IMG/VR virus record: IMGVR_UViG_3300031576_000004
Span: 1 to 64,000 of that record
DNA length: 64,000 nucleotides
Source of the DNA: a virus
Reading direction: 5' to 3' (one strand)
Made by a program: the position numbers and the translations under genes
In this document: positions 1-64,000 of the stretch, in pieces
Layout: each line of letters begins with the position of its first letter
How positions within the stretch are numbered: the stretch's first letter is position 1
Notes under the pieces: model-generated
Seen by the model: only the letters and a program-made list of their open reading frames with translations
Told to the model about the DNA's origin: nothing
Databases searched by the model: none

Positions 1-278
1 AGGTTACTTATGTCGATATTACGTGCTGGCTAAAGAATGCCGAGCGCGTTGCTGAATGGGCAAAGAAAGGTACATCTCTCCTGGTTGAGGGGCGGCTACA
101 TCTTGACCAGTGGGAAAACAAAGAAGACGGGAAGCCGCGCCAAAAGCTTAAGGTAATCATGGATTATTTCCAGGTCCTTAATCGCGGAAGAGGCCGAGAC
201 GAGGGCAACCCAGAAGCACCTCAAACTGAGACTGCTCAGGCCACACCAGAAATCCCACAAGACGAAATCCCTTTTTAG
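1..278 (+). CDS. ssb: Single-stranded DNA-binding protein, C-terminal part
   Basis: The reading frame is open from base 3 of the window to TAG at 276-278; the start lies upstream. The visible 91 residues carry the end of an OB-fold (VTYVDITCWLKNAE, then LLVEGRLHLDQW) followed by a Pro/Gln-rich linker and the acidic tip DEIPF, the classic SSB tail that recruits partner proteins. It would coat single-stranded DNA during phage replication and recombination. The next gene starts on the base after its stop codon, so the two are probably translated together. Confidence 0.93.
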   Translation, partial: VTYVDITCWLKNAERVAEWAKKGTSLLVEGRLHLDQWENKEDGKPRQKLKVIMDYFQVLNRGRGRDEGNPEAPQTETAQATPEIPQDEIPF

Positions 279-659
279 ATGCCCATCCCAAGACCTGAAA
301 AACTCGGTATCCGCGGGATACAGGTAATGAGCGGAATTGTTTCCGTTTATTACGACATCCTTGATAAGGACGGAAGTCCGATCGACGCTTTAAATCCAGG
401 CGACGCGATGTTCAGAAAATACTGCTTCTCGCTATCCGAGATTAAAGAGCTCGAAAAGATGTACATTGGCATGATTGAGAAGATCGACGAGATGACACAA
501 TTCGGCGACAATCCTGTTATTCAAAAGCCTGAGTCGGTGGGATCAGACGTTACTGATCCTCTCGTTAGGCGGAAGCCAGGCCGCCCGAGAAAGGTTCAAC
601 CAGCTGAGCCGGCGAAGTTCACGCCACCAGAAGATTCTGGAACGTCAGCCGTAGGGTAA
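279..659 (+). CDS. Small protein with an AT-hook-like motif
   Basis: A 126-residue protein of unknown family whose ATG abuts the SSB stop codon. The N-terminal two thirds are mixed and acidic. Near residue 95-103 it has RRKPGRPRK, which matches the AT-hook core (GRP flanked by basic residues) that binds the minor groove of AT-rich DNA. The last 20 residues are Pro/Glu rich. The position behind ssb suggests a DNA-associated role; that is inference. Confidence 0.7.
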   Translation: MPIPRPEKLGIRGIQVMSGIVSVYYDILDKDGSPIDALNPGDAMFRKYCFSLSEIKELEKMYIGMIEKIDEMTQFGDNPVIQKPESVGSDVTDPLVRRKPGRPRKVQPAEPAKFTPPEDSGTSAVG

Positions 660-661
660 CC

Positions 662-1012
662 ATGCCAACCGACAAACGAGCGACATTCGAAGACGCCGCA
701 AAAAAAGCAGGCTTGAAGCATCGTATTAATAGAGATTTCCGCTGTTGTTGGCCTAAATGCAGAGATGAGCAGACCGGCGTGATTATTGGCTGGGGATTGT
801 GCGATAAGCACGATGTCGCTGTGTGGAAGATTCAGGACAAGATGAATGAAAAGCTAGACAAGCTTATTCAGGCAGCACAACCACGACAACCAGATCCGGC
901 ACCAGTCAAACAACCAGACGCTATCGCCAGGCCAAGCATCAAAACTGATACAATCAAAGAGCCTATTATTAAAGCGGCAGCAGGACAGGGAGATTTCTTC
1001 CTGAAACTATAA
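662..1012 (+). CDS. Small Cys/His protein of unknown function
   Basis: 116 residues. The N-terminal half has Cys residues in the pattern C-x4-C and a later C-D-K-H (around residues 27-52), compatible with one zinc site of the type repeated in the gene at 3329. The C-terminal half is Pro/Gln/Lys rich and likely disordered. Its stop overlaps the start of the following HAD gene by one base. No family recognised. Confidence 0.7.
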   Translation: MPTDKRATFEDAAKKAGLKHRINRDFRCCWPKCRDEQTGVIIGWGLCDKHDVAVWKIQDKMNEKLDKLIQAAQPRQPDPAPVKQPDAIARPSIKTDTIKEPIIKAAAGQGDFFLKL

Positions 1013-1599
1013 TGAATATATTCTTTGATGTCGACGACACCCTAATAGAACCGAAGACAAGAATACTAAGGCCACATGCCAAAGAGGTTATAGATAAGCT
1101 TCGCCGGCAGGGGCACTTAGTGTTCATGTGGTCAGGACGCGGAAAAGAAAACGCTTCTGATGCGGCCCTTTGGAACAACCTAGAAGCGGACGGGTTCTTC
1201 AGGAAGCCTGAAGGCCTATATGCAATTCATCTGCGCGAGGTTGGGATTTACTTTAGGCCAGACTTCTGCATTGATGATCACGATGAAGGGCTTGTTCGTG
1301 TATACGGCGGAGAAATTGTAAAGCCATATAGCGACATAGATATAAAAGACTCTGAGCTTCTCAGGGTGTTAAAACTCATCGAAGAGAGCGAGGCCCATGG
1401 CTTCAAGCCGATTGAAAAACAAACCAAAGAAGAAGAGTTCGAAATTGATAATGAAGGAGCTGATGAAGAGCCTGATCTCGATGGCAAACGAAAAGTCAGA
1501 GCTCGAGAAAAGAAACGAGCGGATCATGGCCCTTCTGAAGAGGTGCCGCACTTCCAGGTTAAACCCTCAGGCGACAACCCAGATATCCCTGGAACTTAG
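1012..1599 (+). CDS. HAD-superfamily phosphatase-like protein
   Basis: A 195-residue protein. The first 95 residues are a compact HAD domain: motif I FDVDDTL (nucleophile Asp6, Asp8), motif II Ser41 in MWSGRG, and a terminal acidic pair in FCIDDH (Asp88-Asp89). Motif III lysine is not obvious. Phage HAD proteins of this size include polynucleotide 3'-phosphatases and nucleotidases; the substrate cannot be told here. Residues beyond about 130 are a charged tail, and the DNA for that tail also carries another open frame (1397-1738), so the tail sequence is constrained twice. Confidence 0.82.
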   Translation: MNIFFDVDDTLIEPKTRILRPHAKEVIDKLRRQGHLVFMWSGRGKENASDAALWNNLEADGFFRKPEGLYAIHLREVGIYFRPDFCIDDHDEGLVRVYGGEIVKPYSDIDIKDSELLRVLKLIEESEAHGFKPIEKQTKEEEFEIDNEGADEEPDLDGKRKVRAREKKRADHGPSEEVPHFQVKPSGDNPDIPGT

Positions 1600-1738
1600 T
1601 GATCATGGTTATAGAGTCTGGGTGGACTCTGTTATGCCAACAACAATCGAAGAACATAAAGCAATATGCCAGTCCGTCTCAGCGGCTGTTATAAGCGCTG
1701 TTGAACTTGGCCGCGGTAACCAACAAATTCAGGTATAA
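1397..1738 (+). CDS. Overlapping small basic protein
   Basis: This frame (113 residues from 1397) shares about 200 bases with the 3' end of the HAD gene in another frame and continues 139 bases past it. The start is uncertain: ATG 1397 has a weak GAGG, ATG 1463 follows AAGGAG at only three bases, ATG 1481 is also in frame. The unique C-terminal part (LELSDHGYRVWVDSVMP, then an Ala/Val helix) looks protein-like, the N-terminus is Lys-rich. Unknown function. Confidence 0.6.
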   Translation: MASSRLKNKPKKKSSKLIMKELMKSLISMANEKSELEKRNERIMALLKRCRTSRLNPQATTQISLELSDHGYRVWVDSVMPTTIEEHKAICQSVSAAVISAVELGRGNQQIQV

Positions 1739-1747
1739 GGACATACT

Positions 1748-2446
1748 ATGGAACAAGTAACTATCTACACAACTCAGATCTGCCCCGAAAGGGGCAAAGC
1801 TGGCGCATGGGCTAGCCGCACTATCTTTGGCGAGAAGGATGTAACTCAGAGCGCTTATGGAGAAACCACGTCTCCTGGGGAGTTGGATCTCCTGGCTGCG
1901 CTTGGGTCGATTGAATCTCTTACGTCAGACAAGCCGCTCCAGATCTCGCTCCGTTCCCAAAGCTCGTACTTCAACAAAGCAATGAGCGATTGGGTGTATA
2001 AGTGGGAAAGCTCTGGATGGAAAACGAAGCAGGGCGAACCGGTAAAGCATGTTGGTCTCTGGAAGAAGCTTCTTGGCTTCTGCAGAATCCACACGATCGT
2101 AGTTGATTTTGATCAGAGCAAAGAGACGCTGGATGTTTTAAAGGTTCTCGAGAAGGAAGCGCGCCAGGCGATAAAAGAAAAGAAAGCATCCACACGCGAC
2201 TTCAATAAGGCAGCCGTCGAACACAACAAGCAGATCGACACCGCAATCCTTGCTGTTATGAACGACGTTGCCGCACTAACCATCGACGAACGACGCGAAG
2301 CATTGATTAAAGCATTTATGAAATCCCTAAATTTAAAGTCTGCCGCGATCATAACGGGGGCAGAGCTAGAGGAATTCATCGAGTACAAAGACGACGGAGT
2401 AGAAATCCATGCCCCAGGAAAAGGTCAAGGACCAGAGCCTATCTGA
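1748..2446 (+). CDS. RNase HI-like protein with lost catalytic residues
   Basis: 232 residues. Residues 1-120 follow the RNase HI fold: first strand VTIYTT, helix with GELDLLAAL (equivalent of the conserved E48 helix), then a stretch very like the RNase HI region after D70 (SSYFNKAMSDWVYKWESSGW) and KHVGLWKKL. The aspartate of the first strand (D10 position) is Thr and that of the D70 position is Gln or Ser, so metal-dependent cleavage is unlikely. A helical, Lys/Glu-rich C-terminal extension (about residues 125-232) is not part of RNase HI. Probable nucleic-acid binder rather than nuclease (inference). Confidence 0.75.
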   Translation: MEQVTIYTTQICPERGKAGAWASRTIFGEKDVTQSAYGETTSPGELDLLAALGSIESLTSDKPLQISLRSQSSYFNKAMSDWVYKWESSGWKTKQGEPVKHVGLWKKLLGFCRIHTIVVDFDQSKETLDVLKVLEKEARQAIKEKKASTRDFNKAAVEHNKQIDTAILAVMNDVAALTIDERREALIKAFMKSLNLKSAAIITGAELEEFIEYKDDGVEIHAPGKGQGPEPI

Positions 2447-3101
2447 TTTATACGAAGAGACTATCCCTGAGGGATTGGATCTAGAATCTCTCCAGACGGC
2501 CATTGCTGGCATTGAGGCGACAATAGAACGCCTTGAAGCAAAGAAGTCTGTCTTCGAGGAGCAAGCCCAGGTCTTCTCCAGAATCAACAGAAAGAATGAG
2601 CGTGTGGACGAGCGCAAAGAGATGCGCGCGGCGGCGCTGGCTAACAAAGACAAGCGACGAGCCTCCAAGAATCCAACGGTCGAAGAAGCCTTAATTCTTG
2701 GATTGGACGTTCCAGATTCTATTGAACTAGCAAAGAGGAGCAAGGCTGGGTTCGCCTTCCAGCGTATGGAGGCTGTTGGAGATCTTAAAGTGAAACGGCT
2801 AGGAATCACGTTCGATAACGAATTGGACGAAGTGACCGAATTTCTAGAAGACCGTAAAATCCCAAAAGAAGTTATCGAAACAGACGCGCACAGGATCCAC
2901 ACAAGATCAGGAAGAAAGACAATGGTCACATGGCCAATAGCAAAGATGCTGTGGGATCAAGGGTTCCACCTGTCGCGACACACGCATCCAACAACCTACA
3001 ATGGCGAGCGTCCTGGCAAGTGCAGAGCGCACGCAATCGGTTCTATTATCGTTAAACTTCGCACGCGACGCGTGAAGGCAAAGGCAGAAGCAACCACATG
3101 A
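2409..3101 (+). CDS. Coiled-coil protein of unknown function
   Basis: 230 residues, overlapping the preceding gene by 38 bases. Residues 25-85 are strongly helical and charged (IEATIERLEAKKSVF, then INRKNERVDERKE) and likely form a coiled coil. The C-terminal half is basic with several His (HIHTRSGRK, HLSRHTHP). No family recognised; nucleic-acid association is possible because of the basic tail, but this is inference. Confidence 0.75.
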   Translation: MPQEKVKDQSLSDLYEETIPEGLDLESLQTAIAGIEATIERLEAKKSVFEEQAQVFSRINRKNERVDERKEMRAAALANKDKRRASKNPTVEEALILGLDVPDSIELAKRSKAGFAFQRMEAVGDLKVKRLGITFDNELDEVTEFLEDRKIPKEVIETDAHRIHTRSGRKTMVTWPIAKMLWDQGFHLSRHTHPTTYNGERPGKCRAHAIGSIIVKLRTRRVKAKAEATT

Positions 3102-3119
3102 TACAAGGAGTAAAACGAC

Positions 3120-3332
3120 ATGAAATTCGCAGTGAAAGAGAAGAAACTTACCCAGACGGATTTGCTATTGAATCTCCTATCTGACGGCGGGTGGCATGGT
3201 TACAGAGAAATAATTGACTTGTATATCGGAAATCACACCGGTAGGATTTCCGACCTGAGACGGAAAGGGCACAGCATTGTTGGTCGGAAACCGAAGAACT
3301 CAAACGCCTGGGAATATCAGCTTGTAAAATGA
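3120..3332 (+). CDS. Small winged-helix / helix-turn-helix protein
   Basis: 70 residues, good Shine-Dalgarno (ACAAGGAGT about 10 bases upstream). The body LTQTDLLLNLLSDGGWHGYR, then GRISDLRRKGHSIVGRK, resembles phage helix-turn-helix proteins of the HTH_39 type: first helix, a short turn, recognition helix ending RISDLRRKG, then a wing strand. Likely a small DNA-binding regulator. It overlaps the next gene by 4 bases (ATGA). Confidence 0.75.
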   Translation: MKFAVKEKKLTQTDLLLNLLSDGGWHGYREIIDLYIGNHTGRISDLRRKGHSIVGRKPKNSNAWEYQLVK

Positions 3333-3982
3333 GCGCAACGGCCGTAGCAAAAGCCGAGATCAAGTCGTGCACCATTTGCACAAGGCAATCAATTGCTAAA
3401 CAGTTATGCCGGAAACATTACATGCAGGTGTTCCGGCACGGCAAATTGCTTCCGCCCTCTGAGGAGCATGGATTCTACCAACAATGCAAAGAAGACGAAT
3501 GCGGCCTCAGGCCGAGAGCACATGGGCTATGTGCGAAACACTACCAGAGATCCAGGCGCAACAAAGAAACTGAATCGCTCAACGGGAAACACCACGAGCC
3601 CGATGTTCCAGCCAGCAACGGAACGCTTGCCTCAAGGTGCGTTTCTGTAGGGTGCAAAAGTTTCGCTGTTGGGAGAGAGCTGTGCCGACTCCACTATATC
3701 TGCTACTGGTCTCTGGTTAGCGGCGGGGCGTGCACATGGGGCGATGTCGACGTCCTTATCCTCACCGAAAGTGAGAATGAATTGTTTACGAAGAAGAGGA
3801 TAGAACTGATAAAAGAGCGCCAAGCGCTAGTGAAACACATGAAGGCGAGCAAGGCCGCGGATATGCCAGAGATGGCTGCGCAGGAGCCTCTGTATGAGGA
3901 TGTCGACCTTGTCGATGATGAAATATCCGAAACTGAGTTTGAAAGGTATCTGGGCACACTTGATATAGAAGGAGACTTTTAG
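3329..3982 (+). CDS. Protein with three repeated Cys/His zinc-binding modules
   Basis: 217 residues. Three tandem modules, each with two Cys followed after roughly ten residues by LC-x-K/L-H-Y: CTICTRQSIAKQLCRKHY, CKEDECGLRPRAHGLCAKHY and CVSVGCKSFAVGRELCRLHY, at about residues 14-31, 53-72 and 103-122. Each could bind one zinc; the motif is common in phage proteins of unknown function. The C-terminus is acidic and helical. Overlaps the previous gene by 4 bases. Confidence 0.78.
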   Translation: MSATAVAKAEIKSCTICTRQSIAKQLCRKHYMQVFRHGKLLPPSEEHGFYQQCKEDECGLRPRAHGLCAKHYQRSRRNKETESLNGKHHEPDVPASNGTLASRCVSVGCKSFAVGRELCRLHYICYWSLVSGGACTWGDVDVLILTESENELFTKKRIELIKERQALVKHMKASKAADMPEMAAQEPLYEDVDLVDDEISETEFERYLGTLDIEGDF

Positions 3983-3985
3983 CTA

Positions 3986-4402
3986 ATGAGCAAGAACACA
4001 GCCATCACGATGACAGAAGAGAACAGGAAGCTTCTTAAGGGCGGCGGAGTCCTTTATGTTCCGTGCGATGACCCAGACGCTTTTGGTGCAAAGCGGCTAG
4101 TTGTTCTCGCAGAGAACCTTGACCCAACATGCATGACGCTTCTCTCAGATTTCCTTGACAGCTATGCAAAGCGTAGTGGGGTGGCGGCGAAGCTCAGCTT
4201 TATCGCGAAATCAAACGATCCAGACAGGAGCGCTCGCCCACAGATCGTTCCTCTTCCAATGCCGCAGAACGCATCCAGGGAAACGACGGCCAAGTCAATG
4301 GCTGGCGAAGACTTCATCAAGAAGATGAACACGAAAGACTCAAAAAAGTCTGCTCAAGAAGCTCCGAAGGACACCAATTGGCTGAAAGACAGCAAGGAGT
4401 AA
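3986..4402 (+). CDS. Hypothetical protein
   Basis: 138 residues. Starts with a polar segment followed by alternating strand-like hydrophobics (GGVLYVPCDD, RLVVLAENL) and ends in a Lys/Asp-rich disordered tail. Not recognised. It lies in the same plus-strand run as the zinc-module protein and the 280-residue protein that follows. Confidence 0.72.
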   Translation: MSKNTAITMTEENRKLLKGGGVLYVPCDDPDAFGAKRLVVLAENLDPTCMTLLSDFLDSYAKRSGVAAKLSFIAKSNDPDRSARPQIVPLPMPQNASRETTAKSMAGEDFIKKMNTKDSKKSAQEAPKDTNWLKDSKE

Positions 4403-4412
4403 CAGTAGTCCT

Positions 4413-5255
4413 ATGGATGGAGAAGAGAAGACCGGCGAACAAAAACTGATCAATGATGTTATTCTCTGCGCGGTCGCAAAGAAGTTCGGGCATGATCCCG
4501 AGAAGATGATGGAAAAGGCCTGTGAGGCCGAGAAGATCATCCAGCATGCCGCAAGGACACTCCCAGTCGACAAAGCGTTGGATGTCGCTGCGTGGGCGGT
4601 CATGTCTATAATTCCTGTTCAGCTCACAAGAGCAAGAGTCGCAGCTATGTTGGTTGGAGATCACAAGTGTGATCCTAGCTGTGGCCCGCAAGCGTTGGCA
4701 CTTCCGGTGCAAATCCTTAAGAGAGACGATATCGATGAATTCCAAAATTTAAACAACGGGGAAGACGTCTATAATGTTCTTATAGACCAAGCCCTCATCA
4801 AGTGCGGTGACAAGGAAGAGTTTCCTGCCACCGCCATATTTATTACAAAGGATGAGGTCCGTTTTTTGGATGTATCTCGATTCTTCAATCTTGGGGAATT
4901 TCCACCGGAGGCGGGTAAGGACATTGCTGCATCTTTGCTAAAGTCCATTGCGCAATCGCATGGACAAGACCTCCAGGGGCTATGCTTCGTCAGCGAAGTA
5001 TGGTACTCAAAACCTTCCTTGTCGCAGACCAGTCAGCTGGTCCCACCTAGCGAAGATCCGCATCGACGGGAAGCCCTCATGTTCAATCTTGAGTGGACCG
5101 GACAAGAACCGATTATGAAAATCCGTCCGTTCACCAGAACCTCTGATGGCGCTATTCTGTTCGAGGAAGCGGAATCAACACAGGGAGACACTCATACCGG
5201 AAGGTTCAACAATCTTATGCAGCAAGACCTTACTAATCTAGGGAGCGGGGGGTAA
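4413..5255 (+). CDS. Hypothetical 280-residue protein
   Basis: No family recognised. The first 60 residues are helical with acidic patches; the central part alternates hydrophobic strands (ATAIFITKDEVRFLDVS, LCFVSEVWYS) and the last 40 residues are polar. Two Cys near residue 90 (CDPSC) are isolated. It is the longest unknown gene of the left arm, and a GC-rich hairpin follows its stop codon. Confidence 0.75.
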   Translation: MDGEEKTGEQKLINDVILCAVAKKFGHDPEKMMEKACEAEKIIQHAARTLPVDKALDVAAWAVMSIIPVQLTRARVAAMLVGDHKCDPSCGPQALALPVQILKRDDIDEFQNLNNGEDVYNVLIDQALIKCGDKEEFPATAIFITKDEVRFLDVSRFFNLGEFPPEAGKDIAASLLKSIAQSHGQDLQGLCFVSEVWYSKPSLSQTSQLVPPSEDPHRREALMFNLEWTGQEPIMKIRPFTRTSDGAILFEEAESTQGDTHTGRFNNLMQQDLTNLGSGG

Positions 5256-5270
5256 AACCTCCGCCGTTTT
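5245..5270 (+). terminator. Possible weak intrinsic terminator
   Basis: Seven base pairs (5245-5251 with 5258-5264, one G-T) around a six-base loop, followed by CGTTTT. It overlaps the stop codon of the gene ending at 5255 and lies just ahead of the next start codon, so it may reduce rather than stop transcription. Confidence 0.4.
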
Positions 5271-5274
5271 AGCT

Positions 5275-5505
5275 ATGAAGCCAAACCCATTTCTTGCGTT
5301 TAACGATCCACAAACACACCAATATGTCTTGGATCTTGAAACAAGAATCAATACACTGGAGATCGCGCTACAGGACATCCTTGACACTCTCAAGTCAAAC
5401 AAAGTTATCACAGATCAGCAGATCGAAGGCGTAATAAGAGCGAGGGTATCAAAGCGCTATGACACAGGAAAACAAGGACCAAGCGAAGGACCAAGAGACG
5501 GTTAG
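5275..5505 (+). CDS. Small coiled-coil protein
   Basis: 76 residues. The centre (YVLDLETRINTLEIALQDIL) shows a clear heptad pattern; the ends are polar. Unknown function. Overlaps the next gene by 47 bases. Confidence 0.65.
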   Translation: MKPNPFLAFNDPQTHQYVLDLETRINTLEIALQDILDTLKSNKVITDQQIEGVIRARVSKRYDTGKQGPSEGPRDG

Positions 5506-5842
5506 TGACAAGTGGCTTGATGCGACCCCAGAGCGCAAAGAGATAATCTCTCTTGCGATGAGGACTGATAAGGCATTCAAGCAGGTCAGCGATCAATTCG
5601 GTGGGCTATCATTCACCGTTACTCTTCTATATGAAGCTCTGAAGCAGAGCGGAGCCATCAACGAAGGCATCATTAAAAAGGCGCTCGAGAGCATAAAAGC
5701 AAAGACGGAAAGGGCTGGAGAGATCCATGCGATGCAGGTCAGCGACGACGAGAAATTAAAGATTGCAAAGGCAGAGGGGCTTGATGCATACTTTACGAAG
5801 CCGGAGGTGCCTCAAAATGGGAACAGACCACGTCCAAGCTGA
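5459..5842 (+). CDS. Small helical protein
   Basis: 127 residues, mostly helical with many Lys/Glu. The start is supported by GCGAGGG upstream, although the long overlap with the previous gene leaves it open. The central stretch QVSDQFGGLSFTVTLLYEAL may be a folded core. No family recognised. Confidence 0.65.
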   Translation: MTQENKDQAKDQETVSDKWLDATPERKEIISLAMRTDKAFKQVSDQFGGLSFTVTLLYEALKQSGAINEGIIKKALESIKAKTERAGEIHAMQVSDDEKLKIAKAEGLDAYFTKPEVPQNGNRPRPS

Positions 5843-5984
5843 TTCCGAAGGGATGATAAAGTACGCAGTGGCCTGCCATTGCGCCGAGAATCAAGCCCCG
5901 AAGAAGGAATTCACAAAGCTTGCCTCCACGCACGAGCTGATCTGCAATCACTGCGGACGCGCTTGGCCGGAGCCAAAGAAGTAG
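5817..5984 (+). CDS. Zinc-ribbon miniprotein
   Basis: 55 residues starting at ATG 5817, which sits nine bases after GGAGG; an in-frame upstream ATG at 5763 lacks a ribosome site. It contains C-H-C near the N-terminus and CNHCGRAW near the C-terminus, a zinc-ribbon-like pair separated by about 24 residues. Overlaps the previous gene by 26 bases. Confidence 0.68.
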   Translation: MGTDHVQADSEGMIKYAVACHCAENQAPKKEFTKLASTHELICNHCGRAWPEPKK

Positions 5985-5994
5985 CAGCTCTTCC

Positions 5995-6034
5995 TTGACT
6001 TACATGACTTCACTAGGTTATAGTGTTCCTAGTG
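5995..6034 (+). promoter_or_regulatory. Sigma70-type promoter with palindromic operator
   Basis: TTGACT (5995-6000) is followed after 17-18 bases by TTATAGT (6018-6024), a near-consensus bacterial promoter. A perfect 7-base inverted repeat, CACTAGG (6011-6017) and CCTAGTG (6028-6034), brackets the -10 box with a 10-base centre. A protein bound there would block RNA polymerase. The ribbon-helix-helix gene begins inside the right arm, so autorepression is the obvious model (inference). Confidence 0.75.
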
Positions 6035-6391
6035 AAGAAAAAGCCTTTAGCCTCAGGGACTGAATTTTACCGCATCAGCGGGCTGGTCCCGATTTCCGTC
6101 GCCATTAGCAAGGAACGGAAACGGGATCTAGCATCCGCTTCATTCACCTCTGAATGCAGGTCTATCAGAACCTACATCGAAGGAGCTCTCAATCACTACA
6201 TAGCCAATCGAGGCGATTATGAAATTGATGGTAATGGCTTCGATGGTACTATGACCATTTTCATAGATCCAAAGCTCCGGACGCAGCTTCGCATAGAGGC
6301 GACGTCCACAGGAATTACACTAAGGAAACTGGCTGGGTCTGTTCTGACCAGCTATCTAAAAAATGGTTCGAAGGTACTACAGCTTGGATAA
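6032..6391 (+). CDS. Ribbon-helix-helix DNA-binding protein, probably a tandem pair
   Basis: The frame opens at GTG 6023, but that codon overlaps the -10 box; GTG 6032 coincides with the expected transcription start, suggesting a leaderless message of 119 codons. Two segments look like ribbon-helix-helix units: a strand with VPISVAIS plus helices ending IRTYIEGALNHYIA (about residues 18-58), and TMTIFIDPKL plus helices ending LAGSVLTSYL (about 71-110). A tandem pair would bind as a pseudo-dimer to the palindrome overlapping its own promoter. Confidence 0.72.
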   Translation: MKKKPLASGTEFYRISGLVPISVAISKERKRDLASASFTSECRSIRTYIEGALNHYIANRGDYEIDGNGFDGTMTIFIDPKLRTQLRIEATSTGITLRKLAGSVLTSYLKNGSKVLQLG

Positions 6392-6728
6392 ACTGTTCGG
6401 GCCAGAAGTAAGAGAAGCCCTGAAAGAGAAGTTCCATGGGTGCTGTGAGTGCTGTGGGAGACCAATCAGAAATGGCGATGGACCGCACCATAAGAAGTAC
6501 CGCTCTAGGCAGGGAAACAATTCCCTCGAGAACGCGGCTGCTCTATGTAGAAGGTGCCACGACCAGACACATCACGCATCTTCAGAAGAATGGAAAATCG
6601 CGACATGCGTTTATAGGACGCCAAGCTTCGCGACCGAAGGCCAGTCTGAACTCGATTTCCCAGACAGATATCCCTATGTCGAGAGATACAAAGAGCTCAG
6701 AATGTGGCCCATGAGTCAGAGGAGCTAG
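6363..6728 (+). CDS. HNH endonuclease
   Basis: 121 residues. CCECCGRP, then HHKKYRSRQGNNSLENA and LCRRCHDQTHH give the full zinc-bound HNH beta-beta-alpha metal finger: Cys pairs, the HH of strand 1, the Asn of SLENA and the final His. Such proteins nick or cut DNA; in phages they may be homing enzymes or packaging-associated nucleases. It overlaps the repressor gene by 29 bases. Confidence 0.88.
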   Translation: MVRRYYSLDKLFGPEVREALKEKFHGCCECCGRPIRNGDGPHHKKYRSRQGNNSLENAAALCRRCHDQTHHASSEEWKIATCVYRTPSFATEGQSELDFPDRYPYVERYKELRMWPMSQRS

Positions 6729-6730
6729 CC

Positions 6731-7525
6731 ATGACGACAGTCGGCTCCACAGCACATATTGGCGATTATAATTTGCACATAAGCTCTGGGACTGGGAATA
6801 GCAGCACGTCGTTCCAGATCACTGGGGGCAGTTCAAATAGCTCATCAGCGATGTGGGTTAAAACAGTAATGGCAAAGATCTATTACTGCTTTGGGATCCC
6901 AATATACATGCAGGATTTCGATAAGGATGGCAAGCCGTTCATGACTGGGGTTGACCCAGTAATGGGAGCAAAGCTTGAATGCGGGTGCTACTGTCTCCCA
7001 GATAATATCGGCTCTAATCCAATCCCATTGTATTTCGAAGATGAGATTGAAGAGCGCGAGATTCATGTAATGCATATGAATGAATGCTCGAAGAGCCACC
7101 ACCACTTCTTTGATCAGAGCGACTGGGACCAAGCTGGTGGAGGATCCACCGGAATCGGACACCCAAACCAGCCATACATAGCCACAGTGCCTAACACAAA
7201 CGAACTGCCGCCGATGCATATCGGTCGTCCTTACAATCCAGGGATAGGCCCCATTGCCGGTGGACCAATTAATCCTTTTCAGCCAACAATAACTCCGACC
7301 GGCTGGACAATGGATTTATCTAAGCTTGATCCTCAAAGCCCGCAAGAAGGCCAACTGTGTTTTGATACAAGAAACCAGACGCTAAAGTTATATGTCGATG
7401 GCAAATGGATTAATAGCGAACGGAGAGCCTTATCTAAAGAAGAGATCGAGCAGCTCTATAACGGCGGAAAAGGGCTAGGCGGCAGCATTGTTTCTGCTTG
7501 GGAGGCCGGAAAAGATGGACTTTAA
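6731..7525 (+). CDS. Hypothetical Gly/Ser- and Pro-rich protein
   Basis: 264 residues. ATG 6731 is preferred because GGAGCTAGCC directly precedes it and it follows the HNH stop; an earlier in-frame ATG at 6704 lies inside the HNH gene. N-terminus is Ser/Thr/Gly rich, then a Cys cluster (CGCYC, about residue 87) and an HHH near 125, a Pro/Gly linker, and a C-terminal segment GQLCFDTRNQTLKLYVDGKW typical of ligand-binding beta repeats in phage surface proteins. Function unknown. Confidence 0.75.
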   Translation: MTTVGSTAHIGDYNLHISSGTGNSSTSFQITGGSSNSSSAMWVKTVMAKIYYCFGIPIYMQDFDKDGKPFMTGVDPVMGAKLECGCYCLPDNIGSNPIPLYFEDEIEEREIHVMHMNECSKSHHHFFDQSDWDQAGGGSTGIGHPNQPYIATVPNTNELPPMHIGRPYNPGIGPIAGGPINPFQPTITPTGWTMDLSKLDPQSPQEGQLCFDTRNQTLKLYVDGKWINSERRALSKEEIEQLYNGGKGLGGSIVSAWEAGKDGL

Positions 7526-7859
7526 CATCAGTAGCGCTGCGGTTAGCTTTAATACTGAAGACGTCTGTGGATATAAGGCCGAGTGGGGCACCCATGACGT
7601 TGTGCACCCAAATGGGGATGTTGAACATAAGCTTATCTTCCACATCTACTCTCAGCCGAAGCCAAAGTTCGGAGAGCTGTTAAAGCAGGCGATAAAAGAG
7701 AGCAAGATCCCGAACAAAAGCGAGTGCGAATTCACACAAGAGATGATGTCGTACGATATTATATTCTTTAACGTCTCATCTGGAACAGAGCAAGCTCTTA
7801 AGACAATGCTACTTAAACAGCTGTCTAAGCTCATAACAGAAGCAAGGACAAGTGGTTAG
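7515..7859 (+). CDS. Hypothetical protein
   Basis: 114 residues from ATG 7515, which has GGGAGGCCGG upstream. Alternating strands and two helices; no motif recognised. It overlaps the previous gene by 11 and the RusA-like gene by 8 bases, so it is probably co-translated with both. Confidence 0.72.
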   Translation: MDFNISSAAVSFNTEDVCGYKAEWGTHDVVHPNGDVEHKLIFHIYSQPKPKFGELLKQAIKESKIPNKSECEFTQEMMSYDIIFFNVSSGTEQALKTMLLKQLSKLITEARTSG

Positions 7860-8280
7860 AGTTTTATATAATAAGCAGCTAGCTGATTCAATAAGGCAAA
7901 GGCCAGAGCTAACTGAAGTCCGCTTCGTCCTCAAAGGCGTAATCTCTGGCGGCAAGAACAACATGGGCGTGACTAGGACTGGGATCCATTATCCCAATCC
8001 AAAGTTCAAAGCCTGGAGAGATTCAGTGCTACCCCAGATTCCTAGGGTCAGGATGCCCAAAAACAGCCTTGGGATCGAAGTAAAGTACTGGAATGGTGAT
8101 CTACGCCGTAGAGACGTAAGCGGCCTTCTGGACGCGATTTTTCACTGTTTGGAGTTAAAACAGGCTGGGGTCATTGTTGATGACTCGCTAATAGAAGAAG
8201 TCCATTGGCTCCCAATGGGTTTGGATCGTCTCGCTCCTAGGGCCGAGATCCGCCTGTGGGTGCGCCCGAATGCGGTATAA
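7852..8280 (+). CDS. RusA-family Holliday-junction resolvase
   Basis: 142 residues from GTG 7852. It has the RusA signature order: an early GGKNNM loop, KFKAWRDSVLPQ, then RRRDVSGLLDAI (Asp88, Asp94) and GVIVDDSLIEEV (Asp110-Asp111), followed by the basic LAPRAEIRLWV strand. The paired aspartates are the metal-binding active site that cuts four-way junctions symmetrically. Its stop codon lies in a GGTATAAGAG motif, directly ahead of the structured array. Confidence 0.88.
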   Translation: MVRVLYNKQLADSIRQRPELTEVRFVLKGVISGGKNNMGVTRTGIHYPNPKFKAWRDSVLPQIPRVRMPKNSLGIEVKYWNGDLRRRDVSGLLDAIFHCLELKQAGVIVDDSLIEEVHWLPMGLDRLAPRAEIRLWVRPNAV

Positions 8281-8387
8281 GAGCCTAGTAGCCAAATAAT
8301 CTATCTCGGGGGCTTGGGGATGATGACCTCACTAGGGAACCTCATCAGGTCTCTAGCAGCCTATTGGGCGGCCACCGAGTCCTAAAT
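8281..8387 (+). other. Leader ahead of the structured array
   Basis: About 107 bases with no gene. Short complementary pieces (GATGA with TCATC, GACCT with AGGTC, CTCGG near 8305 with CCGAG near 8375) suggest folding, but the outer-stem and NAG-hairpin pattern of the following elements is not present. Confidence 0.4.
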
Positions 8388-8527
8388 CTCAAGTTGTAAT
8401 ACGACCGAGAAGCTCGGTTAAATACATCGCCTTCTAGCTTAAGACGCACGCTGGCAAACAGCTCGAGTAGGAGTACCAACTCGAGCTGCAAGCCAGGTGG
8501 ACCATTGGATGGATTCTTGAACTTGAG
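8388..8527 (+). ncRNA. Structured element 1 of the array
   Basis: Outer stem CTCAAGTT (8388-8395) with AACTTGAG (8520-8527), 8 bp. NAG hairpin ACCGAG-AAG-CTCGGT at 8404-8418. Inner stem AGCTCGAGT (8460-8468) with ACTCGAGCT (8479-8487), extended by CTGGC (8451-8455) with GCCAG (8492-8496). Ends TGGATTCTTG before the closing arm, as does element 5. Confidence 0.8.
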
Positions 8528-8538
8528 GTTATTTATTT

Positions 8539-8682
8539 ATTCAGGTTGTTCCCTTGGGCAAGTAGCTTGCCTGTTCAAATGATATCTTCCATGCTCAGTC
8601 CGTCGTGCTAACGCCGGCGGCCTGAGTACAAGCCGCCGGCGATATCACGCGGTCCAAAGCATCCGGAGACTAGAACCTGAAT
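8539..8682 (+). ncRNA. Structured element 2 of the array
   Basis: Outer stem ATTCAGGTT (8539-8547) with AACCTGAAT (8674-8682), 9 bp. Hairpin GGCAAG-TAG-CTTGCC at 8557-8571. Inside, GATATC 8581-8586 can pair with GATATC 8641-8646, enclosing a 9-bp stem (8613-8621 with 8632-8640). The loop of that stem carries CTGAG (8622-8626), complementary to CTCAG (8594-8598): a candidate pseudoknot. Confidence 0.82.
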
Positions 8683-8836
8683 TAATTCATATTGTTCCTT
8701 AGGCATGCAGCATGCCGTGACGAAGATTGTGCAAGCCGATACTCCAGCCGAGTGAGCACTTCGGTGAGCGAGTACGCTCCACCGCAGTGCACACTTCGTC
8801 TGTCTTTATCATTCAGCATCTAGAATATGAATTAAT
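8681..8836 (+). ncRNA. Structured element 3 of the array
   Basis: Longest outer stem of the set: ATTAATTCATATT (8681-8693) with AATATGAATTAAT (8824-8836), 13 bp without a mismatch; its first two bases are shared with element 2. Hairpin GGCATG-CAG-CATGCC at 8702-8716. Inner stem GACGAAG (8719-8725) with CTTCGTC (8794-8800), then GTGCA (8729-8733) with TGCAC (8788-8792), then a hairpin at 8763-8783 with one bulged base. Confidence 0.82.
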
Positions 8837-8838
8837 AC

Positions 8839-8978
8839 CCGCCATTGTAAAATTACAATGAAAACAGCGAAGCGCTGTTATCTCAATAGGTAGAAACAAT
8901 TCCATGGGGATGTGAGGCTCTAGCGAGCTTTCACATCCGACATAGCAAGAGGGGAAACACCCCTCCATCGAATGGCGG
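8839..8978 (+). ncRNA. Structured element 4 of the array
   Basis: Outer stem CCGCCATT (8839-8846) with AATGGCGG (8971-8978). Hairpin AACAGCG-AAG-CGCTGTT at 8863-8879. Further stems: GGATGTGA (8908-8915) with TCACATCC (8931-8938) topped by GCTC/GAGC, and GAGGGG (8949-8954) with CCCCTC (8960-8965). CATTGTA at 8843-8849 can instead pair with TACAATG at 8854-8860, competing with the outer stem. Confidence 0.8.
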
Positions 8979-8984
8979 ATTTTA

Positions 8985-9102
8985 TGGCATTGTATATGGG
9001 GGGCGCAGCGCTCCTAACAGTCGAAGCATGGATACGACGAGACACCTCGTTAAAGAAAGTTTCTTTCCCGAGGTGCAAGATCAGTTGGATTCTTGAATGC
9101 CA
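8985..9102 (+). ncRNA. Structured element 5 of the array
   Basis: Outer stem TGGCATT (8985-8991) with AATGCCA (9096-9102). Hairpin GGGGCG-CAG-CGCTCC at 9000-9014, with one G-T pair. Inner stem CACCTCG (9043-9049) with CGAGGTG (9069-9075) topped by AAAGAA/TTCTTT. Shortest unit of the array. Confidence 0.78.
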
Positions 9103-9105
9103 ATA

Positions 9106-9258
9106 GGAATGTTGTTTCTTGAAAGCGAAGCGCTTTCACAGTCCAAGCAATCACACGAAAAAGTGAGATGGTACCCGCAGATCTGCGGCAGATTACTGCC
9201 CAGCAGATCTGGGGAACATCTCGCTCTTATCAGTCAGAATCTCGCCATTGAACATTCC
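9106..9258 (+). ncRNA. Structured element 6 of the array
   Basis: Outer stem GGAATGTT (9106-9113) with AACATTCC (9251-9258). Hairpin TGAAAGCG-AAG-CGCTTTCA at 9120-9138 (8 bp). Inner stem GAGATG (9165-9170) with CATCTC (9217-9222); inside it a perfect 14-base palindrome (9175-9188) whose core CAGATCTG recurs at 9204-9211 and can pair with it. Confidence 0.8.
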
Positions 9259-9433
9259 AACCAAAGTTGTTTCCTAAACGCGAAGCGCGTTAGTAGTCCT
9301 AGCAACCACAATCATGCTCTGTTTCCAGACCATCCGTTCGATGTCTCGGCCTCGTCAGTAGACGAGAAAGCCTCAACATCTCACTCCTGGTCTTCCAATC
9401 CGCACGAGCACCCGAGACACTTGAACTTTGGTT
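9259..9433 (+). ncRNA. Structured element 7 of the array
   Basis: Outer stem AACCAAAGTT (9259-9268) with AACTTTGGTT (9424-9433), 10 bp. Hairpin AACGCG-AAG-CGCGTT at 9277-9291. Inner stem GATGT (9340-9344) with ACATC (9376-9380) over CTCGTC (9351-9356) with GACGAG (9361-9366). Its 3' part shares the 14-mer ACGAGCACCCGAGA with element 8, pointing to duplication. Confidence 0.8.
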
Positions 9434-9443
9434 CTATATAAGT

Positions 9444-9631
9444 TAATCCAGGTTGTATTCCTGACGAGGATTGGCGTAGCGCCATGATTCTCCTAGCCAT
9501 TACAGTCACGCTCATAACGGAACTCGCTCTCTCGGCGCGCTGCGACTTTTCTTGATAAAGAAAAGATCTTGCTTGCCTCGGTTCGCGATTTCCTATTCAC
9601 ACGAGCACCCGAGAAACATGAACCTGGATTA
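9444..9631 (+). ncRNA. Structured element 8 of the array
   Basis: Outer stem TAATCCAGGTT (9444-9454) with AACCTGGATTA (9621-9631), 11 bp. Hairpin TGGCG-TAG-CGCCA at 9472-9484; a small TCCT-GACG-AGGA helix is inserted before it. A further hairpin CTTTTCTT (9546-9553) with AAGAAAAG (9558-9565). Longest unit. Confidence 0.8.
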
Positions 9632-9639
9632 GTTAATCA

Positions 9640-9780
9640 TCTAAAGCTGTATCAGCGCCGAGAAGCTCGGCTGGATTCAGGCCGCAACAGACTCAGCTCC
9701 GCAACATCAACTACTGAAGTAAAGAGTACTTAACTTCAGTATTGATGTCTCGGGCCGTACGAAGATTCTTGAGCTTTAGA
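9640..9780 (+). ncRNA. Structured element 9 of the array
   Basis: Outer stem TCTAAAGCT (9640-9648) with AGCTTTAGA (9772-9780), 9 bp. Hairpin GCCGAG-AAG-CTCGGC at 9657-9671. A long interrupted inner helix: ACATCAA (9704-9710) with TTGATGT (9742-9748), continuing into ACTGAAGT (9713-9720) with ACTTCAGT (9733-9740). Confidence 0.8.
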
Positions 9781-9901
9781 CCGACATTGTATTCCTAGGG
9801 AAGAAGCTTCCCTTTATATATAGAGCATTACTAAGTAAACCCTCCGCCTGCCCCCCTAGGGGCCTGGCGGAGGATTCAATAGAAAGGACCGAGAATGTCG
9901 G
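9781..9901 (+). ncRNA. Structured element 10 of the array
   Basis: Outer stem CCGACATT (9781-9788) with AATGTCGG (9894-9901). Hairpin AGGGAAG-AAG-CTTCCCT at 9797-9813. Inner GC-rich hairpin CCTCCGCC (9841-9848) with GGCGGAGG (9866-9873), with a C-run/G-run in its loop. It ends eleven bases before the next start codon and may cover that ribosome-binding region. Confidence 0.8.
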
Positions 9902-9911
9902 AGATAACAAT

Positions 9912-10292
9912 ATGAACCAGGTCCAGAAGAATGTGTTGGAGTTCCACCGTGCATTTGGTCTTGGAGAGAGCCAAGTTCCAGTCATCCCGCCAAAAGATGT
10001 TTGCGAGCTCAGAATCAAGCTAATCCAAGAGGAGTTGAACGAGCTGAAATTGGCTCTAGAGGCTGGGGATATTATAGAGACCGCGGACGCCCTTGGTGAC
10101 CTAGATTACGTTGTAAAAGGCACTGCAATCGTCTGTGGTCTCGACATGGATCCTATAGACGCAGAGGTCCATCGTTCAAACATGACAAAGGTTGGTGGCT
10201 ATAAGCGCGAAGACGGGAAGTGGATTAAGCCCCCAACATATAGCCCGCCAGACCTAGGCCCAATATTAGACGCCATGCGGAAACAGGTATAA
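9912..10292 (+). CDS. MazG-like nucleotide pyrophosphohydrolase
   Basis: 126 residues. The all-alpha NTP pyrophosphohydrolase pattern is present: RIKLIQEELNELKLAL (E-E-x-x-E) and ADALGDLDYVVKGTAIV (acidic helix), followed by GLDMDPIDAEVHRSNMTKVGG, a form seen in phage MazG-like and phosphoribosyl-ATP diphosphatase-like proteins. It would cleave nucleoside triphosphates to monophosphates. No strong Shine-Dalgarno; the start lies just after element 10. Confidence 0.85.
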   Translation: MNQVQKNVLEFHRAFGLGESQVPVIPPKDVCELRIKLIQEELNELKLALEAGDIIETADALGDLDYVVKGTAIVCGLDMDPIDAEVHRSNMTKVGGYKREDGKWIKPPTYSPPDLGPILDAMRKQV

Positions 10293-10311
10293 GAACATAG
10301 GAGGGAAAAAC

Positions 10312-10494
10312 ATGCCTATTCCATACCTGAACCGCGATGGTGAAGAGCGCGTTCGGACGTTTGATAGAACAAAAGGCGAAGAAGCCGCCAGAAAGTACCT
10401 CAAGACAATCCCAGTTTCTTTGACCCTGTCTCCAGATGGAGAGGAGCACCTTAAACATATATGCGAGACAGAAGAGAGCAAAGACGTCGCATAG
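10312..10494 (+). CDS. Hypothetical small protein
   Basis: 60 residues with a strong ribosome site (AGGAGGG, 8 bases before ATG). Polar and acidic; no motif recognised. A GGTATAAGAA motif (10286-10295) lies immediately upstream, over the stop codon of the MazG-like gene. Confidence 0.68.
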   Translation: MPIPYLNRDGEERVRTFDRTKGEEAARKYLKTIPVSLTLSPDGEEHLKHICETEESKDVA

Positions 10495-10652
10495 GCGTTG
10501 GAGAATGCTCTGTATGCCATGAAAAGCGCGCAGAGCTTGTAGAGGTTACGGTTCCTATATTTAACGAAAAACTAAAACAAGAAGGAGAACTACAGATTCC
10601 TATGTGCAGAGACTGCTCTGATGATAGGAATGCTGGGAAAAAACCATGTTAA
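10461..10652 (+). CDS. Zinc-ribbon miniprotein
   Basis: 63 residues. CSVC at about residue 16-19 and CRDC at about 49-52 form a treble-clef or zinc-ribbon-like pair with strands in between (ELVEVTVPIF). The start is uncertain because the first 12 codons overlap the previous gene and lack a ribosome site. Confidence 0.65.
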   Translation: MRDRREQRRRIGVGECSVCHEKRAELVEVTVPIFNEKLKQEGELQIPMCRDCSDDRNAGKKPC

Positions 10653-11134
10653 TCACAAAGATGCCAACGATTCATTATGTGGAGACGAGCCTTAGAAGGG
10701 GCAACGTCCACAACATGAAAAGCTCGCTAAACGACACAAAGGTTCTATTTGCTGATGCAAATGTTGAGTTCATCAAGGATCTCCAGTTGGCCAGAGAGTG
10801 CTACCAAAAAGAAGCCAAGCTTCTCACCGCGGCATTCGAGCTGATAAGCCTCAACCCAGATTACATGCTGAATCCGTCGTCTGTCGCAGTCGCCAGGTGC
10901 AAGCTCCAAAGCGTTAAATTCGTAAGCGGCTTGCGCGCAAACCCCCAGGCCTATATTGATCGTGGCGCAAGCCACTTTACATTGAAAAAGGTCCTTAACA
11001 AGTGGAACGAGTTCCCAGCACAGATCAGGAACAACAAGGTCCTGCAGCTCTCCGTTAAGGCCAAGTTCAAGATCAAGAAGAGTCAGTTCGAAAGGCTTCA
11101 GAAGCTAAATTCGTCCAGGACTTTTAGGGCTTAG
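10646..11134 (+). CDS. Hypothetical helical protein
   Basis: 162 residues, predominantly helical with many Lys/Leu (ELISLNPDYMLNP, then KKVLNKWNEFPAQI). No family recognised. Overlaps the preceding gene by 7 bases. Confidence 0.72.
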   Translation: MLITKMPTIHYVETSLRRGNVHNMKSSLNDTKVLFADANVEFIKDLQLARECYQKEAKLLTAAFELISLNPDYMLNPSSVAVARCKLQSVKFVSGLRANPQAYIDRGASHFTLKKVLNKWNEFPAQIRNNKVLQLSVKAKFKIKKSQFERLQKLNSSRTFRA

Positions 11135-11164
11135 AAACAACACATTTACAAAGGAGAACCGCGC

Positions 11165-11590
11165 ATGCTGACAGTTGAAAAGAGAGACGTTGTTTTTGAG
11201 AAGATCTCTGGTGGTGCCAGCGTTTCAAAGGTGGCCAGAGAGATGGGGCTCCCAGCGAAGTCAGTCAAGCGCTGCATCAAGATCGGAGAGGCAAAGAAGG
11301 CTGTTGCGGAGCTTATGGCTGCGAACAAGCCGGTCGCGTGCAAAAAGATTGCCGAGGATTACGGTGTCTCTGATGTCACAGTTGGCCGCTTCAAGAAGGA
11401 GATCCTTGCCAGCCACAAAATCGGAGCAGGCAGGATGGGCGATTTGAATTCGCTAGTTGAGAACATCAAAACCAAAAAGACGAAGAAGACATCTGGACAG
11501 CGGACAGGCAACTCTGATACTATCCAGCCAGAAGAAGTTGGCGTCAGAGAGCACATCGTGATTGAGCTTTTGAAGTTTTTGAACAGCTAA
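11165..11590 (+). CDS. Protein with two helix-turn-helix motifs
   Basis: 141 residues with AAGGAGAACC upstream. Two helix-turn-helix segments are visible: GGASVSKVAREMGLPAKSVK (about residues 16-37) and ACKKIAEDYGVSDVTVGRFK (about 57-77), each with the usual A/G turn. The C-terminus is Lys/Thr rich then helical. Likely a transcriptional regulator; target unknown. Confidence 0.75.
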   Translation: MLTVEKRDVVFEKISGGASVSKVAREMGLPAKSVKRCIKIGEAKKAVAELMAANKPVACKKIAEDYGVSDVTVGRFKKEILASHKIGAGRMGDLNSLVENIKTKKTKKTSGQRTGNSDTIQPEEVGVREHIVIELLKFLNS

Positions 11591-11613
11591 CCACAAAAAG
11601 AAAACTCAGGCGA

Positions 11614-11646
11614 TGGCTCCCCTAGACACTGGTTCTGGGGGAGCCA
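11614..11646 (+). promoter_or_regulatory. Leader hairpin ahead of a small gene
   Basis: TGGCTCCCC (11614-11622) pairs with GGGGAGCCA (11638-11646), 9 bp with a 15-base loop. Loop bases GGTT can also pair with AACC just downstream. No T-run follows, so it is more likely a leader structure or transcript-end protector than a terminator. It overlaps an in-frame ATG at 11613, which is therefore an unlikely start. Confidence 0.45.
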
Positions 11647-11660
11647 AACCATCTGGATTT

Positions 11661-11930
11661 ATGAAGAAAAACAAAGCAGAACTTACGTCGGAAGAATGCA
11701 TTCAGGAAGAAGAAGAGACCATGAAAAACACTCTCCTTTGCTCATCTGTAGAGCTGGAGAGACGGCTAAGGCAATACACCGAGGCCTCACAGGTTTTAAT
11801 CCGTCCAGCGATAAAAGCGCTTAAGGAAGCCTACCAGATCGAGAATGCTGGCATAGAGGCTGAGCGTCGGATCCGCCGTGATAGACTAGAGAAGAAAGAG
11901 ATCTCTCGGTACCACAACCATAAATCTTAG
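11661..11930 (+). CDS. Hypothetical helical protein
   Basis: 89 residues from ATG 11661; ATG 11721, preceded by AGGAAGAAGAAGAG, is an equally good start giving 69 residues. The body is a charged helix (RRIRRDRLEKKEISR near the end). Unknown function. Element 11 begins at its stop codon. Confidence 0.6.
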   Translation: MKKNKAELTSEECIQEEEETMKNTLLCSSVELERRLRQYTEASQVLIRPAIKALKEAYQIENAGIEAERRIRRDRLEKKEISRYHNHKS

Positions 11931-12053
11931 CTACAGTTGTTCTTTGATGGGGGAAGCCCCCGTAAGGATGGCGTTACCACTCGAATACAACAGTGAGATA
12001 CAAGCGGACATTGCCCCGCTTGTGCAGGCAGATAAGAATCTAGAACTGTGGCT
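11929..12053 (+). ncRNA. Eleventh copy of the structured element, standing alone
   Basis: Outer stem AGCTACAGTT (11929-11938) with AACTGTGGCT (12044-12053), 10 bp with one G-T. Hairpin GGGGG-AAG-CCCCC at 11949-11961. Inner stem ACAAGCGG (12000-12007) with CCGCTTGT (12016-12023). Same order and same TTGT...TAGAA junctions as the array elements two kilobases upstream. The closing arm runs into TTTTATTT. Confidence 0.8.
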
Positions 12054-12073
12054 TTTATTTATGGAGGATACCG

Positions 12074-12415
12074 ATGCCAGAAGAGATCGCGAGTGTTAGC
12101 GCCAATGGGAACGGCCAAACGCCGACTAGCCTAGATGCCATGTGCGTCGATCTAGGTATGGACGAAAAGGGGTGGCCATACCTGCTTGATGAGTTCCATA
12201 AGCACGTGGTCTCAAAGAGCAGGAACGAGATCCTCGCTCCAACAATGTTTGAAGAGGTTGCCATATGGAAAAAAGGCTTGGTTCAAAAACCTGGCGGTGG
12301 CACCCTAATCACACGGAAAGAGCATGAGCGCCTTCTCAGAGAGATAGAATTTAGCGCTAGAGAGCGTGAGATGACTGATCGGACAGAGATGCGAGCGAAG
12401 CAGTTCGCTAAGTAA
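12074..12415 (+). CDS. Hypothetical protein
   Basis: 113 residues, GGAGG about 6 bases upstream. Contains a Trp/Pro patch (EKGWPYLLDEFHKHV) and a basic helical C-terminus. Not recognised. Last gene of the left plus-strand run, followed by a terminator. Confidence 0.72.
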   Translation: MPEEIASVSANGNGQTPTSLDAMCVDLGMDEKGWPYLLDEFHKHVVSKSRNEILAPTMFEEVAIWKKGLVQKPGGGTLITRKEHERLLREIEFSAREREMTDRTEMRAKQFAK

Positions 12416-12430
12416 TAGTTACCTAAACGA

Positions 12431-12482
12431 AGAGGCGCAGATTAGGGGGGCTCTACACTCCCTGACCTGCGCCTCTTTTTTT
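12431..12482 (+). terminator. Intrinsic terminator between converging transcription units
   Basis: AGAGGCGCAG (12431-12440) pairs perfectly with CTGCGCCTCT (12467-12476) and is followed by a run of seven T. The 26-base loop has a second small G-run/C-run helix. It separates the plus-strand left arm from the minus-strand virion genes. Confidence 0.88.
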
Positions 12483-12491
12483 AGCTAAGAC

Positions 12492-13229
12492 TTATTCTAC
12501 GATCGTCGGATTCTGGACGTTTGTTGCGATAGCTGTCTTGATGTTGATCGGGACAAGCCTGTCGTACTGAGCGCTCACGCCTTCAGCCACTAGAACCGAA
12601 GACGAGTTGATATTGAACTGGTGCGACTGAAGGTAGCAGTCTTCCAGGTAGAAAGCTCCATAGGAGTCGTTCTGGGAGTCCCTCAGGTAGCACATAAGAC
12701 CAAGGGGCTTATCGAACAGGTCAGATGCTAGGTTAATGAAGAAGTCGACGTTATCGCTTGAACTTCCGCCCTGACGCCCGAATCCAGCCAACTCAAGAAG
12801 ATTTGTCGTCCTGCCATCCCCAAGATCCTTAGCGGCAAAACCAAGGTCATTAGCGCCCATCTTGGCAGAAGGATAATAGGCATACAGGATACGCAGAAGC
12901 GAAGGCCCGAAGTAGAGAACGCGTCCAAGCATAACCTGTCCGACGGTGCGACCTGGGACGAAATAGGACCGCTTGGATCCGATTTCGAACATCCTTTGAA
13001 GCTGCTTGTTCTGGGATAGCGAGAAGTTCTCAATTACCCCAAGCGGGAAGGCAATGTCAGAAGCTGACACGCTTGTCCCGTTAGCGCTTGCATCGGAAAG
13101 CCTGGGCGGGCCTGCCGCCAGAAGGATTGTAGACGCATTAATGAACTGGCCGCCCTGGAGTTCAGACTGGACGTGCTGATCCCAGAAACGCCAATTCTTA
13201 ATGCTGGTTGTAGCCTGACGCTGAGCCAT
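12492..13229 (-). CDS. Tail tube protein (probable)
   Basis: 245 residues directly downstream of the sheath gene, the usual sheath-tube order of contractile phages, with AGGAGG before its ATG. Segments such as FPLGVIENFSLSQNKQLQRMFEIGSKRSYFVPGRT and a beta-rich C-terminus resemble tube/virion proteins of large myoviruses. It would polymerise into the inner tail tube. Identification rests on position plus general resemblance. Confidence 0.75.
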   Translation of the reverse strand: MAQRQATTSIKNWRFWDQHVQSELQGGQFINASTILLAAGPPRLSDASANGTSVSASDIAFPLGVIENFSLSQNKQLQRMFEIGSKRSYFVPGRTVGQVMLGRVLYFGPSLLRILYAYYPSAKMGANDLGFAAKDLGDGRTTNLLELAGFGRQGGSSSDNVDFFINLASDLFDKPLGLMCYLRDSQNDSYGAFYLEDCYLQSHQFNINSSSVLVAEGVSAQYDRLVPINIKTAIATNVQNPTIVE

Positions 13230-13257
13230 TTGAAGTGCCTCCTGCTCTTAATTCAGA

Positions 13258-15615
13258 TCAAATAACTAGAGTGATCCTGATGAAGTTCGCTGGATACAGA
13301 ACAAGGATGTCGATGGTCACCAGGACAGTATCAGGCTGACTAGCGCTCTGAAGAACCTCACGAACCCTGTAATCGCTCAAGTGCCCGTCTGCCTTCAACT
13401 TCTCTCCAACCCCATCAAGAACCGTGGCGAGCTGTTCCAGGAAGATCTTGGTGACATTGTACCGGCCAACATAAGGCTTTGCGCTCCGGCGAACAAACTT
13501 GGCGGTGAAGTCCACAGCCTTAACAATCGAAACCTCGCGGCTCTCAATTGTGGTCGTGTCCGTCGTCAACTGGTGCCGAGCGAAGCATGGGGCAGTATCA
13601 ACATCCTGCGCAATGATATAGGTTCCACCACCAGCCATGATATTCAGCTGAGTTGGGCTGAAATAAGTGTTGGACTTCCTTAGTCCTGTAAGCCCAGTCA
13701 TTGGGACGTTCGTTAACGGCTGTTCTGGCGGCAGTCCGCAGATTTGGCCGCCGACGATTGCCGCGCCAAAGTAACCAGCCACAAATGCTGTAACGTTCTG
13801 CGTTGTTATAGTCGCATCAGTGTCGTCGTCATACGTGACCTCAACCTCGTCCGGCCACACGTTGATTACTCGCCGGTTAAGGAAAGCTTGGCTGTATTCA
13901 GCAATGAATGTGGCCTGCTCTGTCTTATCCAGAGGATCTGAATCGATTCTGTAATCGACGCCAACCAAGGAGATTGGAAGCGCGGAAACCAGGGTAACCT
14001 GAGTCTCAGAGTCAACAGTCAGAATCCTAGCAGAGGACTCTACTCCGAGAACAGTCACAACGACATGATCTCCAGCGACGACCCCGTCTGTAATAAATGT
14101 TCCTGGAGTCGTCGTGTCAGTGAAAATAAGACCGGTGATGTTAGTATCACCAGCGGCTGTCTCTGTAACCTTAGTTTCCTGAATAAAGATCGCGCGATTG
14201 ATAAGCACAATCCTCTCATGCTTGCTCTCAGCCTCAGACTGCTGAGCAACGTGCGCAGCCCAAACCTGATGATTGGCGGGATCCTGTGTTAGCGGGACAA
14301 TCGCGTATACCTCTTGGGCCTCAAGGGCCTCAGATGCGGAGACGTGATCGTCAATGCCATCTTCGGAGATCTGCATGGCATGAACCACTGTATCGGTGTT
14401 CTGAAGGGCCAAGAACACCGCGAATCCAAGCGGGTTGGCAGGAATCGGCGGCCCAAGCTTTGTTTCTGCGTCATCTGAGGACTCGATCGTCTGGAACTCG
14501 TTGATGTGGTCGTTCCTAACAGCAATGTAGCTTACCAGGACGTTTCCGGAGTTATTCCGAGTCGTCAGGGTAATGCTGTAAGGAACGCTTGTGGCTGTGG
14601 CCAGATTACGGACGATCTTGTAGGACACAGTGATCTGCACCGAAGTGAATGCAGGGCTGACGGTCAGGGTAGTTGTTCCTACTGCAGTAACAGTGAATAC
14701 ACCCTGATCGACCCCTGTCGGAGTATCAATTATGACAAGCGAATCTCCAGCCCGAATTCCAAGCGTTGTGAAGTTAACAGAGGCATCCGTGAATGTGGTG
14801 CCGACTGCGATAGAACCGACCCCAGATGGGTCCTTTTTAACCATATTCAGCTGGAGTTCAATATCGCTGACGGTGTGCTCGTTACGGTAAGACCCAGAAT
14901 CAGACCCAGAAGAGATCGCGACAACAGACCCAGCGACAACGCCAGAGCCAAGATAATCAGCCAGATCATCCACAAAGGAGCTGTAATCAGCAGCCTTATA
15001 GAACTCTAGTGTGACCGCGCCGGTGAAGGAAACCGCTCCACCAGTTATGGTTGATACGGTAACCGTAGTCACGGATGTAAATCCGATGATTACGTAGACG
15101 CCAGCGTCTGTCTGAGCGACACCAGCTTTGCGCGGGGTAATGTATAGCTTGCGTCCGACATCCCCAAGAACGAAAGCTGCAGTCGCCGAGGTAAAGATAT
15201 TCGTTGCTGCAGTTGTTACGCCGTCAACAAGAAGCGATATTAGCGTTGTTGAATCGGACGTCTCTCCGGTAGATGAAGAGCTAATAAGGGTCCTTGTGAT
15301 CGGAATATTGACTGCAAGATTAACGCTATCAGCATCAACCGTGAAGTCTGTGCCAAGCGTAATCTCGAACGTCCCGAATGAGTTCTGAATGTAGGCTCTA
15401 ACGCCAGCCTGCTCAACCACAGATCCAGCAATCAGATTCGGATAAGCATAATCCGTCGCCAGGTTCGCATATGCGCCGGCGAGCTGCTTTACCTCGATCT
15501 GCTTGTTAATACCCACGATAACCGTGGGAAGATCTGGGGATGCAAGGGTCGGCGCGTTACGCCTAAATACTTGCTCGACAAAGACGTCTGGCTGAAGAAT
15601 TGGAGTAATCGGCAT
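13258..15615 (-). CDS. Contractile tail sheath protein
   Basis: 785 residues, long for a sheath (commonly 400-660). N-terminus QPDVFVEQVF then LPTVIVG fits the sheath start (P-G-V-Y-x-E-x type). The central 450 residues are Thr/Val-rich beta repeats, probably surface insertions. The C-terminal 120 residues carry the conserved sheath domain: RHQLTTDT, REVSIVKAVDFTAKFV, GRYNVTK, LKADGHLSDY, and the final TVLVTIDILVLYPANFIRITL strands that link neighbouring subunits. AGGAGG lies before the ATG. Confidence 0.88.
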   Translation of the reverse strand: MPITPILQPDVFVEQVFRRNAPTLASPDLPTVIVGINKQIEVKQLAGAYANLATDYAYPNLIAGSVVEQAGVRAYIQNSFGTFEITLGTDFTVDADSVNLAVNIPITRTLISSSSTGETSDSTTLISLLVDGVTTAATNIFTSATAAFVLGDVGRKLYITPRKAGVAQTDAGVYVIIGFTSVTTVTVSTITGGAVSFTGAVTLEFYKAADYSSFVDDLADYLGSGVVAGSVVAISSGSDSGSYRNEHTVSDIELQLNMVKKDPSGVGSIAVGTTFTDASVNFTTLGIRAGDSLVIIDTPTGVDQGVFTVTAVGTTTLTVSPAFTSVQITVSYKIVRNLATATSVPYSITLTTRNNSGNVLVSYIAVRNDHINEFQTIESSDDAETKLGPPIPANPLGFAVFLALQNTDTVVHAMQISEDGIDDHVSASEALEAQEVYAIVPLTQDPANHQVWAAHVAQQSEAESKHERIVLINRAIFIQETKVTETAAGDTNITGLIFTDTTTPGTFITDGVVAGDHVVVTVLGVESSARILTVDSETQVTLVSALPISLVGVDYRIDSDPLDKTEQATFIAEYSQAFLNRRVINVWPDEVEVTYDDDTDATITTQNVTAFVAGYFGAAIVGGQICGLPPEQPLTNVPMTGLTGLRKSNTYFSPTQLNIMAGGGTYIIAQDVDTAPCFARHQLTTDTTTIESREVSIVKAVDFTAKFVRRSAKPYVGRYNVTKIFLEQLATVLDGVGEKLKADGHLSDYRVREVLQSASQPDTVLVTIDILVLYPANFIRITLVI

Positions 15616-15682
15616 TTAACGGTCTCCTCCTGGAATCTGAACGAGGATTTTATCACTAGATAGAAACATTATCAAGCGAATC

Positions 15683-16282
15683 CTATGGGTCCGTTACCTG
15701 TTTAATATCTTGGCCATGCCCGTTGAGCGTTATTGTAGCAGAGCGCATGACAGGAGCGTTAAATGTCTTCTCCCAATTGTCCTGCATGTAGATCCCAGCT
15801 GCAACAGGGACAACTGACAGGTCGGTTACAGAGTCTGCCTGAACAAGAGACTCAGGCCCTATAACCAAGCTGTTAATTTCGAATGTGCCGTTTTTCCTTA
15901 TTTCCCTGGCGAAAAACTGCAGCGACGCAAAGACGAGGTGCGCTAGCTTTTCAGCCTCAAGCCCGTTTCTAGAGAAACAATTAACCGTCATTTCAGCGTT
16001 TATTAGATCCTTATAGCGCTCTCTGCCAGTCCTGAAATCAATCAGCTCGCGCTGATCGATGCTTGTATTCATCCACCTAAGAGAACCCCTATTAACGATA
16101 ATTGCTGGGCGCTTGTCGACGCCAGCAAGGTTCTCTGTGTAGGCGTCTGAAATCATAACTTTTGTTAAGGTTGCATCCTCAGACCATTGGTACTCATTGA
16201 TTCCATCATAGAAGTCTGCCTGAGAAAACGCGTCCTGCAGAAACAGGAGGATTTGATCTTTTATGGCGCTAGTGTAAATCAC
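15683..16282 (-). CDS. Neck / tail-completion-like virion protein
   Basis: 199 residues immediately upstream of the sheath gene in transcription order. It has alternating strands and helices (RPAIIVNRGSLRW, DLINAEMTVNCFSRNGLEAEKLAHLVF) as in tail terminator or neck proteins of large myoviruses. The role is inferred from position and size. Confidence 0.6.
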   Translation of the reverse strand: MIYTSAIKDQILLFLQDAFSQADFYDGINEYQWSEDATLTKVMISDAYTENLAGVDKRPAIIVNRGSLRWMNTSIDQRELIDFRTGRERYKDLINAEMTVNCFSRNGLEAEKLAHLVFASLQFFAREIRKNGTFEINSLVIGPESLVQADSVTDLSVVPVAAGIYMQDNWEKTFNAPVMRSATITLNGHGQDIKQVTDP

Positions 16283-16284
16283 GG

Positions 16285-16590
16285 CTAGGCTGGGCCGCGC
16301 CCGTATATTCCTTGCTGACCAAGGGACGGGCCTTTCTTGTTGCTTCCTTCTTGGTCATACAATTTGCTCGACCTAAGAAGCCCAACAATGCCGCCGCCTA
16401 CAGCGCCAGCTCCGCCTGCGAACAAAGCCGCATAATCCTTGTTCCTTAGAATAAGATTAGCCAGGGCGTGGGATCCAACAAGCCCAATTCCGCCACCAAG
16501 AAGGCCTCCGGCGAGAATTCCGGCAAGGATTGGGTCCATGCCTAGCTTCTCAAGCTCATCGTGAAAACCTTCTTTGGTCTTTATATTCAT
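16285..16590 (-). CDS. Gly-zipper membrane-like protein with DELEKLG leader
   Basis: 101 residues. It opens with a short polar leader ending GFHDELEKLG, followed by two hydrophobic, glycine-rich segments (about residues 19-43 and 56-72) that could span or insert in a membrane. The tail is polar. One of many proteins of this block with the same leader peptide. Confidence 0.72.
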   Translation of the reverse strand: MNIKTKEGFHDELEKLGMDPILAGILAGGLLGGGIGLVGSHALANLILRNKDYAALFAGGAGAVGGGIVGLLRSSKLYDQEGSNKKGPSLGQQGIYGRGPA

Positions 16591-16841
16591 CGGTTCATCC
16601 AGTCCTGGGCAGTTCCGTTTTCGCTATCCTTCATTATTTTGTCTGTACCGCCCCTATCGTCAAATTCTCCAATAGCGTGCTGGTCACCTGCCTGCGTTGC
16701 CATTGAAGAACCTGGCTTCTTATTGCCTTCTCTCTGCGCTCCGAATATCAGCTTCTTCTCGAGCTTCTTCCGCTTTCGCGTGCTAATCTTCTCGAGTTCG
16801 TCAATAAAGCCGTTAGAGATGTCCTTCGTCAGCTTGAACAT
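16587..16841 (-). CDS. Small polar protein with DELEKIS leader
   Basis: 84 residues. After GFIDELEKIS (about residues 11-20) comes a strongly basic stretch (RKRKKLEKKLIFG) and a Gly/Asp-rich disordered tail. No hydrophobic segment, unlike its neighbours. Overlaps the downstream gene by 4 bases. Confidence 0.7.
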   Translation of the reverse strand: MFKLTKDISNGFIDELEKISTRKRKKLEKKLIFGAQREGNKKPGSSMATQAGDQHAIGEFDDRGGTDKIMKDSENGTAQDWMNR

Positions 16842-17071
16842 TAGCCGTTGTTATAAACGATTACCTGGTGAGTTAGATCCTCTGCGTAATGGATATTGTA
16901 AATAGCAAATGCTACGCTCTCACTCTCAAGGGCCTTCAGGAACTCTTCGTATCCGGCTCTTCCCTGGCCCCTGTTCCCTATCGCAGCAAGAACAACGGCT
17001 GGGGCGTTACCAGACACAGCCCCTTCAATGTGGAGGTTAAAGTCTGTGTAGACGATATCGATTAGTGCCAT
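16841..17071 (-). CDS. Hypothetical small protein
   Basis: 76 residues, compact alternating strands and helices (IDIVYTDFNLHIEG, then a C-terminal HQVIVYNN strand). Shares one base with genes on both sides. Not recognised. Confidence 0.7.
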   Translation of the reverse strand: MALIDIVYTDFNLHIEGAVSGNAPAVVLAAIGNRGQGRAGYEEFLKALESESVAFAIYNIHYAEDLTHQVIVYNNG

Positions 17072-17823
17072 TACTTAGCCCCTTGCCCAGCCCGAACACC
17101 GGCTGAATAGAAAGCCCTGGCAAGATGCTTGTTCTCTTCAGCATTCAGCTTCCTCGCCTCATCAACGAAAGCTGATAGCTGGCGCTTTCGCTTCTTCTCT
17201 CCAAGGCCGTGAGCCACAGCAGCGCCCCCAGCAACCCCAATGGCTGCAGGAGCTAGCTTCTTGGCAAGGGCCATAGCCTCTCCAGCAGCAATCTTATTAA
17301 ACTCAGAAAGAAAGGCACCCATGGCGGATGCCGTCTTTCCAAGAAGAGCGCCACGCTGGTCTTTTTCTACTGACATGGGGGTTCTCCTGTGTTCATCGGA
17401 CGTTTCCTCAACGTTCGGAAACTGCTGCGGCATCGCCAATGGGATATCAGACGGCTGTGGCCTGGATAGATCTCTCCGTACCTGAGGTGCTACTTCTGGA
17501 TACAGTTCAGCATTCCGTGGAGTCGGCTCAGAAACATCCATTACTGACTTCTTCGCTGCGCCGAACAGATCCTTCTTATTGCTGACTCCGCCGATAGATC
17601 CTGTCTGAAGCATTGTTCTGATGGCGTTGTTTAGACGCGCTTCTGTTGGCTGAACGCCGTGCAAAGGCATTACTGCCCCACCGCTAACCTTCTTCTTACT
17701 GTTAGATAGCGAAGGCGGATCCTTCAAACGCTCATCGCTGGAGCGCTGCCCACCAGAGCTATAATTGGTCTCGGAGTCCCGAGCCATCTTATCCATCTCA
17801 TTTGCGATTTCAGCTAAGTTCAT
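17071..17823 (-). CDS. Virion-module protein with C-terminal hydrophobic segment
   Basis: 250 residues. The first 150 are polar and Pro/Ser rich. A copy of the recurring peptide, AFLSEFNKIA, occurs near residue 170, followed by a short Ala/Gly-rich hydrophobic helix (AAIGVAGGAAVAHGLG) and a basic helical tail. Unknown role; probably particle-associated because of its position. Confidence 0.68.
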   Translation of the reverse strand: MNLAEIANEMDKMARDSETNYSSGGQRSSDERLKDPPSLSNSKKKVSGGAVMPLHGVQPTEARLNNAIRTMLQTGSIGGVSNKKDLFGAAKKSVMDVSEPTPRNAELYPEVAPQVRRDLSRPQPSDIPLAMPQQFPNVEETSDEHRRTPMSVEKDQRGALLGKTASAMGAFLSEFNKIAAGEAMALAKKLAPAAIGVAGGAAVAHGLGEKKRKRQLSAFVDEARKLNAEENKHLARAFYSAGVRAGQGAK

Positions 17824-18283
17824 TTCTTCGGCCTCCAGAATTTTCGTTCAGAGTTATGGCCCTATTTACCATGATCTCTGGCGTCTCAAGCTTTGCCAGT
17901 TCCACACCTGTCCAAACGAACTTCTTTCCAAATATGTTTCCAGTTGGTGTTAACTGCTGTTTAAGGCTAGCCTTCTTTAATATTCTATTCCTTTTCCACT
18001 TCTCTGTTCTTTTCAGAAACTGAGCTGTCCTTAAATACCACTTAATCTGTTTCGAGCCCTGATCTTGTACCTCTGCATACGGTAAGTCTGACATAATATA
18101 GATTGAGTCGCCAGCAATTGCAACATTAATGCTATCTCTAAGCCGGCCAGTGGGATGCTTGAATACCCCTCCAGTGGCCATATATTGCTTTATGTTCTTC
18201 TTTATGTTTTGCGCAAAAAGTTGCTTTTCGAACTCGCTCGGCTCTAAGCCTGGAGACGATCGAATATCAACCACCGCGAACAC
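17810..18283 (-). CDS. HK97-gp10-like neck protein (probable)
   Basis: 157 residues. TGRLRDSINVAIAGDSIYIM followed by SDLPYAEVQDQG is the core pattern of the HK97 gp10 / minor tail (neck) family, in which a helix before the pattern and a basic helix after it pack around the head-tail joint. Overlaps its neighbours by 14-17 bases. Confidence 0.72.
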   Translation of the reverse strand: MFAVVDIRSSPGLEPSEFEKQLFAQNIKKNIKQYMATGGVFKHPTGRLRDSINVAIAGDSIYIMSDLPYAEVQDQGSKQIKWYLRTAQFLKRTEKWKRNRILKKASLKQQLTPTGNIFGKKFVWTGVELAKLETPEIMVNRAITLNENSGGRRNELS

Positions 18284-18683
18284 TGAAGGCGCTCCTTATT
18301 GTTCTTATTGGATGCAGCGATGCCTCTCCAATGTCTTTCACTGCCTTGCCAGTAACAGACAACAGAGATTCTTTTGGCTCCAGCATCCTTGCGCTGAAAT
18401 CCAAGACTTCCGCTTCTGCTCTTGGTAAATTGCTAATTGACATCGCGCTTCCCATTGTGCCCCCAACCGCCGCTCCTAGTAGTGCATAAGATACTCTCCT
18501 ACGTCTTGTGTCTTCTGGGGTTGTTCCTACAGGAGATACGGCCGCCCCAGCAAGGCCTCCAATAACAGTGCTAGCCAATAAGGACTCTGCAAAGCTTTGG
18601 ATCATGGATCTTTGAACCGGATTTGGTTCAGGGAGCCTTGCCAAAGAAAGGCCTTTTCCGACCAGCTTCTCTAGGAGAGGCAT
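18267..18683 (-). CDS. Membrane-like protein with LLEKLVG start
   Basis: 138 residues. Starts MPLLEKLVGKG, a variant of the recurring leader. Hydrophobic glycine-rich segments at about residues 35-52 and 66-82 (VIGGLAGAAVSPVG, YALLGAAVGGTMGSAM). Unknown function. Confidence 0.68.
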   Translation of the reverse strand: MPLLEKLVGKGLSLARLPEPNPVQRSMIQSFAESLLASTVIGGLAGAAVSPVGTTPEDTRRRRVSYALLGAAVGGTMGSAMSISNLPRAEAEVLDFSARMLEPKESLLSVTGKAVKDIGEASLHPIRTIRSAFSVRGG

Positions 18684-19057
18684 TACTTCGTATCCAATCT
18701 AGCTATCAATTCGTCCTTAACCCTCTCGTTTATCCTGCCGGTCTGAATAAGTTTTCTCGCTAGATCAATCTGACGATCTCTCCTGCCTTTCAATAGCGTG
18801 CCAATTCCGACTCCAAAAGCAGCTGATGCTGTAATGCTTGGGATTATAGCCGCAAGCCACTTATGGCTAAATGCGCCGGTAATGCTTCCTGGGATCATCC
18901 CAATAGCCGCACCAACGCCAGCCCCAGCTCCTATTGAAGCAGGATATGACCATTTTTCCTGCGCTGCTATTTCTCGGACCTTGGCTTCGTTCCTGACATA
19001 GTCTTCAGGATCTTCCCCAAAGAAACCAAGAAAGGCGAGCTTCTCAATCATGCTCAT
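18683..19057 (-). CDS. Membrane-like protein with MIEKLA start
   Basis: 124 residues. Begins MSMIEKLAFLG, then a polar helix and two Ala/Gly-rich hydrophobic segments (ASIGAGAGVGAAIGMIPG and IIPSITASAAFGVGIGTLL). The C-terminus is a charged helix. Overlaps the next gene by one base. Confidence 0.7.
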   Translation of the reverse strand: MSMIEKLAFLGFFGEDPEDYVRNEAKVREIAAQEKWSYPASIGAGAGVGAAIGMIPGSITGAFSHKWLAAIIPSITASAAFGVGIGTLLKGRRDRQIDLARKLIQTGRINERVKDELIARLDTK

Positions 19058-19515
19058 CCTGCAACCCCATCCTCTATTTCTATCAAGCCTTCCGTAAAGG
19101 CAGCAGAAATGTGCCCGCGCTGTTCTGGAGTTAGGTTCATGGGCTCAAGCGTGCCTTGAAACCTTTTAAATGATGCCATCCTTTTCGCCTGCTCTGCAGC
19201 TTTAGCCGCGCCAGCCTCATGGGCCATAAAGCCAATTGCGACTCCAGCAGATGGAATTGCTCCAATAAGCCCTCGTGTCCCGAGGTTTTTAATCCTTGCC
19301 TTCATTGCCAATTCGGCAAAGGCAAGGCTAGGAATGAATTTAGTAATCCCAACGCGAGCAGCCTCAAGCGGGCGATACTTATACAGCGAGGCACCAATCT
19401 TCCTACTAAGCGGGTGATGTGTAACGCTGTGGGTTAATCCAAGAACCTCTCCCTCCCCAGAAAGGGTATTCCACTTCTGCATGGCCATCTGAGTTCCTAA
19501 CCACCCGCCAATCAT
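19054..19515 (-). CDS. Membrane-like protein of the virion module
   Basis: 153 residues. Hydrophobic segment at about residues 84-102 (GLIGAIPSAGVAIGFMA) within an otherwise helical protein. Unknown function; overlaps the downstream gene by 4 bases. Confidence 0.68.
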   Translation of the reverse strand: MIGGWLGTQMAMQKWNTLSGEGEVLGLTHSVTHHPLSRKIGASLYKYRPLEAARVGITKFIPSLAFAELAMKARIKNLGTRGLIGAIPSAGVAIGFMAHEAGAAKAAEQAKRMASFKRFQGTLEPMNLTPEQRGHISAAFTEGLIEIEDGVAG

Positions 19516-20300
19516 TAAAGCAATGCCTCATCTGGGATTGGGAGTTCCCACTCTATATCTGACCTGTTAACTTTTGTAAATAAAAGCGTCTGATGAACAA
19601 CGACGCGCCGCTTCTCTGTCTTTTGGACCTGGACTACGCGCCAGCGACTCATATTGTCTTCAACAACAATATCGGCTGGGCTAATTAAAGGGACGTTACT
19701 CATCCAGCCAGCTGTCTGGTTTGGCTGCATTTCGAATTGGGCGTGCCTAACGGTATCTGAGGAAGGATTAATATTCATTCGAGTTCTTACTGGCGTAAAG
19801 TAACCCCCAACGTAGCCAGTATTAAAACATATTCTGCACTCAGATGAAACCTTCCTCTGCTTGATGTAGTCCCAGCACCCAGTGCAGTGCTGGCCGTATG
19901 TCTTCCTAATAAAGACATATACGTCTCTCCCTACAAAGTCGTCGCTGTTTAGGATGATCTCGTTACGCCGGATAATCTCTTCTGCGATCCGGTCTGGCTC
20001 CTGGACCTCATTTACAAATGGAGCTGTCTCAGCGAAATTGGCTGGGATAGCAATCTCTGTGACGCGGATCTTATAGTAGTATTTCCGCCACTCGCTAATT
20101 AGATCTACAGAGGCGTCCTTGAATGAGAAGTCATTGATAATGTCGTCGCCGACAATTACCCAAGGACCATCTGTAGAACTGCTTCTATAGATAGTGAACT
20201 TGAAGCTTGAGATCGTATCGTTAGTTGGCTTTATTGTCCAATTTACGATTATGAAGTCCCTTGAGAACCCTGTGATATATGTCCTATCAAAGATAAGCAT
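19515..20300 (-). CDS. Virion structural protein with a four-cysteine site
   Basis: 261 residues. The first 95 residues look like an immunoglobulin/fibronectin-type beta sandwich (FIIVNWTIKPTNDT, FKFTIYRSSS, KYYYKIRVTEI). Then a cysteine pair CTGC and CRIC about 17 residues apart, likely holding zinc, and a beta-rich C-terminus. Comparable proteins occur near the neck genes of large myoviruses; exact role unknown. Confidence 0.68.
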   Translation of the reverse strand: MLIFDRTYITGFSRDFIIVNWTIKPTNDTISSFKFTIYRSSSTDGPWVIVGDDIINDFSFKDASVDLISEWRKYYYKIRVTEIAIPANFAETAPFVNEVQEPDRIAEEIIRRNEIILNSDDFVGRDVYVFIRKTYGQHCTGCWDYIKQRKVSSECRICFNTGYVGGYFTPVRTRMNINPSSDTVRHAQFEMQPNQTAGWMSNVPLISPADIVVEDNMSRWRVVQVQKTEKRRVVVHQTLLFTKVNRSDIEWELPIPDEALL

Positions 20301-20308
20301 ATTGCTCT

Positions 20309-20770
20309 CTAGATAGGATTATCGTCGAGGCGTGTCTCAAAGTACTCTGAATGGATACCACCGAATGCCTGTTCAGCATTCAGAGTCTTCTTTAATTGAG
20401 TCTTCTTTGACTCATAGTCCACGACTAGGCGCTCAAGCCAGGCCATGTATTCCTGAGCCTTATCAGACACCTGGACTGTAATCCCACCATCAGAATAGTT
20501 AAGCCTATTCCTAGACTGGAGGATCCCAGCCGACGTCAGCGCCTCAATTACGGCCCCACGGACTAATAGCCGCTTGCTTGGGATAGAGTCGAATGTGAAC
20601 TTCCCAAGCAAGGGAGGGGTGAAATTGAAGTCATCTAGGGCATCCTCCAGATGCACCCTGAGCTGGGTGTCATTGGTCTCGTTGCCCTTGATAAGCTTGT
20701 TAAGGATCTGATGATCCCTAAGAAACATGCGCACCCGCTCGACCAGGAGATCTTCGGTTGTTGCGGGCAT
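20309..20770 (-). CDS. Head-tail connector-like protein
   Basis: 153 residues, mostly helical: an N-terminal pair of helices (VERVRMFLRDHQILNKLI) with an acidic LEDALDDFN segment and a long C-terminal helix. Lies between the capsid gene and the neck genes, where head completion proteins usually sit. Assignment rests mainly on position. Confidence 0.55.
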   Translation of the reverse strand: MPATTEDLLVERVRMFLRDHQILNKLIKGNETNDTQLRVHLEDALDDFNFTPPLLGKFTFDSIPSKRLLVRGAVIEALTSAGILQSRNRLNYSDGGITVQVSDKAQEYMAWLERLVVDYESKKTQLKKTLNAEQAFGGIHSEYFETRLDDNPI

Positions 20771-20774
20771 TTAG

Positions 20775-21329
20775 TTATCCTTGCTGTTTCTGGAGAATCC
20801 CCTCTATTAGGATGTTGCGCTCGCGTGACTTCTGAACGCCATACTTAGTTGCGATGTCCCTAATCTCAGACATCTTCATGCCCTCGAGTTGCCCCTTATT
20901 GTAAAAGAGCGGATCTCCAGGGGCTTCTTCTGGCGGCTTAGGAGACGCGGTTTCCTCTTTAGAGGCTTCAGGAGAAGCGGCTTCCTCTTGTTGTAGCGGA
21001 GGGAGGATTGACTGGCTAGCAAAAGGAGGCTGCTCTTCCTTCGGAGTTGTAATAGTAATCATTGGCTCTTCAACGCCAACGGATTCAACCTCTACTGACG
21101 GCTCAGGAATGTTATCGGCAAGCTGGATTACCCTGCCACCTATATCCTTAACCGCAGGAGCTGGCCGAGCATCTGCAGGCTCAATAGTAATGAGCCCACG
21201 CTGCTGTAGTCTTTGCTCACCTTCCTTAATCTTCAGAGAGTCAATAGTACTTGCTTGCCCAGGCCTAAGAAAGAATGATGGCGAGCCGACTGCTGTTCTG
21301 GAAATGTTGGTTACTTTGACTAGTGACAT
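20775..21329 (-). CDS. Capsid-adjacent protein with C-terminal SAP-like helix pair
   Basis: 184 residues. N-terminal small beta domain (VKVTNISRTAVGSPSFFLRPGQAS), a Pro/Glu-rich linker of about 80 residues, then YNKGQLEGMKMSEIRDIATKY, with ILIEGILQKQ, resembling the SAP or Rho-N helix-extended-helix that binds nucleic acid. Possibly a neck or head protein touching DNA (inference). Confidence 0.62.
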   Translation of the reverse strand: MSLVKVTNISRTAVGSPSFFLRPGQASTIDSLKIKEGEQRLQQRGLITIEPADARPAPAVKDIGGRVIQLADNIPEPSVEVESVGVEEPMITITTPKEEQPPFASQSILPPLQQEEAASPEASKEETASPKPPEEAPGDPLFYNKGQLEGMKMSEIRDIATKYGVQKSRERNILIEGILQKQQG

Positions 21330-21387
21330 TTTTCACCGCTGGTATAGCCGATCTTGACTCACTCTCTGTAAATAGTTAATCGTCACA

Positions 21388-21415
21388 GGGGAGGAGGGCT
21401 TTCGCCCCCCTCCCC
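21388..21415 (-). promoter_or_regulatory. Strong hairpin just downstream of the capsid gene
   Basis: Eleven base pairs with one mismatch (21388-21399 with 21404-21415) and a four-base loop. No T-run follows on the minus strand, so it probably protects or processes the capsid message, or partly terminates it, rather than acting as a full terminator. Confidence 0.55.
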
Positions 21416-21430
21416 ATGACTAGATCGAAA

Positions 21431-22345
21431 CTACGAGAGCTCGATCTTCGCAGCGGCCTTCACGTTACCGATACCAAGCGCAATATCTTCCCAAGACTGC
21501 CACTCAATCAGGTTGGCGCGCTTGTTGATCCAGAACTTTGTCTGGTTCAGGATGAAGAAATTGCCGAGGAACTGGGGGGCGGCGAAAGCATAGATGGTAC
21601 CCTGTGGCACAACACCGGCCTTGATCGAGGTGATGAGCTTGTAACCCATCAAGGTGTTGTACTTGTATCCATCTACCGTGATCTCAGACGCGATGCGCGA
21701 ACCAACGTCGGTAGCCTCGAAGGCCAGAACGTCGTTGAAGTCAGTCTGGTGCATCAGGATGCAGTCAGGCTTGAGCTCGTCATCGGTCAGAAGCTTGAAG
21801 AGCTGGCTGAGGGCGTTACGGGTCACGCGTGTATCGGTAACAGTCAAGCTGTTGCCGGACAGAGCGATTGCCGCCTCAACGTGAGCGAGGAAGGTTACGT
21901 CCTCTTCACGCTGGATATCCTTAACCGAGTTCTCTTCGATGATCTTGGTGATCGGAGCCTCATAGGACAGAAGCTCTTGCTCTGTCTTGTTGAAACGCTC
22001 CGAAGACACTGTGTGGAAGTTCAGTGTGTAGCGCGGGCCGGTCACATAGCGACCGTCCGGCTCACCACGCCAGCTGATCGGCATAGCCCTGGACTCAGGT
22101 TCCATGTCGACGATCTTCACGAGCCCGTCGTGGGACTCGGAACGCTGACAGTCATTCTTCGTCACCATTACTGGCGGAAGAATCTTACGCGTGAAAGAAA
22201 GCTCACGTAGGCGCTGACGCACGAATGCGCCTCCCGCTTCCGCCAGCTTAACCAGCTCCTCGGGGTCGTTCAACGCCTGCCCGAAGAGGCTGTTGATCGT
22301 CGAGGCGTTAGCCCCGAAACGGTCAGTGCCACTCTCGTTAGCCAT
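21431..22345 (-). CDS. Major capsid protein
   Basis: 304 residues, clean ribosome site (GGAGAATT). The pattern fits HK97-fold capsid proteins of large myoviruses: helical N-terminus, E-loop region, the long spine helix (EEDVTFLAHVEAAIALSG), then P-domain strands and helices (NALSQLFKLLTDDELKPDCILMH), and the A-domain TLMGYKLITSI with FAAPQFLGNFFIL. Followed by the decoration-like gene upstream and connector genes downstream, the usual head order. Confidence 0.87.
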   Translation of the reverse strand: MANESGTDRFGANASTINSLFGQALNDPEELVKLAEAGGAFVRQRLRELSFTRKILPPVMVTKNDCQRSESHDGLVKIVDMEPESRAMPISWRGEPDGRYVTGPRYTLNFHTVSSERFNKTEQELLSYEAPITKIIEENSVKDIQREEDVTFLAHVEAAIALSGNSLTVTDTRVTRNALSQLFKLLTDDELKPDCILMHQTDFNDVLAFEATDVGSRIASEITVDGYKYNTLMGYKLITSIKAGVVPQGTIYAFAAPQFLGNFFILNQTKFWINKRANLIEWQSWEDIALGIGNVKAAAKIELS

Positions 22346-22385
22346 TGATAATTCTCCTTTCCTATCCTAGGTCAAAACTCAAAAA

Positions 22386-22856
22386 CTAGGGCTTGCGGTA
22401 AGGGGAAACTGCGCGAACGTGGAGACGGCCGGTTGGGTCGACAGGGAGCTCGACGAATCCGACAACAACCTCGCCGGACGCAGCTGCAATCAGCTTGCCG
22501 GTCTTAGCGGTAAGCTCTGTGAACTGAGCTGGGGTTCCGGTTACGCCGACAGATGCCTTAACAGCGAAGCGATACATTCCCTCAAGACCAACCACACCAC
22601 CGGTTCCGATGATGGAGCCAGTTACGCCGCCGAAGTTGTCGTTCTGGACGTCAGAAACCGAGGGATTGGTGGAGTCCTCGAAGTTGAGGAACATCATTCC
22701 GTTCGGGGTAGCGCCAGTAAGAACAGCCTTACCCGTCGCATCAATGGTGAACCACTCACCTTCTTTGATGGTCGAGCCGACAGCCAGTGGATACCGAACC
22801 CTGGTCAGAGACTCAAGATTCGGCTTCTTCAGTTCTACATTCCTAAGTGTACCCAT
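22386..22856 (-). CDS. Head decoration-like protein
   Basis: 156 residues directly upstream of the capsid gene, with AAGGAGG before the start. It is beta-rich with small residues (EGEWFTIDATGKAVL, GLEGMYRFAVKASVG, KLIAAASGEVVVGFVEL), as in capsid decoration or stabilisation proteins that sit on the shell. Assignment by position and composition. Confidence 0.65.
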   Translation of the reverse strand: MGTLRNVELKKPNLESLTRVRYPLAVGSTIKEGEWFTIDATGKAVLTGATPNGMMFLNFEDSTNPSVSDVQNDNFGGVTGSIIGTGGVVGLEGMYRFAVKASVGVTGTPAQFTELTAKTGKLIAAASGEVVVGFVELPVDPTGRLHVRAVSPYRKP

Positions 22857-22902
22857 TTCTTTAAAACCTCCTTTTTATTTAGTAACCTAGCCTAAAAGTG
22901 AA

Positions 22903-23739
22903 CTATCCCACCATTCCCATGAGATAGTCAGTCAAAGGATCTGCAGTATGCGTCTCCACGGACCTTTCAGACAGATGGCCGAGGTCTGATGCCTTTGCCG
23001 CCTTCGTGAAGGCCATGGCTTCTTTTGTGATCTGCAAGTCCCCTCGGAGCAACTCCTCTATCTTGATAGACAGATCGGTTGGATCCAATTCGCCATCCTG
23101 GATCATCTGGACAGCGAGTTTAGTCGCTTGAGCTTCCTTGGTCAAAGATTCAACCTGAGACTTAAGCGATTTATTATCGCTCTCCAATGACCGGATTGCG
23201 CTGGCCGTCTTCCTCAAAAGATCAGGATTAATCATCCGTCCTCCTGTCTTGACCCCTGGCTGTTTGCTTGGACCCAGCTTTGAGCTGATGTACATAGCTC
23301 CCGCCAAAGGCATCACAATCGGTTGAGCCTTCGCAATCGGTGCCGTTGCTCTGAAGGTTTCGTGCTTCAGAACCTCTTGACCACCAAGCCCGCGCAATAG
23401 GCCTGGTTTTATATCCATCCCCTTGAACTCCTCTGTATGTCGGAATAGTTTTCCGACGAGAGGAATCTTGCCTAATTGCTGTCCGGCAGCAACGTCGGCC
23501 TTTATCAGGGGACTCCCGTAATGATCCCAAATGGCATTCTCCATCTGAGTTCGCCGGCTCGGATGGATAGCTCCAACTCGGGATAATACTGAAACAATCG
23601 GCTTTACCAAAACGTCGTGTATCGATGATCCAGTTCCTTCCGCTTGAAATTTTTGTTTGCGAAGATTCCATATCTGTTCTTCTAACTTCTTCTCTCCACG
23701 GGCTTTCAGAAATCTTCCTAGTAAGGCCGTCTTGTTCAT
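22903..23739 (-). CDS. Helical virion-module protein
   Basis: 278 residues. Basic, helical N-terminus; a short hydrophobic patch near residue 145 (IVMPLAGAMYISS); then KTASAIRSLESDNKSLKSQV, a clear coiled coil at about 175-205, and a helical acidic C-terminus. Contains the recurring K-x-A-S tetrapeptide. Function unknown; located in the head gene block. Confidence 0.7.
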   Translation of the reverse strand: MNKTALLGRFLKARGEKKLEEQIWNLRKQKFQAEGTGSSIHDVLVKPIVSVLSRVGAIHPSRRTQMENAIWDHYGSPLIKADVAAGQQLGKIPLVGKLFRHTEEFKGMDIKPGLLRGLGGQEVLKHETFRATAPIAKAQPIVMPLAGAMYISSKLGPSKQPGVKTGGRMINPDLLRKTASAIRSLESDNKSLKSQVESLTKEAQATKLAVQMIQDGELDPTDLSIKIEELLRGDLQITKEAMAFTKAAKASDLGHLSERSVETHTADPLTDYLMGMVG

Positions 23740-23776
23740 ATATTATCCGACTTATCACATTATGTCTAGATTATTA

Positions 23777-24838
23777 TTATTCTTTTAGCTTAGATCCTAC
23801 ATACCCAGAGCCAATGCCGGCCGCGCCAGCCCCAACAGCAGAGACTGTGCCGCGATGCCTCTCTAGAAAGCGAGCCCAATTGCCCTTCGTTGCTGGTGTA
23901 GATTTGTCTACTCCAGGCGTTCCAATTACCTTTTCTATACGACCAGGAAAACTCTTGCGATATGTCTTCATGGCAATTGTTTCGCGTCGCTTTCCAGCAG
24001 CCGCCGTAGCCCGTTCAGATCTAACTCTATGAGTTACCTTGGCCCTAAACTGGGCAACATCTTTGGCCTTAGCCGCTGCCGAAGCCGCCTCAGACTTTGA
24101 AGGAATTCCCTTTAGACCGCTAACGAACTCGCCAGGAGTAGACTTGAGCCCTGCTCCAACACTTTTCCCAACGCTCTTAAATGAGGATCCAATGGCCCTA
24201 ACGGTCTTCCCTGCAGCCCTAGCAACTCCTGAAGTCTTGATAAATCTCTGGGCAAGAGACGCATTTTTCTCATTCTTATCCTTCTTGCGTCCAAGAAGCA
24301 TCCCAGCGCCAAGTCCAGCAGCTCCAATGGCAAGAGGAACCTTATGCTTGCTTATAAATCCAGGCTCTTCTGCTGCAACGGCAGGCGTCTTTGGTGTGAC
24401 TAGGCCAGCATGCCCAGTGCCCTTTGCTCGAGTAATAATGCGTGCCTCGCGCTCTGAAGCCTTCATGGCCTTAATAGATTCCTTAATCGCGGCTGGGCGG
24501 CTCTGGAGCCATCCTCTTGCTGTTCCAACGGCCTTGCCAATGCCAGCAAGCCCACCATTCTTCTCAAGCATTTCAAGAGAGTCAATAATAACAGCGACTT
24601 TAGCCAGCTTCATTATCTGGTCATGCCGATGATCTGATGCTTTCTTTTCAAAAGCAGCTGTCTCTCTAGCGCTAGATGTTGCCTCAACCTCAAGGCTAGA
24701 AGCCAACTTCTCTAGCTCAGATGCTACATCAGAAGCGCTCTCTGTTGACCTAGTGGCCGAAATAGACGCAACTTTCGTCATGGGACGATTCTTTGCGTCT
24801 GCAAGAGCGGCTTCTACAATGCGATCAATTTCATTCAT
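23777..24838 (-). CDS. Ala/Lys-rich virion-module protein
   Basis: 353 residues. The N-terminal third has repeated K-V-A-S, ELEKLAS and EKKAS peptides; residues 90-350 are rich in Ala, Gly and Lys with two hydrophobic segments (VPLAIGAAGLGAGMLLG near 180 and a Gly-rich one at the C-terminus). Possibly an internal or scaffold-type head protein; this is inference from composition and place. Confidence 0.68.
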   Translation of the reverse strand: MNEIDRIVEAALADAKNRPMTKVASISATRSTESASDVASELEKLASSLEVEATSSARETAAFEKKASDHRHDQIMKLAKVAVIIDSLEMLEKNGGLAGIGKAVGTARGWLQSRPAAIKESIKAMKASEREARIITRAKGTGHAGLVTPKTPAVAAEEPGFISKHKVPLAIGAAGLGAGMLLGRKKDKNEKNASLAQRFIKTSGVARAAGKTVRAIGSSFKSVGKSVGAGLKSTPGEFVSGLKGIPSKSEAASAAAKAKDVAQFRAKVTHRVRSERATAAAGKRRETIAMKTYRKSFPGRIEKVIGTPGVDKSTPATKGNWARFLERHRGTVSAVGAGAAGIGSGYVGSKLKE

Positions 24839-25257
24839 GGCTGTGTCCTTTTAATAGAAGGCTTCTTGGTCGCATATGTAACGATGCTCTTTAACTTCCT
24901 ATTCTGATCAGAAAGAGCTAGATTCGAAGTGGATAGCTGCCTTAACGCCTGGTGCTGATCTTGCATTACCTGACGGCTTCTTTCAATGGCTGGCTCATAG
25001 CCCTTCTGGGTCATTGTTCTAGCCGCAAGGAACGCCGCTGGGATCGCCGCGAAAGCAATGTTCCTGTGCAGTTTTGACTGAGCCAACTCTTTAATCTGTT
25101 TTTCCACAAGATCCTTATGAAGAAAGTGCCTGCCTAGAGACGCTCCTCCTAATGCTGAGGCTCCACCTATAGCAACAGGAATAGCGGCCTTTGCTGCCAT
25201 CGCTTTTGCAAAGGCTGCTATCGCTGCGAGCGTCATTGGTTCTGCTATCTTCCTCAC
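24835..25257 (-). CDS. Membrane-like protein with C-terminal coiled coil
   Basis: 140 residues. Ala/Gly-rich hydrophobic segment at about residues 10-45, a second at about 68-80, then a polar coiled coil (QALRQLSTSNLALSDQNRKL). Overlaps the next gene by 4 bases. A stem-loop lies between its start and the preceding gene. Confidence 0.68.
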   Translation of the reverse strand: MRKIAEPMTLAAIAAFAKAMAAKAAIPVAIGGASALGGASLGRHFLHKDLVEKQIKELAQSKLHRNIAFAAIPAAFLAARTMTQKGYEPAIERSRQVMQDQHQALRQLSTSNLALSDQNRKLKSIVTYATKKPSIKRTQP

Positions 25258-25281
25258 TTATTCATATTCCTCAGGGCCTGG

Positions 25282-25309
25282 GCTGGGAGGGTTTTTAGGC
25301 CCTCCCAGC
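25282..25309 (-). promoter_or_regulatory. Intergenic hairpin in the head gene block
   Basis: GCTGGGAGGG pairs perfectly with CCCTCCCAGC (10 bp, 8-base loop). On the minus strand the stem is followed by CCAGGCCC, not by T, so a full intrinsic terminator is unlikely; transcript processing or partial attenuation between 25334 and 25257 is more likely. Confidence 0.5.
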
Positions 25310-25333
25310 TTGTCAGGCTATGTAAATATGTAG

Positions 25334-25897
25334 TTAATCCTTCTTCCGACGTCCGGCCATGTAACCAGCCAGCCCGCCAGCGGCAGCTCCGGCAGCGCCG
25401 GCAACTCCCTTACCCTTGTGCTTCTTAGCGAACGCCATAGCTGTGGCACCCTTCTTGGAAGCCTTGCGCTTCATCTTGGACATCCAGGCGGAGACGGCTC
25501 CGGCCTTGCCCTTGCCCTTAGCAGCGTCCTTCTCCATATCAATGCTGGAGAGCTCCGAATCGAAAGCGCGGGCCATGATGCGGCCAGCGGCCTCCCACTC
25601 CGTAGCGGCTTCCTCAGAGGCTTCCTTCTTAACTTCACCAGCCTCGTTGGTCTCCTCGGTCTCGTCAGCATCCGTCTCATCAACAAGCTCAGCCGCAGCG
25701 GCTAGCTTGTCTGCACCTGTTGCGTACTCCAGGCCCTCGGCCTCAAGAGCATCAACGGCGTGGCCCAGCTTCTCGCATTCCTCTTCCGAAAGATCGGAGA
25801 GGATCGACTCGATCTGCTTGGCCTCGGCGGTCTTTTCCTGCTCGGAAGCAGGAGCAGCCTCGCCAAAGGTCTGCTTGTAGTAATCAGCAAGACTCAT
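25334..25897 (-). CDS. Acidic/basic head-block protein, possible scaffold
   Basis: 187 residues. Residues 1-110 are very acidic and Ala-rich with peptides QEKTAEAK and VKKEASEEA; then GRIMARAFDSELSS, shared in form with the next gene; then a strongly basic Lys/Gly/Ala tail ending in a Gly-zipper (GVAGAAGAAAGGLAGYMAG). Such charge segregation is common in scaffold or internal head proteins (inference). Confidence 0.7.
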   Translation of the reverse strand: MSLADYYKQTFGEAAPASEQEKTAEAKQIESILSDLSEEECEKLGHAVDALEAEGLEYATGADKLAAAAELVDETDADETEETNEAGEVKKEASEEAATEWEAAGRIMARAFDSELSSIDMEKDAAKGKGKAGAVSAWMSKMKRKASKKGATAMAFAKKHKGKGVAGAAGAAAGGLAGYMAGRRKKD

Positions 25898-25929
25898 TTA
25901 TAGATCCTCCTTTTCTACTTTGTTCAAAA

Positions 25930-26466
25930 CTAGCCGTTGTGCGGGACTTCCGCAACCTGCTGACGGACGGGACGAGCGGCGTCGATGATCTTGCGAACCA
26001 TCTTCACAGCGTCTTCCTTCGCCGTTGGCGAGGCCGGAGTGTGCAGGGCCTCAACGCTGGACTTGATCTTGCTCAGAACGGTAGAACCATCCTGAGGGGT
26101 ACGAGCCAGAGCCTGCTGCGCGACAGGGTTTCCCCCACCGTTGGCGATTGTGCGAGATCCGATGTTGGATGTCTCGCTGTTCATGCTGCCAGTGAGCCCT
26201 ACCTCACCATCGGCAGCCAACTTTGACAGCTCGTCATGGAAACCACGAGCCATCAGACGCCCATAAGCCATCGCTTCGGCAGCCGTCTTTTCTGTCTCGG
26301 CATCCTCTGCGATCTTCTCGAGCTGATCCACCTCTTCTGAGCTTAGCTGAGCAGCAACCTTGGCAATAACGGCATCCTCGTCAGAGACGGGAGCGCTAGC
26401 AGCCGCGGTCTTTGTCTGCCCCTCTTCGCCCAGGAGGCTTGATAGAATATCCTCCATGGAAGGCAT
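25930..26466 (-). CDS. Acidic head-block protein with GFHDELSKLA motif
   Basis: 178 residues, acidic helical N-terminus with TKTAAAS, IAKVAAQL, LEKIAED and EKTAAEA peptides, then YGRLMARGFHDELSKLA at about residues 69-85. The second half is polar. The RxMARxFxxEL stretch parallels the protein encoded at 25334, so the two are probably distant paralogues. Just downstream of the protease gene, where scaffold genes often lie. Confidence 0.7.
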   Translation of the reverse strand: MPSMEDILSSLLGEEGQTKTAAASAPVSDEDAVIAKVAAQLSSEEVDQLEKIAEDAETEKTAAEAMAYGRLMARGFHDELSKLAADGEVGLTGSMNSETSNIGSRTIANGGGNPVAQQALARTPQDGSTVLSKIKSSVEALHTPASPTAKEDAVKMVRKIIDAARPVRQQVAEVPHNG

Positions 26467-28334
26467 TAGTTCTCCTCCTTCTTCGTTTGCTTAGCCTGTA
26501 AACCTCGATACGCCTTGTAGAGACCGTACCCTATTGCCATATCTATCGCCGTTCCAGGCAATGCGTGCGGCCCGAAGGGCCTGCCTGCGAGCGTGAATAT
26601 TCCGGCATCCGTAATTGCCTTTGGAACGCTGCTCAGCTTGACATTGGCCTTCTTGGCCAACATGCCAGGTAGTTTAGCCCCAAGATAAGCGCCACCGATT
26701 CCGGTAACGCCTGGATGATTAGCGACGAATCGCTGCCATCCCTTGAGCTTTTTCCCTTTAGCATGCTCTTGCTGGTAATGCGCCCCGACAACATACGGAA
26801 CCGCTAACCCACCGATTGCACCGGTTAGGGGATTCTTTAGCGGGTTTAGGCTGGCTTCTTTCGCTTCCGAGTTTTGAGTTTCCATCATGTGTTGCCCGAG
26901 TGTGATAGCTCCTGCGCCAGCACCTAGCGCCATTGCCATTAACTCAGGATGTTCGCCGATGGCTCTCTCAATGGTCTCTACTGGAAGCTTGCCAACATGC
27001 ATTCTGTACAACGCATAGAGTGCGGCAAGAATAGCCGCCCTCGGGACATTCTTGTTGAAGGGACTAGCGCCAAGAACGTTCGTGCTATTCGATGGTTCCG
27101 CAATTTCTGAGTCGAAACTCAGGGCTTTGGTATTCTTGTTCTTCAGAGTGGCGAGCTCCGAAGAAGACATACCAGAGTATTTGCGGGCACGCTTCATCAT
27201 GAACGGGCGGAGGCCGGACCTCTCATCCGCATGCTTACGCATGACCATCACAATAGGACCCCGAACTTTCTCAGGTCCAATCTTCATCCCGCCAAGATCA
27301 CTCATATCATCACCTCGGGACGTCTTGAGGATGACAATCTTCGTGAACTCACGGGGCTTCAACACCATGCCCATATGCGCCAAAGTACTCATTAGATCGG
27401 TAACTGGATAGGTGCTCACACGATCCAGATCGCATGAAGGATAGTCCTGTTCAAGAGCAGTCAAAGCTGGAAGTCCGGTCTGCATAAATGCCCTTGCAGT
27501 TTCGGGCTCCAGAGACTCCTTGTGGACCGTCCCTTCCACCTTTGCAGGAACTTCCTTGTCAATGTCTGCCGACTTCTCCTCGGACGATTGCTTCATTGAA
27601 GCAACCTTTGCGTGCCCAAAGATCTCAATCGGCTTCGTTTTGACATTGGAAGCGACCTGAACAGTGGCTACCTTCGCAAGCACCTTAGCCGTTTTATCGG
27701 CCCCGATCGTAACGTGACTTATGTCAAAAAATCTGGGGCGAGTGTTTATCGCATACACCTTCCTTCCGTCTGGGTAAACATGATTCATCATCTCCTTTAA
27801 ATGTGTGCAGTATTCAGATGTATTCTTTGCCCTGTTCTGACAGATAGAGCAAATATCGAAGGGCACCCTGGTTCCCATAGAGACGTCAGGATGCTCTCCG
27901 CGCTCGATTCTGGCGACAAGGTCAGAGGCTCTGTCCCTACTGATGAAATAGATCAGTTCAACGCGCTTCATCAGATCGTTCCATGTAGCCTTAAGAACAC
28001 GTTCACCAATGGACGCCTTAGGATCCTTGTTCTGGTGGTGCTGGTATGGGTAGGCGTACATTTCGAATGTCTTATAGCCGAACTCTGCGGTCTCATTCCT
28101 AAGTCCAGCCTCTATAAAGAAGTCTCCATTCGCGTTGGATCCCCAATACTCTCCAGCGCCAAGCCCGTTTACATGGACATAGATCCCATCATACCTAGGC
28201 TTGATGTGCCTAATAATCTCAAGCGTCTCCTCTGGAAATGCCGAGGCTGTTTTTTCAAACACGCTCGGATTCAGAAGCTCAATAGATGGGCTTCCGTCAT
28301 TCCATATTCCAGGGATCTGAATAAGCTTGAGCAT
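26466..28334 (-). CDS. Prohead-protease-like protein with long C-terminal extension
   Basis: 622 residues. Residues 40-185 have features of caudoviral prohead serine proteases: an early GLGAGEYWGSNANGDFF segment, YPYQHHQNKDPKASIGERVL (candidate catalytic His about 98-99), and a strand DVSMGTRVPF (candidate Ser about 151) followed by a CSIC...C-x-H zinc-like site. Residues 420-620 hold several hydrophobic Gly/Ala-rich segments. It would trim capsid and scaffold proteins during head maturation. It contains its own EKTAS, AKVAS and EKSAD peptides. Confidence 0.72.
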   Translation of the reverse strand: MLKLIQIPGIWNDGSPSIELLNPSVFEKTASAFPEETLEIIRHIKPRYDGIYVHVNGLGAGEYWGSNANGDFFIEAGLRNETAEFGYKTFEMYAYPYQHHQNKDPKASIGERVLKATWNDLMKRVELIYFISRDRASDLVARIERGEHPDVSMGTRVPFDICSICQNRAKNTSEYCTHLKEMMNHVYPDGRKVYAINTRPRFFDISHVTIGADKTAKVLAKVATVQVASNVKTKPIEIFGHAKVASMKQSSEEKSADIDKEVPAKVEGTVHKESLEPETARAFMQTGLPALTALEQDYPSCDLDRVSTYPVTDLMSTLAHMGMVLKPREFTKIVILKTSRGDDMSDLGGMKIGPEKVRGPIVMVMRKHADERSGLRPFMMKRARKYSGMSSSELATLKNKNTKALSFDSEIAEPSNSTNVLGASPFNKNVPRAAILAALYALYRMHVGKLPVETIERAIGEHPELMAMALGAGAGAITLGQHMMETQNSEAKEASLNPLKNPLTGAIGGLAVPYVVGAHYQQEHAKGKKLKGWQRFVANHPGVTGIGGAYLGAKLPGMLAKKANVKLSSVPKAITDAGIFTLAGRPFGPHALPGTAIDMAIGYGLYKAYRGLQAKQTKKEEN

Positions 28335-29702
28335 TTAGTCAGTGAGTTTATTAACAGCGTGTCCAGCTCCATATGCGGCGAGTCCAGCGCCACCAATCCC
28401 AGCCGCAGTGGCTACAGGATGTGCTTTGGCAAATCTTCCAGCAAGATTCGCTGTTCCCTTAAGTTTTCCTGTGATTCCAGCCCTGCCACCCCATAGTTTC
28501 CCAAGCTGAGAGACTCCAGTTCCAATCGCTGACCCAAGACCGCCGGCCTCCTTATCCATAAGCCTCTGAGCAAGATTGTCACGAGTCTTGTCAGAGGCTT
28601 GTTTAGCTTCAAATCTCGCCTGATTTTTTCTTATTGCTCTGCCAATCCTAGAGCCGACGTACCCAAGACCAGCGCCTGCGGCAGCGCCACCAACGGTTGC
28701 GCCAAGAGCCTTGCCGCCTTTTAAGCCTTTAAGCTTACCAAGATGGTGCCCAATAAAACCACCCGCTCCACCACCGAGAACGGTCTGGACACCAGGTCGG
28801 CTTACTTCAGCGTTGTAATGACCAATTCCTTCTGCCAGACCTCCGGTCTTCTTCATTACTTTGGCGTGCAGTTTCTTCTTGTGGGTCGGAAGTGGCAAAT
28901 CGCCAGGCTCATCATTAGATGTTACTGGAGTCTCAGGAATGCCGGCAGCCAATTTGGAAAACAATTCAGCCTTCTTTGTCATTTTAATCTTTCTCCCTGT
29001 TCCCATTTGTGGGGCAGCACCTGTGGATCCACCGTAACCCATCATCATATTAGCGCATTTATGTAACTTCTCCATAACTTTCTTTCTGCCTGTACCGTAA
29101 GAGGTTGCGCTCCCAACATAAGTCGCGGCAGCGGTCTTAATCTTGAATTTATCACCAAGCTTTGTTTTTGCTTTCACGACCTTCCCAAGAGCCTGTAATC
29201 TTCCTGTGCCGTTTTCTCCGTCATCGAATTCGGCTTTCTTTTCCGAATCCTCGAGCTTCTGAAGGCGCTTCGCATTCTCGCGGATCTTGTTAATCGCCTT
29301 TTGTTCTTTGGCATGATGCTCAGGAGTTTCCTCGATCTCGGATTTCTCAGATGCTAGTTTCTTTGTTAGGCTCTTTATTCCGCTCGCTGCACCAGCAATA
29401 TTGGCTACCCTGGATATAACAGGAAGTGCTCTTGCTGCAGCAAGGCCAGCGCCGGCAATAAGTGGGGCAATTGCGGTCTTTTCTGAAGCCAACTTCTCTG
29501 GTCCATCTGATGGCTGTCCACGCCGGACATATCCCTCATTTGTAGGGGAATCTGTTGCTTCTGCGTGGTTATTAAACTGATGTTCGAAGATCCCATAAAC
29601 ACACGCATTGCACGGCGCGCTCTCTGCCGGAGCTGCACTATGCACGCATGTCTTACAGGCAAATGCGGTATCGGTAGCTTGCTTTTTCATTAGCCTCTCC
29701 AT
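28335..29702 (-). CDS. Large Gly-rich virion-module protein with Cys pair N-terminus
   Basis: 455 residues. CKTC and CNAC near residues 17-36 form a possible zinc site. Next comes a hydrophobic, Ala-rich segment (about 75-105), a charged central region with SKLAAGIPE, and a C-terminal half dominated by Gly-zipper segments (GGGAGGFIGHHLG, GAAAGAGLGYVGS, AAGIGGAGLAAYGAG). ATG 29702 follows AGGAG; ATG 29690 is an alternative. Unknown role. Confidence 0.68.
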   Translation of the reverse strand: MERLMKKQATDTAFACKTCVHSAAPAESAPCNACVYGIFEHQFNNHAEATDSPTNEGYVRRGQPSDGPEKLASEKTAIAPLIAGAGLAAARALPVISRVANIAGAASGIKSLTKKLASEKSEIEETPEHHAKEQKAINKIRENAKRLQKLEDSEKKAEFDDGENGTGRLQALGKVVKAKTKLGDKFKIKTAAATYVGSATSYGTGRKKVMEKLHKCANMMMGYGGSTGAAPQMGTGRKIKMTKKAELFSKLAAGIPETPVTSNDEPGDLPLPTHKKKLHAKVMKKTGGLAEGIGHYNAEVSRPGVQTVLGGGAGGFIGHHLGKLKGLKGGKALGATVGGAAAGAGLGYVGSRIGRAIRKNQARFEAKQASDKTRDNLAQRLMDKEAGGLGSAIGTGVSQLGKLWGGRAGITGKLKGTANLAGRFAKAHPVATAAGIGGAGLAAYGAGHAVNKLTD

Positions 29703-30346
29703 TTAATGTCTCCTGCATCCGCAAGTCTTCCCTTTTGGAAGGCTGTCCTTGGTTGCTGTTTAAATGCTTCTATACCAGAAGACATTCCTCTTGGCATTAG
29801 GCTAGCTGGCTTCGCTGCCTTAGCTGCGAGACCCTTAGCCAGAAGACTCTGTGGGGCTTTTGCTGCAGTAGCAGCCCCGCCAAGCCTTCCAGCAAGTCTC
29901 TTAGCTAAATCAAATAGACCGGCTTCTTTATCTAGGCCAACAAGTTCATCAGTAAATCCAACTAGACATTCCTTGTACATGTCATACGGAAGCGTGGCCT
30001 CATATGGGCCATCAGGAATAATGAGTTCTTCGCCGTCAGCTGTACCAGCAACTGCATCGTCAATACTGTCGTATTGCGTGATCTCAGAGTCTTCGTCTGG
30101 CTCGATAGATGCCAACTTCAAAAGAAGCGTGTCACGAGCGGATGCTTGCTTCTTTGTGGTGTACTTCACAATGTCAGCAAGCTTCCTTCTTCCGTTCTTG
30201 TTATCCACTCGCTTACCCACCCTTCCTGATCCATATGCTGGGCTTATAGCCCGCTCTGGATTAATAATGTCTGCTACGGGACTAGCGTTATATCCTCTAT
30301 CCTTCCAGTAAGGCCCGCTATTATCAATCGCGTCTTCAACTGACAT
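29690..30346 (-). CDS. Virion-module protein with GFTDELVGL motif
   Basis: 218 residues. Polar N-terminal half with KKQASARDTLLLKLAS near residue 66; acidic middle; then YKECLVGFTDELVGLDKEA at about 128-146 leading into a short Leu/Ala/Gly helix (LFDLAKRLAGRLGGAATAA) and a basic tail. Overlaps both neighbours. Confidence 0.68.
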   Translation of the reverse strand: MSVEDAIDNSGPYWKDRGYNASPVADIINPERAISPAYGSGRVGKRVDNKNGRRKLADIVKYTTKKQASARDTLLLKLASIEPDEDSEITQYDSIDDAVAGTADGEELIIPDGPYEATLPYDMYKECLVGFTDELVGLDKEAGLFDLAKRLAGRLGGAATAAKAPQSLLAKGLAAKAAKPASLMPRGMSSGIEAFKQQPRTAFQKGRLADAGDIKWRG

Positions 30347-30701
30347 CGCTGTTACTGTTCTTGCCTGCTAGATAACCAGCTGGAGCTCCAACTGCAGCTC
30401 CAGCAGCCCCAACCACAAGACTCTTCTTGAGTTTATCTTTGTTAGATGCGCTTGCTGTAGCAGCCTTGTCTTTCATCTCTCTTAAGCCTCTAAGTATTTC
30501 CTTATGAAACCCAGCTTTGACATTAGTGTTCTCATGGAGTTCTGGGTAAAGATGTCCAACCTTAGGATGCTTCTTAAGGCGCATGTGCTCATTAAGAAGC
30601 TTCTTGTATCTCTTTCCGGTGCCTCCGGCGAGCATCTCATAGGCCCTATATGTCTTTATAGCGACCTTCTCAAAAAGATGATCATGTGCCTCAGTCCACA
30701 T
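30336..30701 (-). CDS. Virion-module protein with MWTEAHD leader
   Basis: 121 residues from ATG 30701, placed right after the stop of the preceding gene; 37 codons of open frame upstream are inside that gene. The start MWTEAHDHLFEKVA recurs almost unchanged in the isolated minus-strand gene at 47783. C-terminal hydrophobic Gly/Ala segment (LVVGAAGAAVGAPAGYLAG). Confidence 0.7.
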   Translation of the reverse strand: MWTEAHDHLFEKVAIKTYRAYEMLAGGTGKRYKKLLNEHMRLKKHPKVGHLYPELHENTNVKAGFHKEILRGLREMKDKAATASASNKDKLKKSLVVGAAGAAVGAPAGYLAGKNSNSDVS

Positions 30702-30705
30702 TGAG

Positions 30706-31359
30706 CTAGTACTTTCCGCTAAGCGCCTGCCCGATGCTGCCGATGGCCCGACTTGGATCCATCGCTCCGCCATAACCGACCTGTCCCTGATTGATGTCTT
30801 TTTGCATCGCAATTAGATCCTTAACTGTCTGATGATCAACCTCGCCCCAGTTCTTCATGCGGCGTAGCAGAGTACCGGCCACCATTGGATTGGCGGCGAT
30901 GTCTGGGGCGTAATCAGTCAGAACATTCCAGTGCTGCTTTACGTTAGGATCTCCCTCAAGCTCTGGATGCGCCTTTATAACAGTATCGAACGAGCTCTTC
31001 ATCTTATTGCGACGAGAAAGCCAGCTAAGGCCAATGGACGCTGGGATCACTGATGCAACACCAAGCTGAGCTATTGCCAAGGCAGCCTTAAGGCTATTTA
31101 TTCCTCTCCCGCCACCCTTTACTACCTTCCCAATAGCGATCTTCTCATATGCCTCAAATGCCTCTGCAATCTTGTTAAACGTAACCTCATCCATCTCGTC
31201 GCCATCTGCAAATTCGCTCTTAACGAATTCACAGAAGGCTTCGCGCCCTTCACCGAGCTTCTCGAGCATGGTCTCCTTAATAGAGGATAGCTTTACCATA
31301 TCCTCTTCTGTAAGAGACCCGCTCTGCCTAAGAGATTCTACGGATGATGGGAATGACAT
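30706..31359 (-). CDS. Helical virion-module protein
   Basis: 217 residues. Helical acidic N-terminus (MLEKLGEGREAFCEFV), EAYEKIAIG at about 70, one hydrophobic segment (ALAIAQLGVASVIPASIGLSWL, about 90-111), then a helical domain containing ELEGDPNVKQHW. Unknown family; likely membrane-interacting at some stage. Confidence 0.7.
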   Translation of the reverse strand: MSFPSSVESLRQSGSLTEEDMVKLSSIKETMLEKLGEGREAFCEFVKSEFADGDEMDEVTFNKIAEAFEAYEKIAIGKVVKGGGRGINSLKAALAIAQLGVASVIPASIGLSWLSRRNKMKSSFDTVIKAHPELEGDPNVKQHWNVLTDYAPDIAANPMVAGTLLRRMKNWGEVDHQTVKDLIAMQKDINQGQVGYGGAMDPSRAIGSIGQALSGKY

Positions 31360-31368
31360 TAATATCTC

Positions 31369-31665
31369 CTAGTATAGATAGTACGGATTCTTAAACTGTT
31401 GAAGTGTCCCAGAGCCCGTCCCAGTGGATGGCTGACGGATTCCCTTAATGCCTTTCCCTGCGGCGCTAATAGCGGATCCGCCGAGATACGCGCTAGTAAG
31501 GCTCCTTCCGAGGCTGAGCTTTCCCTTAGAGTGGGTCATGAACTTCAGGGCCGCACCGCCGGCCTTTCCAGCGCCAGAAGCTATCGCGCCAGGAATGCCC
31601 CATCCAGCTCCGAGCTTAGTTAGCTCGTCTGAAAAGCCTTCCATGACCTTTGGGTTCGGTGTCAT
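31369..31665 (-). CDS. Gly-rich protein with GFSDELTKLG leader
   Basis: 98 residues. MTPNPKVMEGFSDELTKLG is followed by Gly/Ala-rich weakly hydrophobic segments. Stop codon overlaps the next start by one base with the upstream gene. Same architecture as the protein at 16285. Confidence 0.7.
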   Translation of the reverse strand: MTPNPKVMEGFSDELTKLGAGWGIPGAIASGAGKAGGAALKFMTHSKGKLSLGRSLTSAYLGGSAISAAGKGIKGIRQPSTGTGSGTLQQFKNPYYLY

Positions 31666-32057
31666 TAGCCTGCAAGTTTCTCAATCAACTCTGCCTTCTT
31701 GGTGTGTCCCTTTTTCTTCGTGTCTTTCCCGTGCGCAAGATAAGCGCCAAGACCACCACCCACTGCACTGCCAGCAACGCCAGTTATACCGGCTCCGATC
31801 AATTTTTTTACAAGAGCCTTTTCTCCACCGGCGCTGAAATCTATCATATGCCTCTTAAGTGCTCTGCTCGCCATTATCAGGCCTGGAGCGGATCCAATCC
31901 CACTTCCAATTCCAGCGCCAGTAGCAGTTCTTAACTTTTTACCCTTTTCTGCTCCGATAGCTCCACCGATTGCTCCGCCAATGGCACCGCCAACGGTTGC
32001 GCGTTTTCTGGTGGCCACCTTTTCCATCAACTGCTTATGTGCTTCGGCCAGTGCCAT
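31665..32057 (-). CDS. Gly-zipper protein with QLMEKVA leader
   Basis: 130 residues. Leader MALAEAHKQLMEKVA, a basic patch, then a striking G-x-x-x-G series (GGAIGGAIGGAIGAEKG) and a second Gly-rich hydrophobic segment near residue 90; ends KKAELIEKLAG, so the recurring peptide is present at both ends. Confidence 0.7.
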   Translation of the reverse strand: MALAEAHKQLMEKVATRKRATVGGAIGGAIGGAIGAEKGKKLRTATGAGIGSGIGSAPGLIMASRALKRHMIDFSAGGEKALVKKLIGAGITGVAGSAVGGGLGAYLAHGKDTKKKGHTKKAELIEKLAG

Positions 32058-32060
32058 GTT

Positions 32061-33008
32061 TTAATGCCCCCTCAGGCCAGAGCCTGCATTCTCTTGTTGC
32101 TGATCTACAAACGCATCAGTTGTAAGACTGTTATTAAGGAACTGGATCTTCTCGGTTACATATTGGGCCTTGCCATCCAACAGCAGAGTCGCATGCCTCA
32201 GACGATCCTCTTCGGAGATTTGCTCTACGAGAGTATTGACCAAAGTGATTACTGGGTGGTTGCCATTAACAACGCGCACCTGCTGGTGGTGTTCAGTTGT
32301 TGGGGAAAGGTCTGTAGAGATCAATTCCTCTCCAACGGCTTCTGCAGTCTTGAGCTGCATTGCTGCGCCATAGACGCCTTCCTTGGCTAGCTTGTGAGCA
32401 ATTTTCTTAAAGGTGGTCAGGAGATAGTCGTTGTCAGCCTTAGTTGCTTCCTGGCAAGCATAGATGATGTCCTTGATATCTACGTCGTTCATAACCATCT
32501 GCTTGGCGACCTTGTATAGATCCTCTTCGGTCTCTACGCGGGCGCGAACAACTGAAGAGAACTTGTCTGCAATCTCCTGCTTGGCAGCCTTGATTAGATC
32601 TACAGCATTCTCTGCTCGCGCCTTCTTCTCTAGGACAGAGTCGCGATTAGAGATTGAACCTATGCCGAACACCTTATTAACATTGAAGTCTTCCCTGATA
32701 GGCCTTGGCGCAGACTCATAAGAATCGGCAGTCTTCGCTGGTTCATCTACTTCTTCTAGGGAAGACACGATCTCGTTCAGGTGCGCCACGTCGAAGTGGA
32801 AGTTCTTATCCTGTGACGTATTGAACATGTGTCCATAGGTATCAATGTTTGCGCTCTCAACAACCCTTGAGATCTGCTGTGGAGTAAGCCCGTTGTCACC
32901 AGCCAGCTTCGAGATTGTCTTATTAAGAGGGACACCATTCTCGAGATATTCACGAGAAGCCTGATGGCCCCACTCAGAGAACTTCTCAGGGCTTAATTCG
33001 GATGGCAT
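32061..33008 (-). CDS. Helical virion-module protein, first gene of the block below terminase
   Basis: 315 residues. Almost entirely helical: N-terminal NKTISKLAGDNGLTPQQISRV, central VLEKKARAENAVDLI, TFKKIAHKLAKEG, and a C-terminal acidic helix. No family recognised. It is preceded by a sigma70-like promoter, so it may open its own transcription unit. Confidence 0.72.
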   Translation of the reverse strand: MPSELSPEKFSEWGHQASREYLENGVPLNKTISKLAGDNGLTPQQISRVVESANIDTYGHMFNTSQDKNFHFDVAHLNEIVSSLEEVDEPAKTADSYESAPRPIREDFNVNKVFGIGSISNRDSVLEKKARAENAVDLIKAAKQEIADKFSSVVRARVETEEDLYKVAKQMVMNDVDIKDIIYACQEATKADNDYLLTTFKKIAHKLAKEGVYGAAMQLKTAEAVGEELISTDLSPTTEHHQQVRVVNGNHPVITLVNTLVEQISEEDRLRHATLLLDGKAQYVTEKIQFLNNSLTTDAFVDQQQENAGSGLRGH

Positions 33009-33033
33009 AGAATGCTCCTATTAAAACTGACAT

Positions 33034-33062
33034 ATCTTATCAGCCCAACTATTGGGCGTCAA
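33034..33062 (-). promoter_or_regulatory. Sigma70-like promoter with hairpin spacer
   Basis: On the minus strand: TTGACG (33062-33057), 17 bases, TAAGAT (33039-33034). The spacer contains GCCCAA-TAG-TTGGGC, a perfect 6-bp hairpin with the same NAG loop as the array elements. The gene at 33008 starts about 25 bases downstream. Confidence 0.55.
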
Positions 33063-33067
33063 CAGGA

Positions 33068-34804
33068 TTAGATCGTGCCGCCACGATAATAGTAATTGGC
33101 AGCAAGCTTGCAATAAAGAATTGAATGGAATACGTCGTCTGGTTTCCCTTGCTGGTGATTGTAATGCATTATCTGGCGAGACTCGTTGTACTCAGTTTCG
33201 ATATTCATCATTTCCACGGCGTACTCTTTAAACTCGTCGTAATTAAAGAACTTAATATTCTGCTTTTTAATGTCCATAAATAGCTCGGACATCATAATGG
33301 TCCTATCTACAAGGTATCTCTGGGACGCCCCATCGAATTTGGCCCTTAGCTTGGACGATACGTATTGGATCTCCATTACCTTGTGATGTCCGAAGCCTTC
33401 CCTAAGGACTGCGTTCTTATCGGCACCGAAGCCCCAGTCACAGCCTACTAGCTGGACTTGGTAGTTACGCATCATCTGGGCGACGATCTTTGGCTGCACA
33501 GATAAGTCAGACTCTCTGCCCAATAGCTTCTTTATATGGAAGATTGTTACTCGCTTACCGTCCATAATAGCCCCGAAGGTAAGAACGGTATGCGAGCTCT
33601 CTGGGTCCTCAGCACTAGGGCCAGCCCAGTCGATACCCATTACAATTGGATATCTAAAGAAAATTGGATCTACTTGGATCTGGTTCTGTAGCTCATTATC
33701 GCAGCACTGCCTGATTTCCCACTCTGTGACTGGCTTAACGCCTGAGTCGTAAGGCAGACCTAGAACCTCGTTGTGGAACTTCTGAGTGCTGTAATGCTTG
33801 CGCTTCTCTAATATGTCATCATGTTTGATCCAGCTCACCATTAACTGCGAGATCCTGTAGCCTTTCCACTTTGCTCCCTTATTAAGGTCAACCCAGGTGG
33901 CGTCTGGCCGCTGTGGGTAGATCTGCTTCTTGCAGCGCTTGCACTGCAGGAATTCAGGCCCCACAGAGCTATCGTCAAGATAGTTCCAGTAGGCCTTAGA
34001 TTCGCTCTGTTTGGACGATCCAGGCCCCATTAGGTGCAATGTCACACAGTTGCAAGGAACGAGCCACTCCGTTTGAGTAGAGCGTTCCCAGTAGGACTGC
34101 ATGGCCGACGTGGTGGTCTTTGGCGTGCCCGTATAGACCTGGATCTTCATTTCGCCAGGTTCTATTTTGAATGACAGCGTTTCTTCAACGACTGGCAGGT
34201 TCTCTGTTAACAGGTCCTGAAGCTCGTCTACACACAGCAGCGATGCAGACAAACCGCGGACTCGGTCAGCATTCAAGTAGCAGTAGCGCAGGTGGATATT
34301 AGATCCATTAGTAAACGTTCTCTGCAGAACCTTCTTAATGCACTTGGTAGACGTCAACTCGCGTCTAATAGTAGGGCTGTACTCGATTGTGGCCCTCAGC
34401 CTGTCGTTTGAGAACTGTGACGTCTGGATAGACGACGGGCTCACGTAAATGCTTTTGAAGTGCGGAGTTACGGAAGAGTGATAGACAATGAAGTTGGCCA
34501 GCGATGTGCTCTTGGCAACCTGGCGGCCAGACATGATCAAAAGCTTTGGGTAGAACCTATTATAGATCGGCCTTAGGTGCGGCTGCTGGTTCAAAGAGAA
34601 AGGCCGTCCGTTAATCATAATGAAGCGCTCAGCGAACTGTTCCATTGTGACGCCATTAGTCCCAGTCGCCCCTAGAGACGGCGACTTTACCTCTTGGACC
34701 TTCTCGCCGCGCTTCTTAGCTAATATGAACTCGCGTCCCATGGCCTGAGCCTCGGACGGAGTCGCCCTTTCAATGGTTAAGTTCTTAGACTTTAGATCGA
34801 CCAT
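33068..34804 (-). CDS. terL: Terminase large subunit
   Basis: 578 residues. ATPase domain: Walker A GRQVAKST (93-100) and Walker B LLCVDE (189-194). A Cys site CNC (251-253) and CKRC (288-291) probably binds zinc between the domains. Nuclease domain of RNase H fold: Asp392 in GIDWAG, Asp456 in GCDWGF, and a third acid in PDDVFHSIL near 558. It powers DNA packaging into proheads and cuts the concatemer. No convincing small subunit lies beside it. Confidence 0.96.
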   Translation of the reverse strand: MVDLKSKNLTIERATPSEAQAMGREFILAKKRGEKVQEVKSPSLGATGTNGVTMEQFAERFIMINGRPFSLNQQPHLRPIYNRFYPKLLIMSGRQVAKSTSLANFIVYHSSVTPHFKSIYVSPSSIQTSQFSNDRLRATIEYSPTIRRELTSTKCIKKVLQRTFTNGSNIHLRYCYLNADRVRGLSASLLCVDELQDLLTENLPVVEETLSFKIEPGEMKIQVYTGTPKTTTSAMQSYWERSTQTEWLVPCNCVTLHLMGPGSSKQSESKAYWNYLDDSSVGPEFLQCKRCKKQIYPQRPDATWVDLNKGAKWKGYRISQLMVSWIKHDDILEKRKHYSTQKFHNEVLGLPYDSGVKPVTEWEIRQCCDNELQNQIQVDPIFFRYPIVMGIDWAGPSAEDPESSHTVLTFGAIMDGKRVTIFHIKKLLGRESDLSVQPKIVAQMMRNYQVQLVGCDWGFGADKNAVLREGFGHHKVMEIQYVSSKLRAKFDGASQRYLVDRTIMMSELFMDIKKQNIKFFNYDEFKEYAVEMMNIETEYNESRQIMHYNHQQGKPDDVFHSILYCKLAANYYYRGGTI

Positions 34805-35067
34805 TAGACCTTAGACAGTTTTGGCTTAACTACATTAGCTGGTTCGCTAAATAGCTTAGCCATCGAGGCCCTCTGTGCTCTTAGTGCTGGGGTAACTTTT
34901 AGTTTAGTAATGTACTTAGGATCAGCGAAAGCGCTCTCTTTACGAAGGATGTAAGGCTTGCCTTCTAGGATCTTGGCCATAAGAATGGCCTTCTGTGACC
35001 GCATTGCGCGATCTGCAGGAGCCTCTGACAGATCAGCCAGTTTGGCTAATAGTTCGTCTTTAGCCAT
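34804..35067 (-). CDS. Small protein ahead of terminase
   Basis: 87 residues from ATG 35067 (start MAKDELLAKLADL), preferred over an upstream in-frame ATG at 35088 because it gives a short ATGA-type overlap with the previous gene. Basic C-terminus. Position before terL makes a small-terminase role conceivable, but no DNA-binding domain is evident and it is short for one. Confidence 0.62.
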   Translation of the reverse strand: MAKDELLAKLADLSEAPADRAMRSQKAILMAKILEGKPYILRKESAFADPKYITKLKVTPALRAQRASMAKLFSEPANVVKPKLSKV

Positions 35068-35860
35068 GAATGACAACCTTCGGATCAATGAGTGTGCGGT
35101 TTAATAGCGGCTGGTCGATACTATCCTTGAATTTTGTAAGCATCGCATCCAGGTTCTTACTTCCACCAACTGCCTCAGATCCTGTCCGTAAGATCGGGTT
35201 GATTGTTTCGCGATCCATAACAGCAAAGGCAGCTTCAAGCGCCTTCTTGGGGTCTGTTTCAGCAATCTTCCTAATCTCAATTCTTGCTTGTTCAAAGTAA
35301 GCTTTTACCTGAGACATTCCTACAACACCGCCCTTGGCAAACTGCTCAATCTCTTCCTTCTGGACCATAATCTCGTTCTTGGCCTGAATTACCTGTTTCC
35401 TATTTCTCCAAAGCCAAGTGAGCAGACCAAGACCAATTGTGGCAGCGCCACCACCGCCAAGCGTCATCGTCATAGCTGTATTAGCCATGCTAGCGATCTT
35501 CTCTTCGTAGTTCTTTTCTTTAGCCTTGTACTCAGAGGTCAGGCGCTGATTCTCTCCTCGGACCATTCTTACTTCAGCGTCGTTCTGGTAGTCTACCTTC
35601 TTCATTGGCGACCCGAGAGACCTAGAAAGGTCAGTAGCCAGGGTATTAGCAACAACAGCGTTGCGGCCACCAGGCTCTACACCATTCTGGACTATGTCAC
35701 GGGTAACATCTACTCCAGCATCACCGAGCTGACGCTCGGTCTCAATATGCTCTTTATCCTTCTCAGGCCCAAGGCCCATATGAGCCAAGCCGAAGATGTT
35801 ACAGCCGGCACCAACAACAGTGAGAATACCGGCCATATACCACAGCGCTTGTCTCTTCAT
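35060..35860 (-). CDS. Membrane-anchored protein with signal-peptide-like N-terminus
   Basis: 266 residues. Residues 1-20 resemble a lipoprotein signal (two basic residues, hydrophobic core, Cys20 in VGAGC), although Gly at -3 is unusual. A coiled-coil stretch (about 95-125) precedes a transmembrane segment TLGGGGAATIGLGLLTWLW (about 133-152), then a long charged helix. Could be a spanin-like or envelope protein; not assigned. Confidence 0.65.
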   Translation of the reverse strand: MKRQALWYMAGILTVVGAGCNIFGLAHMGLGPEKDKEHIETERQLGDAGVDVTRDIVQNGVEPGGRNAVVANTLATDLSRSLGSPMKKVDYQNDAEVRMVRGENQRLTSEYKAKEKNYEEKIASMANTAMTMTLGGGGAATIGLGLLTWLWRNRKQVIQAKNEIMVQKEEIEQFAKGGVVGMSQVKAYFEQARIEIRKIAETDPKKALEAAFAVMDRETINPILRTGSEAVGGSKNLDAMLTKFKDSIDQPLLNRTLIDPKVVIHG

Positions 35861-35861
35861 C

Positions 35862-36056
35862 TCACCCCCCTAAGTTTTCTGGTTCGCCTTCTTTACCTTT
35901 AAATATGTCGTTAATCTCTTTGGCCATCATCTGCTCTTCGTGGAAGCGGCGCAATTCTGACGGAGATAAATCAATATGGAAGCTATCTGTGTATATAATG
36001 CGTATTTGATTAGGCCCTAATAGCATTACCTGTTTCGCATGAAATCTGTTTTCCAT
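35862..36056 (-). CDS. Hypothetical small protein
   Basis: 64 residues with strand-rich start (QVMLLGPNQIRIIYTDSFHIDL) and a helical tail. It overlaps the last 47 bases of the endonuclease VII gene. Unknown. Confidence 0.62.
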   Translation of the reverse strand: MENRFHAKQVMLLGPNQIRIIYTDSFHIDLSPSELRRFHEEQMMAKEINDIFKGKEGEPENLGG

Positions 36057-36633
36057 GATGGTGTTCTTCCTCCAGAGGAAGCGATGGCGTCACTTCGGAC
36101 GCAACATGCTCATCCAAATAGTCGGCAAGATTTCGAAGCACACCAGAATCTTCATGTGCCAACCCTATAATCACGTTGCATCGATGACAGAGAAGTCTGC
36201 GAATCTTCCCTGTAATGTGGGCATGGTCGACACTTAGCGCCCTTACTTTGCCACCCTTACCGATGGCAGTTTCCTCTTTTTTACACACGGCACAAACGCC
36301 ATTCTGGTCAGCGTGCATAATATCGTACATTTCTTTTGTAATGCCGTATAATTTAAGTCTGCTTCTGACTAGAACATCTGCTCGTTTTTCTGGATGCCTT
36401 TCCAGCCATTTCTTTACAGCCTGAGAGCGTTTGCCTGGGTTTTCTAAAGACCATTTTTTGGCGCGAGCAAGATGTTCATCTCTATGCCCTGCATAATATG
36501 CTCTTTTTTCAGCGCAAACGCATTGTTTGCAACGAGAATATATGCCATCTTTGCTCTGACTGCATTTCGGAAAATCTCTTAAATTCTTAACTTCGCTACA
36601 TTTAGAGCACTGTTTTGTGTCGATCGTCTTCAC
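36010..36633 (-). CDS. Recombination endonuclease VII family protein
   Basis: 207 residues. An N-terminal four-Cys zinc ribbon (CSKC and CKQC, about residues 9-40) and a basic linker lead to the endonuclease VII core: YGITKEMYDIMHADQNGVCAVC, then LSVDHAHITGKIRRLLCHRCN and the helix GVLRNLADYL. The HNH/ββα metal site (DHAH...N) and the two Cys pairs are intact. Family members resolve branched DNA before packaging (T4 gp49) or act as homing enzymes. C-terminal His/Glu tail is extra. Confidence 0.88.
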   Translation of the reverse strand: MKTIDTKQCSKCSEVKNLRDFPKCSQSKDGIYSRCKQCVCAEKRAYYAGHRDEHLARAKKWSLENPGKRSQAVKKWLERHPEKRADVLVRSRLKLYGITKEMYDIMHADQNGVCAVCKKEETAIGKGGKVRALSVDHAHITGKIRRLLCHRCNVIIGLAHEDSGVLRNLADYLDEHVASEVTPSLPLEEEHHHGKQISCETGNAIRA

Positions 36634-36947
36634 TGGGATTGCTCCTTGTTCCTCTTATCGAGGTGGCGGCGCAGTTCCATTCCGCCAACAAAACAAAGCA
36701 GCATTAATATGATAACGATTACCCTGGTTGAGATGAATACAGAATCAGGGTGAACGTGGGTTCCTACGGCAGGCTCCACTAGGACCTCTGCCGCGGGCTT
36801 CTTAGTCAAGATTAACTCTGTAATCTTAATGGCTCCGGTAATAATAGTCGTAGCTAAAGAAACGAGAGCTCCGTATAGGGCATACCTGCCAACGGTGGAC
36901 TCTCCGGTCTTCTGAACAAATGGTTTAATGTCTTTAAATTGCATCAT
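36630..36947 (-). CDS. Two-segment membrane protein, holin candidate
   Basis: 105 residues with two transmembrane segments (ALYGALVSLATTIITGAI, about 24-45; VIVIILMLLCFVGGMEL, about 76-92) and a charged C-terminus (RRHLDKRNKEQ). Topology and size fit a class II holin, but no lysin gene is recognised next to it, so this is only a candidate. Confidence 0.6.
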   Translation of the reverse strand: MMQFKDIKPFVQKTGESTVGRYALYGALVSLATTIITGAIKITELILTKKPAAEVLVEPAVGTHVHPDSVFISTRVIVIILMLLCFVGGMELRRHLDKRNKEQSQ

Positions 36948-36954
36948 TTTTTAC

Positions 36955-37404
36955 CTATGGCTTCTCAACGAATGAAGACTGGTTCTTCTTGTCGCCCATA
37001 TATCTCACTGCAAGCCCAGCCTTAATCAGCTCCTCGGAAAGATCCTTCAGGACACCGGCCTCATCATATTCTACCTTAGCGAGAAATCTCCCGAACTTCT
37101 CGCTATTGTTGTTCTTAACGGTGGTAATCCTGACGTATTTGTTTTCCACCTTTGATCTTGTGAATTCTGTGGCTTTTTTACCAGCTGTCTTTGTTGCCCC
37201 GTCCTTCTCTGGGGTGTCTGTGCCGTAAAGACGAAGGTTTCCAAGCTGGTATTCCCCATCACCCTCATCGCTCAGGAAGACGACTGTATCGCCGTCAACC
37301 ACACGCAGGATCCTTGCCATCCTGGTATAGTCGTCCTTGACGCTCTTCGGGATCGCGCTCGTATCAAACCCCATATTCAGAGCATCGTTAATACGCTTGG
37401 CCAT
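36955..37404 (-). CDS. Staphylococcal-nuclease-like (thermonuclease) protein
   Basis: 149 residues from ATG 37404, chosen because GGAGG lies nine bases upstream. The SNase OB-fold is clear: RVVDGDTVVFL, LRLYGTDTPE (catalytic Arg58, Glu66; Asp63 metal ligand) and EKFGRFLAKV (catalytic Arg106). No signal peptide is seen, so it would act in the cell, degrading DNA or RNA. First gene of the leftward block. Confidence 0.87.
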   Translation of the reverse strand: MAKRINDALNMGFDTSAIPKSVKDDYTRMARILRVVDGDTVVFLSDEGDGEYQLGNLRLYGTDTPEKDGATKTAGKKATEFTRSKVENKYVRITTVKNNNSEKFGRFLAKVEYDEAGVLKDLSEELIKAGLAVRYMGDKKNQSSFVEKP

Positions 37405-37436
37405 TTGGGCTATCCTCCGGTTTGGAACCAGCTTAT

Positions 37437-37481
37437 CAGACTTACACCCTTTTATCAAGGGCTTGTTTTAGGGTATAAGAA
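37437..37481. promoter_or_regulatory. Divergent promoter-like pair
   Basis: Plus strand: CTTGTTTTAGGGTATAAGAACT, in which GGTATAAGAA spans 37472-37481. Minus strand, on the other side: CTTGATAAAAGGGTGTAAGTCT read from 37459 to 37438. The two read almost alike in opposite directions, at the boundary between the leftward virion block and the rightward accessory block. Confidence 0.5.
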
Positions 37482-37523
37482 CTTGGAAGCCTAAATATAA
37501 CTAACTACACAAGGAGAACCACC

Positions 37524-37787
37524 ATGCCCATGCAAATCGAGACTATGGATCCTATCCCTGCCGGCGAGAATCCCTTCCTGTATGACCATTACCATATGGG
37601 AACCAGGATTGGCGAGAATATCATCATCATGCACGCCAAGCACACCGAGCAGAAGCAGGGCTACGTAATTGTCTGCAACACAGAGACTGGAGAGCGCTTC
37701 AAGATCCATTTCGACCAAGTCCAGTCCAAAAAGGACGGACAGATCGCCAGTGTCATGAATATGATTCTGGCCTCGGAGAATATGTGA
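37524..37787 (+). CDS. Hypothetical small protein
   Basis: 87 residues, AAGGAGAACC before ATG. Mixed strands (ENIIIMHAKHT, GYVIVCNTETGERF); no family recognised. First gene of the right plus-strand arm, about 43 bases after the GGTATAAGAA motif. Confidence 0.72.
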   Translation: MPMQIETMDPIPAGENPFLYDHYHMGTRIGENIIIMHAKHTEQKQGYVIVCNTETGERFKIHFDQVQSKKDGQIASVMNMILASENM

Positions 37788-37957
37788 CCTGCAAATTCCG
37801 TTGCCAGAACTGCAGATCAGAGTGGGAGCAGGATAAGCCTGGGATGACCCATTGTCAGAAGTGCCAGAGTCTGTATTGCGACTGGGTTAACTACGAGGAG
37901 GTACGCCATGGGCAAGGTGACGCTTTATCTGCAAGTGCGGGCGTAGAGACACAATAG
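37784..37957 (+). CDS. Zinc-ribbon miniprotein
   Basis: 57 residues starting at GTG 37784, which overlaps the previous stop codon. CKFRCQNC at the start and CQKCQSLYC about 18 residues later give a zinc-ribbon pattern. The last 20 residues are polar. Confidence 0.68.
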   Translation: MTCKFRCQNCRSEWEQDKPGMTHCQKCQSLYCDWVNYEEVRHGQGDALSASAGVETQ

Positions 37958-38070
37958 AGTTGTGCTCCTGGGAGTCCTTCATGGACGAACTCGAGTGCTC
38001 GTGGTGTTTCGCTGCAAGGATCCAAGCTGAAATCGATAAACAACACAATGAAAAGGAGAACACAAAATGA
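37908..38070 (+). pseudogene. Zinc-ribbon miniprotein interrupted by a one-base frameshift
   Basis: ATG 37908 has a perfect AGGAGG six bases upstream but its frame stops after 12 codons. The frame one base further (from about 37921) continues FICKCGRRDTIELC, then DELECSWCFAARI, a complete zinc-ribbon pattern, to TGA at 38068-38070. Removing one base in GTGACGC would join them. Either a sequencing/assembly error, a recent mutation, or +1 frameshifting. Confidence 0.6.
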
Positions 38071-38423
38071 GCGCTGACAATGGCCACTACATTCTCGATT
38101 GTCCTTCTGCTGACGGAAAGGCTCGAGAGTATCGAGTCGCTCACGCCATGGCCATCGAGAACATCTACTGGTGGCCGCTGCCGGGGAAGTTCTTCAAGAG
38201 CGGTCATCCAGCCTCGGAAGAGCGCAACGAGATCTGTCCAGAAGTTCTCGTCGAGTACTTTGGGAGAGCCGTGGTTATCTCCGATAAGGCCGGAGCACTC
38301 CTAAAGGCATCTGAGATGGAAGACGAGTGCCTCAGCTCTTGCGGGTTCGGGTCAGAATACGGCATATCGTTCATCAAATACGATAAGCCGTTTCCTGTGG
38401 CGCAACCACAAACCACTCCATAG
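38067..38423 (+). CDS. Hypothetical protein
   Basis: 118 residues, AAGGAG about 8 bases upstream. Begins MSADNGHYILDCPSADGKAREYR, with an aromatic core (IENIYWWPLPGKFF). Similar short starts occur in uncharacterised phage proteins; function unknown. Followed by a terminator. Confidence 0.72.
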   Translation: MSADNGHYILDCPSADGKAREYRVAHAMAIENIYWWPLPGKFFKSGHPASEERNEICPEVLVEYFGRAVVISDKAGALLKASEMEDECLSSCGFGSEYGISFIKYDKPFPVAQPQTTP

Positions 38424-38448
38424 TCTAGCTGACTAGATTACGGATAAG

Positions 38449-38486
38449 GCGGGGTGGAGACTTAACCGTCTCCCCCCGCTGATTTT
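38449..38486 (+). terminator. Intrinsic terminator
   Basis: GCGGGG-T-GGAGAC pairs with GTCTCCCCCCGC (one bulged T, 6-base loop), followed by TGATTTTTA. Lies between genes at 38423 and 38504. Confidence 0.8.
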
Positions 38487-38503
38487 TACATAGGAGAAAT
38501 GAT

Positions 38504-39160
38504 GTGGAACAAGAAGATCTAACATTCGAAGACCTGCCACATAAGTTGCGACAATACCAGAACGACAAGGCATGTTCTTTCTGTAAGGGCAAATGCTGCA
38601 AGACAATGCCTGGGATCACACACCCAACCGATTGGGGCGCACCAAATAAAAGAGAAATGCTATCGCGCCTAAAAGCCGCGTTTATAAGCGGCCGTTGGGC
38701 GCTCGACTGGTGGGAGGGCGATCCTAGATACGATAATCATCTCGATGCTCCAAATAACTCAAATAGTGTTACCTACTTCGTTCGTCCTGCAGTTAAGAAC
38801 AAAGAGGGCGAGATGAAACATGCCTCATGGGGAGGCGAGTGCACCTTTTTAACTATGGGTGGGTGCTCCCTAGAACACGATGATCGCCCAACGGAATGCA
38901 GAGCTCTGGAGCCGAACCAGAAGGTCTTCACAGATAAGACAGTCGGCTGCATATCAAAGCTTGGCGAAAAGAAAGAATTCACCATAGAGTGGCTCCCTTA
39001 TCAAAAGGTCGTTAAGGAAGCAATCTCTCAGGCAGAGGGAAGCTTGATCGATACTCCTACAATAGATTATGTCAGAGAGGCAGCCAGAGATCGGGTTAGA
39101 TTTAATAGGGGGAAAGAAGTCAATGACAGCACCAGGGATACTGCCACTAATAACGCCTGA
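38504..39160 (+). CDS. YkgJ-like cysteine-cluster protein
   Basis: 218 residues from GTG 38504 with AGGAG upstream. CSFCKGKCC (about residues 25-33), a later C in GGECTFL, GGCSLEH, RPTECRAL and a final GC make the metal-binding cluster of the YkgJ/UPF0153 family (C-x2-C-x3-CC ... C ... C-x(8-9)-RP-x2-C). These proteins probably bind zinc or an iron-sulfur cluster; no reaction is established. The C-terminal 60 residues are helical. Confidence 0.82.
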   Translation: MEQEDLTFEDLPHKLRQYQNDKACSFCKGKCCKTMPGITHPTDWGAPNKREMLSRLKAAFISGRWALDWWEGDPRYDNHLDAPNNSNSVTYFVRPAVKNKEGEMKHASWGGECTFLTMGGCSLEHDDRPTECRALEPNQKVFTDKTVGCISKLGEKKEFTIEWLPYQKVVKEAISQAEGSLIDTPTIDYVREAARDRVRFNRGKEVNDSTRDTATNNA

Positions 39161-39425
39161 GCTTGAGCTTCCGGATGAACTTGTTTTCGTCGATTGCGAA
39201 ATAAGAGATTTTTTCAAAGGCAAGCCTTACGTCTATGGAATCCCGACAATGGTCCAACTAAACAAAAACATGAAGACGTTGCTCGATCCATACGGTCACG
39301 ACAGCATGATATCTCGCCTTAGAGAGTTGACGCAGCAAATAGGCCAGCTGCGTCGTGATCTAGCTACGGTAAACGGCTCCGTTAACAAACTCTTAAAACC
39401 ACAAGAACATCAGGAGAGCATATGA
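39123..39425 (+). CDS. Hypothetical protein with C-terminal coiled coil
   Basis: 100 residues from ATG 39123 (GGGGGAAAG upstream; an earlier in-frame ATG at 39069 lacks a site). First half strand-like, second half a coiled coil (MISRLRELTQQIGQLRRDL). Overlaps the YkgJ-like gene by 38 bases and the next by 4. Confidence 0.68.
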   Translation: MTAPGILPLITPELELPDELVFVDCEIRDFFKGKPYVYGIPTMVQLNKNMKTLLDPYGHDSMISRLRELTQQIGQLRRDLATVNGSVNKLLKPQEHQESI

Positions 39426-39979
39426 ACTGCATTAATTGCGGAAACGAATTCGACGAGAGCTTGCTATATAAAGTCCAGCCAGAAAATAGCACGCAGAGGT
39501 GGTGTGTCGTATGTGGTGCCAAGGAAGAAGCCCGAAGCGCAGAAGACGACGGTCTAATCAGCTCCGATAAGCGCATTCGGCCCGCCCGCTATAGGCTAGA
39601 CAGTGCTCTGTGGAAGAAGAACGACTACGACAACAAGCCCGCAAGAGCAACAAAGCTAGATTCAGCGGTGGGGCAGAAGAAGGTCCATCCAAAGGCGCAG
39701 GCTGGGCAGATCACAATCCAAATGCCGCAGCTATCTGCCGGCGCAATGAAGACAATACAAAAGCAACAGACTCAGGCCGCGGTTGCTGCGCAGACAACCA
39801 TTGCTAACGAAGATGTTGTTGCCAAGCTCGCCGCAATCGCGAAGCTTGTTTATCGCGTCTACCAGCAGGAAGAGAGTGATGGAACCGATCACGGCTCAGA
39901 CACAGTCGAGGCCATGGAAGGCGTTAAGGATCTGTACCAGGACGCAACTGGAGAAGAGCTTGACTTCGATAGAATATAA
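39422..39979 (+). CDS. Zinc-ribbon protein with long helical region
   Basis: 185 residues. MNCINCGNEF and CVVCGAKE form a zinc ribbon in the first 35 residues. The middle is Gln/Ala/Lys-rich, and the acidic C-terminus is helical (NEDVVAKLAAIAKLVYRVY). Last gene before the pentamer array. Confidence 0.75.
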   Translation: MNCINCGNEFDESLLYKVQPENSTQRWCVVCGAKEEARSAEDDGLISSDKRIRPARYRLDSALWKKNDYDNKPARATKLDSAVGQKKVHPKAQAGQITIQMPQLSAGAMKTIQKQQTQAAVAAQTTIANEDVVAKLAAIAKLVYRVYQQEESDGTDHGSDTVEAMEGVKDLYQDATGEELDFDRI

Positions 39980-41414
39980 GTGATATAAGTTCTTCCAGCA
40001 TAGCCAAGCAATACATACTCAAACCGAGCAGCAAAACAGAACAGTACCGGCCCTGACGCAGCAGCTTGACGTAATGGCTCCCCATCCGATTTAGCAGCTA
40101 CATCCGACACGGCTACACGACATCGCACTGAGCAGCGAGACCAGATATCATATTCACCCGACCTCATGGAGCAGTGCGACGAAACGGAATGCGATTGATC
40201 CCCATATGACGTAGCGGCGGGACGTAATGAGATTAAACCGAATGAAGCACTACCGCATGGAGCAGCTACACTTCACCCGACTTCGCGACGCGATATGGAG
40301 CAGCGACACACCATTTCGTGACTCGTAATCGAACGTGATACAGCAGCAAGGCGAGACAACATGGTATTGAGACGTTATATAGCAGCGACGCGAGACGCGG
40401 CACGACGGGGTTACGCCAGATGAAGCAGCATCACGACATAAGACGAGACAAAGATTTCACGAGATGTAGCAGTTACACCTCATCCGATGCGCCGAGACGA
40501 GATCCAGCAGCTACGCAAGACCAAACCTCACGGGATAACATGCATTTAAAGCGGCTAAACCCCACCACGCCACATTCTATGCAATTGAATGACATGCATT
40601 CATAGCAGCGAGCTCCTACACCATCCAACTTTATGGGACGCCACGCCCTGTCATAAAGCAGCAAGACGTCACGGGACTTGATTTCGTATCATCCCATGGA
40701 GCAGCAAGATAAGACCGCTCAGCACGTAAGTTTCATGAAGCAGCAAGACGACATTACATATACTCCTTATCCAGCAGCATCATACGGCTACACTGGACGA
40801 GACCTAATGTGACGTAGCAGCGTAACGCCATGTTCCCGCACCGTATTAAACGTAGCAGCGAGATTACACCGGACCGGATTTCATAAGACGAAGCGGCAAG
40901 GCAAGACCACACCAGATCAGTTACCATGAAGCGGCACAGCACAACCTGACGAGATGACCCACATTCTCACAAGATACATTCGTAGCGGCATCATAATGCT
41001 GGACGACACATCTCAAGATGCAGCAGCAAAATGACACACCCTTTGACGAAGCAGCGAGCCATGACCAGATGTTCCCGAATATAGGCCTAGCGGCTACATA
41101 TGACGACATACGGCACAGCAAAGCAGCTTCACGACACGAGGCGCGGTCAGACAAGATCTAGCAGCAACATAACACTACTCTGGACTTAATATGATGAAGC
41201 AGCAAGATCCGGCACGACCTCTAGTTACAATACTTGATGCAGCAGCATGACGAGTCGAAATCGGCATAAGATGGCACAGGATGAAGCAGCCAGACGAGGC
41301 GAGACTGAGGCACGGCTACACGGCATGAAGCAGCTACACACAATAGAATCCCACGATGCTCGATAAATTCATAGCAGCAGGACGAGACACCACTACATTT
41401 CATGGAGCGGCTAA
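39980..41414. repeat. Gene-free array of degenerate pentamers with AGCRGC anchors
   Basis: From 40027 to 41411 a 6-base anchor, AGCAGC or AGCGGC (a few AGCAGT), recurs about 35 times at spacings of 28, 33, 38/39, 43/44, 48 or 53/54 bases. Between anchors the DNA reads as 4-9 pentamers whose 4th base is mostly A and 5th base almost always C or T (for example TACAC TTCAC CCGAC), plus 2-3 linking bases. Occasional one-base insertions explain spacings one base longer. Only short, unconvincing frames exist on either strand. The last anchor overlaps the ribosome site of the gene at 41415. No known element class fits. Confidence 0.88.
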
Positions 41415-41624
41415 ATGAAAACAAAGTATAAGAAGAAAGACACGAAGGTCCTTGTGGACCTTCTCAGTCTGGTCAGCTGTTCTGTTTCAGAGGGATTCCT
41501 AAATACCCTGACACAAGCGCAACGCGATGAGGCTGACAAGTGGGCATGGCGAGAGCATATGGTCGCAAGCGATCACAGAGAATTAAAGAGACTTCAAAGA
41601 CCCGCATTCCTTCCAAAGGGGTAA
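41415..41624 (+). CDS. Hypothetical small protein
   Basis: 69 residues, GGAG seven bases upstream (part of the last array anchor). Basic and helical with LVDLLSLVSCSVSEGFL near the start. Unknown. Confidence 0.68.
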   Translation: MKTKYKKKDTKVLVDLLSLVSCSVSEGFLNTLTQAQRDEADKWAWREHMVASDHRELKRLQRPAFLPKG

Positions 41625-41627
41625 CAC

Positions 41628-41810
41628 ATGAAGGGCAACGATATGATCCCAAGGAAATCTGGCCTTAAAGACAGGTCTGTTGGATGGGGTGGCCAAAAGT
41701 GTCCATGCTGCAAGGTCAGCTCTGCTGTAATGAAGCTAGAACACCGGCGCATTCGCAGGATCCTAAAGCAGGGCACTAGGAACACGAACCCATACGTTGG
41801 CGAGATGTAA
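41628..41810 (+). CDS. Small basic protein with CPCC motif
   Basis: 60 residues. CPCC near residue 25 and many Arg/Lys; possibly half of a zinc site completed by His 39. Unknown function. Confidence 0.65.
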   Translation: MKGNDMIPRKSGLKDRSVGWGGQKCPCCKVSSAVMKLEHRRIRRILKQGTRNTNPYVGEM

Positions 41811-41826
41811 TCAGGTATAAGGACTT

Positions 41827-42111
41827 ATGAAGAAATCCATAGCTAAAAAAGTGGACCATCCAGCCCATTACAACGCTGGGAAGATCGAGGTTATCGACGC
41901 TATTGAGTCCTGGGGCCTTGGCTTCCACCTAGGCAACGTCGTAAAATACGTAGCCAGAGCCAGGCACAAAGATAATTACCTAGAGGATATTCTGAAGGCC
42001 AATTGGTACCTTGAGCGCGCCATTAACAAAGAGTTAAAAGAAGAGAAAACATGGGGGAAAGCCTTCGCCGAAAGGAAATGCCGTGACCGCAAAGCTAGGC
42101 GCAGAACATAA
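41827..42111 (+). CDS. DUF3310-like phage protein
   Basis: 94 residues. VDHPAHYNAGKIEVIDAIESWG, then FHLGNVVKYVARARHK and ILKANWYLERAI match the DUF3310 family found in many phages (a short helical domain of unproven function, sometimes labelled nucleotide kinase-like). A GGTATAAGGA motif precedes it and supplies an AGGA ribosome site. Confidence 0.85.
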   Translation: MKKSIAKKVDHPAHYNAGKIEVIDAIESWGLGFHLGNVVKYVARARHKDNYLEDILKANWYLERAINKELKEEKTWGKAFAERKCRDRKARRRT

Positions 42112-42448
42112 ATTTACCAAGCTACGCGGAGAACTCAGGAAGATGGATCCTAACCTGGATCCAAAGTCTGAGGACTTCAAGATGGCAGCCACCCTTCTCG
42201 CCTCAGCTGTTGTAGGCCCTAATGTGGGCCGGCTGAAGGCATTCACGAGGTACCCACTTGGATTACTTAAAAAGGTTTCTACTAGAATGCGTGAAAACGG
42301 TATTTTTGTTAAGGGCAAGTTACATGTCGAGTGGCTTGAGAAAGAGACTGGTGGCATCGCGTTTTGGCTCGATGTCGCTTGCGCCAAAGGCTATATTGCG
42401 AGGTCTACAGGAGACAATGGGAAAAAACAAATCTCAGCCAAAGCTTAG
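42083..42448 (+). CDS. Hypothetical protein
   Basis: 121 residues, overlapping the DUF3310 gene by 29 bases. LLKKVSTRMRENGIFVKGKLHVEWLEKETGGIAFWLDVACAKGYIARS has the look of a small winged-helix regulator, but this is not certain. Confidence 0.65.
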   Translation: MTAKLGAEHKFTKLRGELRKMDPNLDPKSEDFKMAATLLASAVVGPNVGRLKAFTRYPLGLLKKVSTRMRENGIFVKGKLHVEWLEKETGGIAFWLDVACAKGYIARSTGDNGKKQISAKA

Positions 42449-42746
42449 CTTCGATCAAATAGTGTTTCAGGAATTGGTGAGGAAATGGCAGAGCGAGATC
42501 GCTGTCATGTCCTTCGAGGATCAGAAACATCCTCTATTCCAGAAGATCGTTGGATACGGGCCTAAGGCTATTCCGTGGCTGTTCCAAGAATTAAGGGAAC
42601 GCCGGAGCCATAGACTTATAGCGCCACTATGGTTCTTGTTAGAGAAACGGAAGCAATTCGTTCAGGTTCCAGCAGAAGAGCAAGGGATTGTGAATGTAAT
42701 GGTTAATCGTTACGTAGACTGGGGTAAAGCCAACGGATATCTATGA
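42417..42746 (+). CDS. Hypothetical helical protein
   Basis: 109 residues from ATG 42417, with AGGAG four bases upstream; the frame is open further 5' but without a ribosome site. The part YGPKAIPWLFQELRERRSH followed by APLWFLLEK resembles a single HEAT-like helical pair seen in small uncharacterised bacterial and phage proteins. Confidence 0.68.
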   Translation: MGKNKSQPKLSFDQIVFQELVRKWQSEIAVMSFEDQKHPLFQKIVGYGPKAIPWLFQELRERRSHRLIAPLWFLLEKRKQFVQVPAEEQGIVNVMVNRYVDWGKANGYL

Positions 42747-42759
42747 GGATGACAACCCA

Positions 42760-43086
42760 ATGGAACACAACAATATAATCCTATGCCAAGCGACAAGAGT
42801 GAGTCGCCCAAGGGTGGCCGGATCTATCACGGCGAAATGTGATGATTGCTCTGAAGATGTATGGATCTCCTCAGCCGTAAAAGAAGCTGCAGAAAGCATT
42901 GGTAATTCCAAGATCGTATGCATCGGATGTGGCTTTCTTCTTATGATTAAAGATGACGGATCCGAAAAGGCGATCGTCACACCAGAGCAGTCTTCAATTA
43001 ACGCTTTTATTAGAAGAAAGAGGGCCGACAATAACTCTCCTTTCAGCAACATCAGCAATATCAGCAATAATAGAAACAATAGCTAA
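42760..43086 (+). CDS. Zinc-ribbon protein with Asn/Ser-rich tail
   Basis: 108 residues. CDDC and CIGCGF, about 27 residues apart, enclose strands and a helix: a zinc ribbon. The last 20 residues are a low-complexity Asn/Ser/Ile run produced by AGCAATATC-like repeats in the DNA. An 87-base gap without a gene follows. Confidence 0.7.
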   Translation: MEHNNIILCQATRVSRPRVAGSITAKCDDCSEDVWISSAVKEAAESIGNSKIVCIGCGFLLMIKDDGSEKAIVTPEQSSINAFIRRKRADNNSPFSNISNISNNRNNS

Positions 43087-43173
43087 TCCAAGATATCCAT
43101 TGCTTACTCTACTTACTCTGTGTAATATCCCGTCCGTGTTTAAACCTCTTTTGAAAGGGCAGTTGTTTCTTAC

Positions 43174-43386
43174 ATGCATGCAGAGAACGAAAAGCTACGC
43201 AAGGAATGCGCGGACCTACACAGACAGCTTGAAAAGGCTCGGCACGAGATCGACAAACTCCATCTGGAGATCTGTGATCATCGGCAGATCATAATCAGGC
43301 TAGAGGGGCAGCTTTCAAGCCACATGCCGATTATGGTTCCAAGGCCAACAGACGCTGACTTTCGGCCGGCAGTAATGCTGGCCTAG
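43174..43386 (+). CDS. Small coiled-coil protein
   Basis: 70 residues. Almost the whole N-terminal half is a coiled coil (ENEKLRKECADLHRQLEKA), followed by RLEGQLSSHMP and a short polar end. Ribosome site weak. Unknown function. Confidence 0.65.
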   Translation: MHAENEKLRKECADLHRQLEKARHEIDKLHLEICDHRQIIIRLEGQLSSHMPIMVPRPTDADFRPAVMLA

Positions 43387-43394
43387 GAGCTCTA

Positions 43395-43589
43395 ATGTTT
43401 AATGTGACCGAAAGGCTCGCTGCCATCGAGCTATCCAAGAAGGCAGCGCCTGAGGATGTTCGTTGGCTAATAGACACGATAAAAGAAGTCAGTGCGGACA
43501 ACGCAAAGCTGGCCTCTGCGTTAGATAAATGGCAAAACCCACATAGCGAGGCATGGGATGCCCCAGAACCTAAAAAACGAGATTCGTGA
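43395..43589 (+). CDS. Hypothetical small protein
   Basis: 64 residues, GGAGC before ATG. Two helices (TERLAAIELSKKA and RWLIDTIKEVSADNAKLASAL). Overlaps the next gene by 32 bases. Confidence 0.65.
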   Translation: MFNVTERLAAIELSKKAAPEDVRWLIDTIKEVSADNAKLASALDKWQNPHSEAWDAPEPKKRDS

Positions 43590-43914
43590 TCAGATACGCG
43601 ACGCCTTCCTAGAAGGGCTTACAAGTGGGGGACTGCTGTCTCTCAGAGTCCATTCAAACTTTGCACACCCAGAGGCAGAGGCAATACTAGAGAAATACGG
43701 CTGCATCTGGCGTTACATTGGCCTTGGGCCACCCATGGGAGTTAATACATCCGATGTGCTCCCCCTGTGGCTGGATGACCCACTGCCAATGATTGAAAGC
43801 GTTCAGAAGCAAGGGATGCGAATGACGCTGGATCTATATCTCTACACAGCAAATAATGTTGGCGTTATAACTAATGTTTGGCCTGCAGACGGACCACCAA
43901 TATTGGCATCATGA
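43558..43914 (+). CDS. Hypothetical protein
   Basis: 118 residues with alternating helices and strands (GIIWRYIGLGPP-like core around residue 50, MTLDLYLYTANNVGVITNVW near the end). Not recognised. Confidence 0.65.
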   Translation: MPQNLKNEIRDQIRDAFLEGLTSGGLLSLRVHSNFAHPEAEAILEKYGCIWRYIGLGPPMGVNTSDVLPLWLDDPLPMIESVQKQGMRMTLDLYLYTANNVGVITNVWPADGPPILAS

Positions 43915-43924
43915 AAGGAACAAC

Positions 43925-44134
43925 ATGAAATATGAAGTAAGTGTCACAAAGTACCCAGAGCTCGACGAAAAAAAGGGCAAGGGGAAAACATGGGTCGTAG
44001 AGGCCCCAGACAAGTTCCAGGCTGGCATCTGGCTTGAGAAACAGCTGGCTGCTCTTGGCCTGGATCCTGCTGGCGGGAAGCACCATGTAGAGGTCTTTAT
44101 GCCAGAGCTAAAGGAGCCCGCCAATGAAGTTTGA
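43925..44134 (+). CDS. Hypothetical small protein
   Basis: 69 residues from ATG 43925 (AAGGAAC upstream). Strand-helix-strand layout (YEVSVTKYPEL, FQAGIWLEKQLAAL, KHHVEVFMPEL) suggests a small alpha-beta fold. Overlaps the lipoprotein-like gene by 11 bases. Confidence 0.66.
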   Translation: MKYEVSVTKYPELDEKKGKGKTWVVEAPDKFQAGIWLEKQLAALGLDPAGGKHHVEVFMPELKEPANEV

Positions 44135-44279
44135 GATCAGTCTGGACGCAATCATAACCCTGTCTATTGCATCGCTCTTGTGCCTAGCTGTCTATGGGTG
44201 CACAAGCGTCTATGTTACTCGCGAGGCCAACAATCCTGGCCACGTGGCTGCAGAAACAAAGTCGGTCTACGGAAAATGA
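44124..44279 (+). CDS. Small lipoprotein-like protein
   Basis: 51 residues. A hydrophobic signal segment (IITLSIASLLCLAVYG) leads to Cys26 in VYGC, a lipobox-like site, leaving a 26-residue mature peptide (TSVYVTREANN...). Such short outer-membrane lipoproteins include o-spanins, but no partner i-spanin was recognised nearby. AAGGAG lies about ten bases upstream. Confidence 0.65.
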   Translation: MKFEISLDAIITLSIASLLCLAVYGCTSVYVTREANNPGHVAAETKSVYGK

Positions 44280-44530
44280 CTTTCGTAGATCCGATGGATC
44301 GCGCCACATACCGCAAGAGAGCTGGAAAGCATCAGTGCAATATCGCGATTGATAATATGGAAGGCTCTGGGCACTGCGGAATAGAGCTCTACTGCTCTCT
44401 CTGCCAAAAGAGATACACCAAGCAAAACAGGAGAATCGGGAGCATTCTCACGATAATCCAAAAGCACAACGAATGGAAAGGTGGAGAACGCGTGAAACAT
44501 GAATTCAGAATGCTCCTGAATGTAAAATGA
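44276..44530 (+). CDS. Small Cys/His protein
   Basis: 84 residues from ATG 44276, overlapping the lipoprotein-like gene by 4 bases. HCGIELYCSLCQKRY near the middle and an earlier H-Q-C suggest one zinc site. Unknown. Confidence 0.65.
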   Translation: MTFVDPMDRATYRKRAGKHQCNIAIDNMEGSGHCGIELYCSLCQKRYTKQNRRIGSILTIIQKHNEWKGGERVKHEFRMLLNVK

Positions 44531-44733
44531 AGAAAAAGAAACCCTACGAAATCCGCCTTAACGATGACGGATCCCTAGATGAAATTGTTGCCAAGAACGC
44601 CAATGTCCACCTAGAGCAAATGAGCAATAACAGCTGGATCCTTCTTATCGATACGGGCAAGAAACATATCCAGGTATCTCTATACACAAAGGGCAGAGCA
44701 GCTATCCATGCCTTCGCAGAAGAAGATTCCTGA
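44527..44733 (+). CDS. Hypothetical small protein
   Basis: 68 residues, strand-rich (YEIRLNDDGSLDEIV, NSWILLIDTGKKHIQVSLY) like a small beta barrel. ATGA overlap with the previous gene. Unknown. Confidence 0.66.
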   Translation: MKKKKPYEIRLNDDGSLDEIVAKNANVHLEQMSNNSWILLIDTGKKHIQVSLYTKGRAAIHAFAEEDS

Positions 44734-45052
44734 TAGGTTCAAAATCGGAGATGTCGTCCGATTAAATCCAAAAAAAGTCAGTGCTCAGACCGTTATCGAG
44801 AAATGGGGAGAATACTGGCAGGTTGTTAATTTGCAGCTGCTGCACAAGCGAAACAAGCACGTCGCCCTGGCAATCACTGATCTAGAGCTGACGCTTTCCC
44901 CATTCACTATGGACAAGAAACAACCAAACGCCAAGCGCGTGCCAAAGAAGCCGCAGCACCCATTCATAGGGATAAAAGAAATGGATGACTACGATTTTGA
45001 TATCGTTGATCTGTGGTGTTTCATGATGCCTATAACGAATGCGGAGGGATAA
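44708..45052 (+). CDS. Hypothetical protein with KOW-like start
   Basis: 114 residues. FKIGDVVRLNPKK then EYWQVVNLQLLHKRNKHVALAI resembles a small SH3-like barrel. C-terminus acidic and aromatic. Overlaps the preceding gene by 26 bases. Confidence 0.65.
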   Translation: MPSQKKIPDRFKIGDVVRLNPKKVSAQTVIEKWGEYWQVVNLQLLHKRNKHVALAITDLELTLSPFTMDKKQPNAKRVPKKPQHPFIGIKEMDDYDFDIVDLWCFMMPITNAEG

Positions 45053-45394
45053 ATGAGCGAGATTAGATATCTCGAGGACCCAGACATCATGGCCGCAGAG
45101 GCCGTCAAAAAGGCCCTTCTGAGCGATCCAAACGCCACCCTGAGCACTTTGATCATCCAGACAAGGAGAGAGGCTAGAAAGCAGCTTCTTGACTCAATGC
45201 TATGGGAAATTAGCGATAGGTATGACGGCTGGGACAAACCACATGTTGGAGACGAGCGATTTAGAAGCGCTGGACGCCAGGCTCTGTCTGGCCTATTCCA
45301 CCACTTTTGGAGACACCCAAAGGCCGATGAACTTGTCCTCGGCGAGAAGCTAATTGATCCAGGAAAGCATTATATGCACGGGCTGTTCTATTAA
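45053..45394 (+). CDS. Hypothetical protein
   Basis: 113 residues, strong GGAGGG ribosome site. Helical, with MAAEAVKKALLSDP and the C-terminal FHHFWRHPKADELVLG. Unknown. Its stop overlaps the HNH start by one base. Confidence 0.68.
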   Translation: MSEIRYLEDPDIMAAEAVKKALLSDPNATLSTLIIQTRREARKQLLDSMLWEISDRYDGWDKPHVGDERFRSAGRQALSGLFHHFWRHPKADELVLGEKLIDPGKHYMHGLFY

Positions 45395-45693
45395 TGGTTC
45401 ACAGTAAGAGCCAGAGCAGGTCCAAGCAATACCCAGAGAAGGTCTACGACGTTTGGCTTAGAGAGAAAGGTATCTGCTGGTTATGCCAATTAAAGGTGCC
45501 ATTTAAGACCGCTATTCACGGTCTGCGCCCAACCAGAGAGCATGTTAGACAGGCCAGAGATGGCGGATCTAATATGCCCGAGAATATCAAGCTTACGCAC
45601 CTGTCGTGCAACTCAATGCGCGACCATTACTCAGATTACGAAATGAGAGACAAAATTAGAGCCCTCGCTGCTCACAGCGGGACGGAGGTTTAA
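45394..45693 (+). CDS. HNH endonuclease
   Basis: 99 residues. CWLCQLKV, then the metal-site strand PTREHVRQARDGGSNMPENIKLTHLSCNSMR gives C-x2-C, EH, N and H-x2-CN, the HNH finger. Likely a nicking nuclease; it lacks an added DNA-binding domain. Confidence 0.83.
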   Translation: MVHSKSQSRSKQYPEKVYDVWLREKGICWLCQLKVPFKTAIHGLRPTREHVRQARDGGSNMPENIKLTHLSCNSMRDHYSDYEMRDKIRALAAHSGTEV

Positions 45694-45696
45694 CCA

Positions 45697-45978
45697 ATGA
45701 TTAAAGTTAAGTTTGATGGATACGCCTTTGGCGAAAGAACGCTTGAGGGAATGTCCTTCATCGGCGAAGTCGATGATAAGGGCAAGATCAAAAAGGTATA
45801 CGTTGCCCCTGCCGATGACGGCGACTATTGGCAGGAACAGAATACGAAGCTCTGGCTGAAGAGGGCAGAAGAGCACCTAGAACACATCCTGGAAGAAGGA
45901 TTCCAAGGAGATCCAGACATAACTGTAAAACAGGCCATTGAAGAAATGATTGACGTTGGAGAATTGGAAGCAGCATGA
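45697..45978 (+). CDS. Hypothetical protein
   Basis: 93 residues. N-terminal strand pair (IKVKFDGYAFGERTLEGM) and an acidic helical C-terminus (AEEHLEHILEEGF). Overlaps the MazG-like gene by 4 bases. Confidence 0.66.
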   Translation: MIKVKFDGYAFGERTLEGMSFIGEVDDKGKIKKVYVAPADDGDYWQEQNTKLWLKRAEEHLEHILEEGFQGDPDITVKQAIEEMIDVGELEAA

Positions 45979-46244
45979 GACCCGAAGTAGCCTGGTTCGC
46001 TGAACAGATGGAAAAGAAACTTCTAGCCAACGATCATAAAGGCGGCTGGGACAAGATGTCCTATGAAGAGTTAAAGTCTCGCCTCATTGAGGAGACTGGC
46101 GAACTCATCGGAGCTCTATACAGCAAGGATCCAAAACGCATTATCGACGAGGCTACAGACGTTGCTAACTTCTGCATGTTCATCAGTGATGTAGCCAAAA
46201 AGACAGAAGGGGAAGGCAATGAAGCTAACCAAGAAGAATCTTGA
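45975..46244 (+). CDS. MazG-like pyrophosphohydrolase (second)
   Basis: 89 residues. HKGGWDKMSYEELKSRLIEETGELIGAL carries the E-E-x-x-E metal helix and RIIDEATDVANFCMFISDV the second acidic helix, as in dimeric MazG-like NTP pyrophosphohydrolases. Different subfamily from the one at 9912. Confidence 0.83.
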   Translation: MRPEVAWFAEQMEKKLLANDHKGGWDKMSYEELKSRLIEETGELIGALYSKDPKRIIDEATDVANFCMFISDVAKKTEGEGNEANQEES

Positions 46245-46416
46245 GGCATATCTCGATAAGCGTATTGGCATCCTAGAGAGACAGATCGGCAAGATCGAAG
46301 ATGTAATGGGCGATGACGATCAGGACTTTAGAGCCTGCGAAAACGAGAGAGACACAAAACAATTGCTGGTAGACGAACTCAGGACTATCAGCACAAAATT
46401 CACATGTGGAGATTAA
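46219..46416 (+). CDS. Small coiled-coil protein
   Basis: 65 residues. LEAYLDKRIGILERQIGKIEDV then an acidic stretch (GDDDQDF). AGGGGAAGG before ATG. Unknown. Confidence 0.66.
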   Translation: MKLTKKNLEAYLDKRIGILERQIGKIEDVMGDDDQDFRACENERDTKQLLVDELRTISTKFTCGD

Positions 46417-46917
46417 ATGCCAAGAGAGCCAAAAAAGCCAAGACCGCTAGACGCTAACGGAGATCCGGTATTTACGAAGGAAGAGCTCGCTAAAATATAT
46501 AAGGCAGAGCTGGATGATGTTCTGCCAGACTGGCCATTCTCAAAGAAAGACCTCGCCGAGATCGATGCCGACATGGGCGGCGGATGTCTTCACATGATCG
46601 GCGAACTCTTGGGAACTATGGAATGCAAACACGGCTTAGGAGCCCATAAAGACTCAACTCCAGCCATGATGTACCCAGAGTGGATCGTATGCTGCGTGCG
46701 TAAGGCCCTTGAGAAGCAGCGCGAAAGAGATGCTGATGCAGCCAAGTTTTACGCTCTTGGCGTTTCAATTGCATGCAAAGATGAAGCACTGAAGTCAAAA
46801 TTCGAGATTATGGCGCTAGCGTTGAAGGCGCATATAACGGGACAGTCGCTACATCCAGATTACATCCCAAAGCCAAAGGTTAAAAACAATGAACAAGCCC
46901 CAGCTATCGGAGGCTAA
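46417..46917 (+). CDS. Hypothetical protein
   Basis: 166 residues. Acidic helical N-terminal third, a Gly/His/Cys patch around 50-68, then helices (CCVRKALEKQRERDADAAKFYALGVSIA). Not recognised. Confidence 0.68.
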   Translation: MPREPKKPRPLDANGDPVFTKEELAKIYKAELDDVLPDWPFSKKDLAEIDADMGGGCLHMIGELLGTMECKHGLGAHKDSTPAMMYPEWIVCCVRKALEKQRERDADAAKFYALGVSIACKDEALKSKFEIMALALKAHITGQSLHPDYIPKPKVKNNEQAPAIGG

Positions 46918-47089
46918 TGTACGAGCCATCCTTGGCTACGCTGTAGCTGCCAGGGATCAGAAGCTGAGATATATCACACACAAGAATATCGAACTTCTCT
47001 GTCGTGAAGTTCTAGAATCACGAGGCGTTAACGCTGAGACAGCCGCAGAACGCTTCTGGAAGGAAGGTAGAAAATGTCGATCATCGTAG
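46889..47089 (+). CDS. Hypothetical small protein
   Basis: 66 residues, helical (NVRAILGYAVAARDQ; HKNIELLCREVLESR). Overlaps both neighbours by 29 and 16 bases. Unknown. Confidence 0.65.
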   Translation: MNKPQLSEANVRAILGYAVAARDQKLRYITHKNIELLCREVLESRGVNAETAAERFWKEGRKCRSS

Positions 47090-47649
47090 TAGACGTAGAG
47101 TCCGACGGGCCTATCCCTGGCAAAGACCATTTCTCCATGGTGTGCCTTGGAGCTGTCTTATTGGACGAGAAGCTTGATAAGACCTTCTATGGCCAGATGA
47201 GGCCAATCTCTGATAAGTGGGATCCAGAAGCTTTGGCCATATCTGGGTTCACCAGGGAGCAGCATCTAACCTTCCCAGATCCGCAATTGACCATGCAGCA
47301 GTTTGCTACGTGGATTCAGGTTAATAGCATAAAGCATCCTGTCTTTATTGCTGATAACCCAGCTTACGATTTCGCCTGGGTTAATTGGTACTTCCATGCA
47401 TTCTATGGATCTAATCCATTCGGTTACTCTGGCCGACGGATTGCTGATCTATGGTGTGGAATGCAGAAGGATATGCATGCCAAATGGAAGCACCTCAGAC
47501 AAACTCGTCATTCTCATAATCCAGTCGACGATGCCCGCGGGAACGCTGAGGCCTTGCTTGAAATGCAGAGGCTCGGCTTGAACTTCGACAGGAAGGCTAA
47601 GGCAGCATCCAGCACCAGCATCGCTGCTGGTATCGCTAGCCCAGGCTAG
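47074..47649 (+). CDS. DnaQ-like 3'-5' exonuclease
   Basis: 191 residues. DEDDh exonuclease motifs: Exo I VVDVESDG (Asp7, Glu9), Exo II NPAYDFAWVN, Exo III HNPVDDARGNAEAL (His, Asp). The family removes nucleotides from 3' ends of DNA or RNA (epsilon subunit, RNase T). A separate enzyme, not fused to a polymerase. The gene ends tail to tail with minus-strand frames. Confidence 0.9.
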   Translation: MSIIVVDVESDGPIPGKDHFSMVCLGAVLLDEKLDKTFYGQMRPISDKWDPEALAISGFTREQHLTFPDPQLTMQQFATWIQVNSIKHPVFIADNPAYDFAWVNWYFHAFYGSNPFGYSGRRIADLWCGMQKDMHAKWKHLRQTRHSHNPVDDARGNAEALLEMQRLGLNFDRKAKAASSTSIAAGIASPG

Positions 47650-47792
47650 AACTCAGAGCAATTAAAGACCAGCGCCTTGCATTGTTCACAACGAACTTTG
47701 CACTGTGCGCTGGTCAGCTTGGTAGATCCACATACTGGGCATGTGGTATCAACCTTAGCCTTATAATCTGTATTTTCTTTAGCTATTTGAAT
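47646..47792 (-). CDS. Zinc-ribbon frame without a standard start codon
   Basis: On the minus strand a 48-residue frame ends at 47646: CPVCGSTKLTSAQCKVRCEQC, then FNCSEF. The pattern is a convincing rubredoxin-like zinc ribbon, but no ATG, GTG or TTG lies in frame nearby; ATT at 47790-47792 is the first near-start codon. It may be reached by frameshifting from the end of the gene at 47783, or be a gene damaged by an indel. Confidence 0.45.
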   Translation of the reverse strand: MQIAKENTDYKAKVDTTCPVCGSTKLTSAQCKVRCEQCKALVFNCSEF

Positions 47793-48205
47793 CTCTGCGT
47801 GATAGCGCGGATCTTGGAGACGATTGACTTTGCAATGGGTCCAGGGCGCTCGATTTCGGCCTTCAGGATGTTCAAAGCGCCTGGGTTGGTCGTTACAGCC
47901 ACGTTGCCAGCACGAATGCCTCTAATGGCCTTATTTAGCCTGCTCAGCAATGTAGATCTAATAGCCACATTGCTAATAGCATACTTGTTCATTAGCTTTT
48001 CTTTAAGTTTAATCCTGCGCCTGTCCTGGACAGAGGCGGTCTTTTCTTTCTGGCTAGACGTAATGGCCTGAGCCGTGGATTGCCCAGCCTCTCTGAATAG
48101 CCTGTTAAAGTCGTCCTCAGAGATCACAAAGTACCTGCCAGCCTTTCGGATGTGCTGGGTAATAGCCAGCTTCTCTATTAGCCCGTCATGCGCCGGCGTC
48201 CACAT
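47783..48205 (-). CDS. Isolated minus-strand gene with MWTPAHD leader
   Basis: 140 residues from ATG 48205, chosen because MWTPAHDGLIEKLAI matches the start of the virion-module protein at 30336. Helical body with QKEKTASVQDRRRIKLKEKL and a basic C-terminus. It lies ten kilobases from the virion block, alone on the minus strand among plus-strand genes. Confidence 0.72.
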   Translation of the reverse strand: MWTPAHDGLIEKLAITQHIRKAGRYFVISEDDFNRLFREAGQSTAQAITSSQKEKTASVQDRRRIKLKEKLMNKYAISNVAIRSTLLSRLNKAIRGIRAGNVAVTTNPGALNILKAEIERPGPIAKSIVSKIRAITQRFK

Positions 48206-48221
48206 GGCCAAGATTCTATCC

Positions 48222-48238
48222 CGTTTAGGGTATAAGAG
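48222..48238 (+). promoter_or_regulatory. GGTATAAG promoter-like motif
   Basis: CGTTTAGGGTATAAGAG, nearly the same as the sequence at 37466-37481 (GTTTTAGGGTATAAGA). It lies about 33 bases before ATG 48271, in the gap where a plus-strand unit begins. Confidence 0.5.
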
Positions 48239-48270
48239 CAAGATACCTAACAATAACTTTAGGAGGACAT

Positions 48271-48438
48271 ATGAACGCAGAATTTGAGTTCTACTTGGCA
48301 AGGCTTTACCGCAGGCCCAACAGTGAAGGCTGGCTTTTCACGGTCTGCGAGATCCAGAGATTTGATACAGATGCTCATTTTACCCTGCTTGGATTCGGAA
48401 GAATCAGGGGCAAGTACACCATAGGTATTATGGCGTAA
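48271..48438 (+). CDS. Hypothetical small protein
   Basis: 55 residues with AGGAGGA seven bases upstream. Beta-rich (FEFYLARLYRRPNSEGWLF; FTLLGFGRIRGKYTIGI). Unknown. Stop and next start overlap (TAATG). Confidence 0.7.
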   Translation: MNAEFEFYLARLYRRPNSEGWLFTVCEIQRFDTDAHFTLLGFGRIRGKYTIGIMA

Positions 48439-48650
48439 TGAAGATCCGCATGTGGGACGTCGGCCGTAACAAATGGAAAGGTGTTATCGATTGCAAGTTC
48501 CCTGGAGACCCTGCCATAGATGTTATTAAAGAAGCCAGAAAACACCTGGCTAGCAGGGATATCGATGTTTCAGATCCAGAGTCAACAGAGCCTGGGTTAA
48601 TATTCGCGGGCGTTAGAGCCGTTGGAAAATGGGAGATTATCAATGAATAG
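48438..48650 (+). CDS. Hypothetical small protein
   Basis: 70 residues, KIRMWDVGRNKWKGV then DPAIDVIKEARKHLAS: small alpha-beta protein. Unknown. TAATG coupling with the previous gene. Confidence 0.67.
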   Translation: MKIRMWDVGRNKWKGVIDCKFPGDPAIDVIKEARKHLASRDIDVSDPESTEPGLIFAGVRAVGKWEIINE

Positions 48651-48948
48651 ACCAGAAGATATCCCGCCAGATGTTAAGGGTCGTTTTGAATTCCTGGTTC
48701 GCGTGGACAAACTTTTAGACGACAAAGTTCGTGTCCTACTTATGTCTCCGGTGCCTGGAAAGATCCCATTCGAGGTCTTGATGCCAGCAACTGAATACAT
48801 GATTAACGTCGCTGCACAGGAATCAAACGCTGGCTACGAGAAAGCCATGGAATTGCTCTGTAAGGGAGCTATGACATACCGGAACCTTCTGAAGGACGGG
48901 GAGGTCACCAAGGAAGGGTACAAGGAGGGATTCGATGGAGATCGATAA
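48643..48948 (+). CDS. Hypothetical protein
   Basis: 101 residues from ATG 48643. N-terminal strands (FEFLVRVDKLLDDKVRVLLMS) and a helical C-terminus. Overlaps neighbours by 8 and 14 bases. Confidence 0.67.
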   Translation: MNRPEDIPPDVKGRFEFLVRVDKLLDDKVRVLLMSPVPGKIPFEVLMPATEYMINVAAQESNAGYEKAMELLCKGAMTYRNLLKDGEVTKEGYKEGFDGDR

Positions 48949-49333
48949 ACAGGCCTCCGTTGACGCCGACTGGCTTCTAAATAATCCAGACAAAACATTA
49001 GGATCTCAATACCACGATGCTGGATCCTGCTGGCAGTTAATCGATGCGTTTCGTTATAGGTTTATCCTTCTCCGAGAAGCCTTCAAGCAGCACTGGGATC
49101 ACATGGGCTATAACAAGGACGACAGAAAGTTCGAAGCCGCCCCCATGGAACAACGAGCCATGTTAATGATCGACGACCTCAGATGGAAGAAGGTCGATCA
49201 ATACAGACACGCAATAAAAGAGATAGAGAGCGGCCTTTCTATTCACCTAGACACAGCCTCTCCAGACCTAATGAAGCGCGTTATTCAGGTTACTAGAGAA
49301 GCGGCGGATAAGATCCTTAAGGAAGCGGAATGA
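48935..49333 (+). CDS. Hypothetical helical protein
   Basis: 132 residues, GGAGG upstream. Helical with aromatic patches (CWQLIDAFRYRFILLREAF). Unknown. Confidence 0.68.
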   Translation: MEIDKQASVDADWLLNNPDKTLGSQYHDAGSCWQLIDAFRYRFILLREAFKQHWDHMGYNKDDRKFEAAPMEQRAMLMIDDLRWKKVDQYRHAIKEIESGLSIHLDTASPDLMKRVIQVTREAADKILKEAE

Positions 49334-49506
49334 TGGATATAGTCTTAATATCAGTAGGCTTTATCCTCGGCTTCTTTGTCGGCGGCGAAGTCCGTATGTG
49401 GGTCCATAGCCTAGCAAAGAAACACGCAGACAGAGATTATGGCCACAGATGCACAGGAGAGCACGACTGCAAAGGATGCGAAGACTACCTCAAGGAGCCA
49501 AAATGA
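49330..49506 (+). CDS. Small membrane protein with cytoplasmic Cys motif
   Basis: 58 residues. One N-terminal transmembrane segment (DIVLISVGFILGFFVGGEV) followed by a polar part ending HRCTGEHDCKGCEDYL, a possible zinc site. Overlaps the previous stop by 4 bases. Confidence 0.66.
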   Translation: MMDIVLISVGFILGFFVGGEVRMWVHSLAKKHADRDYGHRCTGEHDCKGCEDYLKEPK

Positions 49507-49766
49507 TCTACGCAGAGAAGATCGCACTAGAAGAGCTTACGAAGCAATTAGACGGCCTTGTATCCAAGCCACGGACTCTGCGCGTGCATCTCGAGGATGC
49601 GAACGGGCAGCTAGTGTCTGTACAAGCTGGAACTAAGATCAACCAGGAGCTTCTAACAGAAACCTCATGGTTCAAGGATCTCAGGGACCTGGCTGGGAAG
49701 CTCAGCAACATCGCAAGCGCTGGATTTACTACGACCCATGAAATCAACGAAATGAGGGCTAAATGA
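49503..49766 (+). CDS. Hypothetical small protein
   Basis: 87 residues from ATG 49503. Helix (KIALEELTKQLDGL), two strands (TLRVHLEDANGQLVSVQAG), C-terminal helix. ATGA overlaps at both ends. Unknown. Confidence 0.66.
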   Translation: MIYAEKIALEELTKQLDGLVSKPRTLRVHLEDANGQLVSVQAGTKINQELLTETSWFKDLRDLAGKLSNIASAGFTTTHEINEMRAK

Positions 49767-49930
49767 TGCATAAGATCGTTCTAATAGCTCAGCTAATCGG
49801 CTGCGTTGTATTCTCGTTCTTCGCGGCTAGCTTCTTTCCTGCTGCCAGGGCAAAGGACATGCTCATTGGCGGCATAGTCGTAATCGCGGTTGGGGCGTTC
49901 GTAGCAGCCATGAACGTTAGAGAAAAGTAA
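49763..49930 (+). CDS. Small two-segment membrane protein
   Basis: 55 residues with two transmembrane segments (IVLIAQLIGCVVFSFFAASFF; DMLIGGIVVIAVGAFVAAM) linked by a short basic loop. Unknown; could modify the host membrane. Confidence 0.66.
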   Translation: MMHKIVLIAQLIGCVVFSFFAASFFPAARAKDMLIGGIVVIAVGAFVAAMNVREK

Positions 49931-50118
49931 TGACTCCAATTAACCAATATAGAATGTTTGTGAGGGCTCTTCAGAAGATGGAAGAAAACCACCCCGCAAG
50001 AGAGGCGATGCTAAGCGCCATGGACAAACTGTGGTACTCGTTGAGCAATCAAGAACACGCAAGGCTAGACCGATATCCAAAGGCCAGGAAGCAAAGAAAA
50101 CAGGAGAAACATTCATGA
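49930..50118 (+). CDS. Hypothetical small helical protein
   Basis: 62 residues, TAATG coupling. Helical and basic at the end (RLDRYPKARKQRKQEK). Unknown. Confidence 0.64.
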   Translation: MTPINQYRMFVRALQKMEENHPAREAMLSAMDKLWYSLSNQEHARLDRYPKARKQRKQEKHS

Positions 50119-50312
50119 TGATCGGAATCCAAGTTGGAGCATCAAAGGAAACCGTTGCCCAGGCCAGGGCGCTTATTCTTTCGATCCTGAGCTCAGACTC
50201 AGACGAAGCAACAAAGCAGGTCGCCCTTACTGCTGCAGTCGGGATCTGCGAGGTTAAGAACGCCACAGTCCAGAACTGCACAGTTAATGGCGGGAATCCG
50301 AAGAAGAAGTAA
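50115..50312 (+). CDS. Hypothetical small protein
   Basis: 65 residues from ATG 50115 (CAGGAGAAAC upstream). Ala-rich helix (TVAQARALILSILSS) and a Cys in ICEVKN. Unknown. Confidence 0.65.
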   Translation: MMIGIQVGASKETVAQARALILSILSSDSDEATKQVALTAAVGICEVKNATVQNCTVNGGNPKKK

Positions 50313-50668
50313 TGAGCTACGACATCTATCTAAAAGACCCAGTAACAAATGAAGTCTGCACTCTCAGCGAGCCTCACCACATGCGCGGCGGAACCTATGC
50401 GCTTGGTGGCACCACGGAATGCCACCTGAATATCACTTATAACTATAGTAATATCCTTCAAAACGTCCTCGGGAAAGATGGCGTCAGATCCATCTACGGA
50501 AAGACCGGAGCTGACAGCATTTCTCTTCTTGAGGAAGCCATAAGCAAGCTAAAAGACGATGTCGACGAGGACTATTGGAAACCGACTGAAGGCAATACTA
50601 AGAGATCGTTGCTGCAATTAGTAGCATTGGGCAAGATGAGGCCAGACGGGATATGGAATGGCGACTAA
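50312..50668 (+). CDS. Conserved phage protein of unknown function
   Basis: 118 residues. MSYDIYLKDPVTNEVC, RGGTYALGGTTECHLNITYNYS, YGKTG and DEDYWKPTEGN form a pattern recurring in uncharacterised proteins of phages and bacteria. No activity is known to me. Confidence 0.8.
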   Translation: MSYDIYLKDPVTNEVCTLSEPHHMRGGTYALGGTTECHLNITYNYSNILQNVLGKDGVRSIYGKTGADSISLLEEAISKLKDDVDEDYWKPTEGNTKRSLLQLVALGKMRPDGIWNGD

Positions 50669-51002
50669 TATTAAATGTAGCGCTGTTGGGTGCAAGAATA
50701 GGTGGATGGAGCACGCCCCAGTATATAGCCTGCGTAAGAAACAAGCCTTTACGTTTAGACTCTGCGAGCGATGCTGGATGATTTACGAGGACTACCGGTT
50801 TGAGGAGAAGCAAAGAGAGTTTAACGAAGACGAGCTCGCAATCGCCAAGGTTAGAGCAGCCACAAGCGATGAGCACGGCTGCCGTCATGATTACGGCATA
50901 ATGTCGCGCCATATCAGAAAGGCCTTAGATGTTAAATCAGACGCAAAAGCGTTGTGGTGTAAAAACTGCGGAAAGGCTTTGGTGTTAAAGAAAAATGCCT
51001 AG
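50658..51002 (+). CDS. Zinc-binding protein
   Basis: 114 residues. CSAVGC near the start, CERC near residue 38, then a C-terminal CKNCGKAL: probably two zinc sites. Basic and helical between. Overlaps neighbours by 11 and 8 bases. Confidence 0.7.
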   Translation: MATNIKCSAVGCKNRWMEHAPVYSLRKKQAFTFRLCERCWMIYEDYRFEEKQREFNEDELAIAKVRAATSDEHGCRHDYGIMSRHIRKALDVKSDAKALWCKNCGKALVLKKNA

Positions 51003-51327
51003 CATATGTTATCACTGCGGGAAGACAAATCCAACTGACCAACAACCATTCATAAAGTCTGCTAATATCGATGGCGAGATCCAGGGGCTTGGCTTTAGCG
51101 GCGAGCAAAAACATCTAGAGCTCTCATTCCAGTACGGCAATCCGAACTACTTCCTTATCCGCCTGGTATCAGAGAAGGGCTGGAAGGCTCTGAGCCGCTC
51201 GTTCCCTCGTGCCATTATCCCGATGCTGATTAAAGTCCTACAAGAGGGCATTAAGGATAAGCACATCCCAAAGGCAGAGGTGTGCGAGCATAAGCCAGAA
51301 GCTAAACCTATACCAGTGGTGAGCTAA
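50995..51327 (+). CDS. Protein with N-terminal zinc knuckle
   Basis: 110 residues. MPSICYHCGKTNPT at the start, then a beta-helix fold (HLELSFQYGNPNYFLIRLVSE; FPRAIIPMLIKVLQEGI), ending in CEHKPEAK. Unknown. Confidence 0.68.
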   Translation: MPSICYHCGKTNPTDQQPFIKSANIDGEIQGLGFSGEQKHLELSFQYGNPNYFLIRLVSEKGWKALSRSFPRAIIPMLIKVLQEGIKDKHIPKAEVCEHKPEAKPIPVVS

Positions 51328-51485
51328 TGGAAGTCGACAAGTTCGAAGAGATCATGATGGCTGCTATCGACGAAGCCGAAAAGATTAAGTGCCCTCTAGA
51401 GGACTACTATAAGGGCCTACAGGCTATGCGCAGCTGCATACAGGAGCGCATTGACGGCGTGGCTAGCGAGCTAGGACATCCGTAA
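51327..51485 (+). CDS. Hypothetical small helical protein
   Basis: 52 residues, acidic helix (KFEEIMMAAIDEAEKI) and a second helix. TAATG junctions on both sides. Unknown. Confidence 0.64.
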   Translation: MEVDKFEEIMMAAIDEAEKIKCPLEDYYKGLQAMRSCIQERIDGVASELGHP

Positions 51486-51760
51486 TGTGGGGAGTTAACT
51501 ACGTAATAGCCACGGCCGCCTGCTATTGTCACACTGGGACAGCTAAGAACTGTCCATATCATGCTCCGACTGGCGAGTTTGAATACGACCCAGACGTTAT
51601 CTCTAATACCGCTTCCTGTGGGCCTGAGCCAGCGCCAGTGCCTGTAGAGCCCGAGAAGCCAAAGTTCCAGATAAATCGCCTACAGATGCCCAAGCTGCCT
51701 AAGGCGATGCCAGTGTGGCAGCGAGCACCTATTAGGCTGTGTTCCAGATCCTCAATCTAG
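51485..51760 (+). CDS. Small Cys-rich, Pro-rich protein
   Basis: 91 residues. CYCHTGTAKNCPYH near residue 13 is a possible zinc site; then a Pro/Glu-rich linker (PEPAPVPVEPEKP) and basic tail. Unknown. Confidence 0.64.
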   Translation: MWGVNYVIATAACYCHTGTAKNCPYHAPTGEFEYDPDVISNTASCGPEPAPVPVEPEKPKFQINRLQMPKLPKAMPVWQRAPIRLCSRSSI

Positions 51761-51768
51761 GAGTAATC

Positions 51769-52029
51769 ATGAACAAGATCGGATGGACAAGTAAGCGCCG
51801 CGGAATTAAGGTCAGCATTGATAACCCGAACGACGAAATGAAGCTTCTTTGCCGTGACCACTTCCGTGAGGCTATTGACGACATGCTCCAGGAGTCTCTC
51901 GCAAAGGTGAGCGAGGGCCTTAAGAGCCTAAAGCCTGGCGAGAAGCGTGTCATGCAGTTCGCTCCCATGGTCGTCACAATCGAACGCCCGAAGGCAGAAA
52001 GAAAGAAGGCGAAGACCAATGAAGCGTAA
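51769..52029 (+). CDS. Hypothetical protein
   Basis: 86 residues from ATG 51769 (AGGAG upstream). Begins NKIGWTSKRRGIKVSID, helix HFREAIDDMLQESLAK, basic tail. Unknown. Confidence 0.66.
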   Translation: MNKIGWTSKRRGIKVSIDNPNDEMKLLCRDHFREAIDDMLQESLAKVSEGLKSLKPGEKRVMQFAPMVVTIERPKAERKKAKTNEA

Positions 52030-52222
52030 CGCGACTATTAAGGCGTCAGACAAAGACACAACGATCACTGTTGATATACAGGTCGAAAGCGTTGACAGTC
52101 TTACTAGGGGCGAGGTCGAGGTGGCTAAGGACTCTCTCGTTGACGCTGTCATGAGAACTCTAAATAACGGGAACGTTAGGTATTTCGCTGTCCCGCTTGG
52201 ATCCATCAATGTCAAAGCCTAA
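52019..52222 (+). CDS. Hypothetical small protein
   Basis: 67 residues from ATG 52019, overlapping the previous stop. Strand-helix-strand (TTITVDIQVESV; LVDAVMRTL; VRYFAVPLGSI). Unknown. Confidence 0.65.
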   Translation: MKRNATIKASDKDTTITVDIQVESVDSLTRGEVEVAKDSLVDAVMRTLNNGNVRYFAVPLGSINVKA

Positions 52223-52484
52223 GTACAGCAAGATCTATTGGGTAGCCTGGTGGGTCATCACAAAGAAAAAGAGGTTTATCAGCGAGCACAGCAGCGAGAA
52301 GCTGGCCATGAAGCGCATGGATGAAATCATGGCTCGCAAGCGCCAATGGGGAATTCCAGCGAGTCTTGAGGTCGTTGAGGTTCATGGCTCAACAACAAAA
52401 CTCGGAAAGAAACTCGTGATTATAGACGATTCCATCTGCCAGGGCTGTGGCGGCAGAGGAAGGGAGTGCATCTGTAATGACTGA
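52209..52484 (+). CDS. Small basic protein with CGGRG zinc motif
   Basis: 91 residues from ATG 52209. Basic, with IYWVAWWVITKKKRF at the start and CQGCGGRGRECIC at the end, like half of a DnaJ-type zinc knuckle. Unknown. Confidence 0.66.
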   Translation: MSKPKYSKIYWVAWWVITKKKRFISEHSSEKLAMKRMDEIMARKRQWGIPASLEVVEVHGSTTKLGKKLVIIDDSICQGCGGRGRECICND

Positions 52485-52764
52485 GAAGACACCACCATGT
52501 GAGCATGAATACGGCGATCTCAAGCTAATCAACCGCAAGGAAGATAGATGGTCGAAGCTCTGCAATAAGTGTGGCAGAGATCAAGACGACGTGGCAATGG
52601 ATGCATTCCGACCTGAGCAGATCACCTTTATCCAATGTGGCTCTAAATGCGAGCACGAATATGGCGAGCTAAAACTCATAGATAAAAAGAAAGATCTGTG
52701 GACAAACTACTGCAAGAAATGTGGAAGAGACGCCATGGACATCGCACTTGAGGAGTTTAAGTAA
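52477..52764 (+). CDS. Zinc-binding protein made of two tandem repeats
   Basis: 95 residues. Two copies of one 38-residue unit: CEHEYGDLKLINRKEDRW, then CNKCGRD (about 9-47) and CEHEYGELKLIDKKKDLW, then CKKCGRD (about 57-94). Each likely binds zinc through C-x-H and C-x2-C. Internal duplication is evident at protein level. Confidence 0.74.
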   Translation: MTEKTPPCEHEYGDLKLINRKEDRWSKLCNKCGRDQDDVAMDAFRPEQITFIQCGSKCEHEYGELKLIDKKKDLWTNYCKKCGRDAMDIALEEFK

Positions 52765-53129
52765 TGGTCAAGCAGGTCATCGTGATTAGAAAAGACTTGC
52801 GTATGAGGCGCGGCAAAGAGATCGCTCAGGGAGCTCATGCTGCAATGGCGTGGATGACTAATAGAGCCAGGAAGGGATATCATTATTTCTCCCCAGAAGA
52901 AGAGGCCTGGATTAATGGTCCATTCACCAAGATTTGTCTACAGGTCAACTCTCTTCCTGAGCTTAATGCCGTCTATGTATCAGCGCTAGAAGCTGGCCTT
53001 ACAACCGAGCTAATAATCGATAGCGGAGCCACTGAGTTCAACAATGTTCCGACAGAGACCTGCTGCGCCATCGGCCCTCACGAAGCCTCAAAGATCGATG
53101 CTATCACAGGACACCTAAAACTCTATTAA
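52764..53129 (+). CDS. Peptidyl-tRNA hydrolase, Pth2 type
   Basis: 121 residues, near the usual length. QVIVIRKDLRMRRGKEIAQGAHAA, LQVNSLPELNAVYVSALEAGL, then DSGATEFNNVPTETCCAIGP and DAITGHLKLY match the Pth2/Bit1 fold (archaeal-eukaryotic type, also in some bacteria). The enzyme frees tRNA from stalled peptidyl-tRNA. Key Lys of RGK, Asp of DSGATEF and Thr of TET are present. Unusual in a phage. Confidence 0.88.
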   Translation: MVKQVIVIRKDLRMRRGKEIAQGAHAAMAWMTNRARKGYHYFSPEEEAWINGPFTKICLQVNSLPELNAVYVSALEAGLTTELIIDSGATEFNNVPTETCCAIGPHEASKIDAITGHLKLY

Positions 53130-53138
53130 GAGGAGCCA

Positions 53139-53426
53139 ATGACTGCCGAAGAGTGGGAAGCCCGCGTAAACATGATGGACAGGCTCAAGTGCATGCATCA
53201 TCCGGAACTGTTTATTGCCGAGATAGACTGCAAGAGATGCCTACTTGAGCTTGTTCTCAGTGTGGCTGAAATACATATTGCCCAAGGGCTAGCTCAAGGC
53301 AGGAAAGAGGCTGAAGATGAGTTCTACGATAAGCATCCAGACACCACATGGGATGAATATGAAGAAGTCGCATTTGGCAGCAGGATTCATATGTCGAAAA
53401 CTAAACAAAAGAGGAAAAAGGAATGA
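53139..53426 (+). CDS. Small Cys/His protein
   Basis: 95 residues, GAGGAG upstream. CMHHPE and CKRC about 17 residues apart near the start may bind zinc; helical middle; basic tail TKQKRKKE. Unknown. Confidence 0.65.
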   Translation: MTAEEWEARVNMMDRLKCMHHPELFIAEIDCKRCLLELVLSVAEIHIAQGLAQGRKEAEDEFYDKHPDTTWDEYEEVAFGSRIHMSKTKQKRKKE

Positions 53427-53788
53427 GGCTAGCGATAGTTGGCTCTGTATCCCTCGCCGGAAACGACGAGGCAATAAAGCTGATCGGAAGCCTGCTGGAC
53501 GAGCTAAAGCCTGACACCGTAATCTCTGGCGGCGCTGTTGGCATAGACAGCATGGCCGCTCTTGCTGCTATAGCCAGAGGTATATTTCTAGTGCAGCGCT
53601 TCCCCAAGAATCAAAGATGGGCACCAGAAGGCTTCAAAGACAGAAACCTTCTGATCGCCCAAGACTGTGACATGCTAATTAGAATCGCAGACCCTAAATC
53701 AAAAACTTACGGCTCAGGCTGGACAATGAACCAGGCTAAGAAGCTTGGCAAGCCGACTCGTGAGATATTTGTGGAGAATAAACAATGA
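53423..53788 (+). CDS. SLOG-family (DprA/LOG-like) nucleotide-binding protein
   Basis: 121 residues. Rossmann-type start RLAIVGSVSLAG, then DTVISGGAVGIDSMAALAAI, the G-G-x-x-G-x-D signature of DprA/LOG folds, RFPKNQRWAPEGFKDRN, and LIAQDCDMLIRIAD near the end. Similar small phage proteins of this group bind nucleotides or nucleotide-derived signals; the ligand is unknown here. Between Pth2 and DHH genes. Confidence 0.78.
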   Translation: MRLAIVGSVSLAGNDEAIKLIGSLLDELKPDTVISGGAVGIDSMAALAAIARGIFLVQRFPKNQRWAPEGFKDRNLLIAQDCDMLIRIADPKSKTYGSGWTMNQAKKLGKPTREIFVENKQ

Positions 53789-54183
53789 GATGCAAACATG
53801 GAGATCTGGTTGCAGTCGCCTATAACGATGCCCAGAGATGTGAATTTGGAATGTATCTTGGGAGAACATCTGGAATAGTGGCACATGGTGTATTTCTGTT
53901 CGAATCAAATAGGGTTGCAAACTTAGATGGCATGTCTCAAGTCCAGCACGTATTCGGCAATATCGACGACTTCACGCTAAAAGGTAACGGGATGACCGGT
54001 TATATCGAAGGTGCTGGAGAGATGACGTCAAAGCTTTGGCTAAAAGCAATGAAGAAGGAATCCTTCAAAGGCGAGAACAAGCAAGCCAGGCGCATGGCCA
54101 AAGAGATCGAGACAAAGATGAATGCCAACATCATCGCTGACATAAAGCGAAGAATGAAAATCAACCCGCGCAGCGTGAGATAA
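53785..54183 (+). CDS. Hypothetical protein
   Basis: 132 residues. Beta-rich N-terminal half (GDLVAVAYNDAQRCEFGMYLG), helical basic C-terminus. ATGA overlap with the SLOG gene. Unknown. Confidence 0.67.
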   Translation: MRCKHGDLVAVAYNDAQRCEFGMYLGRTSGIVAHGVFLFESNRVANLDGMSQVQHVFGNIDDFTLKGNGMTGYIEGAGEMTSKLWLKAMKKESFKGENKQARRMAKEIETKMNANIIADIKRRMKINPRSVR

Positions 54184-54192
54184 GGAGATTAA

Positions 54193-55023
54193 ATGAAGCC
54201 ATACCTGTGCATTTATCACGGCTCGTGTTTAGACGGGTTCTCTGCCGCCTGGGTTGTCCGTAAGGCCCTAGGCGAAGAGAACGTTGATTTCTTCCATGGC
54301 GTATATCAGCAGACGCCGCCTGACTGTAAAGGACGCGACGTGATCTTCGTAGACTTCTGCTACAGGCGCGAGATCATGCAACAGATCGTTATAGACTCTA
54401 AGTCTGTGCTAGTCCTCGATCACCATAAGTCAGCTCAAGATGAAATGTCGAATGTTCTGTTCAGAGCCAGCACCGATAAGGTCTTCTTCGATATGGAGCA
54501 TTCGGGTGCTGTACTGGCCTGGATTCATTTCTTCACTCCAGGGACAACGCCGATCCTGTTGAACCTAATCGAGGACAGGGATCTTTGGAAGTTTAAATGG
54601 CCGCTGACTCGAGAGGTTAATGCCGCAATGTTCTCTTATGAATACACCTTTGAGAACTGGGACAAGCTAATGAAGATGCAGCAAGACACCCTGGCCACAG
54701 AAGGTGCGGCCATCGACCGCAAGCACCACAAGGACATCGACGAGCTACTCAAGGTGGTGTGCCGACCCATGGTAATTGGCGGTATAAGGGTATTAGTAGC
54801 CAATCTACCATATACGATGGGCACTGACGCTGCTGTCAAGCTCATCGAGCAAGGCCAGCCATTTGGTGCCTATTGCTACGATGTTCCAGATGGCAGAGTC
54901 TTTGGGCTCAGATCCACAGACGCCGGCCCTGACGTAAGCGAGATTGCAAAGCAGTATGGCGGCGGTGGACATCGTAATGCCGCAGGTTTCAGAGTCAAAA
55001 TTGGATGGGTTGAGGAGGTTTAA
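54193..55023 (+). CDS. DHH/DHHA1-family phosphoesterase
   Basis: 276 residues, AAGGAG ribosome site. DHH domain: HGSCLDGFSAAWVV (metal Asp14), VIFVDFCYRREIM, VLVLDHHKS (the DHH motif) and EDRDLW; DHHA1 domain ends in GGGGHRNAAGF, the substrate-binding loop. Family members hydrolyse short oligonucleotides, cyclic dinucleotides, pAp or polyphosphate. Which of these is cut here cannot be read from sequence. Confidence 0.9.
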   Translation: MKPYLCIYHGSCLDGFSAAWVVRKALGEENVDFFHGVYQQTPPDCKGRDVIFVDFCYRREIMQQIVIDSKSVLVLDHHKSAQDEMSNVLFRASTDKVFFDMEHSGAVLAWIHFFTPGTTPILLNLIEDRDLWKFKWPLTREVNAAMFSYEYTFENWDKLMKMQQDTLATEGAAIDRKHHKDIDELLKVVCRPMVIGGIRVLVANLPYTMGTDAAVKLIEQGQPFGAYCYDVPDGRVFGLRSTDAGPDVSEIAKQYGGGGHRNAAGFRVKIGWVEEV

Positions 55024-55025
55024 TA

Positions 55026-55205
55026 ATGCAGATTACGACTCAGGAAAAGAAAGATCTCAACGCGGCCCTTAAACAGATCAACGATGTCCTAGGATGGGAC
55101 TTCGGCGCTTTCTGTGGAGACGAGGATCTGCTGTATCACCAGAAGGCGTCCAGCGCCGCTGCGTCAATCGATGGCCTTATCAAGACAGCAACGGTAATTC
55201 CATAA
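55026..55205 (+). CDS. Hypothetical small protein
   Basis: 59 residues (KKDLNAALKQINDVLGWDFGA). Coupled by overlap or near-overlap to the DHH gene. Unknown. Confidence 0.66.
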   Translation: MQITTQEKKDLNAALKQINDVLGWDFGAFCGDEDLLYHQKASSAAASIDGLIKTATVIP

Positions 55206-55378
55206 TGGCTAAAAAGAAAGCCAAACGTAAGCGTGAATGCAAACACCCCGAAAGCAAACGGAACTATCTACTTCTCTCTTACATCTGCAACGGATGTGGA
55301 CAACACATTAAGATGACCAGAGAAGAAATGGGAAGATCACATGCGGCGCTTCCAAGAAAGAGGACAAACAGAATATGA
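55205..55378 (+). CDS. Small basic zinc-ribbon protein
   Basis: 57 residues from ATG 55205. Lys/Arg-rich start, C-K-H and CNGCGQHIK: a zinc-ribbon-like site. TAATG junction with the previous gene. Confidence 0.68.
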   Translation: MAKKKAKRKRECKHPESKRNYLLLSYICNGCGQHIKMTREEMGRSHAALPRKRTNRI

Positions 55379-55590
55379 AATACACCATGCACAATAAGAA
55401 GCATCCTGACTCTAAGCGAGTCAAGAAGCTAATGGAGAACGTGCATTTCTGGGCTCCTAATGATAAGGGTCTAGAGTCCATTCTCTTGTCTCTGTGCACT
55501 GAAATCAGACTTGAACAGCATCTCCAAAGCGTCGCAGACGTCAAGGCCAAAGTTATGAAGATGGCGAGGACAAATGCATCCAGCCGATAG
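55375..55590 (+). CDS. Hypothetical small protein
   Basis: 71 residues, helical (SILLSLCTEIRLEQHLQSVADVKAKV). ATGA overlap. Unknown. Confidence 0.66.
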   Translation: MKYTMHNKKHPDSKRVKKLMENVHFWAPNDKGLESILLSLCTEIRLEQHLQSVADVKAKVMKMARTNASSR

Positions 55591-55876
55591 TTATTCACGC
55601 GGCACTCCAGAGCAGCAGGCTAATACGCCTCCTACCAAACATTCTGTCGGCGATGAAGACATGATGCACGAATCTCCAATGCACAATCCAGACCCTGAGA
55701 TCATTAAGATCAATTCTCTATCCCATAGAGCCATGGCCAAAATGTGGAGATTCCATCCTTCGGGACATCCATATTTCGATAGCAAGCTGCCTTATTACAA
55801 GATATTCGAGGCAAGGTTCCAGTCGCTCGGCGGAATGACGCCTGAGCTTTCAAAAGAGATTGGATGGGAGATGTAA
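55574..55876 (+). CDS. Hypothetical protein
   Basis: 100 residues; polar N-terminus, then SHRAMAKMWRFHPSGHPYFD and a C-terminal KIFEARFQSLGGMTPELSKEIGW segment. Unknown. Confidence 0.66.
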   Translation: MHPADSYSRGTPEQQANTPPTKHSVGDEDMMHESPMHNPDPEIIKINSLSHRAMAKMWRFHPSGHPYFDSKLPYYKIFEARFQSLGGMTPELSKEIGWEM

Positions 55877-56385
55877 TGAAACCCGCCGGTGAAGACCTAA
55901 TGAAGCGGCAGGAATCTAAGATGGGCGGGCTCACTAAGAATATTCTCAAGGCCAAGGCTCTTGAGATTATGAATGACTGCAGCAAAAAAGACTGGGACTC
56001 ATATGGAGCTAATCCTGTAACCCAGAAGACCTATGAGATGATCTGCAAAGTCATCGACGCCATGCCAGCTAACTTACCTAGACCAGAGATCGTCCCTGAC
56101 TCTGACGGTGAATATCAGCTGGAATGGGACAACAGCACCAAAGAGCTAACCGCTCTAATCGAGATCGCCGTCGACGCCAAAGGCCGCATGGCCTGGGCTG
56201 GCACATATGAGCGGGAAAGAGCCAAAGGCAATGTCGATGGCTGGTGGCACGGAGAAGACACTCTGGATTACGACAAGATCCTGCAGAGATATGTATTCCC
56301 TCAACATCTCGTAGACAAAATCATGAGGGTGATGGGAGAACAAAAACAAGATGCCCAAGATTCCATTCGGCCGACGCAGAGCTGA
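55876..56385 (+). CDS. Conserved hypothetical protein
   Basis: 169 residues from ATG 55876. DWDSYGANPVTQKTYEM, LPRPEIVPDSDGEYQLEWDN and a C-terminal beta part form a pattern (W-x-S-Y-G-A ... P-D-x-D-G ... L-E-W) that recurs in uncharacterised bacterial and phage proteins. Function unknown. Confidence 0.74.
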   Translation: MKPAGEDLMKRQESKMGGLTKNILKAKALEIMNDCSKKDWDSYGANPVTQKTYEMICKVIDAMPANLPRPEIVPDSDGEYQLEWDNSTKELTALIEIAVDAKGRMAWAGTYERERAKGNVDGWWHGEDTLDYDKILQRYVFPQHLVDKIMRVMGEQKQDAQDSIRPTQS

Positions 56386-56581
56386 GGCTTTAGGCCGAGA
56401 GGTCAACAAGCTATTCGGCATTACGACGATTACGGACTTCCCAAGAACCGTTTATTACGATGGAATGTATTTCAAATGCTCCAACTGCGGTTCTTCAGAG
56501 AATTCGTGGTCTGGAGAGCCAAAGCGCCGCATGATAGGGGCATTCAGAAAGGATTCAGGAACCACAAATGCCAAAATCTAA
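56351..56581 (+). CDS. Small zinc-binding protein
   Basis: 76 residues. YFKCSNCGSSENSW has C-x2-C; the second half is basic. Overlaps the previous gene by 35 and the next by 14 bases. Confidence 0.64.
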   Translation: MPKIPFGRRRAEALGREVNKLFGITTITDFPRTVYYDGMYFKCSNCGSSENSWSGEPKRRMIGAFRKDSGTTNAKI

Positions 56582-56777
56582 GCGAAGCGTATTCTCTGGG
56601 AGCTGGCTTGAAAGAGACTTCAAGAAAGAGTGCTCTGACAGATCAAAGCAGATCGACAGCCAAGACGAATACGACTGGTATTCATTAACGCTGGGATGGG
56701 CTATCGGTAAGGGCATTAAGCCTGGCGCTGCCAAGAGATTCGCGATCCATATTCGATACAATACGGGTCTTGGTTAG
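56568..56777 (+). CDS. Hypothetical small protein
   Basis: 69 residues, polar helical (ERDFKKECSDRSKQIDSQ) with a C-terminal WAIGKGIKPGAAKRFAIHI. Unknown. Confidence 0.65.
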   Translation: MPKSKRSVFSGSWLERDFKKECSDRSKQIDSQDEYDWYSLTLGWAIGKGIKPGAAKRFAIHIRYNTGLG

Positions 56778-57040
56778 TGAACGTCTGGGTTGTCTCTATA
56801 GATCATAAATATGGCTCAGATGCATCTGTGCATACAACACAGCGGCTTGCTACTAAGTATGTGGCCAATTTCGCTAGAGAATGGTGGCGTGAGACTGGCC
56901 GAAATGACGATCCGGAAAAGCTTTCTGATCAGAAGGCTATCGACGTTTATTTCGAGGAAATGCAAGACCGAGAGTTCTTTAGCATCACTAAAGTCAAAGT
57001 AAATGGATTCAAAGAAAACAAAAACAAAAGGAGTGTTTAG
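56777..57040 (+). CDS. Hypothetical protein
   Basis: 87 residues from GTG 56777 overlapping the previous TAG. Begins NVWVVSIDHKYG, a strand pattern also present at the start of the gene at 57557 (KVWLVIFQHDDG), suggesting paralogy. Unknown function. Confidence 0.66.
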   Translation: MNVWVVSIDHKYGSDASVHTTQRLATKYVANFAREWWRETGRNDDPEKLSDQKAIDVYFEEMQDREFFSITKVKVNGFKENKNKRSV

Positions 57041-57195
57041 TGTTAAAAAAGCTATGGCACAAAATCCTGTGTTTCTTTAATAAGCATGTTTCTGTTGCGG
57101 ACTCTGTACCGCAAGGATCAGACCAAAAGCCGGCCCTTCGCTGCGATTGGTGTGGGCAATATATGGACATTCCTGGCAGAGGCGCTGGTCTATGA
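57040..57195 (+). CDS. Small protein with C-terminal CDWCG
   Basis: 51 residues from GTG 57040 (TAGTG overlap). Basic aromatic start (LKKLWHKILCFFNKH) and CDWCGQY. Ribosome site AAAGGAGT upstream. Unknown. Confidence 0.62.
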   Translation: MLKKLWHKILCFFNKHVSVADSVPQGSDQKPALRCDWCGQYMDIPGRGAGL

Positions 57196-57560
57196 CCTGG
57201 GCACAGACTGTTGCTGAAGTTAAAAATGATCGGTATCTGAAGGAAATTCGAAAGCTTCGGCTAAAGGTGCTAAAGCTAGAAACCGCGCGCAAGCGAATGA
57301 TCTGCAATTCATGCAAGAAGATGTTTCGCGTGGGTTGTCTCGAGCCAACGCAGATCATGGAGCTTGTAGCCCTTATGAGGCAGAGTGTTAGGCCTGAAGC
57401 GCTCTATAACCACCGCGGAGTACAGATCCACGTTGATGACGGCTTTATCATGTTCGAGGCTGACAGCCGCAGCGGCAAGATCAAGAAAATCACCATCAAT
57501 AAAGAATGGAAGATTCCAAGGAGCGCCCTTGTCGAAGGGCATTACAAGGTGAAGCGATGA
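57192..57560 (+). CDS. Protein with coiled coil and CNSCKK motif
   Basis: 122 residues from ATG 57192. A basic coiled coil (LKEIRKLRLKVLKLETARKR) leads to MICNSCKKMFRVGC (zinc), then a beta region (IHVDDGFIMFEADSRSGKIKKI). Unknown. Confidence 0.67.
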   Translation: MTWAQTVAEVKNDRYLKEIRKLRLKVLKLETARKRMICNSCKKMFRVGCLEPTQIMELVALMRQSVRPEALYNHRGVQIHVDDGFIMFEADSRSGKIKKITINKEWKIPRSALVEGHYKVKR

Positions 57561-57727
57561 AGGTATGGCTTGTTATCTTTCAACACGACGACGGAACAAT
57601 GCATCCATGCATCACGGCGCACACAACCAAGGCTAAGGCCGACAAGCAGGTCATGAAAATACTGAGTGAGCTCGGCCGAGATAGCCGCTATTGGAGCCAC
57701 GAAGTGCGCGACTGCAAAGTCGATTAA
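57557..57727 (+). CDS. Hypothetical small protein
   Basis: 56 residues from ATG 57557. KVWLVIFQHDDGTMHPCITAH, then a helix; similar in form to the start of the gene at 56777. Unknown. Confidence 0.65.
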   Translation: MKVWLVIFQHDDGTMHPCITAHTTKAKADKQVMKILSELGRDSRYWSHEVRDCKVD

Positions 57728-57731
57728 CCAA

Positions 57732-57770
57732 TTTACCTCAGAGTTGTTTAATGTTTTATTTTGAGGTGAA
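57732..57770 (+). promoter_or_regulatory. Hairpin that can hide a ribosome-binding site
   Basis: TTTACCTCA (57732-57740) pairs with TGAGGTGAA (57762-57770), 9 bp with one G-T and a 21-base loop. The 3' arm is the Shine-Dalgarno GAGGTG of ATG 57776, so folding would block translation of the next gene. Confidence 0.55.
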
Positions 57771-57775
57771 CGAGA

Positions 57776-58828
57776 ATGGAAATAGACGGAGAATATTACA
57801 GGTCACAGGAAGAGTTTGATGAGGCCCTTAGATTTGGAAAGAAAGGCGAAGCTCTTGCTTTGGCCTTGATGAGACAGCTGTTCTCTGGCGCTAAGTTCGT
57901 CGATTATTGCAACAGGACTGAGTTATCAACAGAGCCTGGCAAAACGCAGGGTGCGAGCATCTATGTTAATGGCCAAAGAAGAATAAAGTACGATTACGCC
58001 TGCGAGTTTGGAGACAAGCTATGGGATGAGGAAATCAAGACCAGAGGGGATCTCTGGCAAAACAAAACGGAAGACATGGAAGATGCCCTTTGTTTCAGCA
58101 TTCGACAGGATGAACTTGCCGAAGCGCTGAAAACAAAGGAACTTAGGAAGCGGAATGCATATTTCCATCTTGTCATCCCGTCCGGCCTGTTAACAAAGCA
58201 GCTTAAAGAGGTGGAAGCCAATCATGCCGACCTAATCAGCGAAGGAAAGGCTTCTGGTGCTCGCAGAGCAATGAAGGAGATTAAAGCTCTGAAGGTCGTC
58301 ATTGAAGATAACGGCGGAGACAGGACAGATCATCATCTGTGGTTGGACCTGGTGAAATTGCAAGATAGGCCGGTTCGAACTCATAAAAACGAGAAAACGA
58401 ATACGCCTATGTGCGACATCCAGATCACGCTATTCAGTCGAGAGCACCCTGAAAAGCAGGCGCAGGAATCTGATCAGGATCCCATAGCATCCCCAATAGA
58501 GATAAAGAACTCGAAGCATATGCCAGCTGACAAAGAAGAAACCGCTTACGCCAGGGTATATATCCCAGTGACGCTGCAAGAGGCCCTTGAGAAGAAATAT
58601 CCTGGGAAGGGGAAATACAACCGCAAGCTTGGTGAATTCTTAGTCAAACACCAAGACGAGCTTCTGCATGGTGGCCAGCATCAGCAGGCGGCGTTTGAAT
58701 CAAAAGAGACGCCGGTAGCTGCGCAAAAGAAAGACTATACAGAGAAAGACTGGGAAAATATGCGCCGGCTTCTCAAGCTTTATGATGATGCAAAAGCAGA
58801 AGGCTTTGGCCTCACAAAGCTCTCCTAG
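57776..58828 (+). CDS. Putative PD-(D/E)XK nuclease-like protein
   Basis: 350 residues. Residues 15-110 hold GKKGEALALALMRQLF (Glu), KYDYACEFGDKLWDEEIKTRGDLW (Asp, then E-x-K), the spacing of a PD-(D/E)XK nuclease core. The middle is helical and basic, and the C-terminal 90 residues form a KYPGKGKYNRKLGEFLVKHQD segment and a final helix. Substrate unknown. Its ribosome site lies in a hairpin. Confidence 0.55.
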   Translation: MEIDGEYYRSQEEFDEALRFGKKGEALALALMRQLFSGAKFVDYCNRTELSTEPGKTQGASIYVNGQRRIKYDYACEFGDKLWDEEIKTRGDLWQNKTEDMEDALCFSIRQDELAEALKTKELRKRNAYFHLVIPSGLLTKQLKEVEANHADLISEGKASGARRAMKEIKALKVVIEDNGGDRTDHHLWLDLVKLQDRPVRTHKNEKTNTPMCDIQITLFSREHPEKQAQESDQDPIASPIEIKNSKHMPADKEETAYARVYIPVTLQEALEKKYPGKGKYNRKLGEFLVKHQDELLHGGQHQQAAFESKETPVAAQKKDYTEKDWENMRRLLKLYDDAKAEGFGLTKLS

Positions 58829-58889
58829 CATTCACAAAACACATTTACCATAGATTGTCCCAACCGGTTCTCAGTCCAGGAGTCTACCA

Positions 58890-59294
58890 GTGCTAACATG
58901 GGCTCAGAGGAAGATCTCTGAGAAATACAACAATACAATGAGATGGGCCGCCGAGCGGGGCCTAAACTTTGAGATATCCGAACAAGGGGTAGGCACGTTC
59001 TGGCAAAAACCTTGCCATTATTGCACGTGGTCTATCCCAACAATTGGCCTTGATCGCATTGATAATGCGAAGGGCTATGTAATCGATAACCTGGTCTCTT
59101 CCTGTCCCGTGTGCAATGGATCCAAGTTGGTGTTCTCTCAAGCAGAGTACATCAACCATTGCAGGATCGTGGCAGCAGCTCATCCAGGAGAGATCGATTA
59201 CAACATGGAAGAAGCCATGCATCGGAACTACTACCGCGTAAAGATGCAGGCGTACGAGCGGGTGACAAGCGTAAGGGTGGCCCAAAATGAGTAA
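58890..59294 (+). CDS. HNH-type nuclease, paralogue 1
   Basis: 134 residues from GTG 58890 with AGGAG upstream. CHYC, then GLDRIDNAKGYVIDNLVSSC and CPVCNGSK form a zinc-bound HNH-like finger in which the Asp-Arg-x-Asn replaces the usual His pair, as in a known phage/bacterial group. EYINHCRIVAAAHPGEIDYN follows. The gene at 60663 encodes a clear relative. Confidence 0.78.
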   Translation: MLTWAQRKISEKYNNTMRWAAERGLNFEISEQGVGTFWQKPCHYCTWSIPTIGLDRIDNAKGYVIDNLVSSCPVCNGSKLVFSQAEYINHCRIVAAAHPGEIDYNMEEAMHRNYYRVKMQAYERVTSVRVAQNE

Positions 59295-59640
59295 AGCTAA
59301 TCTAGCCTTTACAGGTTACAGCAAATCTACTGTAGATTTTAATTGTCCATCTTGCGGGCACCACATAAAGCTTGATTCTTTTGCAAAAGCAGCTGAGGCG
59401 ATCGAAGATACTGGGGCTGTGGATCCGAGTACTCCAGTTTCTGTGCTCTGCAAAAATGTGACAGAATCACGCTTTAAGGCACTCTTGAAAGAAGCTTACC
59501 CGAGCGCCGCAACCCTTGGCGATGTCGCAAAAATTCAAGATGCAGATCTGCTCCATATTAAGGGATTTGGAGCGTCTTCTTTGCGTATCATTCACTCAAT
59601 TAGAGAAAGAGTATCAAGGTTTAATTCAGCAAATGCTTAG
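59287..59640 (+). CDS. Zinc-ribbon protein with helix-hairpin-helix-like end
   Basis: 117 residues. N-terminal CPSCGHHIK; C-terminal TLGDVAKIQDADLLHIKGFGASSLRII resembles the helix-hairpin-helix of RNA polymerase alpha C-terminal domain and related DNA binders. Possibly binds DNA or interferes with host transcription (inference). Confidence 0.7.
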   Translation: MSKANLAFTGYSKSTVDFNCPSCGHHIKLDSFAKAAEAIEDTGAVDPSTPVSVLCKNVTESRFKALLKEAYPSAATLGDVAKIQDADLLHIKGFGASSLRIIHSIRERVSRFNSANA

Positions 59641-60670
59641 GAATATTGATAAGAGAAGGCTTAAAAACGCCGCTGCGGCCCACATGTGGGCTCCAGAGCC
59701 CTGTAACACAGATGGTCGTTGGATATGGCATACCGATGGTAGTAAAAGAAATTTCATCTCTTCTCCAACAGAAGAAGATATCTACCAAACAGCCGGTAAG
59801 GTGCTTGCCATGGGGATCAGGAGAATGTCTGTTCTTGAAACGCTCATGAAGAAAGTCGAGAGAACTGATAAGTGCTGGAACTGGAAAGGTGGGTTATCAA
59901 AGCTATCTAGATATGGCGTAATAGATATTAGGGTTATGGCTCATAGATATTTCTATGAAACGCTCGTCGGCCCCATCCCGCATGGTCTCGTCTTGGATCA
60001 CAAATGCCATAACCGTGGGTGTGTTAATCCGGTCCATTTGAATCCTGAGACCATGGCTGAAAACTCTTTCAATTCAACTTCGTTCCCAGCGCTTAACAAA
60101 GGCAAAGAGCTATGCAAAAGGGGACATAGTGACTGGGACAATAAGATTGATTCACACGGAAGGCCATTTAGAAGATGCCGCACATGTTGGAATGATTATC
60201 GCAGAGAGCGCAGGAGAATAGAGAGAGCGGCTTTCAAAGGGCTTAGGACGTCGGAAGCGTTTTCAACTGGCCAGCTGTGCAAGAATGGGCACGACCTGTG
60301 GATTATCTCATCATGCGGCGAGAAATATTGTCGCACATGCAACAAAATTAACTCCCTGACAAGGGAGCTCCCAACAGGGCAGATGAGGCACCAGGTCATC
60401 GAAAACATGCTGCCTGTTTCTGGCAAAAACAAGGACCGGACAATTACGGTACAGGACTGGTCAATTCATCCAAATTACGACATCAAAGTAGGGATGACGG
60501 TTACGCCGACCAGAGGCCTGAGGAAAGGTCAGACGGCAGAGGTTCTCGCGACCAATATCGATGCAGATAAGATGATATCTGTCAGGTACGGAGACGGCAG
60601 ATGCTCAATCATGCAGCCGCGCAATGTTGTCCCAGTTAATTCAGAGAAACCGGAGGATCTCAATGTTTAG
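59633..60670 (+). CDS. HNH homing-type endonuclease with zinc and KOW-like modules
   Basis: 345 residues from ATG 59633 (upstream in-frame codons overlap the previous gene). HNH core: CWNWKGGLSKLSRYGVI, AHRYFYETLVGPIPHGL, DHKCHNRGCVNPVHLNPET. Then two Cys modules (CKRGHSDWDN plus CRTCW; CKNGHDLW plus CRTC) and a C-terminal KOW-like beta part (IKVGMTVTPTRGLRKGQTAEV). Modular build is typical of mobile homing nucleases. Confidence 0.84.
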   Translation: MLRNIDKRRLKNAAAAHMWAPEPCNTDGRWIWHTDGSKRNFISSPTEEDIYQTAGKVLAMGIRRMSVLETLMKKVERTDKCWNWKGGLSKLSRYGVIDIRVMAHRYFYETLVGPIPHGLVLDHKCHNRGCVNPVHLNPETMAENSFNSTSFPALNKGKELCKRGHSDWDNKIDSHGRPFRRCRTCWNDYRRERRRIERAAFKGLRTSEAFSTGQLCKNGHDLWIISSCGEKYCRTCNKINSLTRELPTGQMRHQVIENMLPVSGKNKDRTITVQDWSIHPNYDIKVGMTVTPTRGLRKGQTAEVLATNIDADKMISVRYGDGRCSIMQPRNVVPVNSEKPEDLNV

Positions 60671-61145
60671 TCCCAAAGAGCTAAGCGTGAAAAGAGCAAC
60701 TGACGCTTTCGAGCTTTATAAAACAAGAGCGATTAAAATGGGCTGGGCTTTCGATTTAACCATCGAAGACTTCAAGGGCGCAGAAGGCAAAGCCTGCTCA
60801 TACTGTTTGGTTAAGGTTTCCATGTTAGGATTCGATAGAGTCAACAACGACAATGGTTACACGCAGGACAACGTTGTTGGCTGCTGCGGAATCTGTAATC
60901 AGTTCAAGGCCACTTTCTCGAAAGAAGAGTTCTTAAATCACTGCAGGCTTGTAGCCCTAATGAACCCTGGCTCGGTTGATTACAATTTAGAATCCTCCAT
61001 GCGCGGGAAGTATTCTAAAACGAAATGTGATGTATTTCTTGCAAGGCAACAAGCCCAGGCAGAAGAAGCGATTCCGAACATGCCTTCTAATAAGGCGAAG
61101 ATAGATAAGGCGAAGAAGGAGCGCGCAACCGTTGTTACGGCCTGA
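60663..61145 (+). CDS. HNH-type nuclease, paralogue 2
   Basis: 160 residues from ATG 60663 (GGAGG upstream). CSYC, GFDRVNNDNGYTQDNVVGCC, CGICNQFK and EEFLNHCRLVALMNPGSVDYN align step by step with the protein at 58890. The C-terminal 40 residues are a basic helix not present in the other copy. Confidence 0.78.
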   Translation: MFSPKELSVKRATDAFELYKTRAIKMGWAFDLTIEDFKGAEGKACSYCLVKVSMLGFDRVNNDNGYTQDNVVGCCGICNQFKATFSKEEFLNHCRLVALMNPGSVDYNLESSMRGKYSKTKCDVFLARQQAQAEEAIPNMPSNKAKIDKAKKERATVVTA

Positions 61146-61217
61146 AACGCAATACCGCTTCCAAGCAATAGGGCTTGGCAGCACAACCACGAACAAAATA
61201 TAGAAAGGAACCTAGAA

Positions 61218-61541
61218 ATGGAAATGCAACTTGAGTCGCGTATTACAGCTAGTAACGTCAAAGACCGCAGTCAGGCTGTCTGTGGCGTATTTGGCCTGGA
61301 GATGTGGGTAAAGATGGACGGAATTGAAAACGCGCTTGTCTGCACATCAGTCGGCCTGTTTAATGAGCTTTCTGGCGCACGCGAGCGTGGCGAAGCGTTG
61401 CTCTGTCTTGGATATGAAGGATTTTTGATTAAACAGGGCAAGTTCTCCAGTGTCAGGAAATCTGATCTGGCGCTAGCTGACGGCACTACTGTTGTGTACG
61501 ACTCGCTGCGCGGAATCGGATTGCAGACAGAAGCAGCCTAA
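61218..61541 (+). CDS. Hypothetical protein
   Basis: 107 residues, AAAGGAACC before ATG. Beta-rich start (QLESRITASNVKDRSQAVCGVFGLEMWVK), helix, and final strand. A weak 6-bp hairpin lies in the 70 bases upstream. Followed by terminators. Confidence 0.7.
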   Translation: MEMQLESRITASNVKDRSQAVCGVFGLEMWVKMDGIENALVCTSVGLFNELSGARERGEALLCLGYEGFLIKQGKFSSVRKSDLALADGTTVVYDSLRGIGLQTEAA

Positions 61542-61563
61542 CACGCGTTCATTAGTCTTTAAC

Positions 61564-61631
61564 GCCACCCAGCAATCCGGCTGGGTGGCTAGTACCTAAT
61601 TGACTACCCAGTTAATTAGGTACTGTTTTTT
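61564..61631 (+). terminator. Double hairpin terminator
   Basis: First hairpin GCCACCCAGC (61564-61573) with GCTGGGTGGC (61580-61589). Second hairpin AGTACCTAATT (61591-61601) with AATTAGGTACT (61614-61624), 11 bp, followed by GTTTTTT. It closes the long plus-strand run before the converging minus-strand genes. Confidence 0.88.
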
Positions 61632-61953
61632 AGCTATGCCCCACCATCTGCAGGAGCTTCTCTTTAATCACATCGGCGTGGCACAGCTTGGGGGCGCACC
61701 AGCATACGAGCTCCATATCCTCATTGGCGGCAATTAGAGATAGCTTGTGTATTTCGTCTGATTGTTCGCTATCTGATATTGCTAGCCTGACATCAAGCCA
61801 ATGGCGATACTTATCAAGGATAAGCTCTCGCTGAGACTCATCTCGCAATACGAATGGATTGCCTAATGGATTGCCTAATGGCGAAGGACGCCCAACGTAA
61901 CAGACGTGCTTGGTCAAATACTTAGCGTTCCGCTTGTTTATAACTGTGATCAA
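61630..61953 (-). CDS. DUF4326-like protein
   Basis: 107 residues. CYVGRPSPLGNPLGNPF, IHKLSLIAANEDMELVCWCAPKLCHADVI match the DUF4326 pattern (V-G-R-x-S-x-x-G-N-P-F ... L-x-C-W-C-A-P-x-x-C-H-A). The peptide LGNP is doubled by a 12-base tandem duplication at about 61858-61882. Function of the family is not established; the Cys/His end may bind metal. Confidence 0.82.
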   Translation of the reverse strand: MITVINKRNAKYLTKHVCYVGRPSPLGNPLGNPFVLRDESQRELILDKYRHWLDVRLAISDSEQSDEIHKLSLIAANEDMELVCWCAPKLCHADVIKEKLLQMVGHS

Positions 61954-61958
61954 GGTCT

Positions 61959-62186
61959 CTAACTCTTCGCCGCCGCTTTTTTAGCTATCTCTACTAGCCG
62001 CGTCTTGCGAGCTTTACCCATGCTCCTGAGGTGCCGCTTCTTCTCAGCAAGAAGGCGCGACTCAGCCCATTCAAGAGCCACGAGCCCTGCGTTGGCTTCC
62101 GATATGAAGCCCTTGAACTGAAAGCCCATAACCAAGATCTTCTCTTCAAGAATAGTCACATGCCCATACTTCTTTATTTTAGCCAA
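61959..62186 (-). CDS. Small basic protein
   Basis: 75 residues from TTG 62186, preferred because AGGAG lies six bases before it; a longer frame from ATG 62246 has no ribosome site. Strand-helix layout (GHVTILEEKILVMGFQF; ALEWAESRLLAEKKRH) and Lys/Ala-rich end. Unknown. Confidence 0.66.
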   Translation of the reverse strand: MAKIKKYGHVTILEEKILVMGFQFKGFISEANAGLVALEWAESRLLAEKKRHLRSMGKARKTRLVEIAKKAAAKS

Positions 62187-63294
62187 CGTTTGCTCCTGAG
62201 CCCTTCTGGCTCTGATCGAAGACCTGCTTCTGAACCTCATCCTCAATGCCTAGAGAGGCTGCATCAGCGTCCTCTTCGTTCTTCTTAAACGTCGGTCCCC
62301 AGCCCTGAATGTCTGTCTGCTCTATCTTAGTCACTCCGCCCATTGTGGCCCAGGTCTTTGTCTTGGCATCGTATGTCCTAGACATAAGAGCCAGCTCCTG
62401 CATATTGCCGTGCTGGCCAAGATCAGCGGTGTTCATAAAGTTATTGTGAAGGATATTAGCCTGGGTCTCAAGTTGCTCCAGCGTTGGCTTGCCTTTAAAT
62501 ATACCCATGGACGCCAGGATCCTGCCTGTGTCCCCTGCTCGCTCCAACCCTTCAATCTTGGACGCCCGCTCGTCGCTCTTCTGGATTCTCTTAATGTACT
62601 GGCGATATGCGTAATCGCTCATATTCTCAACATCAAAGAAATACTTCTGATGCAGCATTATGTGTGAAGTCTCAATGGCTATCTTGAACTTCTCAAACAC
62701 ATGTTCTGCAATAGTGTCTGGATTCATATTCTCTTTTAACAGCACTTCTACAAAGCACCTAACAGTCGGCTTCATGGCCATCGGGCTCTTCAGTATTAGG
62801 CTCGGTGTCCAGTAAACATCCTGAAACCCAAGGGCCTCGATCCAGTCCATATAGTGCTTAGAATTCTTCTCAACCAAATGCGGTATCTTCTTCGCATACA
62901 TATTGGCCAAAGACGGGTGCGCAAGCTTTAATGCCCTAGAAGATATTAGCCTGGTCTCTGTCGGCCCTTGAGCCCTAGGCACAGCCAGGCCCACACATTT
63001 ATTATCAACCCAGGCCCAAGAGTGATTCACCACGTACATAAAAGTCAGAAGCTTCTCGTGCGGAAGAATCTGGTCATCAGTAATAACCGTTTCAGAGTTC
63101 TTGAATATGTCCTGCTCGCCCTTCAGACGCTCAACCTCAGCTGAAGGGATCCAGATGTCCCTGCCAGCCTTGTCACTGCTATCTGCAGGATGAATAACAC
63201 CCTGTTTAATAAGCTGGTGAATCGTGTCAATCGAGAAGCCAAGAGCCTCCGCGGCCTGGCCTGAGCTGAGCAATGTTCTAAATGGCGCTTTCAT
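62179..63294 (-). CDS. Large protein with MerR/excisionase-like N-terminal domain
   Basis: 371 residues. Residues 8-58 (LSSGQAAEALGFSIDTIHQLIKQG, then RDIWIPSAEVERLK) form a winged helix of the MerR/excisionase type. The rest is helical with basic patches, no second family recognised. Could be a regulator or a replication initiator-like protein; undecided. Confidence 0.72.
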   Translation of the reverse strand: MKAPFRTLLSSGQAAEALGFSIDTIHQLIKQGVIHPADSSDKAGRDIWIPSAEVERLKGEQDIFKNSETVITDDQILPHEKLLTFMYVVNHSWAWVDNKCVGLAVPRAQGPTETRLISSRALKLAHPSLANMYAKKIPHLVEKNSKHYMDWIEALGFQDVYWTPSLILKSPMAMKPTVRCFVEVLLKENMNPDTIAEHVFEKFKIAIETSHIMLHQKYFFDVENMSDYAYRQYIKRIQKSDERASKIEGLERAGDTGRILASMGIFKGKPTLEQLETQANILHNNFMNTADLGQHGNMQELALMSRTYDAKTKTWATMGGVTKIEQTDIQGWGPTFKKNEEDADAASLGIEDEVQKQVFDQSQKGSGANVG

Positions 63295-63410
63295 GGTCCA
63301 ATTCTGAAGCTATTTCCGCCGCCGCAACGTCTTGATGCTTAAGGGGTAGCCACAGGATCTCACGGAAGGATGTTGTAATTGTTCCATTTTCTACTTCAAT
63401 CTACATCCAT
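63278..63410 (-). pseudogene. Small gene with an apparent one-base frameshift
   Basis: ATG (63410-63408) reads only MDVD before TGA. Skipping one T continues EVENGTITTSFREILWLPL and KHQDVAAAEIASELD to TAG at 63280-63278, 43 residues in all, overlapping the next start by 17 bases. The continuous peptide looks natural, so the break is either an error, a mutation or recoding at TGA. Without it, the only in-frame start is ATT 63400. Confidence 0.45.
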
Positions 63411-63519
63411 TTCCACGACTAATCAAGCTCCTTGTTCAAGGGCCAACTATGTCGTTGCTTTGCGTATTATGCTAAATGGGCCAAAAAACGGCCTGCAGCA
63501 CGTCAGAACGATCCGGTGG

Positions 63520-63741
63520 CTAGTCCTGGGCATCTGGGTCGTGTTGTTTGGCTAGGATGTCAAGGACGGGGCGCTGCTCATCGGCTAGGAAGACTTCCTT
63601 GGCCAGATCTGGGAGATCCATCCCAGTCTTCTCCAAGCAGCAGGTGCACACGGCATTAAAGTACCCCAGCCAGAAGATAGACTCCTGACTTACACCCCTA
63701 CTTCCACAAACCGAGCATCCAGTGCTGCCTGGTTCGGTCAA
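63520..63741 (-). CDS. Zinc-ribbon protein
   Basis: 73 residues. CSVCGSRG and CTCCLEKTG about 22 residues apart make a zinc ribbon; LPDLAKEVFLADEQRPVLDIL forms the helical rest. The 110 bases between this gene and the next minus-strand frames hold nothing recognised. Confidence 0.7.
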   Translation of the reverse strand: MTEPGSTGCSVCGSRGVSQESIFWLGYFNAVCTCCLEKTGMDLPDLAKEVFLADEQRPVLDILAKQHDPDAQD

Positions 63742-63800
63742 TGTACGCCCTCCTCACTGCTTCATGTTATAGCACTTATAGGCGTGGATGGCAATAGGGC

Positions 63801-63817
63801 GTTTTCCGGTATAAGAG
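63801..63817 (+). promoter_or_regulatory. GGTATAAG promoter-like motif
   Basis: GTTTTCCGGTATAAGAG, matching the motif at 37466-37481 and 48222-48238. It lies about 60 bases ahead of the plus-strand gene that runs off the window. Confidence 0.48.
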
Positions 63818-63875
63818 TATGTGAAGGCATTTGTGCTTCGGTTCTTATTTGAGAGGGGAGAATTGGCGGTGTCCT

Positions 63876-64000
63876 GTGGCTCATTACGAAGAAGGCGCTC
63901 GGAAGGAGTTGATCAGCCTTATCAGGGTATTGGTAGAGAAAGAGCTCTACCCAACAAAAGAGCAGGTGGATAAGGCGATCGACATTGCGTTGGACAGGAT
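63876..64000 (+). CDS. Partial hypothetical protein (5' end)
   Basis: Frame open from GTG 63876 to the window end: AHYEEGARKELISLIRVLV, then EKELYPTKEQVDKAIDIAL, a helical start. A GGGGAG lies further upstream than usual, so the exact start is uncertain. Continues beyond the window. Confidence 0.55.
   Translation, partial: MAHYEEGARKELISLIRVLVEKELYPTKEQVDKAIDIALDR

Follow-up and report, generated by a model that had tools for sequence, protein, structure and literature searches.

An array of eleven divergent structured units in a phage genome, very probably templates for a single retron reverse transcriptase

Organization of the array and the phage genome

The DNA analysed here, referred to as the window, is a stretch of 64,000 nucleotides covering positions 1-64,000 of an IMG/VR virus record of 163,302 bases, which comes from a phage whose genes include one for a contractile-tail sheath. 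Ten contiguous units were recovered from the window by a script at 8388-9901 on the plus strand, adjoined by a RusA-like gene, and an eleventh unit was recovered at 11933-12049. Each unit consisted of a first outer arm (a1), a GT, a triloop hairpin, a long hairpin, a G and a second outer arm (a2), as listed below.

8388..8527 (+), unit 1: a1 CTCAAGTT, GTAATACG, msr-type hairpin 8404-8418 (AAG), long hairpin 8451-8496 (loop AGTA), GATTCTTG, a2 AACTTGAG
8539..8682 (+), unit 2: a1 ATTCAGGTT, GT, hairpin 8557-8571 (TAG), long hairpin 8591-8662, GAGACTAG, a2 AACCTGAAT
8681..8836 (+), unit 3: a1 ATTAATTCATATT (13 bp), GT, hairpin 8702-8716 (CAG), long hairpin ~8745-8812, GCATCTAG, a2
8839..8978 (+), unit 4: a1 CCGCCATT, GT, hairpin 8863-8879 (AAG), long hairpin ~8902-8945, CTCCATCG, a2
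8985..9102 (+), unit 5: a1 TGGCATT, GT, hairpin 8999-9015 (CAG), long hairpin ~9042-9076, GATTCTTG, a2
9106..9258 (+), unit 6: a1 GGAATGTT, GT, hairpin 9120-9138 (AAG), long hairpin ~9161-9225 (loop ATTA), CGCCATTG, a2
9259..9433 (+), unit 7: a1 AACCAAAGTT, GT, hairpin 9277-9291 (AAG), long structured part, GACACTTG, a2
9444..9631 (+), unit 8: a1 TAATCCAGGTT, GT, hairpin 9472-9484 (TAG), long structured part, GAAACATG, a2
9640..9780 (+), unit 9: a1 TCTAAAGCT, GT, hairpin 9657-9671 (AAG), long hairpin ~9701-9750 (loop AGTA), GATTCTTG, a2
9781..9901 (+), unit 10: a1 CCGACATT, GT, hairpin 9797-9813 (AAG), long hairpin 9838-9876, GGACCGAG, a2
11933..12049 (+), unit 11, an orphan between two ORFs: a1 ACAGTT, GT, hairpin 11949-11961 (AAG), GAATCTAG, a2 AACTGT

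The arms a1 and a2 were perfectly Watson-Crick paired in 11/11 units and measured 6-13 bp (7-13 bp in the ten array units, 6 bp in unit 11). In every unit GT lay directly 3' of a1 and G directly 5' of a2, and the triloop hairpin, closed by a G-C pair with the loop AAG, TAG or CAG, stood 6-17 nt past the GT and was followed by the long hairpin. The NAG-loop hairpin after the first arm and the G before the second, both noted in the preliminary description of this DNA, were found in each unit, including unit 5, where the hairpin was G-CAG-C with a wobble or mismatch in an imperfect lower stem. The TT/AA end of the arms, the GT and the G were the only elements common to all arms and units, and the arm sequences otherwise varied. 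The gaps between units of the ten-unit array ranged from -2 to 11 nt; of the spacing of 0-11 bases given previously, the upper value was correct and the lower was not, since there is a 2-nt overlap between the arms of units 2 and 3.

The array region was essentially non-coding, and the sole long ORF inside it (9097-9441, 114 aa) spans two units. A 24-nt stretch was common to units 7 and 8, and in the arm matrix the arms of units 2 and 8 cross-matched well. The long-hairpin sequences were unlike one another in every unit and gave no matches to the rest of the phage genome above shuffled controls; the idea that the units are copies of, or aimed at, other phage genes was dropped because such matches were no better than the shuffled controls. 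ANYA-type tetraloops (AGTA, ATTA) cap several plus-strand long hairpins (8451-8496, 9161-9225 and 9701-9750).

Other features of the phage were recorded alongside. The genome carries some 25 genes for tRNAs and one for a tmRNA (locus L003, 18875-19689; locus L004, 260-3618 and 5305-5695), as well as a gene pair resembling RavA (MoxR AAA ATPase) and ViaA (VWA) on the plus strand of locus L006 (4382-5599 and 6956-8314). A further stretch of the window, 39980-41826, comprised ~1.9 kb without an ORF of at least 80 aa, up to 41827.

Covariation of the fold and strand assignment

The preliminary description had reported ten consecutive structured units with outer arms of 7-13 bp that vary and nevertheless pair, and all of them were recovered. 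When only the inner six positions of each arm were considered, 66/66 pairs were formed within units, compared with a mean of 39 (sd 4.4, max 58) when the second arms were dealt to other units in 20,000 deals. In the core, comprising the outer stem P1, the GT and the triloop hairpin, 121/121 cells were paired across the 11 units, whereas shuffles gave 66% and slid registers no more than 47%; the core was delimited by the structure itself, so this paired percentage is biased towards structure, a bias of which the arm shuffle is free. Two-sided change was found in 9/11 core pairs, and the covariation score of the core was 0.96 compared with 0.24 in shuffles. The earlier claim that compensatory change marks a selected fold is borne out by these two-sided changes and by the arm shuffle (66 vs 39), and covariation past the outer stem, which had been named beforehand as the test, was seen in the core alignment, where the triloop hairpin also covaries. 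The two halves of the array had MFE z-scores of -9.6 and -6.2, and individual units had values of -2.2 to -6.9. With a blind descriptor, a run of units in the phage genome was found at the array only, together with isolated chance matches elsewhere.

Taken alone, the minus strand has a slightly lower folding energy than the plus strand in most units, so that energy does not assign the strand. The plus-strand reading was adopted because the RT strand of two related phages (see below) shows the order arm, GT, hairpin, long hairpin, G and arm; the minus strand was ruled out as the functional strand, since the G and GT positions and the order of the hairpins in both relatives fit the plus reading on the RT strand. 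No Rfam covariance model matched the array at the gathering score, with chance-level hits only at E values up to 5, and a blastn search of phage records with the array returned nothing.

The reverse transcriptase of the phage

The whole 163-kb record contains a single reverse transcriptase (RT) gene (RVT_1), which lies outside the window:

136594-137979 of the record: RT gene with a Cys-rich N-terminal extension

The protein matched the NCBIfam model retron_St85_RT (1.4e-55), the PADLOC retron RTs RT_III-A (3e-65) and RT_XIII (8e-65), and the Ec86 RT in the PDB (2.7e-37). It carries the motifs NAAQH in region X, YADD, and VTG in region Y. NAXXH and VTG have been reported as retron-specific motifs (PMC6868368). 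Judged from its sequence, the phage enzyme is a retron RT. Its first ~120 residues form a Cys-rich extension that gave no Pfam match, and an AlphaFold2 model of the enzyme was set aside (pLDDT 45).

The array and the RT are ~127 kb apart along the record, or ~34 kb if the ends should join, which is putative. No RT template was seen beside the RT in this genome. After the RT gene, in this phage and in two related ones, come two small ORFs, one helical and the other with a likely membrane segment, with weak similarity among the genomes and no family match among those tested; from their position and predicted features, these two ORFs are candidate partners of the RT.

Arrays directly upstream of related reverse transcriptases

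Among the best 80 IMG/VR matches to the retron RT, which were compared, the Cys-rich extension was common to only two loci, L054 on a 76.8-kb contig and L055 on a 94.5-kb contig. The RTs of the window's phage, L054 and L055 formed one clade in a quick tree (SH-aLRT 97), and units of the same layout as those in the window were found directly upstream of the L054 and L055 RTs, on the same strand:

L054, 9434-9529, 9527-9670 and 9682-9836 (RT strand): three tandem units, the last ending 9 nt before the RT ATG (9845)
L055, near 8696 (RT strand): first head, GCCTA followed by GTACAACC
L055, 9377-9519 (RT strand): unit CCCGCTTA, GT...G, TAAGCGGG
L055, ~9536-9713 (RT strand): unit GCCTA, GT...AAAAG, TAGGC
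L055, 9713-9878 (RT strand): unit CCGCTTA, GT...GAG, TAAGCGG, with a2 ending at the RT GTG (9878)

In L054 the first arms and the bases after them are GCCCTTG with GTGTATTTC, GGCCTG with GTACATTA and CTCCTAT with GTATATTGT, and a GGCG-NNT-CGCC hairpin comes after each. Upstream of its RT, L055 has four heads, two of them with arms of only 5 bp. After the first head of L055 come nine stretches, 39-115 nt long and mostly ending in GGAAAGG and TAGGC, the latter complementary to the GCCTA of the head. Hairpins with z-scores of about -3 to -5 occur in 5/9 of these tails, and the others are weak. Eight copies of GGAAAGGTAGG, with variants, lie at 8815-9375 of L055, 50-95 nt apart, with differing hairpins between them, and the tail pattern GGAAAGGTAGGC..GGAAAGGTAGG was found in IMG/VR on L055's own contig only. 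The tails may represent one head with several alternative tails, or decayed units.

When the 11 units of the window and 5 units of L054 and L055 were aligned, 176/176 cells were paired, and the GT after a1, the G-C closure of the triloop and the G before a2 were invariant. The triloops of the relatives are UUU, CUU, CAU and UCU, compared with NAG in the window. A uniform descriptor found unit runs in the three genomes solely at the arrays described here, with single chance matches elsewhere.

The large terminase subunit (TerL) encoded on the contig of L055 is 49% identical to that of the window's phage, and a gene convergent with the RT operon is common to these kin phages (28%, E 1e-33). These facts suggest that they belong to one phage lineage. 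Since the array adjoins the RT clade in the relatives, array and RT clade appear to belong together and to have been separated in the window's genome, where the array is far from the RT and their partnership is therefore drawn from the relatives. The comparison spans three genomes, and IMG/VR records may be fragments. Searches for further IMG/VR relatives gave one locus, without an array, through the RusA-like gene and none through TerL.

Proposed function and alternative explanations

We consider it highly probable that the eleven units are retron-type msr-msd templates on the plus strand, used in trans by the single retron RT of the phage. The preliminary description had assigned the layout to no named RNA class; it fits the retron msr-msd template, which was absent from the list considered there, and the earlier suggestion of an array of multiple small RNAs is upheld. 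It has been reported that in retrons the 5' and 3' arms pair and DNA starts at the 2'-OH of the G after a1, and that the RT binds the msr stem-loop through region Y, an 8-bp stem with a UUU loop being sufficient for Ec86 (PMC6868368). UUU, the loop of that Ec86 stem, is among the triloops of the relatives. From the observed unit anatomy, covariation, enzyme motifs and array adjacency in the relatives, we infer that the RNAs would be transcribed, processed and used by the RT as follows. Each unit would be transcribed from the plus strand, and a1 would pair with a2. The RT would recognise the short triloop hairpin beside the arms, priming would use the 2'-OH of the G that immediately follows a1, and the long hairpin would be copied, starting just inside a2. 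Each RNA would then yield its own branched RNA-DNA (msDNA), so that one enzyme could give about eleven different msDNAs. The differing arms of neighbouring units would prevent mispairing in tandem.

As for purpose, the long hairpins are all different and have no matches in the phage genome, which suggests a diversified repertoire rather than a means of editing or diversifying the phage's own genes. A role as DNA decoys or sensors directed at host defences or at rival phages is rated most likely and would take rather more than half of the probability given to the templates themselves. About evenly balanced, in our view, is a fuller picture in which one RT serves diversified templates, the single msr head of L055 pairs through its short a1 with the a2 of several tails and so primes many DNAs, and these DNAs act as interchangeable decoys or sensors when the phage is in conflict with host defences or with rival phages.

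Several points would also fit small structured RNAs belonging to some other, unnamed class, such as decoy RNAs or RNAs that bind proteins, which would never undergo reverse transcription and to which the RT would be unrelated. The array and the RT are unlinked in the window's genome, no Rfam match was obtained even at lax thresholds, and the classic retron motif is matched neither by the GU that follows a1 nor by the NAG loops. However, in two relatives, units of this layout immediately precede an RT of the same clade, and no alternative template was seen beside the RT in the window's genome, so we regard this explanation as unlikely. Elements acting as single-stranded DNA or cruciforms, such as a replication origin or recombination or attC-like sites, have the least probability of all. 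Perfect inverted repeats do lie beside a RusA-like gene, and the hairpins are palindromic on both strands, but the arms vary among units while recombination sites share sequence, the internal layout covaries as a single fold, and the arrays of the relatives occupy the position of a retron template with fixed strand and order. Nothing was found in support of the single-stranded DNA structures at an origin that the preliminary description had put forward.

It is also conceivable, though quite improbable, that the array is decayed or expanded, with one or a few working retron templates and drifting duplicates making up the remainder. The stretch shared by units 7 and 8 would suit such an origin, and there is a precedent in Retron-Nex1 (Ne160) of Nannocystis exedens, for which several duplicated repeats of msr-msd have been reported, with the nearest RT more than a kilobase away if there is one (PMC6868368). 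However, despite their divergence, perfect arms and the GT and G positions have been retained in each of the eleven units, and drift would destroy these.

Comparison with known systems

As in known retrons (Ec86/Eco1, Ec67, St85; PADLOC types III-A and XIII), the RT here has the NAxxH, YADD and VTG motifs, and the template has a1/a2 arms, a G after a1 and one or more short hairpins before a long hairpin. In L054 and L055 the putative templates also resemble those of known retrons in their position, immediately preceding the RT gene on its strand, which is not so in the window's genome. Unlike in retrons, many different templates go with one RT and, in the window's genome, are encoded in trans; the RT has a Cys-rich N-terminal extension, and the genome is that of a large phage. 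The AGC motif of characterised retrons is replaced here by NGU (UGU in the window; GGU, AGU and UGU in the relatives), which we take as a variant of the motif; the layout is unchanged. One validated retron has no apparent priming G (PMC6868368). Unlike the duplicates of Retron-Nex1, the eleven units are divergent, show compensatory arm changes and represent a conserved trait of a phage RT clade. Apart from Retron-Nex1, no other natural tandem or multiple retron RNAs were found in the literature covered, in which subscription papers and bioRxiv were sparsely represented. The known retrons in that literature have one template RNA per cassette, again save Retron-Nex1, and the multi-template phage set probably departs from this rule.

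Engineered retron arrays, in which several templates are combined with retron RTs for multi-site editing, were reportedly described by Gonzalez-Delgado and colleagues in 2024, a study cited in PMC12548924; those were designed for editing, whereas the phage array is natural. Tandem non-coding RNA genes of phages and mobile elements also include phage tRNA arrays, ROOL and GOLLD RNAs and the RNA repeats of type III toxin-antitoxin systems, from which the present array differs in its fold and in having no Rfam match.

Retrons are described as bacterial anti-phage devices with one enzyme and one template, and the phage lineage described here probably combines one enzyme with up to eleven templates. 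This suggests that phages have turned the retron system around into a library of small DNAs. For DNA production and editing, such a system would be a natural source of multiplexed templates and of RTs that act in trans, and with it the purpose of msDNA sequence variety becomes directly testable.

Survey of other loci

Several other candidates were rejected. The pattern TTGTWTYCYW..GCGAAGCGC occurred on 39 IMG/VR contigs, none of which passed the arm test, and the best-looking one was within an ORF. Generic chains of inverted repeats were too unspecific at 7 bp to serve as an array detector, and a repeat run in L056 (P2-like) was dropped because it lies within a coding region. The retron RT of OR844994 was not accepted as a relative, as it has no Cys-rich extension and no convincing array; OR844994.1 (loci L048-L050) is a 153-kb wastewater contig, an unverified and unannotated deposit named Staphylococcus phage SA 1306 Kay, and may be a bacterial contig.

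Upstream of the RT of locus L103 there is one retron-like RNA with a GGCG-UUU-CGCC hairpin. Around other retron RTs, two tandem pairs were found in 5.4 million strand-bases, and only that of locus L215, from Candidatus Coprocola pullicola, was convincing. At 4396-4796 on the minus strand, this locus has two tandem retron-like RNAs with arms of 14 and 18 bp, in which the msr-like parts are near-identical and the long stems different. An operon encoding proteins of 951 aa and 590 aa and a retron RT points away from the pair, which lies ~100 nt upstream of it and in divergent orientation. L215 is likely a two-unit bacterial retron, with a putative pairing to that RT, and the pair supports the existence of retrons with more than one template.
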